A stretch of DNA of 37,706 bases from the IMG/VR virus record IMGVR_UViG_3300044949_000851, positions 1-37,706 of that record. One strand, written 5' to 3'. The notes beneath the pieces were generated by a model. That model was not told the origin of the DNA and made no database searches. It was given only the letters and a program-made list of their open reading frames with translations. Both the position numbers and the translations under genes were made by a program. Below are positions 1 to 37,706 of the stretch, in pieces; the first letter of the stretch is position 1; the number at the start of each line of letters is the position of its first letter. Source of the stretch: a virus.

Positions 1-122
1 GCCATAAACACGCGAGATTTTATTGCTTTAGTTCCCGCTAGAAAAATTTCCAAATTCTTTTCGGAATTTTGTTGTCACTTTGGCACGGTTCCCTGCTTTA
101 TGTCCTGTAGGAGGATCTACAC
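1..122. promoter_or_regulatory. Left-edge non-coding leader upstream of the + strand operon
   Basis: No gene is visible here. An imperfect inverted repeat (AAATTC ... GAATTT, about 53-70) is followed by a -35-like TTGTCA at 72-77. A CTGCTTTATGT element lies at 93-103, just before the AGGAGG ribosome binding site at 109-114. A near-identical CTGCTTTTATGT occurs at 8242-8253, in the only other sizeable gap among the structural genes, so this may be a shared late-promoter element. The -10 match to the sigma-70 consensus is poor. The promoter role is inferred. Confidence 0.35.
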
Positions 123-452
123 ATGCTGCGCGTTTCTGCCGACGTTCAATCGTTTCATCGTGCTCTGCTGGTCGCTGCTCGGGAATCTGGCCAGCCTGGT
201 GCTGTTCTTCGCTTGCGGATGCTTCGGCTGTTTCCCGCGAAGCTTCAGGAGCTGCACGACCAGTGCTGCGAAGAAGTGATCGAGGCTTATGCTGACAACC
301 CAGGCAGCCTGCCCGCTGGCTCGGTCTCGTACAGCACCGATTCCGATGGCAACGACGTTTACGGAATCAATTGGGAGGGGCTGACCAACTTCCTGAAAGA
401 GATTTTGCCTATCATCCTGCCGATCATCCTCAAGCTGCTTGTGGGGGTCTGA
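123..452 (+). CDS. Small protein with a hydrophobic C-terminus, possible lysis or membrane-active protein
   Basis: This is a 109-residue protein of unrecognised family. The start is set by an ideal AGGAGG (109-114) eight bases before the ATG. The last ~20 residues (NFLKEILPIILPIILKLLVGV region) form one amphipathic to hydrophobic helix, the kind seen in small membrane-active phage proteins. It is followed three bases later by a Sec-exported protein and then by a cysteine peptidase, which suggests a lysis or host-entry cluster. A different frame of the same DNA (100-279) encodes a strongly hydrophobic 59-residue ORF, so the N-terminal half of this call is less secure. An internal ATG at 219 is an alternative start. 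Function is not established. Confidence 0.6.
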   Translation: MLRVSADVQSFHRALLVAARESGQPGAVLRLRMLRLFPAKLQELHDQCCEEVIEAYADNPGSLPAGSVSYSTDSDGNDVYGINWEGLTNFLKEILPIILPIILKLLVGV

Positions 453-455
453 TCC

Positions 456-1226
456 ATGCGGGGTCTGGCTCTCGTTTGCTGGTGTCTTTTCTCGTCCGTT
501 GCCCTCGGCCAGTACGGCCAGCTCACCTTGACCGTCACGCCCAAGACGGTATTGGCCGTTGAGTCATCCGCACCCGTACACCTCCACGGGGATCTGATCC
601 TGGCCGAGGGTGACGCGACAGTCACACGCAAGCCCGCTGCACTGATCGCACTCGTCACCGACTGCAAATTCTGGGACGTCACAGCCAGGCGAACCTGGAG
701 CGAATCTGGCGAGCTGGTGGAGATCGCTAGAACTGATGGCACACAGGAGCTGATCCTGACTGGGGAGCCTGGCGAGTATCTGGTTGAGGCGATCGCTTTC
801 GATGCAGAGCGAGGGATTGCCCGCGCGTCGGCTGTTGTCAGGCTTGGCGAGGTAACACCCGACCCCGAACCAGTACCACCTGGACCACCAGCACCTGACA
901 GCCTGCCGGTTGACTTCGATCGATTGGCATCCCGGGTAAACGGCTGGGCTGCTGGTGTACCGCGTCGCAAAGAGTACGCAGCCATCTATCGATCATACGC
1001 TGAGCGAATCGCCAATGACCCAACGCTGACAGTTGCCGGTGCTGGCAACCTGATGTCGGTCGATCTTCAGGCACTCACTCGAATGCTTCCCGAATCTGAT
1101 CGTCCCAAAGTTCGATCGCTTTTTGAGTCCATCAACCAGGATCTTCAGGGACGCTGGCCGCTCAGTAAGGGCGTGCTTGCGGTGTACTGGTCCTGCGTTG
1201 CCTCGGGACTGGAGGCGGGTCAATGA
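456..1226 (+). CDS. Predicted secreted protein with signal peptide and proline-rich linker
   Basis: The 256-residue product begins with a typical Sec signal peptide (MRG, hydrophobic core, cleavage expected after SVALG near residue 18). Residues ~20-130 are rich in alternating hydrophobic residues and look like a beta-sandwich. A proline-rich linker (PDPEPVPPGPPAPD, ~131-144) leads into a helical C-terminal domain. The ATG follows the preceding stop by three bases, and the stop overlaps the next gene as ATGA, so it is translationally coupled to the papain-like peptidase. An exported phage protein next to a peptidase suggests envelope-directed work such as lysis. I do not recognise the family. 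Confidence 0.75.
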   Translation: MRGLALVCWCLFSSVALGQYGQLTLTVTPKTVLAVESSAPVHLHGDLILAEGDATVTRKPAALIALVTDCKFWDVTARRTWSESGELVEIARTDGTQELILTGEPGEYLVEAIAFDAERGIARASAVVRLGEVTPDPEPVPPGPPAPDSLPVDFDRLASRVNGWAAGVPRRKEYAAIYRSYAERIANDPTLTVAGAGNLMSVDLQALTRMLPESDRPKVRSLFESINQDLQGRWPLSKGVLAVYWSCVASGLEAGQ

Positions 1227-2254
1227 GTGGACTAGAGCACGCAATCGGCCCAATGGGTTGGGGTGATGGCACGCTGACCGAAGCGGAGATGATCCGCATC
1301 GAGAACGAAACCTACGAACGCGCCGCCGCCGATATGCCTGTGGCGTATCGTAGCCGGCCAACCAACAACGACATCCTTCCAGGGATCCGTCGTCGATGGG
1401 TCGAAGCGATGGCCCGCAAGGGCATGGCTGACAACTCGATGTGCCTCAACACGCTGGAAGAGATCACCGTAGGTCGAAAGTATAACTGGCTACCGCAGGA
1501 CATTGGCTCATGCGTTGCGAGCAACACCTTCCGCGTCTGGGTCCAGCGAGCGATTGCACAAATCGCAGCCCGTGGAGACGCGGAGGAGTATCTTGGCCGA
1601 GCGGAGTTTGGCGCAGATTCGATCGCCCCTTACGCGCCGCAAAGCTACGGCATGGCTCGAAAGCGTGCCAACATGCGGGGAAGCGACGGCCTCTACTGCG
1701 AGCCAATGGCGGAATCGCTTATGAAGGATGGGGTGCTCGATTGCGGCACCCCGAAGCTATTGGAGATCCTGAAATCACAGAATGCTGACGGCGAGCGGAT
1801 GTTACCTGAGCCGATCGGCAAGCCATCGCTTTATCGTGCGTTCGGCAATTGGCAATACATTGAAGAGCTTCGCCAGTTCTGTGACCACCGCTTGCTAGCC
1901 TCCGTTAAGATCGAATCTGTCGATCAACACCTGGAAGCCAGCAAGCAGATGAAAACCGCTTTCATGTGCTCCATGATCGCGATTCGCAAGACAGGCGATC
2001 ACCCAGATGGGTTCCCAATTCATGGCCGCGATCCGAATAACCGATGGGCCCACAACATGGGTTGGAGTGGTCACTTCTACGATCGCTCTGGGAAACTCTA
2101 TTTCATTCTCAACAACACCAGTTGGGGTGGCAAGGCGATGTACAACATCCCAGCCGAGGAGCTTGAGCGATGGTACAAGGCTAAGCTTCCAACTGTCATG
2201 ACCCTCGAAGAGATTGACCTACCTGATTCACCTCCTTTGATCGTGATTGAATGA
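1223..2254 (+). CDS. Papain-like (C1-type) cysteine peptidase
   Basis: This 343-residue protein carries the papain-family active-site order: Gln92 and Cys97 in PQDIGSCVAS, His277 in RWAHNMGW, and an Asn (297/298) followed by Trp301 in NNTSWGG, close to the papain NSWG signature. No signal peptide is visible. The start ATG overlaps the previous stop (ATGA), and its own stop overlaps the next gene in the same way. Such peptidases may act on host surface protein during entry or lysis, or process virion proteins; the position between an exported protein and a membrane-anchored coiled-coil protein favours the first. Planctomycete walls were long considered protein-rich, which would suit a peptidase in place of a muramidase, but this is speculation. 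The fold call is fairly secure; the role is open. Confidence 0.75.
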   Translation: MSGLEHAIGPMGWGDGTLTEAEMIRIENETYERAAADMPVAYRSRPTNNDILPGIRRRWVEAMARKGMADNSMCLNTLEEITVGRKYNWLPQDIGSCVASNTFRVWVQRAIAQIAARGDAEEYLGRAEFGADSIAPYAPQSYGMARKRANMRGSDGLYCEPMAESLMKDGVLDCGTPKLLEILKSQNADGERMLPEPIGKPSLYRAFGNWQYIEELRQFCDHRLLASVKIESVDQHLEASKQMKTAFMCSMIAIRKTGDHPDGFPIHGRDPNNRWAHNMGWSGHFYDRSGKLYFILNNTSWGGKAMYNIPAEELERWYKAKLPTVMTLEEIDLPDSPPLIVIE

Positions 2255-2505
2255 GCAGCAAAAGCATGGCAAGCGAAATCGCTTTATACGTTGGTCCCGT
2301 TGTGGCTGCGATGGCTGGGGCTGTTGCTGCACTCTGGAAGCAGCAGGAGACTAGGAACGCGAAGCAGATCGAGGACATGCGGAAGGATCTGGAGAAATGC
2401 GCTCAGCAGTCTGACGAATGCTACGAGGACCGGCTGAGGCTAAATCAGTCGGTCGCCAGGTTGGAAGAAAGAGTCAACCAGCTGCATCCTAAAGCGGAGT
2501 CATGA
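2251..2505 (+). CDS. N-anchored membrane protein with coiled coil (holin or spanin-like)
   Basis: In this 84-residue protein one transmembrane segment (about residues 8-28, ALYVGPVVAAMAGAVAALW) is followed by a charged helical region with heptad character to the end (ETRNAKQIEDMRKDLEK ... VARLEERVNQL). That layout resembles phage inner-membrane spanins or small holin partners, but no family signature is clear. It overlaps the upstream peptidase gene and the downstream gene by ATGA junctions, so expression is coupled. The lysis assignment rests on topology and neighbourhood. Confidence 0.6.
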   Translation: MSSKSMASEIALYVGPVVAAMAGAVAALWKQQETRNAKQIEDMRKDLEKCAQQSDECYEDRLRLNQSVARLEERVNQLHPKAES

Positions 2506-2954
2506 TGGACTACTCAAAACTTGTGGCAGAACTCCGCGACCCTGCTTACGAAGCACTTACCGACGCGCAGGCAGCGGCAGCCATCAACGCAAAGCTGGTC
2601 ATTGTTCGAGCACCTGTTGAGACCTGGCAAGTCAAGCAGTTCTTGATTGAGCAATCAATCTGGCCTGGCTTGAAGCTAACCCAGGAGGACCGCGAAGTAC
2701 CGGCTGCGATCCGTGGGCTGTGCATCAGCGTGGTCGATTGGGTTGACGACGCCGCTGGCAAGGTCCGAACGGTAGACCTCGATTTACCTAGTGTCGTCCA
2801 GATGGTTGCTGGCTTGGTTTCCGCTGGTTTAGCTACCGAGCAGCAAGCGTCAGCGATGCGATCCTTGGGCGATCAGTTGCTATCGTGGCCAGTCGCCAAC
2901 GGTCAGCCGCAGGTGGGTGCTGGACACGTTAGAAGCGCACGGGAGATGATGTAG
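2502..2954 (+). CDS. Hypothetical phage protein
   Basis: This 150-residue soluble protein starts on the ATG that overlaps the previous TGA. The N-terminus (LVAELRDPAYEALTDAQAAAAINAK) resembles the opening of small conserved proteins found next to tail-fibre genes in other siphophages; I cannot name a family. The rest is mixed helix with a VVDWVDDAAGK segment. It lies immediately before adhesin-type structural genes, so a role in the tail tip or fibre module is possible. Confidence 0.6.
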   Translation: MMDYSKLVAELRDPAYEALTDAQAAAAINAKLVIVRAPVETWQVKQFLIEQSIWPGLKLTQEDREVPAAIRGLCISVVDWVDDAAGKVRTVDLDLPSVVQMVAGLVSAGLATEQQASAMRSLGDQLLSWPVANGQPQVGAGHVRSAREMM

Positions 2955-2955
2955 C

Positions 2956-3486
2956 ATGGCACTGCCGGACTCGTTCAAATTAGAGCAGGGAACCGCGATT
3001 GTTTGGGGCCAGCCATCCGCTTCGGGTGTGACGGCCAACCTGTCGCTGAACGCGCTTGCTGATGGTGCAGCGCGCATGGGTGCCAGCGTTGATCTTGGTG
3101 CTAATTGGGACCGCGACTACGCGCTTTATATCGTCGCGGAAACCGGAACCGCACCGACCGCTGGAAATGCGCACGACATCTATTTCGCGCACTCTCGCAA
3201 CAACACCGACTGGCCTGGAGGCGTGACCGGATCTGACGCCGCTTACACGCTGGGTACAAGTGACGCCAACCTCCGGCAGATTGGCCCGCCTGCCGGTTCG
3301 CTGATCCTCACGAACTCAGCCAATACGGTACTGCGCCAAAACGCTTTTCTATTTCGGCCAATCAGTCGGTACATCGCTCCGATCTGGGACAACAACTCCG
3401 GCCAAGCACTTCGCAACGAAACGACCGCGACCGACAACGAATCGCGGGTCATCTTGGTGCCGCTGATCGACGAGGTGATCGACTAA
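2956..3486 (+). CDS. Putative virion structural protein, tail-fibre module
   Basis: The 176-residue product is rich in Ala, Gly, Asn, Thr and Asp with a beta-rich pattern and no signal peptide or membrane segment. This composition is typical of small phage surface or decoration proteins. Its ATG follows the preceding stop by one base, and its stop (TAA 3484-3486) overlaps the ATG of the LamG gene by one base (TAATG), so the two are coupled. No specific family is recognised. Confidence 0.6.
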   Translation: MALPDSFKLEQGTAIVWGQPSASGVTANLSLNALADGAARMGASVDLGANWDRDYALYIVAETGTAPTAGNAHDIYFAHSRNNTDWPGGVTGSDAAYTLGTSDANLRQIGPPAGSLILTNSANTVLRQNAFLFRPISRYIAPIWDNNSGQALRNETTATDNESRVILVPLIDEVID

Positions 3487-4313
3487 TGCGTCACCCACGG
3501 ACTGCGGCAGAGTCTCAGTTTCCGCGACTGTACCCAGACTTGGGCTGGTGGTGTCCCTCGATCCAGCCGCTTGGTGGATCGCGCCTGCACGATCTGAGTC
3601 GCAGTCAAAACTTTGCCACGCTTACGAGTATGGACCCGGCGACCGACTGGGTGGTTAGTGATGGTCAAGGTGCCTTGGATTTCGACGGGTCAAATGATTA
3701 CGCGCTGACAACCGGACTCGCCTGCAATGGGTCAGCAGGTGATTTCACGGTTTCGGCCTGGGTGAAAACTACATCGACGACAAGAGGAACAATCTGCGGC
3801 GTAGTGGAAACTGGCACTGCCGGTATCCTTCACCTGGCAGTAAATACGATCAACACAACCACCGACACATCTGGAGCAATTTACTTTCAGGTTCGGCAAG
3901 CCGGTCACATTCAAGCATACGCTACAAGCACCGGAGTAAATGATGGACGATGGCACAATATCGTTGCTGTTCGTTCGATGGGTCTGGTGTCGGTTTATCT
4001 TGACGGAAGATCATTGTCTCTGACTTTTGCCACAAACGTGCCTGGCACAGAGCTTATCGTTTTTGCGCGTCAGCTTGCAATTGGATCAAGAAACCTGCGC
4101 GGTGTTTTTGATATTCCGCTGTCAGGCCAGCTTGATGACATCAGGCTTTTCAGCCGCGCATCGCTGATCGACGACGCAGCGACACTCTACCGTCTCGGTC
4201 GTGGCAATCTACCGCTGGCGAGGCGCAGGAGATACACCGAGCAGGCTGCACCAGCATTTCGCTCAGCATGGGCAGCAAGAAACCCAGTAATGATTGGTGG
4301 AGGGCTTCGGTAA
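3486..4313 (+). CDS. LamG / concanavalin-A-like lectin tail adhesin
   Basis: This 275-residue protein has a central LamG-type jelly-roll domain, about residues 55-230. Diagnostic stretches are LDFDGSNDY, FTVSAWVKT, GRWHNIVAVR, VSVYLDG and LSGQLDDIRLFSRA. These domains bind glycans, and phages use them in tail fibres or as carbohydrate-binding receptor proteins. The stop TAA overlaps the ATG of the next fibre gene. The final ~30 residues are basic (RRRRYTEQAAPAFRSAW). I infer a host-surface binding role. Confidence 0.8.
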   Translation: MRHPRTAAESQFPRLYPDLGWWCPSIQPLGGSRLHDLSRSQNFATLTSMDPATDWVVSDGQGALDFDGSNDYALTTGLACNGSAGDFTVSAWVKTTSTTRGTICGVVETGTAGILHLAVNTINTTTDTSGAIYFQVRQAGHIQAYATSTGVNDGRWHNIVAVRSMGLVSVYLDGRSLSLTFATNVPGTELIVFARQLAIGSRNLRGVFDIPLSGQLDDIRLFSRASLIDDAATLYRLGRGNLPLARRRRYTEQAAPAFRSAWAARNPVMIGGGLR

Positions 4314-5848
4314 TGTACGCACGCAACAACGCAACTCCGCGACCGATCTTGCTTGGTAGGGTTGTAAAGATCAGCGACGGAACGCTAGAGACATCCAGCG
4401 TGTCTATTGAAGTCTCAAAGGACGGTGGATCCTGGTCCGCTGGTGCAGGAACCACGGCAGTAAATCGTGGTGAGTGGTCCTATGTTCCGACTCAGGGAGA
4501 AACGGATTGCGAGACGCTGCGAGTCGTCGCATACAAGACTGACTACTATTCCGCGTCTGCCCAGGTAGTATTCAGCGCCTCCGCGACCTTCGGCTACGCT
4601 GGGACCGATCAGAGCAAGATCGCCAATCCATCATCAACCCAGAACCTCAGCGGGACAACGATCAAGGCTGTGACCGATGGCGTCACTGTGACGACAAACA
4701 ATGACAAAACCGGCTACTCATTGACTCAGGCTTTCCCATCAAACTTTTCAGCATTGGCGATCACCGCTGGCGGTGCGGTGACAGTCGGCACGAACAACGA
4801 CAAGACAGGCTACGCACTGACGCAGGCGTTTCCGTCGAACTTTGCCGCGCTTGGAATCAATAGCTCAGGCCACATCTCCCGTGTTACGCTGGTCGATACT
4901 ACGACCACCAACACCGACATGCGAGGAACTGACAACGCGGCACTGGCCAGCAATTGGACCGCGACCAGGGCGGGATACCTTGATTCCGTTTTGATCGCAG
5001 CGAACAGCAATCGCACAGTGCAAGTGACTGGATCGCATCATGTAGCCGCAGATATTCACGAACTACAGCCCGCAGTTATTGACAACACTCACTTTGCCGC
5101 AGGTGCGATCGACTCCAATGCACTCGCAGCATCGGCAGCAACCGAGATTGCAACCGCTGTAGGTGCGCTAACGCAGTTGGTCGATCTGACAACGATGATT
5201 GTCAACGACGGCACGGCCAATGCTCGCTTCTCTACATCAGCTCTCCAGAATGCTCCAACTGGTGGCGGTGGAGGTGGAACCGGAACGGGAGCCCGTACCG
5301 TGGTTGTCACCGTGACGCTCTCAGCGTCGCCAGTTGAAGGTGCCAGCGTGCGTCTAACCAAGGCTGCCGAAACCTACGTTGGATCGACAAACGCTTCTGG
5401 CCAAGTCACGTTCAACGTTGACGATGGAACCTGGACCGTTGCTATCACCTCGCCAGGTGCCACCTTTGCCGGCGCGTCCCTGGTAGTCGATGACGATGAG
5501 ACCGTCAGCTACAGCCTGACCGCGATCAGCATCACGCCAAGCCCAGCAACCCAGATCACCGGCTACTACACTTGCTACAGCCACTTGGGAGTGGTCGAGG
5601 CTGGTGTATCGATCACCATGCAATTGGTCGGGCTTGCTCAGGGTTCGGTAGGCTTGGCACTTGATAACCGCCTGCGAACCGTGACAAGCGACGCAAACGG
5701 TGTCGCACAGTTCACCAACCTCTTTCCAGGTTGCCGTTACAAAGTCTATCGCGGAGCCGCTGAGAACAAGGCTTGGTACGTGAACCTTCCCGATACCGTG
5801 ACGGGCGACCCAGTGGAACTGGGATCAATCTATGGCGACGATGAATAG
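4313..5848 (+). CDS. Tail-fibre-like protein with NDKTGY repeats and C-terminal Ig-like domain
   Basis: I start this 511-residue protein at 4313, where TAATG couples it to the LamG gene and GGAGGG lies about eight bases upstream; an in-frame ATG at 4268 would add 15 residues inside the previous gene. Residues ~125-185 contain two copies of a ~33-residue repeat (TNNDKTGYSLTQAFPSNF), a motif common in phage fibre proteins. A glycine linker (GGGGGGTGTG) precedes a carboxypeptidase-regulatory or Ig-like fold (VTVTLSASPVEGASVRLTKA ... GQVTFNVDDGTWTV). A second similar domain closes the protein. Its end overlaps the large terminase gene by 17 bases. Confidence 0.75.
   Translation: MYARNNATPRPILLGRVVKISDGTLETSSVSIEVSKDGGSWSAGAGTTAVNRGEWSYVPTQGETDCETLRVVAYKTDYYSASAQVVFSASATFGYAGTDQSKIANPSSTQNLSGTTIKAVTDGVTVTTNNDKTGYSLTQAFPSNFSALAITAGGAVTVGTNNDKTGYALTQAFPSNFAALGINSSGHISRVTLVDTTTTNTDMRGTDNAALASNWTATRAGYLDSVLIAANSNRTVQVTGSHHVAADIHELQPAVIDNTHFAAGAIDSNALAASAATEIATAVGALTQLVDLTTMIVNDGTANARFSTSALQNAPTGGGGGGTGTGARTVVVTVTLSASPVEGASVRLTKAAETYVGSTNASGQVTFNVDDGTWTVAITSPGATFAGASLVVDDDETVSYSLTAISITPSPATQITGYYTCYSHLGVVEAGVSITMQLVGLAQGSVGLALDNRLRTVTSDANGVAQFTNLFPGCRYKVYRGAAENKAWYVNLPDTVTGDPVELGSIYGDDE
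4680..4860 (+). repeat. Tandem coding repeat in fibre gene
   Basis: Two in-frame units of roughly 100 bases encode near-identical segments built on NNDKTGYxLTQAFPSNFxAL, separated by a short TAGGAVTVG linker. Synonymous differences between the copies show that the protein repeat is maintained while the DNA has diverged. Confidence 0.7.
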
Positions 5849-7988
5849 CGACCGCAAGGATAAGCTTGCCGAGCAGTACCGCGTCCACCGTGAGAAGATG
5901 GCGGAGCGGATGCGTCAGCAGGCTAAGGCCGCTGCGGACATTGGCGAGATTCCGCCCATTGGCGATCCAGTCCGCAGACAGGAGGCAATGGATAGCCTCC
6001 GCGCATACTGCGAGATTTACCGACCATCAGCCTTTCACCTCGGCTGGTCCGATGACCACTTGCGAGTCCTTGAGCGGATTGAAACCACAGTCAAGGCTGG
6101 TGGCCTCTTCGCGATGGCGATGCCACGGGGTTCCGGCAAAACCACAATTGCGATCACTGCCGCTACATGGGCTCTGCTTTGCGGTTTCCGCCGCTGGGTA
6201 TGCTTGGTTGGTGCCACTGAGCCCAAAGCCCAGAAGCTTCTGAACGGTATCAAATCGGAGCTGCGGTTTAACCCGCTGCTGCTGGCCGACTTCCCCGAAG
6301 TCTGCTATCCGATCGTCTTACTAGATGGCAAGCCAGCCCGGGCGAATTCGCAGACGTACCGCGGGAAGAATACCGCGATTCGATGGCTGGCCGATAACAT
6401 CATGCTGCCGACGATCGAGGGTAGCCAGGCATCAGGCTCACTGGTGTCCGTCTGCGGTATCACTGGGGATATTCGAGGACAGCAGGAGACGACACCAGAT
6501 GGCGAGGTCATCCGCCCTGATTACGTGATCCTGGATGACCCACAGACGCGGGAATCGGCTAAGAGCGGAACCCAGAACGATGACCGGCTAGCCATCGTCA
6601 ACGGCGACATTTTGGGACTCGCTGGTCCTGGTGTGAAGATCGCTGGTGTGATGCCATGCACCGTTATTCAGCGTGGCGACATGGCAGACCAATCGCTTGA
6701 CCGCCAGGTCTCTCCTGAGTGGCACGGCGAGAGAACGCAGTTGCTCTATGGCATGCCCGAAAAGATGGATCTCTGGCAACGATACCAGGAGATTCGGGAA
6801 GCTTGCTTCCGCAACGGCACCGATACCACCGAGGCCACAGAATTCTATCGTGACAACCAGGCGGAGATGGATAAGGGAGCCCGCGCCGCTTGGGATGATC
6901 GATTCAACGAGGATGAGCTATCCGCAATCCAAAACGCAATGAACCTCTACTTCCGCGATGAGGGGGCATTCTTTGCGGAGTATCAAAATCAGCCGATGGA
7001 GCTTCGCGCTGATGATACGATGCTGAGCGAAACCGCCTTAGCTAAGCGGATGGGCCACACGCCCAAGGCTATCGCACCAGCGAACACCACCAAACTTGTC
7101 GCGATGGTTGACGTACAGCAGGAGATCCTTTTCTACGCTGTGACAGCCTGGCGTCACGATATGACCGGCACGGTAATTGAGTACGGCGCCTGGCCGAATC
7201 AGCGGACTACGAACTTCCGCATGACTGGCGTGAGAAACAATTTCACCAAGCAGTTCCCTGGCGAATCGCTCGAATCGAAGATTGCCAAAGCACTGACGGC
7301 AATTGAGAAGGATCTATTCAGCCGTGTCTGGAAGACTGAAGACGGGCTGGAGCTCGCAATCAATCGGATGCTGATCGATGCCAACTGGGGACTCAGCCGA
7401 AACATCGTCTACCAGCATTGCCAGCGATCAACCCACAAAGGGTCGATCTACCCTAGCCACGGCAAGGGGATCGGTGCATCGAATGAACCATTAAACGCGA
7501 ACCACACCCGCAGGCTTGGGAGGGCTGTTGGTCAGCATTGGCGGGTGGACAGGGCAAAGGACAGCCCAATCCGTCACGTTCTATTTGATGCCAACTGGTG
7601 GAAATCGTTCCTCCATTCCAGGCTGTCTACCGAACCAGGTACACCTGGCAGCCTGACGCTGTACCAGGCAAGCGGGATCGAGCATGAAACCATAGCTAAG
7701 CACCTACGCGCAGAATTCCCGGTGCGAACTGAGGGACGCGGTAGGACGGTTGATGAATGGAAGATCAAAGCAGACAGGCCTGACAACCACTGGTTAGATT
7801 GCTTGGTCGGGTGCTGTGTAGCTGCCTCGGTGGAGGGTTGCAGATTGCCCAGCGACGCGGGACCGAAGCGACGCAGATCAGCCGCACAGATGCCACAGGT
7901 GACCACAGGCGAGCAGCCACCAGCCACCCAGCAGCCACAGCAGGAAGCACCAAGGAAGCGACATCGCGGGAGCGTTGACTACCTATGA
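5832..7988 (+). CDS. terL: Terminase large subunit (DNA packaging ATPase and nuclease)
   Basis: This 718-residue packaging motor has a Walker A at residues ~98-105 (PRGSGKTT), a Walker B with DD at ~235-236 (YVILDDPQ), and a C-terminal nuclease-like half with acidic motifs (AMVDVQ, LIDANWG, NHWLDCLVGC). Length suits large phage terminases. The first ~45 residues are a charged helix. The tail after residue ~680 is low-complexity, rich in Gln, Pro and basic residues. The ATG overlaps the end of the fibre gene by 17 bases; ATG 5841 is an alternative. No small subunit precedes it, which is unusual. Confidence 0.92.
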   Translation: MATMNSDRKDKLAEQYRVHREKMAERMRQQAKAAADIGEIPPIGDPVRRQEAMDSLRAYCEIYRPSAFHLGWSDDHLRVLERIETTVKAGGLFAMAMPRGSGKTTIAITAATWALLCGFRRWVCLVGATEPKAQKLLNGIKSELRFNPLLLADFPEVCYPIVLLDGKPARANSQTYRGKNTAIRWLADNIMLPTIEGSQASGSLVSVCGITGDIRGQQETTPDGEVIRPDYVILDDPQTRESAKSGTQNDDRLAIVNGDILGLAGPGVKIAGVMPCTVIQRGDMADQSLDRQVSPEWHGERTQLLYGMPEKMDLWQRYQEIREACFRNGTDTTEATEFYRDNQAEMDKGARAAWDDRFNEDELSAIQNAMNLYFRDEGAFFAEYQNQPMELRADDTMLSETALAKRMGHTPKAIAPANTTKLVAMVDVQQEILFYAVTAWRHDMTGTVIEYGAWPNQRTTNFRMTGVRNNFTKQFPGESLESKIAKALTAIEKDLFSRVWKTEDGLELAINRMLIDANWGLSRNIVYQHCQRSTHKGSIYPSHGKGIGASNEPLNANHTRRLGRAVGQHWRVDRAKDSPIRHVLFDANWWKSFLHSRLSTEPGTPGSLTLYQASGIEHETIAKHLRAEFPVRTEGRGRTVDEWKIKADRPDNHWLDCLVGCCVAASVEGCRLPSDAGPKRRRSAAQMPQVTTGEQPPATQQPQQEAPRKRHRGSVDYL

Positions 7989-8200
7989 ACCAGCCAAAGA
8001 AGAAGCCGCCCACCGTTTCCTACGAGGTTCCATGCTGCCCGCACTGTGGAAAGTGTGGCGGGTTGCTCAAGCAGCAAGGGGCACACTACCACGCCACCTA
8101 CCCTGAACTGAATCAGGAGATCCGACGATTCCGGGTGAGCTGCAAATTCTGTAACCAGCCATCTATTCTGCGAGAAGTTGGGCCAATCTCTCCAAAATAG
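7985..8200 (+). CDS. Small zinc-ribbon protein
   Basis: This 71-residue protein has two CxxC knuckles (CPHC and CKFC) plus an extra CxxC in CGKCGG, the pattern of a zinc ribbon. The start ATG overlaps the terminase stop (ATGA), so it is coupled to terL. Small zinc-ribbon proteins near terminase and portal genes are frequent in siphophages, but their role is unclear. Confidence 0.65.
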   Translation: MNQPKKKPPTVSYEVPCCPHCGKCGGLLKQQGAHYHATYPELNQEIRRFRVSCKFCNQPSILREVGPISPK

Positions 8201-8257
8201 TCAGAATCTGTGAGGTAACTCGGGCGAAAATCGCCTGTTTTCTGCTTTTATGTTTGC
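8201..8257 (+). promoter_or_regulatory. Short gap with hairpin and CTGCTTTTATGT element
   Basis: A perfect hairpin GGCGA-AAA-TCGCC (8223-8235) is followed by a T-rich run, which could act as a weak intrinsic terminator after the terminase unit. Immediately downstream is CTGCTTTTATGT (8242-8253), almost the same as the element at 93-103, and then the ATG of the connector gene. Either a terminator-promoter pair or a processing site is possible. Confidence 0.35.
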
Positions 8258-8503
8258 ATGAGCAATGCAGACTTTTCTGAGCGTAATCGCAAACTGGAAT
8301 TCGCCAAGTCGATGGTGGATTCTCTAGAGACCCAGATCGCCTCCGGTGCTGGGATCGTCAGCGTCTCCGTTGACGGAACGAGCGTCGATTTTGACCGCTC
8401 GCAGGCGATGCAAGAGCTTCAGTATTGGCGGAAGGAAGTCACCCGCTATAGCCGCACCAGATCGCGGATGAGCAACTTTAATCTGGGGAACGCTCATGAT
8501 TAA
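8258..8503 (+). CDS. gpW-like head-tail connector protein
   Basis: The 81 residues match the gpW pattern: a helical start with KLEFAKSMVDSLETQIASG, a short beta hairpin (GIVSVSVDGTSVDF), and a terminal helix (QAMQELQYWRKEVTRYSR). In lambda, gpW sits on the portal and completes the head before tail joining. It precedes and overlaps the portal gene by eight bases, as expected. There is no Shine-Dalgarno sequence in the 20 bases before the ATG, so it may be translated from a very short or leaderless transcript. Confidence 0.75.
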   Translation: MSNADFSERNRKLEFAKSMVDSLETQIASGAGIVSVSVDGTSVDFDRSQAMQELQYWRKEVTRYSRTRSRMSNFNLGNAHD

Positions 8504-9938
8504 AGAAGCACGCAGCGCCGCGACCAATTGGCTTTCACGCTTCGGGCGGTACATTGCAGCCGAACCGAACCAGCAGCGTCGCGATCCAGGAACGCGGATC
8601 CAATCTAGCGATGCCTTGCTAGATTCTCAAAAGCGACGCAGGGTTATCGAGGGTGCTCGGGAGCTAAACCGAAATTTCAGTGTTGCGGCTTGGGCAATCC
8701 GCAAGCACCTGGACTACGTTTCTACGTTTACTTTCCAGGCTAACACTGACGACCCAGTTTTTAATGAACGCCTTGAGGCGTTAATGAACTGGTATAACCG
8801 CCCGATCAATTGCGACATCGCAGGCCGTCACTCGCTGCGACGTATGGTCCGCCTCGCTGAGATGCGTAGGGTGTTGGATGGTGATGTCTTTCTAGTTAAG
8901 CTTCGTGATGGACGTCTACAGGCAATCGAAGGCGATCGAGTCCGCTCACCAGATAACCGCGTCGATCCGATGTACAACTGGGTCCACGGTATCAAAGTTG
9001 GTGCTGGCGGATCGATGAATCGTGTTGCGGTGTGGTCACGTTCGCTGGATGGCCAGTACACCTTCGAGCGGGACATCAGCGCGGGCAACGTTATTCAGCT
9101 TGCCTACTTCGATTCGTTCGACCAGGTGCGTGGAGTAAGCCCACTGACATCCGCGATCGCGTCATTCCAGGATTCGCTGGAGGTGACCGACTACGCACGG
9201 GCCAAAGCTAAGATAACCCAACTCTTCGCCCTCGCCATCACCCGCGAAATGGCTGATGACGATGCCGAGCTGTATGGCGATGAATACAAAGTCGATCTAG
9301 GTCGTGGTCCCGTCAAGCTTGAACTAGACCCAGGCGACAAAGCTGAGTTCCTAGAGTCACGCCATCCATCAACAGAGTTCCAGGCGTTCCTGACGCTTAG
9401 CCTACAAGCCGCACTTAAGAGCTTGGATATTCCCTGGTCGTTCTACGATGAAGCGTACACCAACTTCTTTGGTTCCCGCGCTGCTCTTATCCAGTATCAG
9501 CAGGCTTGCAAGGCAAAGCGAGTAGATTTGAAAGAGATGCTTGACCGCATCACCGTTTGGAAGATCCAGCAATGGATGGCTGCGGGAATCCTTTCGATGC
9601 CTGCGGGCGTACAGCAGATCGACCAAATCTACTGGGACTGGATCCCAGACGGCGTGCCCTATTGGAATCCTGAGCAGGAAATCACAGGCGATCTGATGGC
9701 CGTCGAAGGAAAGCTGCGCACTCGATCAGAGATCCGCCGTGAGAAGTACGGCGACGATTGGCGGGATGTTGTCCGCAAGCTTGCCGAGGAGCGGGACTAC
9801 CTAACGCAGTACGGCTTTGACGAATCGACCGAAGGGCTGGTTACTGTCCCCGCGATGGCTGAGCCAGGCGTTCCGGAAGAGACCACCGAAACAGAAGGAG
9901 AAGACAATGGGCAGCAGCCGTCTAACGATGTTTCGTAG
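8496..9938 (+). CDS. Portal protein, lambda family
   Basis: This 480-residue protein forms the dodecameric DNA gate at the capsid vertex. It shows the lambda-type portal signature: an N-terminal helical region with RRRVIEGARELNRNF, an AIEGDRVRSP segment, a DQVRGVSPLTSAI motif after YFDSF, and a helical crown ending in an acidic, Gln-rich tail. Length is typical. The order gpW, portal, protease, capsid supports the call. The 3' end overlaps the protease gene by 32 bases. Confidence 0.9.
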   Translation: MIKEARSAATNWLSRFGRYIAAEPNQQRRDPGTRIQSSDALLDSQKRRRVIEGARELNRNFSVAAWAIRKHLDYVSTFTFQANTDDPVFNERLEALMNWYNRPINCDIAGRHSLRRMVRLAEMRRVLDGDVFLVKLRDGRLQAIEGDRVRSPDNRVDPMYNWVHGIKVGAGGSMNRVAVWSRSLDGQYTFERDISAGNVIQLAYFDSFDQVRGVSPLTSAIASFQDSLEVTDYARAKAKITQLFALAITREMADDDAELYGDEYKVDLGRGPVKLELDPGDKAEFLESRHPSTEFQAFLTLSLQAALKSLDIPWSFYDEAYTNFFGSRAALIQYQQACKAKRVDLKEMLDRITVWKIQQWMAAGILSMPAGVQQIDQIYWDWIPDGVPYWNPEQEITGDLMAVEGKLRTRSEIRREKYGDDWRDVVRKLAEERDYLTQYGFDESTEGLVTVPAMAEPGVPEETTETEGEDNGQQPSNDVS

Positions 9939-10989
9939 CCAGGCTACCAAAGCACCGGCAAGCGGTGTTGATGGCCGAACGATCAAGCGGGCCAAGGTGA
10001 TCGAGGCAGGGAGTCTAAACGACTCTCGGCCAATCGTCGTTGATGCTGTCACGCTCCAGCAGGTCGCTGACATCGGCAACGGTGCAACCCGTGGAATCAA
10101 AGCACGCTGGACGCACCCGCACATGTCGAGCGATGGCCTCGGGACCACCGTTGCAAGGGCACGGAATTTCCGCGTCGAGGGAAACGCTGTTTACGCTGAT
10201 TTCACCATGCTTTCGGCAAGTGATAACAGTCCAAAGGGCCAGCAGGGTGCGTACCTCCTGGAGCTTGCCCAAGAGGATTCCGAGACGTTTGGATTGTCGA
10301 TCGTGGCTGACTTCTCGGATGAGATGCTAGCCGCTTTGGAATCCCTCAAGCCCGGCGAAAAAGCACCATTGCGGATCAAGGGGCTGAGGGCTGTTGACTT
10401 TGTTGATGAGCCGGCCGCAACCCGTGGTGGGCTCTTTGATCTATACGACAAGCGAGACTTGGCGCCGGTTGTTAGCTCGCTGATTGAGACTCACTTTTCG
10501 GGTGTTCCGAAAAAGGAAGTAGTTGAAAGACTACTTGGTTTTCTGTCGCTTCACTACGGAGAAGAAGTTATGGCTGATGCAGCGGTGGACGCTGTCGAGA
10601 CTCAGCAGCAGGAACAGTCCGCACCTGTGGCACCTGCACCCGCTGCGATGAGCCTTGAGGCTGCGCAACCTTACATGGTTGCGTTTGGTGATCGAGGAGC
10701 CAAGTGGTTCCTTGAAGGAAAGACGATGCAGGAATGCCTGTCGATCGTCAATGGCGAGATTGGCGAGGCTAACGCGAAGCTTCAGTCCCAGGTGGATGAG
10801 CTAACCGCGAAGCTTGCAGCGATCGAGGGAAAGCTTGGCGAGGAGCAGCCACTGAGTGCCGCTCCTGCTGGCAAGGAGTTGACCGCAGCTCAGATCGAAG
10901 CAGCAGAGCGAAAGGCGAAGCTTGCAAAGGCTGGTGCTGATGAGAAGGCGATTCGATGGGCTGGGGCGTTCGCTCCTCGCTCGAACTGA
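9907..10989 (+). CDS. Prohead protease fused to scaffold domain
   Basis: This is a 360-residue protein with the start at 9907, chosen for the AGAAGGAG site just upstream; an ATG-like start at 9817 lies inside the portal gene. The N-terminal ~180 residues look like an HK97-type (U35-like) capsid protease, with His70/72 in ARWTHPH and Ser131 in FGLSIVAD as candidate catalytic residues. The C-terminal ~140 residues are Ala, Gln and Glu rich with a coiled coil (AKLQSQVDELTAKLAAIEGKL), typical of a scaffold. An in-frame ATG at 10570 could give a scaffold-only product, as with lambda C/Nu3. It precedes the major capsid gene. The protease family is inferred from motif spacing. Confidence 0.75.
   Translation: MGSSRLTMFRSQATKAPASGVDGRTIKRAKVIEAGSLNDSRPIVVDAVTLQQVADIGNGATRGIKARWTHPHMSSDGLGTTVARARNFRVEGNAVYADFTMLSASDNSPKGQQGAYLLELAQEDSETFGLSIVADFSDEMLAALESLKPGEKAPLRIKGLRAVDFVDEPAATRGGLFDLYDKRDLAPVVSSLIETHFSGVPKKEVVERLLGFLSLHYGEEVMADAAVDAVETQQQEQSAPVAPAPAAMSLEAAQPYMVAFGDRGAKWFLEGKTMQECLSIVNGEIGEANAKLQSQVDELTAKLAAIEGKLGEEQPLSAAPAGKELTAAQIEAAERKAKLAKAGADEKAIRWAGAFAPRSN
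10570..10989 (+). CDS. Possible internal-start scaffold protein (nested in protease gene)
   Basis: ATG 10570 is in frame with the protease gene (codon 222) and is preceded by GGAG at 10559-10562 with a seven-base gap. Translation from here gives a 139-residue acidic, Ala/Gln-rich coiled-coil protein with no protease domain. Nested scaffolds of this type are known from lambda Nu3 and relatives. The in-frame start and ribosome site are visible; use in vivo is inferred. Confidence 0.5.
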   Translation: MADAAVDAVETQQQEQSAPVAPAPAAMSLEAAQPYMVAFGDRGAKWFLEGKTMQECLSIVNGEIGEANAKLQSQVDELTAKLAAIEGKLGEEQPLSAAPAGKELTAAQIEAAERKAKLAKAGADEKAIRWAGAFAPRSN

Positions 10990-11024
10990 TTTTAACCAAC
11001 GCAACCAAAACGGAGATTTGAAAC

Positions 11025-11954
11025 ATGCCTGATAGTTACCTGACGACCAGCGACGTAGCACACTTCAACAAAACCGACATGGACATCCTTGTTAGCGATG
11101 TCCTTGACGATGCACCATTCCTGAGCGTGCTCGCAGCACGCACCGTGCTTGGGAATACGTTCAAGTACAGCAAGATCACCGCCAACCCGTCGGTTGGTTT
11201 CCGCGATGTCAACGATGGCGTTGAGAACACCAAGGGCACCTATACCAGCGTGACGCTGGACCTCAAGGTGCTGGATGCTTCGTTCGCCGTTGACATCGCA
11301 GCCGCTACCGCCGATGAGCGGGGGCTGGAACACATGATGGGAATCGAGGCACTCGCCCACATGCGCCAGGCGATGGCCGAGGTGGAGCAGCAGATTTTCT
11401 ACGGCACCGGCAACGATGCCAAGGGGTTTGTTGGCTTTGCCGGCCAGTCGAACCTGAATCAGCTTGCAGACGCCCAGGTGGTCGGTGCTGGTGGAACGAC
11501 TGCTTCTACTGGTTCCTCGGTTTACCTGGTTCGCACCGGCGACGCTGACTGCCAAGTCCTCTGGGGACAGCAGGGTGTTATCTCGATCGGTGAACGCCAG
11601 ATCGTTGAGCGTGCCGGATCCGCTACTGGTCGCTTCCCGGCGTTCTACCACCCGATTATCGGTTGGTGTGGTCTGAAGGTTGGATCGATCTACAGCGTTG
11701 TCCGCATCGCCAACCTGACTGCCGACTCCGGCAAGGGTCTGACCGACAGCCTGATCGCTCAGGCTTTGGAAAAGTTCCCTGCCAGCCGTGGTCCCAACTA
11801 CATCGTCATGAACCGACGATCGCACCGTCAGTTGCAGTCCAGCCGGACAGCGACCAACCCGACTGGAGCACCTGCACCATTCCCCTCGGAATCGTTCGGT
11901 GTGCCCATCGTGGTTACGGATCAGATCGGCAGCACCGAAACCCTGTTGACCTGA
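11025..11954 (+). CDS. Major capsid protein
   Basis: This 309-residue protein directly follows the protease-scaffold gene, the standard place for the HK97-fold capsid subunit. Supporting features are a mixed alpha/beta sequence with an early VSDVLDDAPFLSVLAARTV helix, an EALAHMRQAMAEVEQQIFYGTGND spine-helix-like segment (~107-130), and a C-terminal domain with RRSHRQLQSSR and FGVPIVVTDQIG, typical of capsid A-domain ends. There is no obvious N-terminal delta domain, in keeping with a separate scaffold. GGAG lies about 10 bases before the ATG. Confidence 0.85.
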   Translation: MPDSYLTTSDVAHFNKTDMDILVSDVLDDAPFLSVLAARTVLGNTFKYSKITANPSVGFRDVNDGVENTKGTYTSVTLDLKVLDASFAVDIAAATADERGLEHMMGIEALAHMRQAMAEVEQQIFYGTGNDAKGFVGFAGQSNLNQLADAQVVGAGGTTASTGSSVYLVRTGDADCQVLWGQQGVISIGERQIVERAGSATGRFPAFYHPIIGWCGLKVGSIYSVVRIANLTADSGKGLTDSLIAQALEKFPASRGPNYIVMNRRSHRQLQSSRTATNPTGAPAPFPSESFGVPIVVTDQIGSTETLLT

Positions 11955-11977
11955 TCCTAGCGACCTGAGGTAGCACA

Positions 11978-12337
11978 ATGCCAACAGCCCTGGAATCAGC
12001 AGTCATCGCCGCACATCAGGCCGCACGCTCTATTCATGGAGTGTCGATCACCTACACCCGCGGTGCTTCGTCTGTGACGGTTTCCAGGGCTGTCCCTGGC
12101 CGGTCGGTTCATGATGTAACGCAGGATGGATCGGTGATCGAGCAGATCAAAAGCCGAGACTACATCTTGCTGGCAAGTGAACTCAAGATCGGTGGCGTTG
12201 TGATTACTCCTCAGCGAGGCGACCAGATCACCGAAGGGGCCAAGATTTACAAGGTTCTTTCGGTCGGTGGTGAGGCCGCTTGGCGGTATCAGGATCAAAC
12301 GATGCAAACTTTGAGGATCCACACAAAGGAAACCTAA
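11978..12337 (+). CDS. Head-tail joining / neck protein (likely)
   Basis: This 119-residue beta-rich protein lies immediately after the capsid gene, where head-completion and stopper proteins are encoded. The sequence (RDYILLASELKIGGVVITPQRGDQITEGAKIYKVLSV) resembles the small beta-barrel phage head-tail joining proteins. GAGG lies a few bases upstream of the ATG. The stop TAA overlaps the next ATG (TAATG). The specific family is uncertain. Confidence 0.65.
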   Translation: MPTALESAVIAAHQAARSIHGVSITYTRGASSVTVSRAVPGRSVHDVTQDGSVIEQIKSRDYILLASELKIGGVVITPQRGDQITEGAKIYKVLSVGGEAAWRYQDQTMQTLRIHTKET

Positions 12338-12768
12338 TGCCGATGCCAGTGGATCTAGTTGACGCTGTTGTCTCGCTCATCCAGGGCGGGACGTACAGCC
12401 AGACTGTGACGACCGCTAAGAAGCTAGTACCGATTTATGATCGGGATGTGCTTACTGGCTGGGATGTCACGGTACACAGTGCCGAGCAATCCCGCGAACT
12501 GCTGAGCCGTAGCAATCTTTGGACGAAGATTTACACCGTTGGTGTAGTCCTTCGCACTGATTGCAGCGGGACTGAGGCAGCGCAGGAAACGAAGACGGGA
12601 CAATTTTTGACGCTCTGCCAGGAACTAATGGATCGCCTTGGATCCAATAACCTGGCTGGGTTATACGTTCATGAGATCGAGCAATTGGAGCCATTCGACC
12701 CTAACCGGGTGGCCGAAGATGGCGTCCTACAGACAACCATTTCCATCCGCTATAAGGGGACTATTTAA
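12337..12768 (+). CDS. Putative tail terminator / neck protein
   Basis: This is a 143-residue protein with the start at 12337, supported by TAATG coupling and AAGGAAA upstream; an ATG at 12280 would extend into the previous gene. It has an alpha/beta pattern with a helix LTLCQELMDRLGSN and strands VLQTTISIRYKG, like tail-terminator proteins that cap the tail tube. The stop TAA again overlaps the next ATG. Its position between head-joining and tail-tube genes fits that role. No strong signature is visible. Confidence 0.6.
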   Translation: MPMPVDLVDAVVSLIQGGTYSQTVTTAKKLVPIYDRDVLTGWDVTVHSAEQSRELLSRSNLWTKIYTVGVVLRTDCSGTEAAQETKTGQFLTLCQELMDRLGSNNLAGLYVHEIEQLEPFDPNRVAEDGVLQTTISIRYKGTI

Positions 12769-13211
12769 TGGCACACGTACTGAGCCAAAACGCGAAGCTT
12801 TACCGCAACACCGGCACTTATGCCGTTCCTGTTTGGGACTTGATTGGCAACGTCAAGGACTTGACCTTGAGCCTTGAGAAGGACGAAACCGACGTGACGA
12901 CTCGGGCCAGCGGTGGCTGGAAGGAATTCGTTGACGGCATGAAAGATGCTACCGTTGAATTCGGGATGCTCTGGGATACCGGCGACGCAGACTTCGACGC
13001 CTTCCAAGGTGCCTTTATCAATAACACTTCCGTTGAAGTTCTTGTCCTTGATGGCCTGGCCGCAACGGCTGGGAGCGAGGGGCTGCGGGCTACTATGATG
13101 GTCAAATCATTCACCAGAAACGAAAACCTCGGTGAGGCGTTGATGGTGGACGTGTCCTTGCGACCCGTCAAGAACGCCAACTCTGCCCCTGTTTGGTATA
13201 CTGCAACGTAG
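12768..13211 (+). CDS. Major tail tube protein
   Basis: This 147-residue protein has the recognisable opening of siphovirus tail-tube subunits: VWDLIGNVKDLTLSLEKDETDVTTRASGGWKEF, followed by VDGMKDATVEFGMLWD and a C-terminal strand-rich half ending SLRPVKNANSAPVW. It assembles into the tube through which DNA passes. It is followed by the frameshifted chaperone and the tape measure, the standard order. Confidence 0.85.
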   Translation: MAHVLSQNAKLYRNTGTYAVPVWDLIGNVKDLTLSLEKDETDVTTRASGGWKEFVDGMKDATVEFGMLWDTGDADFDAFQGAFINNTSVEVLVLDGLAATAGSEGLRATMMVKSFTRNENLGEALMVDVSLRPVKNANSAPVWYTAT

Positions 13212-13241
13212 TTTTTGCAGTCATCCTAACGAGGTTTCAAC

Positions 13242-13670
13242 ATGCGAGCGTTTAAGGATTCCACCGGCCATCAGTGGCAGATCAAGCTGACGGTCGGTAA
13301 CTTGCTGGCGATCAAGCAGAATCTAAAGATCGATCTACTGGACTCCCCTGAGCAGATGCCAACTGACATCCCGACATTGATGGATGTGCTGTGGTTTATC
13401 TGCATGGATCAGGCCCAAGCATTGGGCATTGATTGCAGGACGTTTGGCGATCGGCTTGATGGCGATGCTTTGGCCGCTGGGATCGATGCTTTCATGGAGG
13501 AGTGGTCTGGTTTTTTTTCGCGCCTGGCACCCGCAAAAAAGGAACTGCTGGCCGGTCTGTGGTCAAGCAGCAAGCGGGGCCAGGAGGTACAAGCGGAGCG
13601 GATCAAACAAGCGTTTGGCAAGCTCTCTATCGACTGGCTGGAATCGTCGGAATCGACCCATCAGGATTGA
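13242..13670 (+). CDS. Tail assembly chaperone, zero-frame product (G-like)
   Basis: This 142-residue acidic to mixed helical protein lies between tail tube and tape measure. The start ATG has AACGAGG upstream. Its last third spans two slippery heptamers, T TTT TTT (13511-13517) and A AAA AAG (13535-13541), both in the right frame for -1 slippage. The chaperone coats the tape measure during tail assembly. The zero-frame product is the G equivalent; a fraction of ribosomes is expected to enter the -1 frame. Confidence 0.8.
   Translation: MRAFKDSTGHQWQIKLTVGNLLAIKQNLKIDLLDSPEQMPTDIPTLMDVLWFICMDQAQALGIDCRTFGDRLDGDALAAGIDAFMEEWSGFFSRLAPAKKELLAGLWSSSKRGQEVQAERIKQAFGKLSIDWLESSESTHQD
13511..13541 (+). 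promoter_or_regulatory. Programmed -1 frameshift site (two slippery heptamers)
   Basis: T TTT TTT at 13511-13517 and A AAA AAG at 13535-13541 are both positioned as X XXY YYZ relative to the zero frame. A AAA AAG is among the most efficient bacterial -1 slip sites. Which site is used cannot be told from sequence; a stimulatory downstream structure was not worked out. Confidence 0.7.
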
Positions 13671-13915
13671 CAGCCTGGCAGTTAATGGAGATGGCGAGGG
13701 GAGCACGCCCAGAGCTTTTTGTTGACGCCAACAAAAAGGATGGCAAGGAGCGGTGGCCGATCAACTCGCAGACTATTTCGATGCTGAAACTGATGCTTCC
13801 AAAGGATAAACGCGATGCTCAAGCTGAAAGCAAAAACGCGGGGCTTTCAGCGGATCATCCAGCAAGCCAACCGCAGAATCTCAGCAATCCAAGATATCGA
13901 CCGCCGAGCCCTTGA
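13541..13915 (+). CDS. Tail chaperone -1 frameshift extension (T-like)
   Basis: The -1 frame is open through both slippery sites and ends at TGA 13913-13915, adding about 124 residues after A AAA AAG to give a GT fusion of ~224 residues. It contains ALYRLAGIVGIDPSGLTAWQLMEMARG, matching the conserved small domain found downstream of chaperones in many siphophages, so it is real coding sequence. No good independent start or ribosome site is seen. The final ~34 residues overlap the next gene in another frame. Confidence 0.7.
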   Translation, partial: GTAGRSVVKQQAGPGGTSGADQTSVWQALYRLAGIVGIDPSGLTAWQLMEMARGARPELFVDANKKDGKERWPINSQTISMLKLMLPKDKRDAQAESKNAGLSADHPASQPQNLSNPRYRPPSP

Positions 13916-14447
13916 AAGGTTTGGTGCGATCATTCGGCAGGATGCCAGGAAGCTTATCGGGAATCCAGTCAAACCACAGAAGCAGATTAGAACTGAGGTG
14001 ATCGACGGTAAGCCTGTTGCAGTCTACCAGAAGGGACGCAAGCCACGGCCACCAGGCAAACCACCGATGGCGAGATATGGCGATCGTGACTTCGGGATCC
14101 GCAAAATTGTTTACGAGGTGAATCTCGGCAAGCGTGATGTAAAGATCGGCTTTGCTGGATGGAGCCGAAAGCTAGGATCGAAATGGGGTGCTGAGCTTCA
14201 TGAGTTTGGCGGGACGTTTACGGCTAAGGTGCGTTACATCCCAGCATTGATAACACTTCAAAATATCAAGCGACGCAAGGGTAAAACGACGATTGCTCAT
14301 CAGGATCTAGCGTTGATTAGTAGCAAGACTGGTAGACCGATGAACTTTAGGATGCCGAAGCGCCCAACAATGGCACCGGCACTGGCAAGACATCGAAACA
14401 AGATGACAAAGATCTGGGTTGACTACTACAAGGCGAGGTTCGGCTAA
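13815..14447 (+). CDS. Tail completion / minor tail protein (HK97 gp10-like)
   Basis: This 210-residue very basic protein has a helical N-terminus (FQRIIQQANRRISAIQDIDRRALERFGAIIRQDARKLI), a beta-rich core (IVYEVNLGKRDVKIGFAGW, ELHEFGGTFTAKV) and a conserved-looking end MPKRPTMAPALARHRNKM, which resembles the RPxMxPAL ending of HK97 gp10-like proteins. It overlaps the -1 chaperone frame by ~100 bases and joins the tape measure gene by TAATG. Finding this neck-type protein after the chaperone, not before the tube, is an uncommon order. Confidence 0.65.
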   Translation: MLKLKAKTRGFQRIIQQANRRISAIQDIDRRALERFGAIIRQDARKLIGNPVKPQKQIRTEVIDGKPVAVYQKGRKPRPPGKPPMARYGDRDFGIRKIVYEVNLGKRDVKIGFAGWSRKLGSKWGAELHEFGGTFTAKVRYIPALITLQNIKRRKGKTTIAHQDLALISSKTGRPMNFRMPKRPTMAPALARHRNKMTKIWVDYYKARFG

Positions 14448-16108
14448 TGGCACAGTTTGCAGGCCGCGCATATGTTGAGATGGGTGTTGAAGGCCAGGCC
14501 GCTTTCCGCCGTGCCTTTGCGTCGATGGAAGCACAAATCCGGAAGTTCTCAGCCCAGGTGCAAATGGTCGGGCGGGTCGGGTTCGGTGCGATGGGATCCG
14601 CTCTTGGTGGTATTGGCAGAATGCTGCGCAGTTTGACAGTTCAGGCCACCGCCCTCGGTGCCGCTGTCGGTGTTTCGTTCACAGTTAAAAACGCAATCGA
14701 TCAGGCGTCTACGCTTGAGGAAACACTGAATAAGTTCCGTGTTATCTTTGGCGACAGCTCCGATCAGATGCAAGCGTGGGGTGACCAGTTCGCAAAGCAG
14801 ATGGGGCGCGGCAGATCCGAGGTGCTCCAGTTCATGGCTGACAGCCAAGCGTTGATTGTGCCGCTTGGTTTGGATCCTGCCGTTTCTCAGCAAATGAGCA
14901 AGGATCTCACTCGATTAGCATATGACATGGGATCTTTCCATAAGGTTACAGATATTGAGGCATTTAATGCGCTGCAGTCTGCCTTGCGGGGAGAGGCTGA
15001 TGCAATAGAGAGGTTTGGTGCAAGGGTAAACGAGGCGGCTGTTAGTGCTGAACTACTAAAGCAGGGGCTAAACCCAAAAACAGCCACCGAAGCCCAAAAG
15101 ACAATGGCCAGGTATAACCTCATTCTGGTTGGAACGGAAAAGGCGCAAGGAGACTTAGCCCGCTCCTCTGGCTCCTATGCCAATCAGCAAAAAGCGTTGG
15201 TTGCGGGATGGACTGATGTTGCAACCGCGATCGGTACAGCGTTCCTGCCGTATGCAACCCTAGCCGTTAACTGGTTGAAGGAATTGTTCAATAGTTTCGG
15301 CCTATCCGCCACCGCCGCTGACAACTCAAGCCGAGTCTTTGGAATGGTTGGCGAGACGATGGCATACGTCACTGGCCCGCTAGACGCTGCAATCCGTGGC
15401 TTCCATGCACTCAAAGCCGCTATGAATTTCATCGTAGGCATGGGTGCATCGATCATCAATGTGTTTTGGGATCTCTTCAGGGTCCTTGCTAACAATCCTC
15501 TGACCCGTGGAATGTTCGGGGAGGATGCAGTCCAAAGCCTCGATAAGGAGGCTGCCAGGATTCAGGCAAGAATGGTCCAGGTGATGGAGACTAGCAAACA
15601 AGCGATGTTTGAATCGTTTGAAAAAGCAGTCGCACCAGAGGACCTCGGCAAAAATGCCATCGAGAATTTCCAGCGAACGATGGCCGACATGCGAGCTACC
15701 TACGAAGCAGAAGCCGCGAAGAAGGCTTCCGAATTGCAAGCCAGCGAGAACGCCAAGAAACTGGAAGCGTTGACCATCCAGAAGACAGCGGAGCAGGCCC
15801 AGGAAGTAGCAGACGACCTGCGTGATGCGATTAGCGATGAGTCATTGCAAGGGCTGGCAACTGGTGTAGATGCTGCTAGACAGGGACGCGACGAAGTTAC
15901 AGCAGCAGCGCAGGAGACTACCCAGCAAGCCGTACAACTCGCTCAGCCGCAAGCACTGGAGGCGACAAGTACAGCAGCATTCGAGAAGTTCCGAGAGAAC
16001 GCCATGAACCAGCAATTGGTTCTTGAGCGACAGCAAGCAGCCTTCTTGCAGAAGATCGCTAAAGCACTCACCAACCCAGCCGCCGCCTTTGTGGAGTTCG
16101 CACTATGA
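14447..16108 (+). CDS. Tail tape measure protein
   Basis: This 553-residue, Ala/Gln-rich, largely helical protein opens with FAGRAYVEMGVEGQAAFRRAFASMEAQIRKF and contains phage tape-measure stretches such as TLEETLNKFRVIFGDSSDQMQAWGDQFAK and ALQSALRGEADAIERFG. Hydrophobic segments near residues 55-80 and 290-345 are candidate membrane-active regions. The C-terminus is Gln/Ala coiled coil. At ~0.15 nm per residue a tail of roughly 80 nm is expected. The gene starts by TAATG overlap and ends by ATGA overlap with the next gene. Confidence 0.85.
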   Translation: MAQFAGRAYVEMGVEGQAAFRRAFASMEAQIRKFSAQVQMVGRVGFGAMGSALGGIGRMLRSLTVQATALGAAVGVSFTVKNAIDQASTLEETLNKFRVIFGDSSDQMQAWGDQFAKQMGRGRSEVLQFMADSQALIVPLGLDPAVSQQMSKDLTRLAYDMGSFHKVTDIEAFNALQSALRGEADAIERFGARVNEAAVSAELLKQGLNPKTATEAQKTMARYNLILVGTEKAQGDLARSSGSYANQQKALVAGWTDVATAIGTAFLPYATLAVNWLKELFNSFGLSATAADNSSRVFGMVGETMAYVTGPLDAAIRGFHALKAAMNFIVGMGASIINVFWDLFRVLANNPLTRGMFGEDAVQSLDKEAARIQARMVQVMETSKQAMFESFEKAVAPEDLGKNAIENFQRTMADMRATYEAEAAKKASELQASENAKKLEALTIQKTAEQAQEVADDLRDAISDESLQGLATGVDAARQGRDEVTAAAQETTQQAVQLAQPQALEATSTAAFEKFRENAMNQQLVLERQQAAFLQKIAKALTNPAAAFVEFAL

Positions 16109-17013
16109 GTGCCGTTATCGGCAAGCGTGTCGGGATCAACAGCCAAGAGACGTTCGACCTCGATAAGCTGCGGGTAAACCTCCAGCATTCGGTAGTCTTT
16201 GTTGTCCGTATGACTGATGGCGTGGGTCTCGCTGGTAGTCCCGATGAGGATGCAAGGGAGAACGAAGTTGTCCTAGTCCCCGGGATCCCTGCCATCGGTG
16301 CCGCGTCGGACATTGCAGCCGGCGCGTACTGCATCTCCCGCACATGCACGGAGATTGGTCCGGCTACCTGGGAGGTGGAATGTGTCTTTGACAACCAGAC
16401 CATCAAGGCCAACGAATCTAACCAGGAACCTTGGGACATCACGCCCAGGTGGTCATGGTCCGCTGAGACGATCGAGGTTCCGCTACTCTTCGATGCTCAG
16501 GATCCTACCAGGCCATTCTACAACTCGGCTGGCGAGTCACTGCCACCACTGACCACACCTGAAACAATCCAGGTGCTGACGATCAGTAGAGCGGAACTGT
16601 ACTTTGACTACACCCAGATTCCCAACTACATGAACCGCGTCAACTCGCAAGCGTTCTGGGGTGCCGCTGCTAACACGGTGCTTTGTGCTTCGATCAGTGC
16701 GACCCAGGAGCGGAAAGAGCAGGTAGCTTATTGGAATGTGGAGTACCAATTCAAGTTCTGGTCAAACAACGGCGAAGGCTGGAAGATCAAACTACTGGAC
16801 GAAGGAACCTACTACTGGTCGGGCGGATCCAAGGGGACGGGTGCAAAAGTTCCGTTCGGTGACGATGCTTTCCAGCAAACTACCGGCAACCTTAACGGCT
16901 CGGGCGGGAAGAATACTAGCCTGACAACTCCTGTGTTTATCTCGCCTAGCTTCAATCGCTACAAATCAGCCAACTTTAACGACCTATCGCTTGGTCCCTG
17001 GAGTTGGGCATGA
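16105..17013 (+). CDS. Distal tail / baseplate-like protein
   Basis: This 302-residue, beta-rich protein lies immediately downstream of the tape measure, the usual place for distal tail or hub proteins. It has many aromatic residues (WDITPRWSWSAETIEVPLLFD, YWNVEYQFKFW) and no signal peptide. It overlaps neighbours on both sides through ATGA junctions. No named family is recognised; a tail-tip structural role is inferred from position. Confidence 0.6.
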   Translation: MSAVIGKRVGINSQETFDLDKLRVNLQHSVVFVVRMTDGVGLAGSPDEDARENEVVLVPGIPAIGAASDIAAGAYCISRTCTEIGPATWEVECVFDNQTIKANESNQEPWDITPRWSWSAETIEVPLLFDAQDPTRPFYNSAGESLPPLTTPETIQVLTISRAELYFDYTQIPNYMNRVNSQAFWGAAANTVLCASISATQERKEQVAYWNVEYQFKFWSNNGEGWKIKLLDEGTYYWSGGSKGTGAKVPFGDDAFQQTTGNLNGSGGKNTSLTTPVFISPSFNRYKSANFNDLSLGPWSWA

Positions 17014-17624
17014 CGCGACAATACGCAGTCCTAAGCCCTGAGCTAGCCAAGGCGGTCCAAAAGATGGTCCGCGAACAGGTGGCAGGCTACAGCACTCCAG
17101 GTAGTCGCAACGTGCCAGCAAATACTGGTGCTACCTGGCTGATGCAGGCGGAGGAGGACATCGCCGCTGGTGATTATGGGGCAGCGGTTCCAGTGGTCGC
17201 CAATGGCGATGCTAGGGTTGCGACTCGGGACAAATCAACCGACGTCATCTCCGCGCACACGCCCAACAGTACCAGTGTGATAACCGAAGTATTCAACCTT
17301 AGCGATCGGCTCATTAAGGATAACGATTTCTTCCTAGCAACACGCACGCAAGACGGAACGCTGATCGTAGTTGACGTTTACGCTAGGCCAGGTGTCGCGA
17401 TGATTGCTAAGGTAAATTCTGGCGGGATTACGGCACGAAGTGGCACAACTGTCGGCTCTGGTACAGTGACAGCCTACAAACTTTCTGGCACGAGTTTGAC
17501 AAGCACAAGCACGACTCATACCGTCTACAATATCTCCGCTGCTTCGATTGCTGCGGATAAGTGGGTACAATGCAAGCGTGAATGGTATTCTGGTTATTGG
17601 TTTGTTGACTTTGAGGACTGCTAA
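17010..17624 (+). CDS. Tail-tip associated structural protein
   Basis: This 204-residue protein is called from ATG 17010, which overlaps the previous TGA and has GGAG at 17000-17003; a TTG at 17004 would add two residues. The N-terminal helix (LSPELAKAVQKMVREQ) leads into a Thr/Ser/Gly-rich beta region (ARSGTTVGSGTVTAYKLSG), typical of phage surface proteins. Function is otherwise unknown. Confidence 0.6.
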   Translation: MTRQYAVLSPELAKAVQKMVREQVAGYSTPGSRNVPANTGATWLMQAEEDIAAGDYGAAVPVVANGDARVATRDKSTDVISAHTPNSTSVITEVFNLSDRLIKDNDFFLATRTQDGTLIVVDVYARPGVAMIAKVNSGGITARSGTTVGSGTVTAYKLSGTSLTSTSTTHTVYNISAASIAADKWVQCKREWYSGYWFVDFEDC

Positions 17625-17626
17625 AC

Positions 17627-17989
17627 ATGGCAACAAAAATCGAGCGGGCTAATGTGGTGATCGCGAACGGAGCAACGACCAGTGCCGCTGTGTCGGTGCC
17701 ACTGGATAAAATTCCTCTGGCAGTGGTCACGCCAGCCGCGTTGACTGGAACTTCAATGAAGTTCGAGGTTAGCGACGATGGCGGAACCACCTACAAGCCG
17801 GTCTACAAGGAAGGTACTGAGTACAGCGTGACGGTGGGAACTAGTCGCCACGTTGCACTGGATGCAGCCGCGTTCCGTGGTGTGATTGGTGGACCATCGA
17901 CGACGCCAACTAATCTCAAGTTGGTGAGCGGATCAAGTGAAGGTGCTGCGCGTACTCTCCAGGTAGTTTTTGGAATCGACAATGGCTAA
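17627..17989 (+). CDS. Small beta-rich virion protein
   Basis: This is a 120-residue protein with GAGGAC nine bases before the ATG. The sequence (LTGTSMKFEVSDDGGTTYKPVYKEG) resembles small phage proteins describing a position-and-value beta sandwich seen in tail modules, but I cannot name a family. Its stop lies eight bases inside the start of the cysteine-rich gene, so the two are coupled. Confidence 0.6.
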   Translation: MATKIERANVVIANGATTSAAVSVPLDKIPLAVVTPAALTGTSMKFEVSDDGGTTYKPVYKEGTEYSVTVGTSRHVALDAAAFRGVIGGPSTTPTNLKLVSGSSEGAARTLQVVFGIDNG

Positions 17990-19490
17990 CAAGCATGGGG
18001 CTGGGTGTACATGCTGTGCTGGTGGTGATTGTGGTCCATGCACTGAGACGATCACCACGATCGCCGCGTCGGTTGGTAGCGATACCTATTCGTGGACAAT
18101 CAACCAGGCGATCAACGCGATCCCTGGTTGCTCGCTGGTGTTGCGATACTGCTCCACGCCCGTGGAATATGAGATTGTTGACTACTCCGCTGCCGTCGCA
18201 TGGGACGGAACCCAGGGAGACTGCTGGAAAGCGTTCTACAATTCGTGGCTTCCTGGTGGTTCAAACGTAGACTGCTGCAATCCGCAAGGAGGAGGCGGGC
18301 CAGGATTTCAGGGCACTGGCTACGGCGAGGCGTTCGGTGGTCCCGGTGGTGGTCCTGTTCCTGCTGGTTCCTGCGTTCCGTGTTCCACCTGGTACAACGC
18401 GAAAGACTATGAAGAAGATCCATTCTACCCAAACATTTATACGCAGTGGGGAGGATGTAAACCGACTGAGTATTACGTCTTTACGTTCAAGGTAGAGGAC
18501 CTTGAACTGTTCTACAAAGTCACAACCTGGCAAGAGGTGTCACTGCTCTTGACGTTTGCGCCGAGCGGTACGCAGCAAGAGATCTTCGCGGTGTTTGGCC
18601 GAACCGTCTACGCGAAAACAGAACGCACAATACGCTACAAAATATCTGCGCACTACAATGACAACTGCCCACGCAACAGTGATTGCACAATCATTTCCCC
18701 AACTTGCGATGAAGGCGGGTTAGGTGGGCTGATGGGCTTTTTCTATTGCCTATTTGGTCAGCAGCAGATTACCTCTTATCAGTATCCTGCAGGGACACCA
18801 GGTCCTCTCTATAGCTTCCGCTTTATTGATTGCGCTGTAGACGCTCCAAACTGGGTGCAGATGACAACAAGCACGTTTTGTTTCGACTCAAGTCAGACAT
18901 ATGCAGCAGAGTGCAACTCAATTGCACCATGCGGAAGTGGTGAAAGAGATGCTGATGAGCAATGGTGGACTGATCGCCCAAACGACCCGACTTGTGCCGC
19001 GATCAATTCTGAAACCTATTTCAACAATCAAGTGATGGGATTCCCTCCGCCGCTGAATAATATGATCGTTCAGTTCTTAAACTACGCTACACCGTTTACA
19101 AACTCGCTTTCAAACAATGGAGCGTATGACGAAATCTGTGATAGCTTCGACATGGATCCTGTAGCTGGTGGCATTTATGGCACTTGCCAGGAACCTTGCC
19201 GAGGATTCGGGATCGCAAACGATCAATTTCAGGGGACGCTGACGGTTGACTGTGACGATGTCTGTGGCAATCACACGATTAACCGCGCATTCGGTGCCAC
19301 CAAAAATAGCATCACAATGACATGGACAACATGCCCGGTGAGCCAGTGCAACGAGTCTGAAGCAGATCCGGTATCCTGCCGGTCGTGGCTAAGTGACTGC
19401 TGCCAGGGAACCGACCCAGCAGATACCACATTGCCAGTCAATTTCACATCAGCGACCACAGCAACAATCACAATCAACTGCCAACCATGA
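17982..19490 (+). CDS. Cysteine-rich large virion-associated protein
   Basis: This 502-residue protein carries 33 cysteines by my count (about 6.6 percent), many in pairs or CxxC groups (CTCC, CGPC, VDCCN, SCVPC, SDCCQ), with Gly/Pro-rich turns and many aromatic residues. Start ATG 17982 is preferred over an in-frame TTG at 17970. No signal peptide is visible, so disulfides would have to form after release, or the cysteines bind metal. It lies at the end of the tail-tip block, which suggests a receptor-binding or tip protein. No family is recognised. Confidence 0.6.
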   Translation: MANKHGAGCTCCAGGDCGPCTETITTIAASVGSDTYSWTINQAINAIPGCSLVLRYCSTPVEYEIVDYSAAVAWDGTQGDCWKAFYNSWLPGGSNVDCCNPQGGGGPGFQGTGYGEAFGGPGGGPVPAGSCVPCSTWYNAKDYEEDPFYPNIYTQWGGCKPTEYYVFTFKVEDLELFYKVTTWQEVSLLLTFAPSGTQQEIFAVFGRTVYAKTERTIRYKISAHYNDNCPRNSDCTIISPTCDEGGLGGLMGFFYCLFGQQQITSYQYPAGTPGPLYSFRFIDCAVDAPNWVQMTTSTFCFDSSQTYAAECNSIAPCGSGERDADEQWWTDRPNDPTCAAINSETYFNNQVMGFPPPLNNMIVQFLNYATPFTNSLSNNGAYDEICDSFDMDPVAGGIYGTCQEPCRGFGIANDQFQGTLTVDCDDVCGNHTINRAFGATKNSITMTWTTCPVSQCNESEADPVSCRSWLSDCCQGTDPADTTLPVNFTSATTATITINCQP

Positions 19491-19993
19491 TCGAATCCGC
19501 CTGCCCTCGCTGTGGTGCTATCCATAAAGCACCGAACCCGGTAACGCACTTCGGTTGCTGCCTGGTGGACTCCACGCCCATCGTGGATCGATCGCTCCTC
19601 CAGGTGATCCGCCACGAAGCACGCCCAGCACGAAACCGACTCGACCGCCCAGGAGATGCAGTCTACTACCTCATCAAAAAGCACTTCGGGATTGATCCGC
19701 CCAAGGGTTGTGGATGCAGGCGGGTGCAGTCCAACATGAATGCCAAAGGGTGGGAGAAATGCCTAGCCGAGATTGATAGCTTGGCCGATGAACTAAGGGG
19801 CAATGCGGAGAAGTTCGATTGGAGCGTCACCGTTTTTGCCGCACTTCGGGCTACAATGACTGGTGCGTTGCGATGGCTCAACCCGTTTGACCCGTGGCAA
19901 TCAATAATCAAAGAAGCTTGCCGACTCACGAAAGAGGCGATCGATGGGCAAGAAGAAAACAGCGAACAGCCGAGGCCGGGAGGCGTTCAATAA
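19487..19993 (+). CDS. Cysteine-rich metal-binding protein, unknown function
   Basis: This 168-residue protein starts by ATGA overlap with the cysteine-rich gene. The N-terminus has a CPRC knuckle and a CC pair; a central GCGCRRVQSNMNAKGWEKC stretch resembles the CxC...MN.W...C metal-binding motif found in many small phage proteins. The C-terminal half is helical (DSLADELRGNAEKFD, IIKEACRLTKEAIDG). It overlaps the Rmf-like gene by 50 bases. Its job is unknown. Confidence 0.6.
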   Translation: MIESACPRCGAIHKAPNPVTHFGCCLVDSTPIVDRSLLQVIRHEARPARNRLDRPGDAVYYLIKKHFGIDPPKGCGCRRVQSNMNAKGWEKCLAEIDSLADELRGNAEKFDWSVTVFAALRATMTGALRWLNPFDPWQSIIKEACRLTKEAIDGQEENSEQPRPGGVQ

Positions 19994-20162
19994 CGGCGAT
20001 CCATTTGATAGCAACCCTCACAAGATGGGCGAGCTTGATCGCCTCTATTGGTTTCAGGGCTGGCTAGATGAATGGGGCGAGAATCGTATTCAGGCGATCC
20101 GATCTAAACTCAATTTGAGGAACGACCATGCAAAAGTGGACGCTAAAACAGATCGGGCCTAA
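19944..20162 (+). CDS. Rmf/CrpP-fold-like small protein
   Basis: The 72 residues include GREAFNNGDPFDSNPHKMGELDRLYWFQGWLDEW, which has the layout of ribosome modulation factor and CrpP-like proteins: A-x-x-G, an N-P-Y/H turn, then W-x-x-G-W. AGAGGCG lies before the ATG. Rmf dimerises ribosomes; CrpP-like phage relatives are mostly uncharacterised. The N-terminus is basic (MGKKKTANSRGR). The match is by pattern only. Confidence 0.5.
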   Translation: MGKKKTANSRGREAFNNGDPFDSNPHKMGELDRLYWFQGWLDEWGENRIQAIRSKLNLRNDHAKVDAKTDRA

Positions 20163-21006
20163 CGTCTTTGAGATATGCTTCTGGGACCTAGGGCAGGATA
20201 CAGCTTGGATGTTGCTTCGCTCTGACGTTCATCATGACAACCCCAAATGCGATCAGGATCTAGAGCGGAAGCACTTAAATGAGGCACTAGAATCTAATTG
20301 CCCAGTGCTGGACAACGGAGACTTGTATTGCGCGATGCAAGGCAAGTACGATCGACGCAGCTCGAAGGAATCAATCAGGCCAGAACACCAAACGAATAAC
20401 TACCTCGATTCGCTGGTCTCTACTGCGGTTGAATTCTACGAGCCCTACAAATCGATCCTTGCTATCTGTGGTCGCGGGAACCATGAAACGGCGATCCAGA
20501 AGAATCATGAAACGGATCTAACCGATAGGCTGACTGCTGGCCTGCGATCGGTTGGAGGCGTCACGCTTTCCTCTGGCTACAGTGGTTGGGTTCGGCTATC
20601 AGTCAAATCATCTGCCAACCCAGATCGATACGTCGCGTCCGCCTGGCTCCACCATTACCACGGATCGGGAGGTGGTGGACCAGTAACGAAAGGGGTGATC
20701 CAGACTAACCGGATTGCGAACTACACGCCAGACGCTAACGTGGTGCTTACTGGTCACACGCATGATGATTGGATCTTTTCGATCCCTCGCCAGCGCATCA
20801 GCCAAAACGGGAAGGTGTACCGTGATGAGCAATTGCACGTTCGGTGCCCTGGCTACAAGGACGCCTGGGGTGATGGCTCGGGCGGGTGGGAGGTAGAGCG
20901 AGGCATGGGACCGAAGAATATCGGATCGGCTTGGCTAGGGATAACGGTCAGCCGTGGCAAGAGTGGCGTGGATCGACTCAATCTTGAAGCGGTGAGGGCT
21001 AAATAG
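20128..21006 (+). CDS. Calcineurin-like metallophosphoesterase
   Basis: This 292-residue protein carries the five metallophosphoesterase motifs in order: D33-x-H35 (SDVHH), GD near residue 65 (DNGDLY), GNHE at 117-120 (GRGNHE), a His in LHHYHG, and GHTH near residue 210. These coordinate two metals and cut phosphoesters such as nucleotides, RNA ends or proteins. GAGGAACGACC precedes the ATG. It sits between the Rmf-like gene and a DNA methyltransferase, so a nucleic-acid or nucleotide role is plausible. The substrate is unknown. Confidence 0.85.
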   Translation: MQKWTLKQIGPNVFEICFWDLGQDTAWMLLRSDVHHDNPKCDQDLERKHLNEALESNCPVLDNGDLYCAMQGKYDRRSSKESIRPEHQTNNYLDSLVSTAVEFYEPYKSILAICGRGNHETAIQKNHETDLTDRLTAGLRSVGGVTLSSGYSGWVRLSVKSSANPDRYVASAWLHHYHGSGGGGPVTKGVIQTNRIANYTPDANVVLTGHTHDDWIFSIPRQRISQNGKVYRDEQLHVRCPGYKDAWGDGSGGWEVERGMGPKNIGSAWLGITVSRGKSGVDRLNLEAVRAK

Positions 21007-22127
21007 TGGGCGAGTATGTTCTACATCACGGCGACTGCCTGGAAGTATTGCGAACGCTTGCGGATAGCAGCGTAGACGCTGTGGTAACAGATCCACCATA
21101 CGGCTTAGCCTTCATGGGTAAGCGTTGGGACTACGATGTTCCTGCGGTCGATGTTTGGGCTGAGTGCTTGCGTGTTCTCAAGCCGGGTGGTCATCTGCTG
21201 GCGTTCGCTGGAACGAGGACGCAGCACCGGATGGCGGTGCGGATTGAGGACGCGGGGTTTGAGATCCGCGACATGATCGCTTGGGTCTACGGATCGGGGT
21301 TCCCGAAGTCGCTGGATGTGAGCAAGGCGATTGATAAGGCGGCGGGGGCAGCGCGGGAGGTGGTGGGTCACTGCAAGCGCACAGGTAAAGAGGCCGGCAC
21401 TTACGGAGCCATGGCCGGAGACAACTTGATCACCGCCCCCGCCACCCCCGAAGCCAAGCAATGGTCCGGCTGGGGCACTGCCCTAAAGCCCGCGATGGAG
21501 CCGATCACCGTTGCCCGTAAGCCGCTTATTGGCACCGTTGCCGCCAACGTGCTGGAGCATGGCACCGGGGCAATCAATGTGGATGGGTGCAGGGTGGGGG
21601 CTGAGGACATGAGCGGCCAATGGGACCGCGAATGGAATCAGGACGGGACTTTTGGAAACGGCAAACGCGCAAGCCAAGGTAAACAGTGCGCTCCCGGTCG
21701 CTGGCCCGCGAACCTCATCCACGACGGCAGCGAGGATGTAACCGAACTGCTAAGCGATTCCGCCCGGTTCTTCTACTGCGCGAAGGCGAGCAAGCGGGAT
21801 CGGGATGATGGGCTGGATTCCTTCGCCACACAGATCACCGACGTCCACGCAAAGCACTATTCTCGGCGCATGGATGAGGTGGTTCGAGCAGACGGAAAGC
21901 CGCCAGCGATGGGCAAGAATACCCACCCCACGGTCAAGCCCACCGACCTCATGCGCTACCTCTGCCGACTTGTAACCCCACCAAACGGAACCATCCTTGA
22001 CCCGTTCACGGGATCAGGTTCAACCGGCAAAGCCGCGATGCTGGAGGGCTTCCAGTTCATCGGCATCGAACGGGAGGCGGAATACGTGGAGATTGCCAAG
22101 GCTAGAATTGAGGCGGTAAAGAAGTGA
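21006..22127 (+). CDS. DNA methyltransferase, beta class (N6-adenine or N4-cytosine)
   Basis: This 373-residue enzyme has catalytic DPPY at residues 29-32 (VVTDPPYGLAFMGKRWDYD), with the SAM-binding motif LDPFTGSGSTGKAA near the C-terminus. The catalytic motif before the SAM motif defines the beta class. The segment between ~110 and 300 is the target-recognition region. Translation starts at GTG 21006, overlapping the previous stop by one base, with no other start nearby. No partner restriction enzyme is visible, so it is probably an orphan methylase protecting phage DNA. The specificity cannot be read from sequence. Confidence 0.9.
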   Translation: MGEYVLHHGDCLEVLRTLADSSVDAVVTDPPYGLAFMGKRWDYDVPAVDVWAECLRVLKPGGHLLAFAGTRTQHRMAVRIEDAGFEIRDMIAWVYGSGFPKSLDVSKAIDKAAGAAREVVGHCKRTGKEAGTYGAMAGDNLITAPATPEAKQWSGWGTALKPAMEPITVARKPLIGTVAANVLEHGTGAINVDGCRVGAEDMSGQWDREWNQDGTFGNGKRASQGKQCAPGRWPANLIHDGSEDVTELLSDSARFFYCAKASKRDRDDGLDSFATQITDVHAKHYSRRMDEVVRADGKPPAMGKNTHPTVKPTDLMRYLCRLVTPPNGTILDPFTGSGSTGKAAMLEGFQFIGIEREAEYVEIAKARIEAVKK

Positions 22128-22507
22128 CAACCAAGAAGCCAACGAAAAAACAATCCCGCCTAGAATGGGTGAAACCTCCCAAGCTAAAGGAAGGCGACAC
22201 CGAGACTAACGCCCAGGGTGGAAAGCACTCGTTCACGCTGGCAAGGTACGATGCAATTCCACCTGTGGTTCTTAGGCTACTGGCCCAGTGCAACGGATTC
22301 GGCTTGCGCAAGTACGGGCTCCACAACTGGAAAAAGATACCGATGGAAGAGCATATCGGGCACGCCATGAATCATCTGGTCGAGTGGTCCGCTGGTGATC
22401 GCTCCGAACCTCACCTAGTCAACGCCCTGACCCGTGTTGCGTTCGCCTTGACTCTGGCAGTTGAAGCAGGATTGCAGGCACCAACCTATGACCATCCAGA
22501 AGTTTGA
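22124..22507 (+). CDS. DUF5664 / dNTP pyrophosphohydrolase-like protein
   Basis: This 127-residue protein starts at GTG 22124, overlapping the methyltransferase stop. After a basic N-terminus it shows the motif series of the phage dATP/dGTP diphosphohydrolase N-terminal family (DUF5664): GGKHSFTLARYDAIPP, the GLRKYGLHNWKKI block, and HAMNHLVEWSAGDRSEPHL. All-alpha MazG-related folds of this type hydrolyse or tune dNTP pools. PurZ, which accompanies such enzymes in diaminopurine phages, is not visible here. Confidence 0.65.
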   Translation: MTTKKPTKKQSRLEWVKPPKLKEGDTETNAQGGKHSFTLARYDAIPPVVLRLLAQCNGFGLRKYGLHNWKKIPMEEHIGHAMNHLVEWSAGDRSEPHLVNALTRVAFALTLAVEAGLQAPTYDHPEV

Positions 22508-22841
22508 ACTAGGGCGACTCTACCGAGTTGTCTTCCTCGATCATGCCGAGGGCGACGATGCCTATCAGATCCGCCTAGTAGGTGAACTGGTCGCCAAGGG
22601 CAGGAAGACCATTACGCTGGGTTGCTGGCTGATAGATGGTAAGTACGAACCAGACGACCCGAACCAACACGTTTACACGATCCTGAGATCGACGATCCTG
22701 AGTGTGGAGGAGCTTATCCCATCGCCCGGTAGTACGTCGCAGGGCGACCTGGACGGGGATCAGCGACAGCGACAGCCTCAATCTCCCGTGCCTCGGAAAG
22801 CGCCGAAAGAATCTTCTCCGTGTCAGTTGCCGTCATCCTGA
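22488..22841 (+). CDS. Small hypothetical protein ending inside an opposing gene
   Basis: This is a 117-residue protein called from ATG 22488, 20 bases inside the previous gene; the longer ORF start lacks support. The first ~80 residues form a compact beta-rich domain (LGRLYRVVFLDHAEGDDAYQIRLVGELVAKGRKTITLGCWLIDG). The last ~40 are low-complexity (Gln, Arg, Pro, Ser) and are encoded opposite the C-terminus of the primase-helicase gene. The convergent overlap is 128 bases. Function is unknown. Confidence 0.55.
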   Translation: MTIQKFELGRLYRVVFLDHAEGDDAYQIRLVGELVAKGRKTITLGCWLIDGKYEPDDPNQHVYTILRSTILSVEELIPSPGSTSQGDLDGDQRQRQPQSPVPRKAPKESSPCQLPSS

Positions 22842-24855
22842 ATTTACGCATGATCGACGATCGGCTAACCGGCTGGCGTCGCTTGGTCTCGCTCTTGATG
22901 TATGATAGCACCTTCTTCCACCTTGCCGTCTGCCAATCGCTACCGGTAATCTCTGACCTTGCCGCCTTGAGGAACTGCTGGGTGGCGATTCTGACCACAT
23001 CACAGGCCCACTGAGCCGCTTCGTCATCAATTAGCGGTGATTCGTAGTCCCTGCTGCAAGCGTAGCAGATGGCCAATCTGCGGGCCTTCTCGCTGCTTCT
23101 CGCCCATTGCGCCGCTGCCGCTTCGTCGTGTAGGTTGTCCTCCATCAGCCCAGCCATTTCTCGGAAGTAGTGGCGGGCATTTCCAGTCTCTGGGATTACC
23201 TTACAGCCAGATGTAAACTCAGTCATGTTGCCATCGTGGTGCTTGACCTGGACCCAGTATTTTGCCTGTTGGATGATCGACTCAGGTGGCGATTGCTGTT
23301 CCGTTTCCTGGAGTGGTCCATACTGATGCTCCTGGAAGATTAGTAGGCGAGCACAGAAACCATCCAATAGATTCGACTCATCGAACCCTGCCCACAGCGT
23401 ACCGGGCGTGGTCGATCCGTGAAGCAGCATACAAGGATCATCAACCTGTTTGTTTAGCTTGGAATCAGAATAGCTCTTCTGCTTCCACGTTCCTCCGTTG
23501 ATCGACCACAGCTCAAGCATTGCATCCTGAATGGTGTTGAGTGTGGCGGATCCTCCGCTGGTCATCTTGGTTTTCTGAAGGAACTTTCCAAACTCATCCC
23601 ACACGTAAAGCTTGGTGCTCTTAACCCGCATATCGGAAGCCATCGCGGAATCGCTCGACGGCTTACCTCCCCACAGTTCCTCAGCTCCTGCCGCGGTGAG
23701 TACATCCTGGACGACCCGAATTGGTGCCGCCTTCCCCGCACCAGGCGGAGCGACAGCAATCAAGTAAAGATTGGCACGGTTGCCCGATCGATCCCGCCAC
23801 TTGTTGCCTAGCAGGGTAGCCTGCAATGCGATTGCTGCTGGGAGGGCAAGGATCGCTGATGGCCGAGGGTTCTGCTGCTGGATGAAGTCAACAACCTCGC
23901 CCATGAATCCAGGTGGTCGCATCAATCGTGCTGGCCAACCCGCGGTGTGAGCGTCCTTGACGCCTTCGATCAGATCGTTCAATGATGGCTGGATCTCATC
24001 GTCACTAGACAGCACCCTAGCAACCGTGACAGCCCGAGATGTGGCTGGCTTGGTTTCCATCGGTGTACCGTTGCGACTGCTGGACTCCACCGCCGATCGG
24101 ATCTCCACTTCGTCTAGCGGGTTGGGCAGTCCACAGTTCCACTGCCAAACGAGGTGGAAACACTGGTCCACCGTTAGCCGTTCTCCGTAGTGGTCGATCG
24201 CGAACAGGTGTCCGGCAAGCTTGAATGCTGCATTGTTGCGACCACCTTCCAAGCTTGGCGGGTAGGCTGCAACGTAAGCTTCTGCACGATCGATAAGCGA
24301 TCCGCTGGCCGGTTCGGTGGTGACCACCTGAATCTGCTTTGGTCGCTTGACTGGTTGGGATGGTCGTAAGTACTTATCACAAAGCCAGTCGATCGCCTCC
24401 TGCCCATCGCCAATCTCCATCCAATCCGCCTCGGATGGATCGACAGGGCGACCCGTCATACACCAAAATCGCGCATGATCGTAGCACTCAAGCCAGGTGC
24501 TTAGCTCACACTTTGCCCAGTCCGGCTTGCGTCCCCTGGTAATCAGCTTTAAACCGCTACCAGATGGCGACAATTCAGCGTAGGCAACACCGATGAATCG
24601 GTTCAGTATCTCGCTAGCCTCATCGCTCATCACGCCATCCAGCCCGATAACATCGTCCAGATCCACGCCTACATAATGGCCAGCTTCCGGAATAACGAAC
24701 GCCACCGCCTCTGAGGTCGCCAAATCGTCTATGGTGTGCCACGTCGATCGATCGTTCGACTTGCCGACGAACATCTTTTTCCCGTCTGGTGTGTACCACC
24801 AGCGGACCCAGTTCGGTTGGTCCAATAGCTCCTTTGGAATGCTGCCTAGGTTCAT
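22714..24855 (-). CDS. Primase-helicase (prim-pol-like domain plus DUF3987-type helicase)
   Basis: This is a 713-residue replication protein. Residues ~1-160 resemble phage primase-polymerase domains: WVRWWYTPDGKK, the metal-binding DLD at 65-67 (YVGVDLDDVIG), SPSGSGLKL at 96-104, and ECYDHARFWCMTGR. In the usual SxH motif the His is replaced by Lys103. The C-terminal half is a P-loop ATPase with Walker A APPGAGKAA (369-377; Ala follows the GK where Ser/Thr is usual) and Walker B LYVWDE (416-421). It is the last gene of the leftward operon and overlaps the previous gene by ATGA. Confidence 0.8.
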   Translation of the reverse strand: MNLGSIPKELLDQPNWVRWWYTPDGKKMFVGKSNDRSTWHTIDDLATSEAVAFVIPEAGHYVGVDLDDVIGLDGVMSDEASEILNRFIGVAYAELSPSGSGLKLITRGRKPDWAKCELSTWLECYDHARFWCMTGRPVDPSEADWMEIGDGQEAIDWLCDKYLRPSQPVKRPKQIQVVTTEPASGSLIDRAEAYVAAYPPSLEGGRNNAAFKLAGHLFAIDHYGERLTVDQCFHLVWQWNCGLPNPLDEVEIRSAVESSSRNGTPMETKPATSRAVTVARVLSSDDEIQPSLNDLIEGVKDAHTAGWPARLMRPPGFMGEVVDFIQQQNPRPSAILALPAAIALQATLLGNKWRDRSGNRANLYLIAVAPPGAGKAAPIRVVQDVLTAAGAEELWGGKPSSDSAMASDMRVKSTKLYVWDEFGKFLQKTKMTSGGSATLNTIQDAMLELWSINGGTWKQKSYSDSKLNKQVDDPCMLLHGSTTPGTLWAGFDESNLLDGFCARLLIFQEHQYGPLQETEQQSPPESIIQQAKYWVQVKHHDGNMTEFTSGCKVIPETGNARHYFREMAGLMEDNLHDEAAAAQWARSSEKARRLAICYACSRDYESPLIDDEAAQWACDVVRIATQQFLKAARSEITGSDWQTARWKKVLSYIKSETKRRQPVSRSSIMRKFRMTATDTEKILSALSEAREIEAVAVADPRPGRPATYYRAMG

Positions 24856-25406
24856 TCTGCACCAACCTTAATCAGCCGCTTCTGGTGCTTCTGGATGTGC
24901 TTCTTCCGCAAACCCTCGTTGCACTTCTCCCGTGACCGCTGCTCTGGTGACTTCTCCTTTGGTCGCTGATAGCCGGACTGAATCTTCGCCCAAGCCAACT
25001 GGTAAGCGTGCTTGAGCTGATCGCAATAGACCTTGCTTTTGTTGTACTGGCCTGATGGCCTGAGCGTCAGCCCAAGGCGACGGTTTAAGCCCTGCTCCAC
25101 TGACTCGGTGGGGTCACAGAAATGCTGGCGAATGAGCGAGAACACCCGCGTCCGCTCGTTGAATATCGAGGACAACCAGCGTTCCTCAACCAGTCGGATT
25201 CCTTTGACGCCTTCCTCCTCGATCAACTGATGTATCAGCCGCTCCGCTTCATCGCTGACCCAGGGCAAACCGATATCGCAAGGGGTGTCCATGCTGGCTT
25301 GCTCGGTCGCCATGATGATTGACTTCCGCGACTCGCTAAGCTTCTTTGACTTGCGGATCTTCTCAGCCCTTGCCGCGCCTTCGGTGTAAACATCCTGCCA
25401 GCCCAT
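24852..25406 (-). CDS. Hypothetical protein of the replication operon
   Basis: This 184-residue, charged, mostly helical protein is rich in Lys, Glu and Arg, with no recognised domain. The C-terminal ~45 residues (RPKEKSPEQRSREKCNEGLRKKHIQKHQKRL) are strongly basic and could contact nucleic acid. It lies three bases after the helicase stop and overlaps the primase-helicase start (ATGA), so it may be an accessory loader or cofactor. That role is only a guess from position. Confidence 0.6.
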   Translation of the reverse strand: MGWQDVYTEGAARAEKIRKSKKLSESRKSIIMATEQASMDTPCDIGLPWVSDEAERLIHQLIEEEGVKGIRLVEERWLSSIFNERTRVFSLIRQHFCDPTESVEQGLNRRLGLTLRPSGQYNKSKVYCDQLKHAYQLAWAKIQSGYQRPKEKSPEQRSREKCNEGLRKKHIQKHQKRLIKVGAE

Positions 25407-25409
25407 GAT

Positions 25410-27287
25410 CTAGCCTCCTTTTTTCAGCCCAGATAGAAAAATCTCGTGGTCAATCTCTTCCTTCTTCGCCCTGAATTCCTCAAGTGCCCGCTCGTAACTA
25501 GCCTCCTCGCCACCTTTGCCAGAAAAGTAGAGCAGCCTCCCTTTGTAAAGCTTCTGCCACCGCTGATCCCTATCCCTCCAAGTCAGTTCTTTTTTTTTAA
25601 GTCCACGAAAAACGTCCCTGTCGATGTAAATGGTGTCCTGCAAATCAGCTAGATAGCCCGCCTCGATAATCGCTTTTTGAATGCCGATGTACTGAACGAT
25701 GTCAGGCCATCGCTTGCCTTTGGTCCACTTTAAAACCAACTGCCGAGGCGATGCAATAGCAAATTCGTCTGCCTTGTGCAATCGATAAGCTGCCCAAACG
25801 GAATCGGGAACCGGCACATCTGACCGCTCTTTCCACCATGCCGCCGCTTTCTTCTGCTGCCAGGATCCTTGGGCGTGCTCCAAACAAACGTACTCAGCCA
25901 CCGCTGCGGCGCCGATCAGCTTGTACGTGACTCTGAGCATCCTCGGTTTATGCTCAGGTGCGTAGACGCTGTAGCTCACGCTCTCCACGTCCACCGTCTC
26001 CATTGCATCCTCACCACCTGATAGCACCCGCACTTCCGCAGGCCTGATGTCGTGCTTGATTTCCTTTTCTGGGAACTGGTGATCGCACTGGGTACACTGG
26101 GTCGCTGCTGCGTGAACGATCTCTTTGCACTCCGGACAAACTTTGCTGGGTGCCTCGTTACCTTCGCCACGCTGGGTAGTTCGGTAGTCATCGGCAAAGG
26201 AATCGATCGGGCCATGAGTGATCAGATTCCCCGCGAAGTCAAGGACTAAGCAGTCCTGCTTCGTGTGATGCGTCCGCAACCCTCGACCAATCATCTGGTA
26301 GACAAGCCCCTTCGATTGGCTCGGGCGTAGCATTGCAATGGCATCGATGCAAGGAGCATCAAAGCCAGTGGTAAGAACATCGATGTTTACGAGGTACTTA
26401 AACTGCTGCGATGCAAACGCTTCTAGCGTCTCCTCTCGCTCGCTTTTGCTGGTGGTCCCATCAACGTAGGCAACGTTTCCTGGTTCCAGATTCGCGATTG
26501 CTTCCACCACCATCCTGGCATGCTTGCGACCACAGCAAAAGACTAGCACCGAATTCCTGCCCGCAGTCCTCGCCACCAGTTCTCGGCAAGCCAGATCGAC
26601 CTTAGCAGCGTCCTTGCTGGCAGCATCATCGAGCTGCTTTAGGATGTACTCACCGCCAGCCATTTTGACGCCCGATGTGTCGATATGGTTATCGGGATCC
26701 TTGCTTATCAGATTGCAAAGATAGCCCTCCTCAATCAGCCGTGTGATAGGTGCCGAGAACGCCACCGTCTGGAGGATCCTATCGGGACCAATGATCGACC
26801 CGCTATCCAGTCGCCACGGTGAAGCAGTCAAACCAGCAAAGCGGAAATCAGGGTTCAGCCGTTGCCAGTAACGCAGCATTGACAGCCATTGCCCATCACC
26901 ATCGGGCGGAATCAAGTGGCATTCATCTGCGATGATAAGATCCCGCCAGCCCAGGTGTAGCAGGCTCTCCTCCTTCGCCGCTGACTGGATCCCGGCAAAA
27001 ACCACAGGCTGACTACCGCTCTTCTGGTTGAGACTGGCGGACCAGATCCCAACCGGAACATCAGGGCAGATCGCCTGAAATTTCTGCGCGTTCTGCCGAA
27101 TCAGTTCGGCTCGATGCTGGAACACTGCCACACGGCCACCATTGGCGACCATCCTTTGGGCTAGCATGGCTATGACCAGCGACTTACCAGCCCCCGTTGG
27201 AAGGATGATCGCAGGGCTGGTGCTACTGGTCGCGAAGTGCGCAGCGATCGCCTCGACTGCCTCAGTCTGATACCATCTTGGCTGCAT
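25410..27287 (-). CDS. Superfamily 2 DEAD/DEAH-type helicase with zinc ribbon
   Basis: This 625-residue SF2 helicase has motif I PTGAGKS (30-36), motif II DECH (121-124), motif III TASPWR (~154-159), motifs V-VI LTTGFDAP and QMIGRGLR. A four-cysteine zinc ribbon (CPECKEIV...CTQCDHQF, ~390-410) follows the helicase core. The C-terminal ~200 residues are family-specific. It resembles phage UvrW-like and other RecG/RadD-type enzymes that remodel forks and recombination intermediates. The start ATG has GGTGAT upstream. Confidence 0.85.
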   Translation of the reverse strand: MQPRWYQTEAVEAIAAHFATSSTSPAIILPTGAGKSLVIAMLAQRMVANGGRVAVFQHRAELIRQNAQKFQAICPDVPVGIWSASLNQKSGSQPVVFAGIQSAAKEESLLHLGWRDLIIADECHLIPPDGDGQWLSMLRYWQRLNPDFRFAGLTASPWRLDSGSIIGPDRILQTVAFSAPITRLIEEGYLCNLISKDPDNHIDTSGVKMAGGEYILKQLDDAASKDAAKVDLACRELVARTAGRNSVLVFCCGRKHARMVVEAIANLEPGNVAYVDGTTSKSEREETLEAFASQQFKYLVNIDVLTTGFDAPCIDAIAMLRPSQSKGLVYQMIGRGLRTHHTKQDCLVLDFAGNLITHGPIDSFADDYRTTQRGEGNEAPSKVCPECKEIVHAAATQCTQCDHQFPEKEIKHDIRPAEVRVLSGGEDAMETVDVESVSYSVYAPEHKPRMLRVTYKLIGAAAVAEYVCLEHAQGSWQQKKAAAWWKERSDVPVPDSVWAAYRLHKADEFAIASPRQLVLKWTKGKRWPDIVQYIGIQKAIIEAGYLADLQDTIYIDRDVFRGLKKKELTWRDRDQRWQKLYKGRLLYFSGKGGEEASYERALEEFRAKKEEIDHEIFLSGLKKGG

Positions 27288-27293
27288 GATCGA

Positions 27294-27644
27294 TCACCCA
27301 GCGATAAAGATTTTGCGACGGATCACGCTATACTGCTCAACGGAATCACCGTGCAGATCGTCCGAAATCTCTCGCCACTCCTGATCGAACCCATCCCAGA
27401 GCTGATCGCCTGCTTTTAGGCTGTCACCTTCGACCAGCAATCTCCAGACGATCGCCCCTTCCTCATCGACCCCCATCAATTTCCGGTTTTGCTCATCCTC
27501 AAACTGAAGCACCTCGATCATCTGGTCGAGTGCATCGATCCTCGCCTCCGCTGCCTCCTGCCTGCCTGCCGCTAGTTCCAAATGAAGCTTCGCAAATTGC
27601 TTCCTCAGTGTCGCCAACAAGTCCGATGGTGTTTCGCCGCTCAT
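27294..27644 (-). CDS. Hypothetical protein with coiled coil
   Basis: In this 116-residue protein residues ~5-55 form a charged coiled coil (LLATLRKQFAKLHLELAAGRQEAAEARIDALDQMIEVL). The C-terminal half is beta-rich with GDSLKAGDQLWDG. The ATG overlaps the previous stop (ATGA), and GGAGG precedes it. It lies between the sigma-like regulator and the helicase. No family is recognised. Confidence 0.6.
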   Translation of the reverse strand: MSGETPSDLLATLRKQFAKLHLELAAGRQEAAEARIDALDQMIEVLQFEDEQNRKLMGVDEEGAIVWRLLVEGDSLKAGDQLWDGFDQEWREISDDLHGDSVEQYSVIRRKIFIAG

Positions 27645-28039
27645 CCCAATTCCTCCCTTAATCGTTCGATCGCCTGTGTATAAATCTGCCCAACACGCTG
27701 CCGAGAAATCCCAAGCTGATCGGCCACCTGTTTCACGGTGTACCCGTGCTGTACCCGCAGTTGGACAATCAGCCAGGATCGCTCATCCAGCACTTCTGCC
27801 GCTGTCAGTTCCGCTACTGACTGGCCCATCTCTACCGCCTCACGTTCAACCGATGGCCCTTGGTGGGCTCTTTCCGATTGCCCTAGCTCACGCATGACGC
27901 GGAGCCTGGCGAACTTTCTCGGCTGACCAGATACCAACTGCAACGCCAGCATCTGGTAGACCTCATATTTGGGCGTTCGGAAGCGAGACGCTAACCAGCC
28001 TGCGGTAGTATCGAGCCACTTGAGCGTCTCATCTTCCAT
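27641..28039 (-). CDS. Sigma-70 region 4-like HTH regulator
   Basis: This is a 132-residue protein. The C-terminal ~50 residues are a clear sigma-70 region 4 type helix-turn-helix: LDERSWLIVQLRVQHGYTVKQVADQLGISRQRVGQIYTQAIERLREEL. There is no region 2, so it is not a complete sigma factor; phage proteins of this layout act as late transcription activators (for example ArpU- or RinA-like factors) or sigma appropriators. GGAGG lies upstream of the ATG. It is a good candidate for switching on the + strand structural operon. Confidence 0.75.
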   Translation of the reverse strand: MEDETLKWLDTTAGWLASRFRTPKYEVYQMLALQLVSGQPRKFARLRVMRELGQSERAHQGPSVEREAVEMGQSVAELTAAEVLDERSWLIVQLRVQHGYTVKQVADQLGISRQRVGQIYTQAIERLREELG

Positions 28040-28051
28040 GACTGCCTCCGA

Positions 28052-28597
28052 TCAGAATCCCTTGGGTGGTTGCACCTGGCCAGGTCGCCAAACCTGCGGA
28101 CCCGATGGAGGTGCCGCTGGTCGCTGCTGTGGTGGTGGCGTCGGTGCCGTTGGCCTGGCAGCTGGTGCCTTCATTGCTCCGCCCTTTTGTGGCGGTGCTT
28201 GCGAGTCAACAGACCACCAGACCTTGATGTTGGTGTAGGTCTTGCCGTTCTTCCCGGTAGACGCCACCAGCCGAACGAAGCACTGACCACCCAGGAACTG
28301 CTGATCGTCAGTAGGTCGCATCAGCCCAATCGCGCGGCAGACGTTCTGGAGCGTCGCCATGCCGATCTCAACCCGCGATGCGTCTGGATGGTACAGCGAA
28401 TGATTGCTCCGCACCGTCCGCCCGTTAAATGGGCTTTGGTCGATGATGGTGTACTCAAGCTTGAGCGTGCTGGTACCTTCCATCTGGTTATCATCGCGTT
28501 CGGCGCTGGTGATTTCTACGAAGTAGTCTCCATCGGGGATCGGTGTGTAGCTCCGCTCCTCTGGCACTTCATCCCAATTGATCCATAGCTCAGCCAT
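28052..28597 (-). CDS. DUF669 family, ssDNA-binding-like protein
   Basis: This 181-residue protein has an N-terminal domain matching the DUF669 pattern: INWDEVPEERSYTPIPDGDYFVEITSAER, LKLEYTIID, FNGRTVRSNHSLYHPDASRVEIGMATLQNVCRAIG. It ends in a Pro/Gln/Ala-rich disordered tail (~140-181) like those of SSB proteins. In many phages it follows a Sak4-type ATPase, exactly as here, and is thought to bind single-stranded DNA during recombination. It overlaps the ATPase gene by eight bases, with GGAGGTGA upstream. Confidence 0.8.
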   Translation of the reverse strand: MAELWINWDEVPEERSYTPIPDGDYFVEITSAERDDNQMEGTSTLKLEYTIIDQSPFNGRTVRSNHSLYHPDASRVEIGMATLQNVCRAIGLMRPTDDQQFLGGQCFVRLVASTGKNGKTYTNIKVWWSVDSQAPPQKGGAMKAPAARPTAPTPPPQQRPAAPPSGPQVWRPGQVQPPKGF

Positions 28598-29342
28598 TCT
28601 TCGTCACCTCCTGATGTTGTGGTAGATACTTCGCATACTCGCTGTAGCTCAAAGGAATCTCTTCTGGGATCCCCTTCAGCCTGTTGCCCGCCATCGCTGA
28701 CGGCTTCGGAGTGGTCCTCAGGATCCGTCCGCCTGCGCGAACAGCCTTTGCGACCTCTCGCCCCATTTTTCCTTCCTCCTTCTTGACCGCGACTTTCTCG
28801 CAGGCGAAGAAGATTTCATCGCACCATTCCCGCAAGTGCTTGACAACCAAGTTAGCCAGCTTAGGTTGCCAGCGATCGTAGCTTGCGGTGTCTGGATCCT
28901 CGAACCTCACCGGCTCAGCGTGGGCGATCAGAAACACGCCCATTCCACGCTCAGCAATCAGTGCGTCTAGCTCCCTGGTTAGCCGGTTGAACCAACCTTG
29001 AGCCATCGTGTAGCCGCGCCCGTGGCCCATATCGATCAGGCTGGAGACGCTAGCCTCATGGCAGATGCGTTCATGGACAAGCTTCTCGAACCAGTCCACG
29101 GAATCGATAGCGAGGTTCTGGAACTGGTGCTCGCCGGTTCGCAACTGTGCGATCTGGTCAAACACCTGTTCGGGATCGGTGCACAGCCCAAAGGTAACAG
29201 CATCGATGTTGGCTAGCCCGTCCTCCGTCTGGATGAAGACAACGCTAGGAGCCTCGCTGCAAAACGTTGACTTCCCGATTTTGCCCACGCCGTAAAGGAA
29301 TGTTCGGCGCGGCTTGATGACGCGGGTTGAGTAGAGCTCCAT
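28590..29342 (-). CDS. Sak4-like RecA-fold ATPase
   Basis: This is a 250-residue protein. Start 29342 is favoured by GGAGGGG and TAATG coupling to the upstream gene; an extended start is not. Walker A is GVGKIGKST (18-26), Walker B-like LAIDSVDWFE lies near residue 82, and VFLIAHAE follows. This matches the AAA_24 / Sak4 single-strand annealing ATPases that load on ssDNA with DUF669-type partners. It is part of the operon with a RecE-like nuclease upstream. Confidence 0.8.
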   Translation of the reverse strand: MELYSTRVIKPRRTFLYGVGKIGKSTFCSEAPSVVFIQTEDGLANIDAVTFGLCTDPEQVFDQIAQLRTGEHQFQNLAIDSVDWFEKLVHERICHEASVSSLIDMGHGRGYTMAQGWFNRLTRELDALIAERGMGVFLIAHAEPVRFEDPDTASYDRWQPKLANLVVKHLREWCDEIFFACEKVAVKKEEGKMGREVAKAVRAGGRILRTTPKPSAMAGNRLKGIPEEIPLSYSEYAKYLPQHQEVTKNG

Positions 29343-29755
29343 TACTTCCCCTCCTCGATCTTGATGCGGGCGTACGTGCACGAGTACGACTGAGCGCCTG
29401 TCTTGCCCCTAACAATAAAACGGCTGTAAATGTCCTCTGGCAAAACTGCGAGAAGTTCGTATGTAAACCATTGCTGCTCCGAATCGCTGACCTCAACCAT
29501 TTTGCCAGCGTCCTCCGCCGTTGGTTCACGGTATTTGGGATCTGGGACATTCGAGACAATCACTGGCAGCGAATTGCCTTCTACCATGTCGTTTGTTGCT
29601 GTGTACGTCATAGAGTTTACAGAGACAAACTTTTCTCTGCGCCTAACACGCTTCCAAAGCAAAGAGTTATTTTGCCCGATGTCCTTAGCCATCTCATCCG
29701 GCACCGCCATCTCCACAACGCTGTAGCCGTCCGGAACCCAACTTTTTTCACTCAT
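29342..29755 (-). CDS. Hypothetical protein in recombination operon
   Basis: This is a 137-residue protein. Start 29755 is set by GGAGGTGATTTGATG and TGATG overlap with the nuclease stop; the longer ORF has no better site. It is beta-rich with SWVPDGYSVVEMAVPDE at the start, and VNSMTYTATNDMVEGNSLPV and ARIKIEEGK later. There is no known family. Its position between RecE-like nuclease and Sak4-like ATPase suggests a recombination-linked role. Confidence 0.6.
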   Translation of the reverse strand: MSEKSWVPDGYSVVEMAVPDEMAKDIGQNNSLLWKRVRRREKFVSVNSMTYTATNDMVEGNSLPVIVSNVPDPKYREPTAEDAGKMVEVSDSEQQWFTYELLAVLPEDIYSRFIVRGKTGAQSYSCTYARIKIEEGK

Positions 29756-30570
29756 CAAATCACCTCCACTTTCTGCCCATAAACCAACGAAATCGGCCAC
29801 TCAAACTCATCTTCACGCAGTCGCAACTGCTTGTATTGGTCCAATGCCTGGATCACCTCTTCCCGTGCTGCCAGTAGGGTTGAATCCATCACCCTGTAAA
29901 GCTGCGAGCGAAACGGCATTTCCTTTTCAATGGCGAGCACAAAGACTGACCACTCATGACCGGTACCCAACGCCCGAACCATCTCACGGTAAAACGCAAG
30001 CTGTCTAGCATAGCCGAATTTGCCGAAGCGATAGACGAATGTGTCAAGCTCCGCATCGGTTTTAACGTCTACAAAGTAGCCTGCCATAACATTGAGCCAG
30101 TCCAGCCTACTCTGGCAGTCAACGCCGAAGATGTCGCCTCGGATGGTCTGCTCTGGCTGCCCATTGTCAAGCATCTCGATTCCAGCAGTCTCCTTCGTCG
30201 CCTCCGCCATCTGCTGTATCCGGCTGAATTCCTCGCCAGTAATCAGTTCTTGCCCCGGCATGACGTTATCAGCCATCCACTCCTGAAACGCTTTGGTATC
30301 GCGACCGTAGGGCTTGAGAGTCTTTTCGTTAATTGGTCCCTCCGATACCACATACCGATGATGGAACTCCGCCTCACCTTCCAGGAACCAGCAATGAAAC
30401 GCACGCCCAAAAGCGTACGCGCTGGAGTCCTTATCTTGGATCATCCCCTTGGCCATCAACTGGAACTCCAGCGGGCTCCGCCTGAACCGCTCCAGGCTGT
30501 GACTGCCCATGTACTTTCTTCTTGCAGCATCGTACTCCGCAGACGTCACTGCTTCTAATCTCGTGCCCAT
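29755..30570 (-). CDS. RecE-like PD-(D/E)XK exonuclease (DUF3799-type)
   Basis: This 271-residue protein has nuclease motifs GRAFHCW, DVKT (the PD-ExK core: VDCQSRLDWLN...YFVDVKT), and YARQLAFYREM, the QxxxY helix of RecB/Cas4/RecE-type nucleases. It degrades one strand to produce ssDNA for the annealing ATPase encoded next. GGAGGTGATGATTT precedes the start ATG. The gene overlaps the end of the upstream small gene by 140 bases. Confidence 0.85.
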   Translation of the reverse strand: MGTRLEAVTSAEYDAARRKYMGSHSLERFRRSPLEFQLMAKGMIQDKDSSAYAFGRAFHCWFLEGEAEFHHRYVVSEGPINEKTLKPYGRDTKAFQEWMADNVMPGQELITGEEFSRIQQMAEATKETAGIEMLDNGQPEQTIRGDIFGVDCQSRLDWLNVMAGYFVDVKTDAELDTFVYRFGKFGYARQLAFYREMVRALGTGHEWSVFVLAIEKEMPFRSQLYRVMDSTLLAAREEVIQALDQYKQLRLREDEFEWPISLVYGQKVEVI

Positions 30571-30775
30571 AAATCATCACCTCCTCAACCGTGCCCTCTA
30601 ACCGTTGCCCTGACAGCCTGACAGTCAAGCCATCAACCTCCGCCTGTTTCGCCTCGATCACTTCCAGCAGATGGTGAATGATCGTTGCTGCTTCGCCACT
30701 GGTGCCCGTCCAGCAATTCGCTGGCCCGAATCGATCCGCCCACTGGCGTGCCCGTTGTAATAGATCGTCGCTCAT
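30431..30775 (-). CDS. Small helical protein overlapping nuclease gene
   Basis: This is a 114-residue protein from ATG 30775, which overlaps the nuclease-like gene's TGA as ATGA. The first ~60 residues are helical and acidic (SDDLLQRARQWADRFGPANCWTG, LEVIEAKQAEVDGLTV). The last ~45 lie inside the RecE-like gene in another frame and contain a basic Cys-rich stretch (CGVRCCKKK). The long overlap makes the C-terminus doubtful, but the coupled start supports a real gene. No family is recognised. Confidence 0.55.
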   Translation of the reverse strand: MSDDLLQRARQWADRFGPANCWTGTSGEAATIIHHLLEVIEAKQAEVDGLTVRLSGQRLEGTVEEVMIYGHEIRSSDVCGVRCCKKKVHGQSQPGAVQAEPAGVPVDGQGDDPR

Positions 30776-31170
30776 GGCAAATACTCCTCGACCAGCCCAC
30801 TGGCAAGCATGATGTCCGACAGCCACTTTTGGCGACCACTGAACCAAACATCGCCAAGGTATCGCCCGTACTTGTCACGTTTGGTCTTTCGGGACCAAAG
30901 ATAACAACTCCCGACAATCGGGAACTGATTCTCCAGCAAATCTTTTGCCTCATACCACCCCGGTTGTCCGCGCTCAGGAGCGTTACACCGCAACAGGCGA
31001 AACCTTTCCTTTTTCCAAATCCCAAAACCGAGGTCCATGACAGCGTCAAATGTGTCACCATCAACCGCAGTGAGTGAGTGCGCTTTGAAAACCCACGCCA
31101 TCTTGCCTAGGTCGTCCGGCTGCCTTAGCCGCTGCTCGACCAGTTCCCGCTGCGTCAAAATCGAGTCCAT
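30772..31170 (-). CDS. Staphylococcal-nuclease-like (TNase) protein
   Basis: This is a 132-residue protein from ATG 31170, with GGAGGTTGAA upstream. SNase motifs are visible: VDGDTFDAVMDLGFG, then FRLLRCNAPERG (Arg and Glu of the active site; Asn stands where Asp is usual) and KRDKYGRYLG supplying the second Arg. These enzymes cut DNA or RNA with calcium. No signal peptide is present, so it would act inside the cell. It may help degrade host DNA or process recombination ends. Confidence 0.8.
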   Translation of the reverse strand: MDSILTQRELVEQRLRQPDDLGKMAWVFKAHSLTAVDGDTFDAVMDLGFGIWKKERFRLLRCNAPERGQPGWYEAKDLLENQFPIVGSCYLWSRKTKRDKYGRYLGDVWFSGRQKWLSDIMLASGLVEEYLP

Positions 31171-31171
31171 T

Positions 31172-31669
31172 TCAACCTCCAATATCCAATGACCACGCAC
31201 CGAACCATGCAGTTATCCCACACCAAGCCGCCAGCAGTGCACCAGTCGCCGCTGTTGGGCTGTCATCGAGCATCGCAGCAAACGACTGGACGATACCGAC
31301 CACCATTGCGATCAGCAGGATCACCACCGCAGCGAGGCCGCAGATGCAGGCGATACACAGGGCACCACCTTCAACCGGCTCTCCGTTCGCTGGCTCGGGC
31401 TGGTCAAGCAGGATGGCTTGTGCCTCGGGTGAGAGTTCGACCGTGTCGCTCATTGAGTAGTAGGTGGCTCGATCCTTTTCGCAGGACCACTCACCTGGAG
31501 GCCACGGCCTTGAACGTGGCGCACCGTAGCCGTATACCATTTCCGCGAACCAGGCCGCCCGATCTGCCTCACGGTCGCCCATGCAGACGAAACCATCCTT
31601 TACGCCAGGTGCATCGATCCGCCATACGCCATCACGCAGGGTGATTTGTGCGATCGTCTTTTTGCTCAT
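31172..31669 (-). CDS. Membrane protein, unknown function
   Basis: This is a 165-residue protein with a soluble N-terminal ~100 residues (WRIDAPGVKDGFVCMGDREADRAAWFAEMVYGYG). Two transmembrane helices follow near residues 104-130 (CIACICGLAAVVILLIAMVVGIV) and 140-160 (ATGALLAAWCGITAWFGAW), with a short C-terminus. CGGAG lies upstream of the ATG. No family is recognised. It may act as a small phage membrane factor such as an exclusion or lysis-control protein, but nothing proves that. Confidence 0.6.
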   Translation of the reverse strand: MSKKTIAQITLRDGVWRIDAPGVKDGFVCMGDREADRAAWFAEMVYGYGAPRSRPWPPGEWSCEKDRATYYSMSDTVELSPEAQAILLDQPEPANGEPVEGGALCIACICGLAAVVILLIAMVVGIVQSFAAMLDDSPTAATGALLAAWCGITAWFGAWSLDIGG

Positions 31670-31672
31670 GGT

Positions 31673-31969
31673 CTATGCTCCGTGGAAGTCAGGTTGTGCT
31701 GCTCGGGAAACACGTTGCTTGATTACCGGCTCACCAGCAGCCAGCCCAATCATCGCCTCGAGGTAGTCAGCCGAAGCCAGCCAGTGCCCCTTGGCGACTT
31801 TGTAGACGATCGTTTTTGACCACCCAGTAGCTTCAGCGATCATGGGGCCAGTGTAGCGATCCGCGAACAGGTCGCCGGTTAGCTCCATCGCTGCTTGCTG
31901 CATATCGGCTTCCGCCTTGCGGTAGGCTTTTAGGGTGTCGATGTAGGTTTTCAGTTTGGTTTTGTTCAT
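31673..31969 (-). CDS. Small HTH-type DNA-binding protein
   Basis: This is a 98-residue protein called from ATG 31969 (GAGG upstream). Basic helices (NKTKLKTYIDTLKAYRKAEADMQQ) are followed by a helix-turn-helix-like unit, YTGPMIAEATGWSKTIVYKVAKGHWLASADYLEAMIGL. The segment AEATGWSKTIVYKVAKG has the spacing of a recognition helix pair. It could be a repressor or an early regulator. It is the only clear small HTH protein in this part of the operon. Confidence 0.6.
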   Translation of the reverse strand: MNKTKLKTYIDTLKAYRKAEADMQQAAMELTGDLFADRYTGPMIAEATGWSKTIVYKVAKGHWLASADYLEAMIGLAAGEPVIKQRVSRAAQPDFHGA

Positions 31970-31976
31970 GGGTGCC

Positions 31977-32336
31977 TCAGGAAAAATCGTACTCAATGGT
32001 CTCACGGTGCAACATTACAGAGCGATCCCAAATCTGGACATGAGATGCAGGCCAGGGGCCGATTGTCTGATCGATAGCGTCCTTGATTGCTTTTCTGATG
32101 ACAACGGCCATCTGTTCGACATCAGCGGTTCCATCTGCGATCATTGGCCGAATGTACCCAAGCTGTACGTCAAATCGCATTGTGATCTCAGGGAAAACCT
32201 TTTCACTGTGGAAATCAATAGGAATGCTGTTTAGGCAGACAATGCCATGCTTATCCGTAAACTGATCCATCCTTTTGTTTGAGCCGTCAACGTGACACCT
32301 TTCATCTGGCAGTAGTTGATCCAAATCGTATTTCAT
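31977..32336 (-). CDS. Hypothetical phage protein downstream of tRNA-like element 1
   Basis: This is a 119-residue protein from ATG 32336, with GGAGGTGTGGG upstream. It starts MKYDLDQLLPDERCHVDGSNKR and contains ITMRFDVQLGYIRPMIADGTADVEQMAVVIRKAIKDAID. No known domain or membrane segment is visible. Its leader begins with tRNA-like element 1 and a TTGGGTTTTGGG box. The role is unknown. Confidence 0.6.
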   Translation of the reverse strand: MKYDLDQLLPDERCHVDGSNKRMDQFTDKHGIVCLNSIPIDFHSEKVFPEITMRFDVQLGYIRPMIADGTADVEQMAVVIRKAIKDAIDQTIGPWPASHVQIWDRSVMLHRETIEYDFS

Positions 32337-32372
32337 CCCACACCTCCAAAAAGTTACATTCCCAAAACCCAA

Positions 32373-32446
32373 TTCACCCGGCGGGAGTTGAACCGGCAAC
32401 TTTCGAGCGATCGCCCGACTGTGTTTCCTGGATACACCACGGCGGG
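32373..32446 (-). ncRNA. tRNA-like element 1
   Basis: Read on the - strand it shows a D-arm-like GTGT...ACAC hairpin with loop ATCCAGGAA, a hairpin TCGGG-CGATCG-CTCGA with a 6-base loop and no U33, and a T-arm GCCGG-TTCAACT-CCCGC with one C-C mismatch. The acceptor stem is weak (four clear pairs, CCCG/CGGG). It begins seven bases after the stop of the upstream gene and ends before the next gene's leader. No valid anticodon can be read. The T-loop motif is clear; the overall fold is less certain than in the other elements. Confidence 0.4.
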
Positions 32447-32452
32447 AGCCGA

Positions 32453-32671
32453 CTACTCAACAGTCGGTGGCTTTGGCTTGTCGCCCCACCACGGATTCCA
32501 TTCTGACGGCTTGCCATCGATGAAAACATCCTCGCCTGTCACCCATTCGGCCAGTCGCTCGCCGGGCTGGAAAAAGCCTTCAACGGTACCCAGCACACCC
32601 ACCACGCCCCAGAAAATCAACCACGCCTCGATGATGCCGATACCGAGTCGATTTCTCTTGTCACGTCGCAC
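32453..32671 (-). CDS. Small membrane protein, paralogue of the 35.4 kb gene
   Basis: This 72-residue protein starts at GTG 32671: AAGGAGATTGATT sits just upstream, and the longer ORF would run through tRNA-like element 2. A hydrophobic segment (GIIEAWLIFWGVVGVLGTV) is followed by ERLAEWVTGEDVFIDGKPSEWNPWW and the end KPPTVE. The gene at 35412-35609 has the same layout, spacing and ending, so the two are paralogues, each preceded by a tRNA-like element. Function is unknown. Confidence 0.65.
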   Translation of the reverse strand: MRRDKRNRLGIGIIEAWLIFWGVVGVLGTVEGFFQPGERLAEWVTGEDVFIDGKPSEWNPWWGDKPKPPTVE

Positions 32672-32710
32672 AATCAATCTCCTTGTTGAAAACCACAAAA
32701 CCAAAACCAA

Positions 32711-32827
32711 TGGATCGGGCAGGAATCGAACCTGCGTCTTCTTTCGCCGGAGGTAATTAATCTCCGCAGGAAAGACGCGTCTCCGGCCAACTGCTGCGCA
32801 ACAGTCGACACGCCACGCCGCCGATCC
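32711..32827 (-). ncRNA. tRNA-like element 2, with perfect acceptor and T-arm
   Basis: The 117 bases begin nine bases after the upstream stop. The acceptor GGATCGG/CCGATCC pairs in all seven positions, and the T-arm GCAGG-TTCGATT-CCTGC is perfect, followed by an unpaired A. Between them is a hairpin ACTGT-TGCGCA-GCAGT (6-base loop, no U33) and an extra structured domain containing GCGTCTT/AAGACGC and CGGAG/CTCCG stems. An alternative anticodon reading at TTAATTA has an unusual pyrimidine at position 37. No normal cloverleaf or class II variable arm fits. A TTGGTTTTGG box follows. Confidence 0.55.
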
Positions 32828-32835
32828 AGTCTCCG

Positions 32836-33183
32836 TCAAATGTTCTTGCCGTGTCGTTCCTGCGTTCCCTTCTCACCAAACGCAACTGGATGGTAGTCCC
32901 ATCCACTTTCGCAGTCGCCCTCAATAACGCCCATCAGCGAATCGGTCCACCACACTTCGATCTTACCTTCAATGCCAAGATCAGCGTGATTCGTAGACTC
33001 TGGCCACGCTTCAAGAAAAGCCAGCAGTTCGCCAATGGCCTTCAGTTCTTCGGCATTGTGCTGGAACCGGCAAGATTTTTGAATATCAAGTTTCAGTTCC
33101 CATTCATCATGCAACTTCTTGACGCAATCTAGGCACCATCCAGTATCGCTGTGGTCGCAGTTCTGCAAGTGTGGCATTGTCAT
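32836..33183 (-). CDS. Hypothetical protein with N-terminal zinc-knuckle motif
   Basis: This 115-residue protein has an N-terminus, CDHSDTGWCLDCVKKLHDEWE, typical of small phage proteins carrying a CxH...CxxC metal site. The rest is mostly helical and acidic (EELKAIGELLAFLEAWP, IEVWWTDSLMGVIEGDCESGWDY). A GGGTGAT site precedes ATG 33183; ATG 33177 is an alternative. Its leader contains a GCCGAGCC...GGC arm and a CCGGA/TCCGG hairpin followed by seven T. No known function. Confidence 0.6.
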   Translation of the reverse strand: MTMPHLQNCDHSDTGWCLDCVKKLHDEWELKLDIQKSCRFQHNAEELKAIGELLAFLEAWPESTNHADLGIEGKIEVWWTDSLMGVIEGDCESGWDYHPVAFGEKGTQERHGKNI

Positions 33184-33251
33184 AAATCACCCGATAACAA
33201 AAAAATGCACCGGAGTTGCCGTCCGGCTCGGCTACCACAAACTCTATGAAT
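33184..33251 (-). promoter_or_regulatory. Leader with hairpins and T-run between element 3 and next gene
   Basis: On the - strand this leader contains GCC-GAGCCGGAC-GGC, shaped like a class II tRNA D-arm, which overlaps an alternative hairpin CCGGA-CGGCAAC-TCCGG. The latter is followed by TGCA and seven T, so it could act as an attenuator or terminator before the gene at 32836-33183. It may also be a decayed sixth tRNA-like fragment. Both readings are inferred. Confidence 0.3.
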
Positions 33252-33309
33252 CAGGTCGGGCGGGATTCGAACCCGCCTCAGCTCTGTATAACGACTGTTC
33301 CACGGACCT
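33252..33309 (-). ncRNA. tRNA-like element 3 (58 bases, D-arm missing)
   Basis: The acceptor AGGTCCG pairs with CCGACCT in six of seven positions. The T-arm GCGGG-TTCGAAT-CCCGC is perfect. Only about 26 bases lie between, too few for both D- and anticodon arms, so this is a minihelix-like tRNA mimic. The element overlaps the TAG stop of the upstream gene by two bases. Its 3' part is identical over 27 bases with element 4 (33250-33276 and 35039-35065). It can hardly serve in decoding. Confidence 0.5.
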
Positions 33310-33544
33310 AACTTGTGGTCTTAGCTTCGTGTAGTTGTTCAATGATTTCCTTGACTTCATCCGCAAGACGCTTGTGAATGCCAAGACCGCTACCGTTGTA
33401 TGTGAACACATGCGATGCGTACCTTTTCCGTAACCATCCTTCAAACTCATCGATTGCGTTTTTGCCCTCGATCAAGCCGCACAACCGGTCGATGCGTTTC
33501 CTGTCGTCGTCTGCTAGTGCAATTTCAATTTGTGTACTTGCCAT
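33308..33544 (-). CDS. Small hypothetical protein
   Basis: This 78-residue helical, charged protein (MASTQIEIALADDDRKRIDRLCGLIEG ... KRLADEVKEIIEQLHEAKTTS) has no recognised domain. AGAGAGG lies upstream of the ATG. Its TAG stop is shared with the first bases of tRNA-like element 3, so the mRNA end and element start coincide. Confidence 0.6.
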   Translation of the reverse strand: MASTQIEIALADDDRKRIDRLCGLIEGKNAIDEFEGWLRKRYASHVFTYNGSGLGIHKRLADEVKEIIEQLHEAKTTS

Positions 33545-33991
33545 TTACTGCCTCTCTTCTGGTGCGCCGCAATGAATGCAGCATTCGTCGCCTTTCGAAT
33601 CGAAACCCAATATCCGGCGAATCGCCACGATAGCTTCCGCCTCATCACCAACCACAACTGTAGCGTAAAACTCTAGCCACGGACTGATCGAGTCGCCCGG
33701 ATGGATCACCAGCACGCGGCCACCGGCCATCACCTTTTCCGCTATCTCCATCGCCGTTCCCCATGACGGCTTCCAGCAATTCGCTAGAAGTAGATCGCAG
33801 TCAAACACCCGATCTAAATCACCCTCGACGATTTCCTGCTCGTTTCCTCGCTCGGCGCCCCGGTAGTCGCGGTCCATCGGATCGTCAAACGCAACCTCAC
33901 CGGCCAACGCCGCTTTGATCCGCTCGCGCCAGCCCTTCGCCTCCTCATCCGTACAACGGTTGATCGGTCCCGCTAGATAGACGCGTTTCAT
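33545..33991 (-). CDS. Nucleoside 2-deoxyribosyltransferase-like protein with C-terminal zinc knuckle
   Basis: This 148-residue protein has an N-terminus (MKRVYLAGPIN) and a mid-region DLDRVFDCDLLLANCWKPSWGTAMEIAEK that are characteristic of NDT-type enzymes, including the catalytic Glu in GTAMEIA. These swap the base on deoxynucleosides and appear in phages that salvage or modify nucleotides. A short CCIHCGAPEE motif after residue 135 looks like an added metal-binding tail. GGGGAGC lies upstream of the ATG. Function as an active enzyme is likely but unproven. Confidence 0.8.
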   Translation of the reverse strand: MKRVYLAGPINRCTDEEAKGWRERIKAALAGEVAFDDPMDRDYRGAERGNEQEIVEGDLDRVFDCDLLLANCWKPSWGTAMEIAEKVMAGGRVLVIHPGDSISPWLEFYATVVVGDEAEAIVAIRRILGFDSKGDECCIHCGAPEERQ

Positions 33992-34053
33992 GATAGCTCC
34001 CCTAGTTGCTCGATAGTCGGCGCGCCGTTGCCGATACCGTCGTCACTCGCCAC
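33988..34053 (-). CDS. Possible tiny coupled ORF
   Basis: GTG 34053 opens a 21-codon frame (MASDDGIGNGAPTIEQLGELS) whose TGA overlaps the ATG of the NDT-like gene as ATGA, the junction used all along this operon. GGAGG is nearly adjacent to the GTG, an awkward spacing. The ORF may be only a leader that couples translation. Low confidence. Confidence 0.25.
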   Translation of the reverse strand: MASDDGIGNGAPTIEQLGELS

Positions 34054-34330
34054 CCTCCACGGCTGGCGGCTTGGGAAGTGGCATCCAGTGGGTAGGCTCT
34101 ACTGGCGACCCATCCGACGAAACCCAACAACCGCCAAACCACGCCAAAGAAAACCGTGGACCATCCGACAACACCAAGCACCACTCAGACCCCGCCGGAT
34201 GCTCTTTACTGGCGACTCTCCATCGCATCTCCGCCACTTCCTTCCTCAGCCGCTCGATTTCCTCCGCCTGTTCCCTGATCGTCACATCTGCCACGACCAA
34301 CTCGGCCAGTAGATCAGACTTGTCGCTCAT
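34043..34330 (-). CDS. DUF551-like protein with coiled coil
   Basis: This 95-residue protein has residues ~1-45 as a coiled coil (LLAELVVADVTIREQAEEIERLRKEVAEM). The second half matches the DUF551 ending, WCLVLSDGP...FGGCWVSSDG...VEPTHWMPLPKPPAVE. The start ATG 34330 overlaps the previous TGA (TGATG). DUF551 domains are common in small phage proteins of unknown function. The end PPAVE resembles PPTVE in the paralogous membrane proteins. Confidence 0.65.
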   Translation of the reverse strand: MSDKSDLLAELVVADVTIREQAEEIERLRKEVAEMRWRVASKEHPAGSEWCLVLSDGPRFSLAWFGGCWVSSDGSPVEPTHWMPLPKPPAVEGGE

Positions 34331-34557
34331 CACTCACCCACCTTCCGCACTAATCCCGCGAACGCCCAATCGGTCCAAGGATAATAAGGCACCGCCTCCA
34401 CCCTGTACGTACCACGCACGCCAGTCATCCGCAAAGCCGACTTGCCAAGCTCCCTCGCTCGCTGCTCGGTGTCCGCTCGGACAAACGAATCGCCAAGGTT
34501 GATGTTTCGATTCTTGCCGGTGTACGCTCGCACCCGCCACATCTGCCAGCCACCCAT
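34330..34557 (-). CDS. Small hypothetical protein
   Basis: This is a 75-residue basic protein from ATG 34557 with GGGTGAG upstream; TGATG joins it to the tiny membrane gene before it. The sequence has WRVRAYTGKNRNINLGDSFVRADTEQRARELGKSAL and is beta/alpha, with no membrane helix. The family is not recognised. Confidence 0.6.
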   Translation of the reverse strand: MGGWQMWRVRAYTGKNRNINLGDSFVRADTEQRARELGKSALRMTGVRGTYRVEAVPYYPWTDWAFAGLVRKVGE

Positions 34558-34646
34558 CACTCACCCCCCGCAAACTGAACCGCCAAGATCAAAACGAAAA
34601 CCGCCACGATGCCGACTAGATCGGCTAGGTTCAAATCACTCGCCAT
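34557..34646 (-). CDS. Tiny 29-residue single-pass membrane protein
   Basis: ATG 34646 has GAGGTGAC just upstream. The 29 residues contain one long hydrophobic segment (LVGIVAVFVLILAVQFA). Its stop TGA overlaps the next ATG by one base, the same coupling as the neighbours. Tiny membrane proteins in phage early operons often modulate host membrane enzymes or lysis. Coding status is supported by ribosome site, coupling and amino-acid pattern. Confidence 0.55.
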   Translation of the reverse strand: MASDLNLADLVGIVAVFVLILAVQFAGGE

Positions 34647-34654
34647 CTGTCACC

Positions 34655-34978
34655 TCAACTTGGCTGGGGCTTGTGGTCAATTGCTGCCATGATCGCCTGG
34701 CCGATGGTGTCGCCGTGATGAGTGGATCCATCTTTATCGATCCTTGCTATCCAAAAAAATATCCCACGGTACAGATCCCAACCGTTCTTGCCGTACCGCT
34801 CATCCAGCGTAGCGGCCATCTCGTCGACGTCACTCGCCATCGCTTCCTCTTCGCTTTCTGGCATTGGATCAGCTCCGTAAATATCATCTAGCCTGATGTT
34901 CAGCCTAGCCGCCGCTCCACGGCTTTTGACTCGCAAAGAATTGATTCGCTGCAACTTAGCCCACCTACCGAAGGTCAT
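34655..34978 (-). CDS. Hypothetical acidic protein downstream of tRNA-like element 4
   Basis: This 107-residue protein has a basic N-terminus (MTFGRWAKLQRINSLRVKSRGAAARLNIRLDDI), an acidic middle (ADPMPESEEEAMASDVDEMAATLDERYG) and a hydrophobic turn (LYRGIFFWIARID). GGAGGTGACAG precedes the ATG. A 10-codon ORF (MSVEVTDDLR) at about 35001 overlaps the start in another frame and may be a leader peptide. No family is recognised. Confidence 0.6.
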   Translation of the reverse strand: MTFGRWAKLQRINSLRVKSRGAAARLNIRLDDIYGADPMPESEEEAMASDVDEMAATLDERYGKNGWDLYRGIFFWIARIDKDGSTHHGDTIGQAIMAAIDHKPQPS

Positions 34979-35040
34979 CTGTCACCTCCACGCTCATCGC
35001 TAGCTCCTTTCAACCCTTCAAAAAAACCGTTCAGTTCCAT

Positions 35041-35115
35041 CAGGTCGGGCGGGATTCGAACCCGCGTTTCACAGCGTCACGCCATAGTTGTCCTGGACCA
35101 CTAGACGACCGACCC
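35041..35115 (-). ncRNA. tRNA-like element 4 (tRNA-Glu-like D-arm, defective anticodon arm)
   Basis: The acceptor GGGTCGG/CCGACCT pairs over seven positions (first pair G-T), with U8, C9 and a D-arm (GTCT..AGGAC) nearly identical to bacterial tRNA-Glu. The T-arm GCGGG-TTCGAAT-CCCGC is perfect. The anticodon region folds best as ATGGC-GTGAC-GCTGT (5-base loop), and no reading gives U33 with a matched stem. No CCA end is encoded. It starts eight bases after the stop of the upstream gene. Its 3' 27 bases are identical to those of element 3. Confidence 0.55.
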
Positions 35116-35122
35116 GCCAACA

Positions 35123-35377
35123 TCAAGAAAACCCGCAGTAAACGCCAACCGTGAAGAACCGGCTAGCTACATCCATCCCCAGCCTTTCCTCAGTCAGGCT
35201 CCTTGCCGCATGGTAGGCATCCTGGCACGCCAGACCAGCCTTGCAAATCGCCTTGTACTGCTTGCTGCGGATAGGGAAAACCTTCATTGCGTTTTCCCAT
35301 GCCTCAATAGCAGATTGAAGCTGCTTTCCTAGCATCTCTCCAAACTGCTTTGCAGTGGCTTCATCGAAATCATTCAT
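35123..35377 (-). CDS. Small helical protein
   Basis: This 84-residue protein is nearly all alpha-helical with MNDFDEATAKQFGEMLGKQLQSAIEAWENAMKVF and QYKAICKAGLACQDAYHAARSLTEERLGM. It has no membrane segment. AAAGGACAACTTGGG lies upstream of the ATG. It is encoded between the paralogous membrane gene and tRNA-like element 4. Unknown function. Confidence 0.6.
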   Translation of the reverse strand: MNDFDEATAKQFGEMLGKQLQSAIEAWENAMKVFPIRSKQYKAICKAGLACQDAYHAARSLTEERLGMDVASRFFTVGVYCGFS

Positions 35378-35411
35378 CCCAAGTTGTCCTTTCTAAAATC
35401 CGAGGTTACGC

Positions 35412-35609
35412 CTACTCCACAGTCGGCGGCTTAACGTCGCCAGGAGGAGGGCCAAACGTACCCGATGGATTCACCCACCAGGGACCACGCTCAGCCGCCT
35501 TGCCTGTCTTTCCGATGTCCCAGCCTGTCGCCCACTCCGCCGTCCGTTCGAACACGTTGAAATTAAACTCCAAGCAGAACACCAACAGGCACGCTTCAAT
35601 GATTCCCAT
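35412..35609 (-). CDS. Small membrane protein, paralogue of the 32.5 kb gene
   Basis: This is a 65-residue protein from ATG 35609. GGAGATTGATT before it is identical to the sequence before the paralogue at 32671. MGIIEACLLVFCLEFNFNVF is a membrane helix; ERTAEWATGWD...GPWW and the ending VKPPTVE repeat the other copy. tRNA-like element 5 and a TTGGTTTTGG box lie upstream. The duplication therefore covers element, leader and gene. Function is unknown. Confidence 0.65.
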   Translation of the reverse strand: MGIIEACLLVFCLEFNFNVFERTAEWATGWDIGKTGKAAERGPWWVNPSGTFGPPPGDVKPPTVE

Positions 35610-35646
35610 AATCAATCTCCAAAGTAAAACCACGTTACCAAAACCA

Positions 35647-35713
35647 AGCACCCGGCAGGCGTCGAATCCTGCGTCTCTGGATCGCTCCAGCGTGTTCGCT
35701 ACACCACGGGCAC
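35647..35713 (-). ncRNA. tRNA-like element 5 (tetraloop anticodon arm)
   Basis: The acceptor GTGCCCG/CGGGTGC makes seven pairs including two G-T wobbles. The D-arm GTGT-AGCGA-ACAC is short. The anticodon stem is CTGGA-GCGA-TCCAG, closed by a four-base GCGA loop, so no anticodon exists. The T-stem GCAGG/CCTGC holds an 8-base loop with TTCGA. It is followed by TTGGTTTTGG and the ribosome site of the 35.4 kb gene. The D-arm half resembles element 1. Confidence 0.5.
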
Positions 35714-35818
35714 CGTCCGAAAGGAGTCTCGAAGGCTGGCTATGCTTTTTGTCCGCCTAATCCAGCGAAGCGGAGCCCTACCGAAGCGTCAAGTAACAAC
35801 CGCCTCGGCAACAGGTAG

Positions 35819-36154
35819 TCAATTAGCAGATGGCACCTTATGCCACTGCTGAACCCAGTCAATCGCGCCGTAAACGATGTCGTTTACCTGCTGCGACTCA
35901 GCCACCGTCAGATCAGCCGCAGGCCTCAGGATCCCGCCACAGATGCGACCTGGCAGCCCGTTCCAGTTGTGACAGCTTGTCACAGCCATCACAGGCTGGT
36001 AGCCAGCGTCGTACAGGTGATCGTAAATGCGATCCATCAGATCGCCAACCGCCTGGTGTTTCTCGTCAGGCTTGACGCCAGACCAGTCAATCGCGCTGAA
36101 CACCAGAAACCATTCGTCACTGCCACAAATTCGGATGATTTTTTTGTCGCTCAT
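35819..36154 (-). CDS. Hypothetical protein
   Basis: This is a 111-residue protein with start ATG 36154, preceded by GGAGGTAGGGC. It is alpha/beta, with RICGSDEWFLVFSAIDWSGVKPDEKHQAVGDLMDRIYDHLYDAGYQPV and a conserved-looking TSCHNWNGLPGRICGG. No family is recognised. Between its stop and tRNA-like element 5 lie 105 bases in which I see no gene. Confidence 0.6.
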   Translation of the reverse strand: MSDKKIIRICGSDEWFLVFSAIDWSGVKPDEKHQAVGDLMDRIYDHLYDAGYQPVMAVTSCHNWNGLPGRICGGILRPAADLTVAESQQVNDIVYGAIDWVQQWHKVPSAN

Positions 36155-36176
36155 TGCCCTACCTCCAAAGTAAGTT

Positions 36177-36455
36177 TCAACCGTCAATCGGTTCGCCGTT
36201 TTGAATCATCTTCTTCAGGCTGCTTAGCCTGGCCGTAGTGTCTCGGGTGGTGGTGATGGGTACCAGGTGAGTCCTGATGCCCTCCGAATCATCAACCCAA
36301 ACAACATACAGGTGTGGCTTACGTCCCTGCGACTGCAGCTTGCAGGCTAGCTCAGCAGCCTCCTTGGCAGCTGCTCCGCTGTATGCCATCGCAAGGTGCC
36401 GCTCTAAGCCGATTTGAAACCGGACGTCGATCTTTTTCGTTGTGCTGGTCATCAT
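36177..36455 (-). CDS. Hypothetical protein
   Basis: This 92-residue protein (MMTSTTKKIDVRFQIGLERHLAMAYSGAAAKEAAELACKLQSQGRKPHLYVVWVDDSEG) has mixed helix and strand and a basic N-terminus. GAGGAG lies upstream of ATG 36455; ATG 36452 is equally possible. No known family. Confidence 0.6.
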   Translation of the reverse strand: MMTSTTKKIDVRFQIGLERHLAMAYSGAAAKEAAELACKLQSQGRKPHLYVVWVDDSEGIRTHLVPITTTRDTTARLSSLKKMIQNGEPIDG

Positions 36456-36477
36456 CCCGACTCCTCGTTAGTGTAAA

Positions 36478-36735
36478 TCAACCTGCCATCTCGACCAACT
36501 TCGACCACTCAAACCCGCAAGCCTGCAACACCTGCTGGCTCACAGCTTCGCAATCCTGCCGATCAATCATCGTCTGGCAGCCACTGTTCTGAATGTCCAT
36601 GCCGAGCGGGTTGTCAGTCGCTTCGACCGCGAACAGCTTCACGCCACGGTTCAGGCGAGGGCTGTTGATGTAGATGCGAACCTGGCCAGTGGTGGGATGT
36701 GTCCAAGTGCCCAACTTGACGTTGCCTGCGATCAT
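36478..36735 (-). CDS. Hypothetical protein, first well-supported gene of the leftward operon
   Basis: This is an 85-residue protein with GGAG eight bases before ATG 36735. It begins MIAGNVKLGTWTHPTTGQVRIYINSPRL and has a helical end QDCEAVSQQVLQACGFEWSKLVEMAG. No domain is recognised. Leftward transcription probably begins in the intergenic region to its right. Confidence 0.6.
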   Translation of the reverse strand: MIAGNVKLGTWTHPTTGQVRIYINSPRLNRGVKLFAVEATDNPLGMDIQNSGCQTMIDRQDCEAVSQQVLQACGFEWSKLVEMAG

Positions 36736-36815
36736 TTCCGAGACTCCAAAAAAAGTTTGCTGCTGTCAGTCGCACCGTTGCGACCACATGAGCAGTATCG
36801 GCAAAACTTCCCGCC

Positions 36816-36922
36816 GTGTCCAGCCCAGTTGGAAGATTTTGGAAAAAATTTTTGGCGATATGGGAAATCGCAAGGGAACCAAAGGAAACCAACGTTTGCC
36901 AAAGTGCAGTACTGGTTGGACA
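36816..36922. repeat. Long inverted repeat enclosing a hairpin
   Basis: The arms GTGTCCAGCCCAGT and ACTGGTTGGACAC are complementary apart from one gap and one mismatch, with ~80 bases between. The interior has GCGAT-ATGGGAA-ATCGC (36855-36871) and phased TTGG/CCAA motifs. As RNA this would fold into one branched structure. It could be an ncRNA, an origin, or a regulator site; none is established. Confidence 0.4.
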
Positions 36923-36976
36923 CTTGGTATTTGAGCAGGATTGCCACTTGTGGGGGTGGTCAATGTTGCGAAACGA

Positions 36977-37060
36977 TCATGCGAAAACCGGATCGCACAT
37001 TCGCAAGAACCACTCGAAACAGGCCCGAGTTATTGCGCAGCCGACTATTGCTTCATACAT
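36977..37060 (-). CDS. Possible 27-residue leader ORF
   Basis: ATG 37060 has AGAGGAG five bases upstream, the strongest ribosome site in the region. The 27 codons read MYEAIVGCAITRACFEWFLRMCDPVFA, with four... three cysteines and a hydrophobic character. It lies just left of the AT-rich block that may hold the leftward promoter, so it would be the first ORF of that transcript. Too short to assign; it may be a leader peptide. Confidence 0.35.
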   Translation of the reverse strand: MYEAIVGCAITRACFEWFLRMCDPVFA

Positions 37061-37135
37061 ATTAACTCCTCTCATAAAACCCAATAAAAATAAGGATAAT
37101 AATATATATTATGTAATTAATATGAATGTTCCATA
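37055..37135. other. AT-rich block
   Basis: This is the most AT-rich stretch of the window, with several overlapping TATA-like words (AATATATATTATG). Such blocks are typical of melting regions at phage origins and of early promoters. On the - strand it could supply a -10 for the leftward operon. Confidence 0.45.
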
Positions 37136-37241
37136 GGAGTGTCTTTCCTTCCGGTTTTGGGGTCTTTTGGGGTGTCTTTCTCTTTTTAGTGCGCAAAATT
37201 CGCTATAATTGCCCGCACCACCAGCAAGGAGGGGGATCGAG

Positions 37242-37622
37242 ATGGGCAAGGAATACCGGCTACCGTGGCCGCCGAGCGTGAATCACTACTGGCATCAACG
37301 AGGCAGCCGAAGATTCCTATCGGCCAGGGCCAGGGACTACAAACAGGCAGTCGCCGCTGTGGTCACCGAAGCGGGCAGGGAGGCCATAGGGCCCAAGGAT
37401 CGCGTCTCTGTGTCGATCGTGCTGAGACCACCGGATCGCAGACGCAGGGACATTGACAACACGGCCAAAGCGATCCTGGACGCCCTGGCTGGGGCGGGGG
37501 TGTACGACGATGATTGCCAGATCGATCGGCTGTTGATCGAGCGTGATCGCATGACCGAGGATGGGATCGCCATCGTTAACGTGTGGAAGATTAGCCAAAC
37601 TGATGCAGGCGTCTCAAAATGA
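37242..37622 (+). CDS. rusA: RusA-family Holliday junction resolvase
   Basis: This is a 126-residue protein from ATG 37242 with AGGAGGGGG upstream. The N-terminus PWPPSVNHYW and the core RRRDIDNTAKAILDALAGAGVYDDDCQID are diagnostic. Asp70, Asp72, Lys76 and Asp90/91 fall at the positions of the E. coli RusA active site. The dimer cuts four-way junctions left by replication and recombination. It is the only rightward gene at this end, so it may be expressed separately from the - strand recombination operon. Its TGA lies within the first operator-like palindrome. Confidence 0.9.
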   Translation: MGKEYRLPWPPSVNHYWHQRGSRRFLSARARDYKQAVAAVVTEAGREAIGPKDRVSVSIVLRPPDRRRRDIDNTAKAILDALAGAGVYDDDCQIDRLLIERDRMTEDGIAIVNVWKISQTDAGVSK

Positions 37623-37674
37623 GAAAAATTCGTCTCAAAATGAGAATTTTGGTGTCTCAGTCTAAGATCGAGAC
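37612..37674. promoter_or_regulatory. Tandem operator-like palindromes
   Basis: TCTCAAAATGAGA occurs at 37612-37624 and 37633-37645, a perfect five-base inverted repeat around AAA. A third, looser site GTCTC...GAGAC spans 37654-37674. Half-sites start 21-22 bases apart, two helical turns, as in phage repressor operators. The regulator is not identified here and the controlled gene is probably beyond the window end. Confidence 0.55.
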
Positions 37675-37706
37675 TTTCGGGTCCTTCCCTGCAACTTGCG
37701 TGCCAT

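Follow-up and report, generated by a model that had tools for sequence, protein, structure and literature searches.

A papain-like cysteine peptidase and its fixed exported partner in a candidate phage lysis cassette

Results and discussion

A coupled gene group ahead of the structural genes

The window, by which we mean the whole stretch of DNA that was analysed, corresponds to an entire virus record of IMG/VR and is 37,706 bases long. The + strand carries, in this order, small genes from position 123, the gene group studied here, fibre- and lectin-like genes (with a LamG match at 3486-4313), a terminase gene with a GpA-type nuclease domain at 5832, a portal gene at 8496, a GP7-type capsid protein gene at 11025 and then tail genes, among them tail tube and tape-measure-like genes, which end at about 22,500; the replication-type genes are on the - strand. 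The group consists of three open reading frames, all on the + strand, at 456-1226 (256 aa), 1223-2254 (343 aa) and 2251-2505 (84 aa), and of a fourth member, a small gene located just 5' of the first. A previous reading made from the sequence alone had described the three genes as coupled by ATGA overlaps, and such overlaps are found at 1223 and 2251; a further one, at 2502, is the start of the next gene after 2251-2505. The features discussed below are the following.

123..452, + strand: small protein, 109 aa, with a C-terminal hydrophobic helix (INWEGLTNFLKEILPIILPIILKLLVGV) seen by hydropathy; candidate membrane-acting (holin-like or disruptor-like) component
456..1226, + strand: exported protein, 256 aa, with a signal peptide, an N-terminal beta-type domain, a Pro-rich linker and a C-terminal helical-type domain (domain types read by eye from the sequence)
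1223..2254, + strand: papain-like cysteine peptidase, 343 aa (alignment, AlphaFold model, Foldseek, VIA-align, ATGA overlaps)
1496..1498, + strand: codon of Q92, oxyanion-hole glutamine, invariant in 22/22 rows
1511..1513, + strand: codon of C97, nucleophile, invariant in 22/22 rows; the homologous site is that of the intein insertion in L031
2051..2053, + strand: codon of H277, catalytic histidine, invariant in 22/22 rows
2114..2116, + strand: codon of N298, catalytic asparagine, in an N-x-S-W motif, 21/22 rows
2251..2505, + strand: protein of 84 aa with a membrane segment and a coiled-coil-like part (hydropathy, weak PHROG match); candidate i-spanin (Rz-like) or holin partner
9817..10989, + strand: tentative prohead-protease- or scaffold-like gene, between the portal and major capsid protein genes

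The two proteins which flank the peptidase had been called exported and membrane-anchored, respectively. Both descriptions hold: the 456-1226 product begins with a signal-type hydrophobic stretch ending at ALG/Q, and the 2251-2505 product has one hydrophobic segment, at residues 10-28, followed by charged, coiled-coil-like sequence.

The peptidase has a papain fold

That the 1223-2254 product is a C1-type peptidase with a Q/C/H/N set was also part of the sequence-only reading, and we now regard its papain-like identity as practically certain. In an alignment of 22 rows (the window and 21 relatives, 37-98% identical to the window peptidase), Q92, C97 and H277 occur in every row and N298 in all rows but that of L039, where it is replaced by Thr, an exception that counts against the lytic role proposed below. 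H284 was considered as the catalytic histidine and rejected, H277 (in the motif WAHNM) being the histidine kept in all 22 aligned rows. The AlphaFold model computed from the same alignment (pLDDT 85.3, pTM 0.86) has the papain fold, with a left helical and a right beta domain, and C97 opens its helix 97-117; a model computed from 10 rows was poor (pLDDT 51) and is a weak pointer at most. When the better model was submitted to Foldseek, the best 50 matches were papain-family enzymes, xylellain (PDB 3ois, a cysteine protease of Xylella fastidiosa) ranking first with an E of 1.1e-6. With VIA-align the model and xylellain superimpose over 228 residues (Z 17.8, rmsd 3.5 A), and 321 of the 983 aligned chains reach Z >= 5, nearly all of the matches listed being papain-family enzymes by title. 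Xylellain differs from the phage protein in being a bacterial enzyme, with 13% identity over the structural alignment, and we know of no pairing of xylellain with a phage exported protein.

Many of the pro-forms matched by VIA-align (Z about 14-16) align from the first or second residue of the model, and mature forms mostly from about residue 69. This means that residues 1-68 occupy the position of the propeptide of procathepsins, the catalytic domain being about 69-335, and these residues may keep the peptidase latent. Procathepsins B, X and L and propapain, all of family C1, have their Q, C, H and N in the same order as the phage peptidase. The latter differs from family C1 in that it has no match to PF00112, no sequence match in the PDB and no export signal: no signal peptide was found on the 1223-2254 product, Peptidase_C1 (PF00112) was not matched at E 0.01 in 15 records nor by hmmscan of the window peptidase and 10 relatives, and no useful match came from Pfam, PHROGs or PDB sequences, whether a single peptidase sequence or an alignment served as the query. 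Uncultured phages do encode structurally similar proteins annotated Peptidase_C1, as found with Foldseek. The gene is not a chance open reading frame, because it has relatives at 37-98% identity and is under strong purifying selection (dN 0.033 and dS 0.514 between the window and L004).

The exported gene and the peptidase gene form a fixed pair

Scans with the peptidase and with the exported protein gave peptidase relatives in 33 viral contigs besides the window. Using profiles of both proteins, we found the gene of the exported protein directly 5' of the peptidase gene in 30 of the 30 testable relatives, as well as in the window: it lies upstream in 28 of 31 and then in 2 more, and the other 3 contigs (L006, L007 and L009), which start at or inside the peptidase so that the upstream gene could not be assessed, were left out of the 30. 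We also left out L142 (34% over residues 36-128) and L158, which ends inside the exported gene. The gap between the matched parts of the two proteins is 2-68 bases, and 333 in L039/L040. Some contigs are near-identical (L011/L012, L039/L040, L059/L060/L067, L130/L131 and some others), hence the independent cases are fewer than these counts. The distances of the exported protein and of the peptidase are correlated (r 0.90), which carries little weight because linkage alone predicts such a correlation. The exported protein itself has no Pfam, PHROG or significant PDB match (best PDB E 0.064). Neither protein has a relative in INPHARED and PLSDB at E 0.01, and two scans of bacterial genomes gave no relative, so that the host cannot be read from prophages.

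Of 41 window genes compared by blastp against 12 records, those for the exported protein and the peptidase had matches in all 12, and those for the terminase and portal proteins only in the 2 close records G001 and G002 (the major-capsid row of this comparison is uninformative, as longer antisense reading frames were kept when the frames were picked). The ten other phages have the pair and no terminase or portal match to the window phage. We concluded that the pair travels between phages sharing little else that is detectable.

This result bears on two other functions that could be given to the peptidase. As an entry enzyme, it would be carried by the virion, in the tail fibres or close to them, and would cut an envelope protein, for example an S-layer-like one, during infection. 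The gene group is located just 5' of the fibre- and lectin-like genes in the window, a fibre-like gene recurs in 9 of the 12 records (mostly matched over short stretches), and in G009 the module is flanked by a tail-completion protein on one side and, on the other, by a gene that weakly matches a tail-fibre assembly family. A virion-specific part could hardly be shared by phages in which no terminase or portal match is detected, its constant neighbour bears a Sec-type signal peptide, which is unusual for a virion protein, and membrane-protein genes adjoin the peptidase. On these three grounds we favour lysis and hold entry, its main rival, to be less likely. The other function is that of a papain-type prohead protease, acting in virion maturation, which the position of the gene 5' of the head genes could suggest. 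The same phages without detectable terminase or portal match keep the peptidase, its fixed partner is exported, and it lies outside the interval between portal and capsid genes, which is filled by 9817-10989. This last gene, which has no Pfam or PHROG match of note, sits where Akkermansia phage Chantilly, a phage with a related capsid protein, has its annotated head maturation protease, and resembles it weakly, mostly in a coiled-coil part; it would tentatively take the place of the prohead protease. A maturation enzyme, one of the findings that the sequence-only reading had named as fatal to its own proposal, is thus very improbable here.

Membrane proteins adjoining the pair

As in lysis cassettes, small membrane proteins are encoded in the same gene group: the 123-452 and 2251-2505 products have one hydrophobic segment each by hydropathy. 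The former has no Pfam or PHROG match. A C-terminal helix like its own is encoded by the gene adjoining the exported protein in L008, L019, L032 and L039 and in the second peptidase group described below, for example in L133. In some groups this small protein bears a signal peptide, in the window it does not, and this variation, which bears on its topology, counts against the lytic reading. Genes 3' of the peptidase encode a protein with a single flagged segment and a tail of coiled-coil type in the window and in L008, L010, L013, L014, L016, L017, L020 and L031; in L032 such a protein lies further downstream. Proteins with one or two flagged segments occur near the peptidase in L019, L039, L055, L059, L060 and L061, and upstream of it in L011; the copy in L018 has two. 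The 2251-2505 protein has blastp relatives in G002 and G005.

Rz-like spanins of PHROGs are matched weakly, with E values of 0.002 for the window protein, 9.9e-5 for that of L014, 5e-4 for that of L031 and up to 0.067, and coiled coils readily yield matches of this type. No holin was firmly identified with PHROGs among the membrane proteins of the group, the L017 protein being the only one with a weak match (phrog_689, E 0.091), and a simple pattern gave no lipobox candidate among the window's reading frames. That these proteins match the holin and spanin families weakly or not at all counts against a lytic role.

In phage lambda, the S-R-Rz/Rz1 genes, that is, a compact set of genes for one or more membrane proteins and one soluble enzyme, stand ahead of the terminase and portal genes. 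The layout of the window is similar, with a compact set of membrane proteins and a soluble enzyme ahead of terminase and portal; it differs from lambda in that the enzyme is papain-like, that an exported two-domain protein is fixed beside it and that the candidate spanin and holin are weakly matched.

A second peptidase family occupies the same place

L117 was found by the scan with the exported protein. Its own exported protein matches that of the window over 125 residues (36%, E 6e-26), and the corresponding gene overlaps by four bases the gene of a different peptidase, of 258 aa, with papain motifs. This peptidase is not detected with the profile of the first family, and a profile-profile comparison of the two gave no relation (probability 0.2%). 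It matches xylellain in the PDB by sequence, with an E of 1.2e-4 alone and 8.5e-7 as a profile, and has no INPHARED relative at E 0.01. A scan with it returned 20 loci, of which 19 were analysed. The exported family is found directly 5' of the second peptidase in all 18 testable contigs; L139 starts inside the peptidase, so that its upstream gene could not be assessed, and it was left out of the 18. Hence a second papain-type peptidase stands in the same place beside the same partner.

In most second-group contigs, the gene just 5' of the exported gene encodes a short protein that ends in a hydrophobic or amphipathic helix, and a protein of 64-77 aa, with an N-terminal hydrophobic stretch and a charged tail, is encoded 3' of the peptidase in 11 of the 19 (L127-L131, L133-L136, L138 and L139), the L133 copy not being flagged as transmembrane at the hydropathy threshold used. 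In L123-L125, the genes 3' of the second peptidase look, by eye, like DNA-metabolism genes and not like structural ones, which also counts against lysis.

Intein-type insertions at the nucleophile

The peptidase reading frame of L031 is 736 aa long, owing to an insertion of 366 aa whose first residue is Cys and whose last residue is Asn, followed by the catalytic Cys. In Pfam this insertion matches the intein splicing domain PF14890 (E 6.3e-13) and LAGLIDADG_3 (E 1.7e-4). At the sequence level it thus has what defines an intein: a splicing domain, a first Cys, a last Asn and a Cys at +1. The L140 peptidase, which belongs to the second family, has a similar intein-type insertion immediately 5' of the codon of its catalytic Cys, which makes one such peptidase in each group. 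This insertion is related to that of L031 (28% identity, E 4e-27). Insertions of this type directly before the catalytic Cys identify the position as a conserved, functional one. A role for the intein in timing the activation of the peptidase is a speculation.

No standard muralytic domain accompanies the peptidase

According to the sequence-only reading, the window has no lysozyme, amidase or transglycosylase. This was borne out at the sensitivity of Pfam, with 68 translated reading frames searched and 8 muralytic families searched directly, and a domain search for muralytic folds gave no Pfam match among the window genes or in the 15 records. Phage_lysozyme, Amidase_2, NLPC_P60, SLT, Peptidase_M15_3, PG_binding_3 and Glyco_hydro_108 were absent from these 15 possibly incomplete records, NlpC/P60 (PF00877) was matched in none of the 15 at E 0.1, and Peptidase_M23 in none of 19. 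These searches covered records of the first peptidase group and have the sensitivity of Pfam families, novel folds being outside their reach; the absence rests on the direct family searches, since two Pfam scans gave the commonest 25 of 69 and the commonest 25 of 34 families. As a positive control, the same search found PG_binding_3 in phage Chantilly (E 6.2e-11); Glyco_hydro_108 was not found there. Chantilly thus differs from the window phage: next to the portal gene it encodes an annotated endolysin, with the PG_binding_3 domain that the 15 records of the window group do not have.

This absence also bears on superinfection exclusion or host-envelope modification, in which the surface of the infected cell would be altered without lysis. 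The partner is exported and the peptidase could trim receptors, and the module of L123-L125 adjoins apparent DNA-metabolism genes. If this were its function, a different solution for lysis would be needed everywhere, as no other lysis enzyme was found in any of the 15 records; moreover the peptidase has no export signal of its own, and in the window the module leads the structural block of the + strand. We consider such a function quite improbable.

Host and substrate

Akkermansia and the Planctomycetes both belong to the PVC superphylum. Among 50,697 phage records, the best named match of the window capsid protein is that of Akkermansia phage Chantilly (ON453895), with 25.5% identity and an E of 1e-12. 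A protein with DUF1559, a domain called planctomycetes-group-specific in an excerpt of PMC2754498, is encoded in G004, a record which bears the cassette (E 7.2e-53), and in none of 14 control genomes; that this marker is present in 1 of 19 records and absent from the window counts against the lytic reading. Planctopirus limnophila can do without most of its peptidoglycan-synthesis genes, and the deletion mutants obtained show normal growth and appearance (PMC10632474). A protease would for this reason suit a planctomycete envelope, and its target is perhaps a protein-rich layer of a planctomycete-type host.

Planctomycetes do possess peptidoglycan (PMC4432640), and the peptidase could be an ordinary muralytic endopeptidase which cuts the stem peptides, like CHAP and NlpC/P60; its role in lysis would be the same and its substrate different. 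The endolysin domains CHAP and Amidase_5 have a papain-like topology (part of PMC8586454), and A0A6J5MXS7, a predicted protein of an uncultured phage named 'Peptidoglycan binding-like', is structurally similar to the window peptidase (Foldseek E 3.9e-5). The best fold matches are nevertheless C1-type, protein-cleaving enzymes, and Pfam and PHROGs gave no wall-binding domain in the peptidase. Cleavage of the stem peptides seems to us rather unlikely.

A candidate mechanism of lysis

Taken as a lysis cassette, which it probably is, the cluster 123-2505 would have its papain-like peptidase at the position of the endolysin. The sequence-only reading had presumed a lysis or entry cluster with a papain-like peptidase and no recognisable muralytic enzyme; structure, conservation and the 15 records uphold the peptidase and the absence of such domains, and of the two functions lysis is the one that we favour. 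In late infection, the coupled genes of the cassette would be translated together. The 256-aa partner would be exported by Sec and wait in the periplasm, and the peptidase, which has no signal peptide, would accumulate in the cytosol, where the pro-like segment at its N-terminus probably holds it latent. The two small membrane proteins, of 109 aa and 84 aa, would then breach the inner membrane and contribute to the disruption of the envelope. Once freed, the peptidase would attack envelope peptide bonds together with its exported partner. Its target would more likely be a protein-rich layer in the wall of a planctomycete-type host than, as a second choice, the cross-bridges of peptidoglycan. 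The lytic role, release through a holin, latency, the substrate and the host are what we infer for this cassette; its gene order and coupling, the papain fold with its catalytic residues, the constant pairing with the exported protein, the second papain-type peptidase in the same place and the lack of standard muralytic domains are what we observed.

Phages are known to use cysteine peptidases or amidases of papain-like fold for lysis, namely the CHAP and NlpC/P60 endolysins (part of PMC8586454); compared with these, the present enzyme is of C1 type, with Q-C-H-N, and has an exported partner. The pseudomurein endoisopeptidases PeiW and PeiP of methanogen viruses are lysis enzymes which cut peptide bonds in a host without ordinary peptidoglycan (part of PMC12596118). 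They belong to another enzyme family and another host, and we liken them to the phage peptidase by description, not by sequence or structure. None of the literature titles listed describes lysis by a papain-type enzyme in planctomycete phages, and the words papain, planctomycet and peptidase c1 are absent from the main text of a 2025 survey of viral lytic proteins (PMC12596118). Papain-like lysis enzymes are already known (CHAP, NlpC/P60, Pei), but lysis of a protein-walled host by a protease only would be more than a variant of them.

A wider proposal, which we put forward tentatively and as possible at best, is that lysis is based here on a protease: a zymogen-like papain peptidase, active only with a separately exported partner, would replace the muralytic endolysin where the load-bearing envelope is largely protein, and the pair would move as a unit between unlike phages, take two papain families and be gated in some phages by protein splicing.

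The gene pair, which Pfam and PHROGs do not recognise in the window, is present in 52 related viral contigs, of which 33 have the first peptidase family and 19 the second. If the proposal is true, bacteria with unusual envelopes can be lysed by proteolysis and not by wall hydrolysis. It would then give a handle on how the phages of Planctomycetes release their progeny, and would bear on what carries the load in planctomycete envelopes.

Insertions at the peptidase nucleophile

In L031, a related viral contig, the gene of the papain-like peptidase contains an intein which itself holds a LAGLIDADG endonuclease, and the catalytic cysteine follows immediately. The intein-type insertion in the second-family (different papain-type) peptidase of the relative L140 is akin in sequence to this intein, and the catalytic cysteine again comes immediately after it.

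L031:1961-3058, intein, 366 aa
L140:about 4915-6069, insertion within the peptidase ORF

Other genes of the window and its relatives

Short proteins ending in a C-terminal hydrophobic helix are encoded at window 123-452 and, as upstream neighbours, in the relatives L019, L032, L039 and L133. They form one family-like set, of which some copies have a signal peptide and others lack one. The Cys-rich protein amid the tail genes of the window was without match in Pfam and PHROG searches, and three genes end the window's + strand block.

17970-19490, Cys-rich protein, 506 aa
20128-21006, +, metallophosphoesterase-like (weak)
21006-22127, +, N6/N4 methylase
22124-22507, +, dATP/dGTP diphosphohydrolase-N

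A planctomycete-type gene lies on a phage contig (L078, in record G004), and in two relatives small exported Cys/Arg-rich proteins, presumably similar to planctomycete secreted proteins, adjoin the cassette.

L078:6023-7018, DUF1559/N_methyl protein
L039:10164-10487, Cys/Arg-rich protein
L141:2865-3170, Cys/Arg-rich protein
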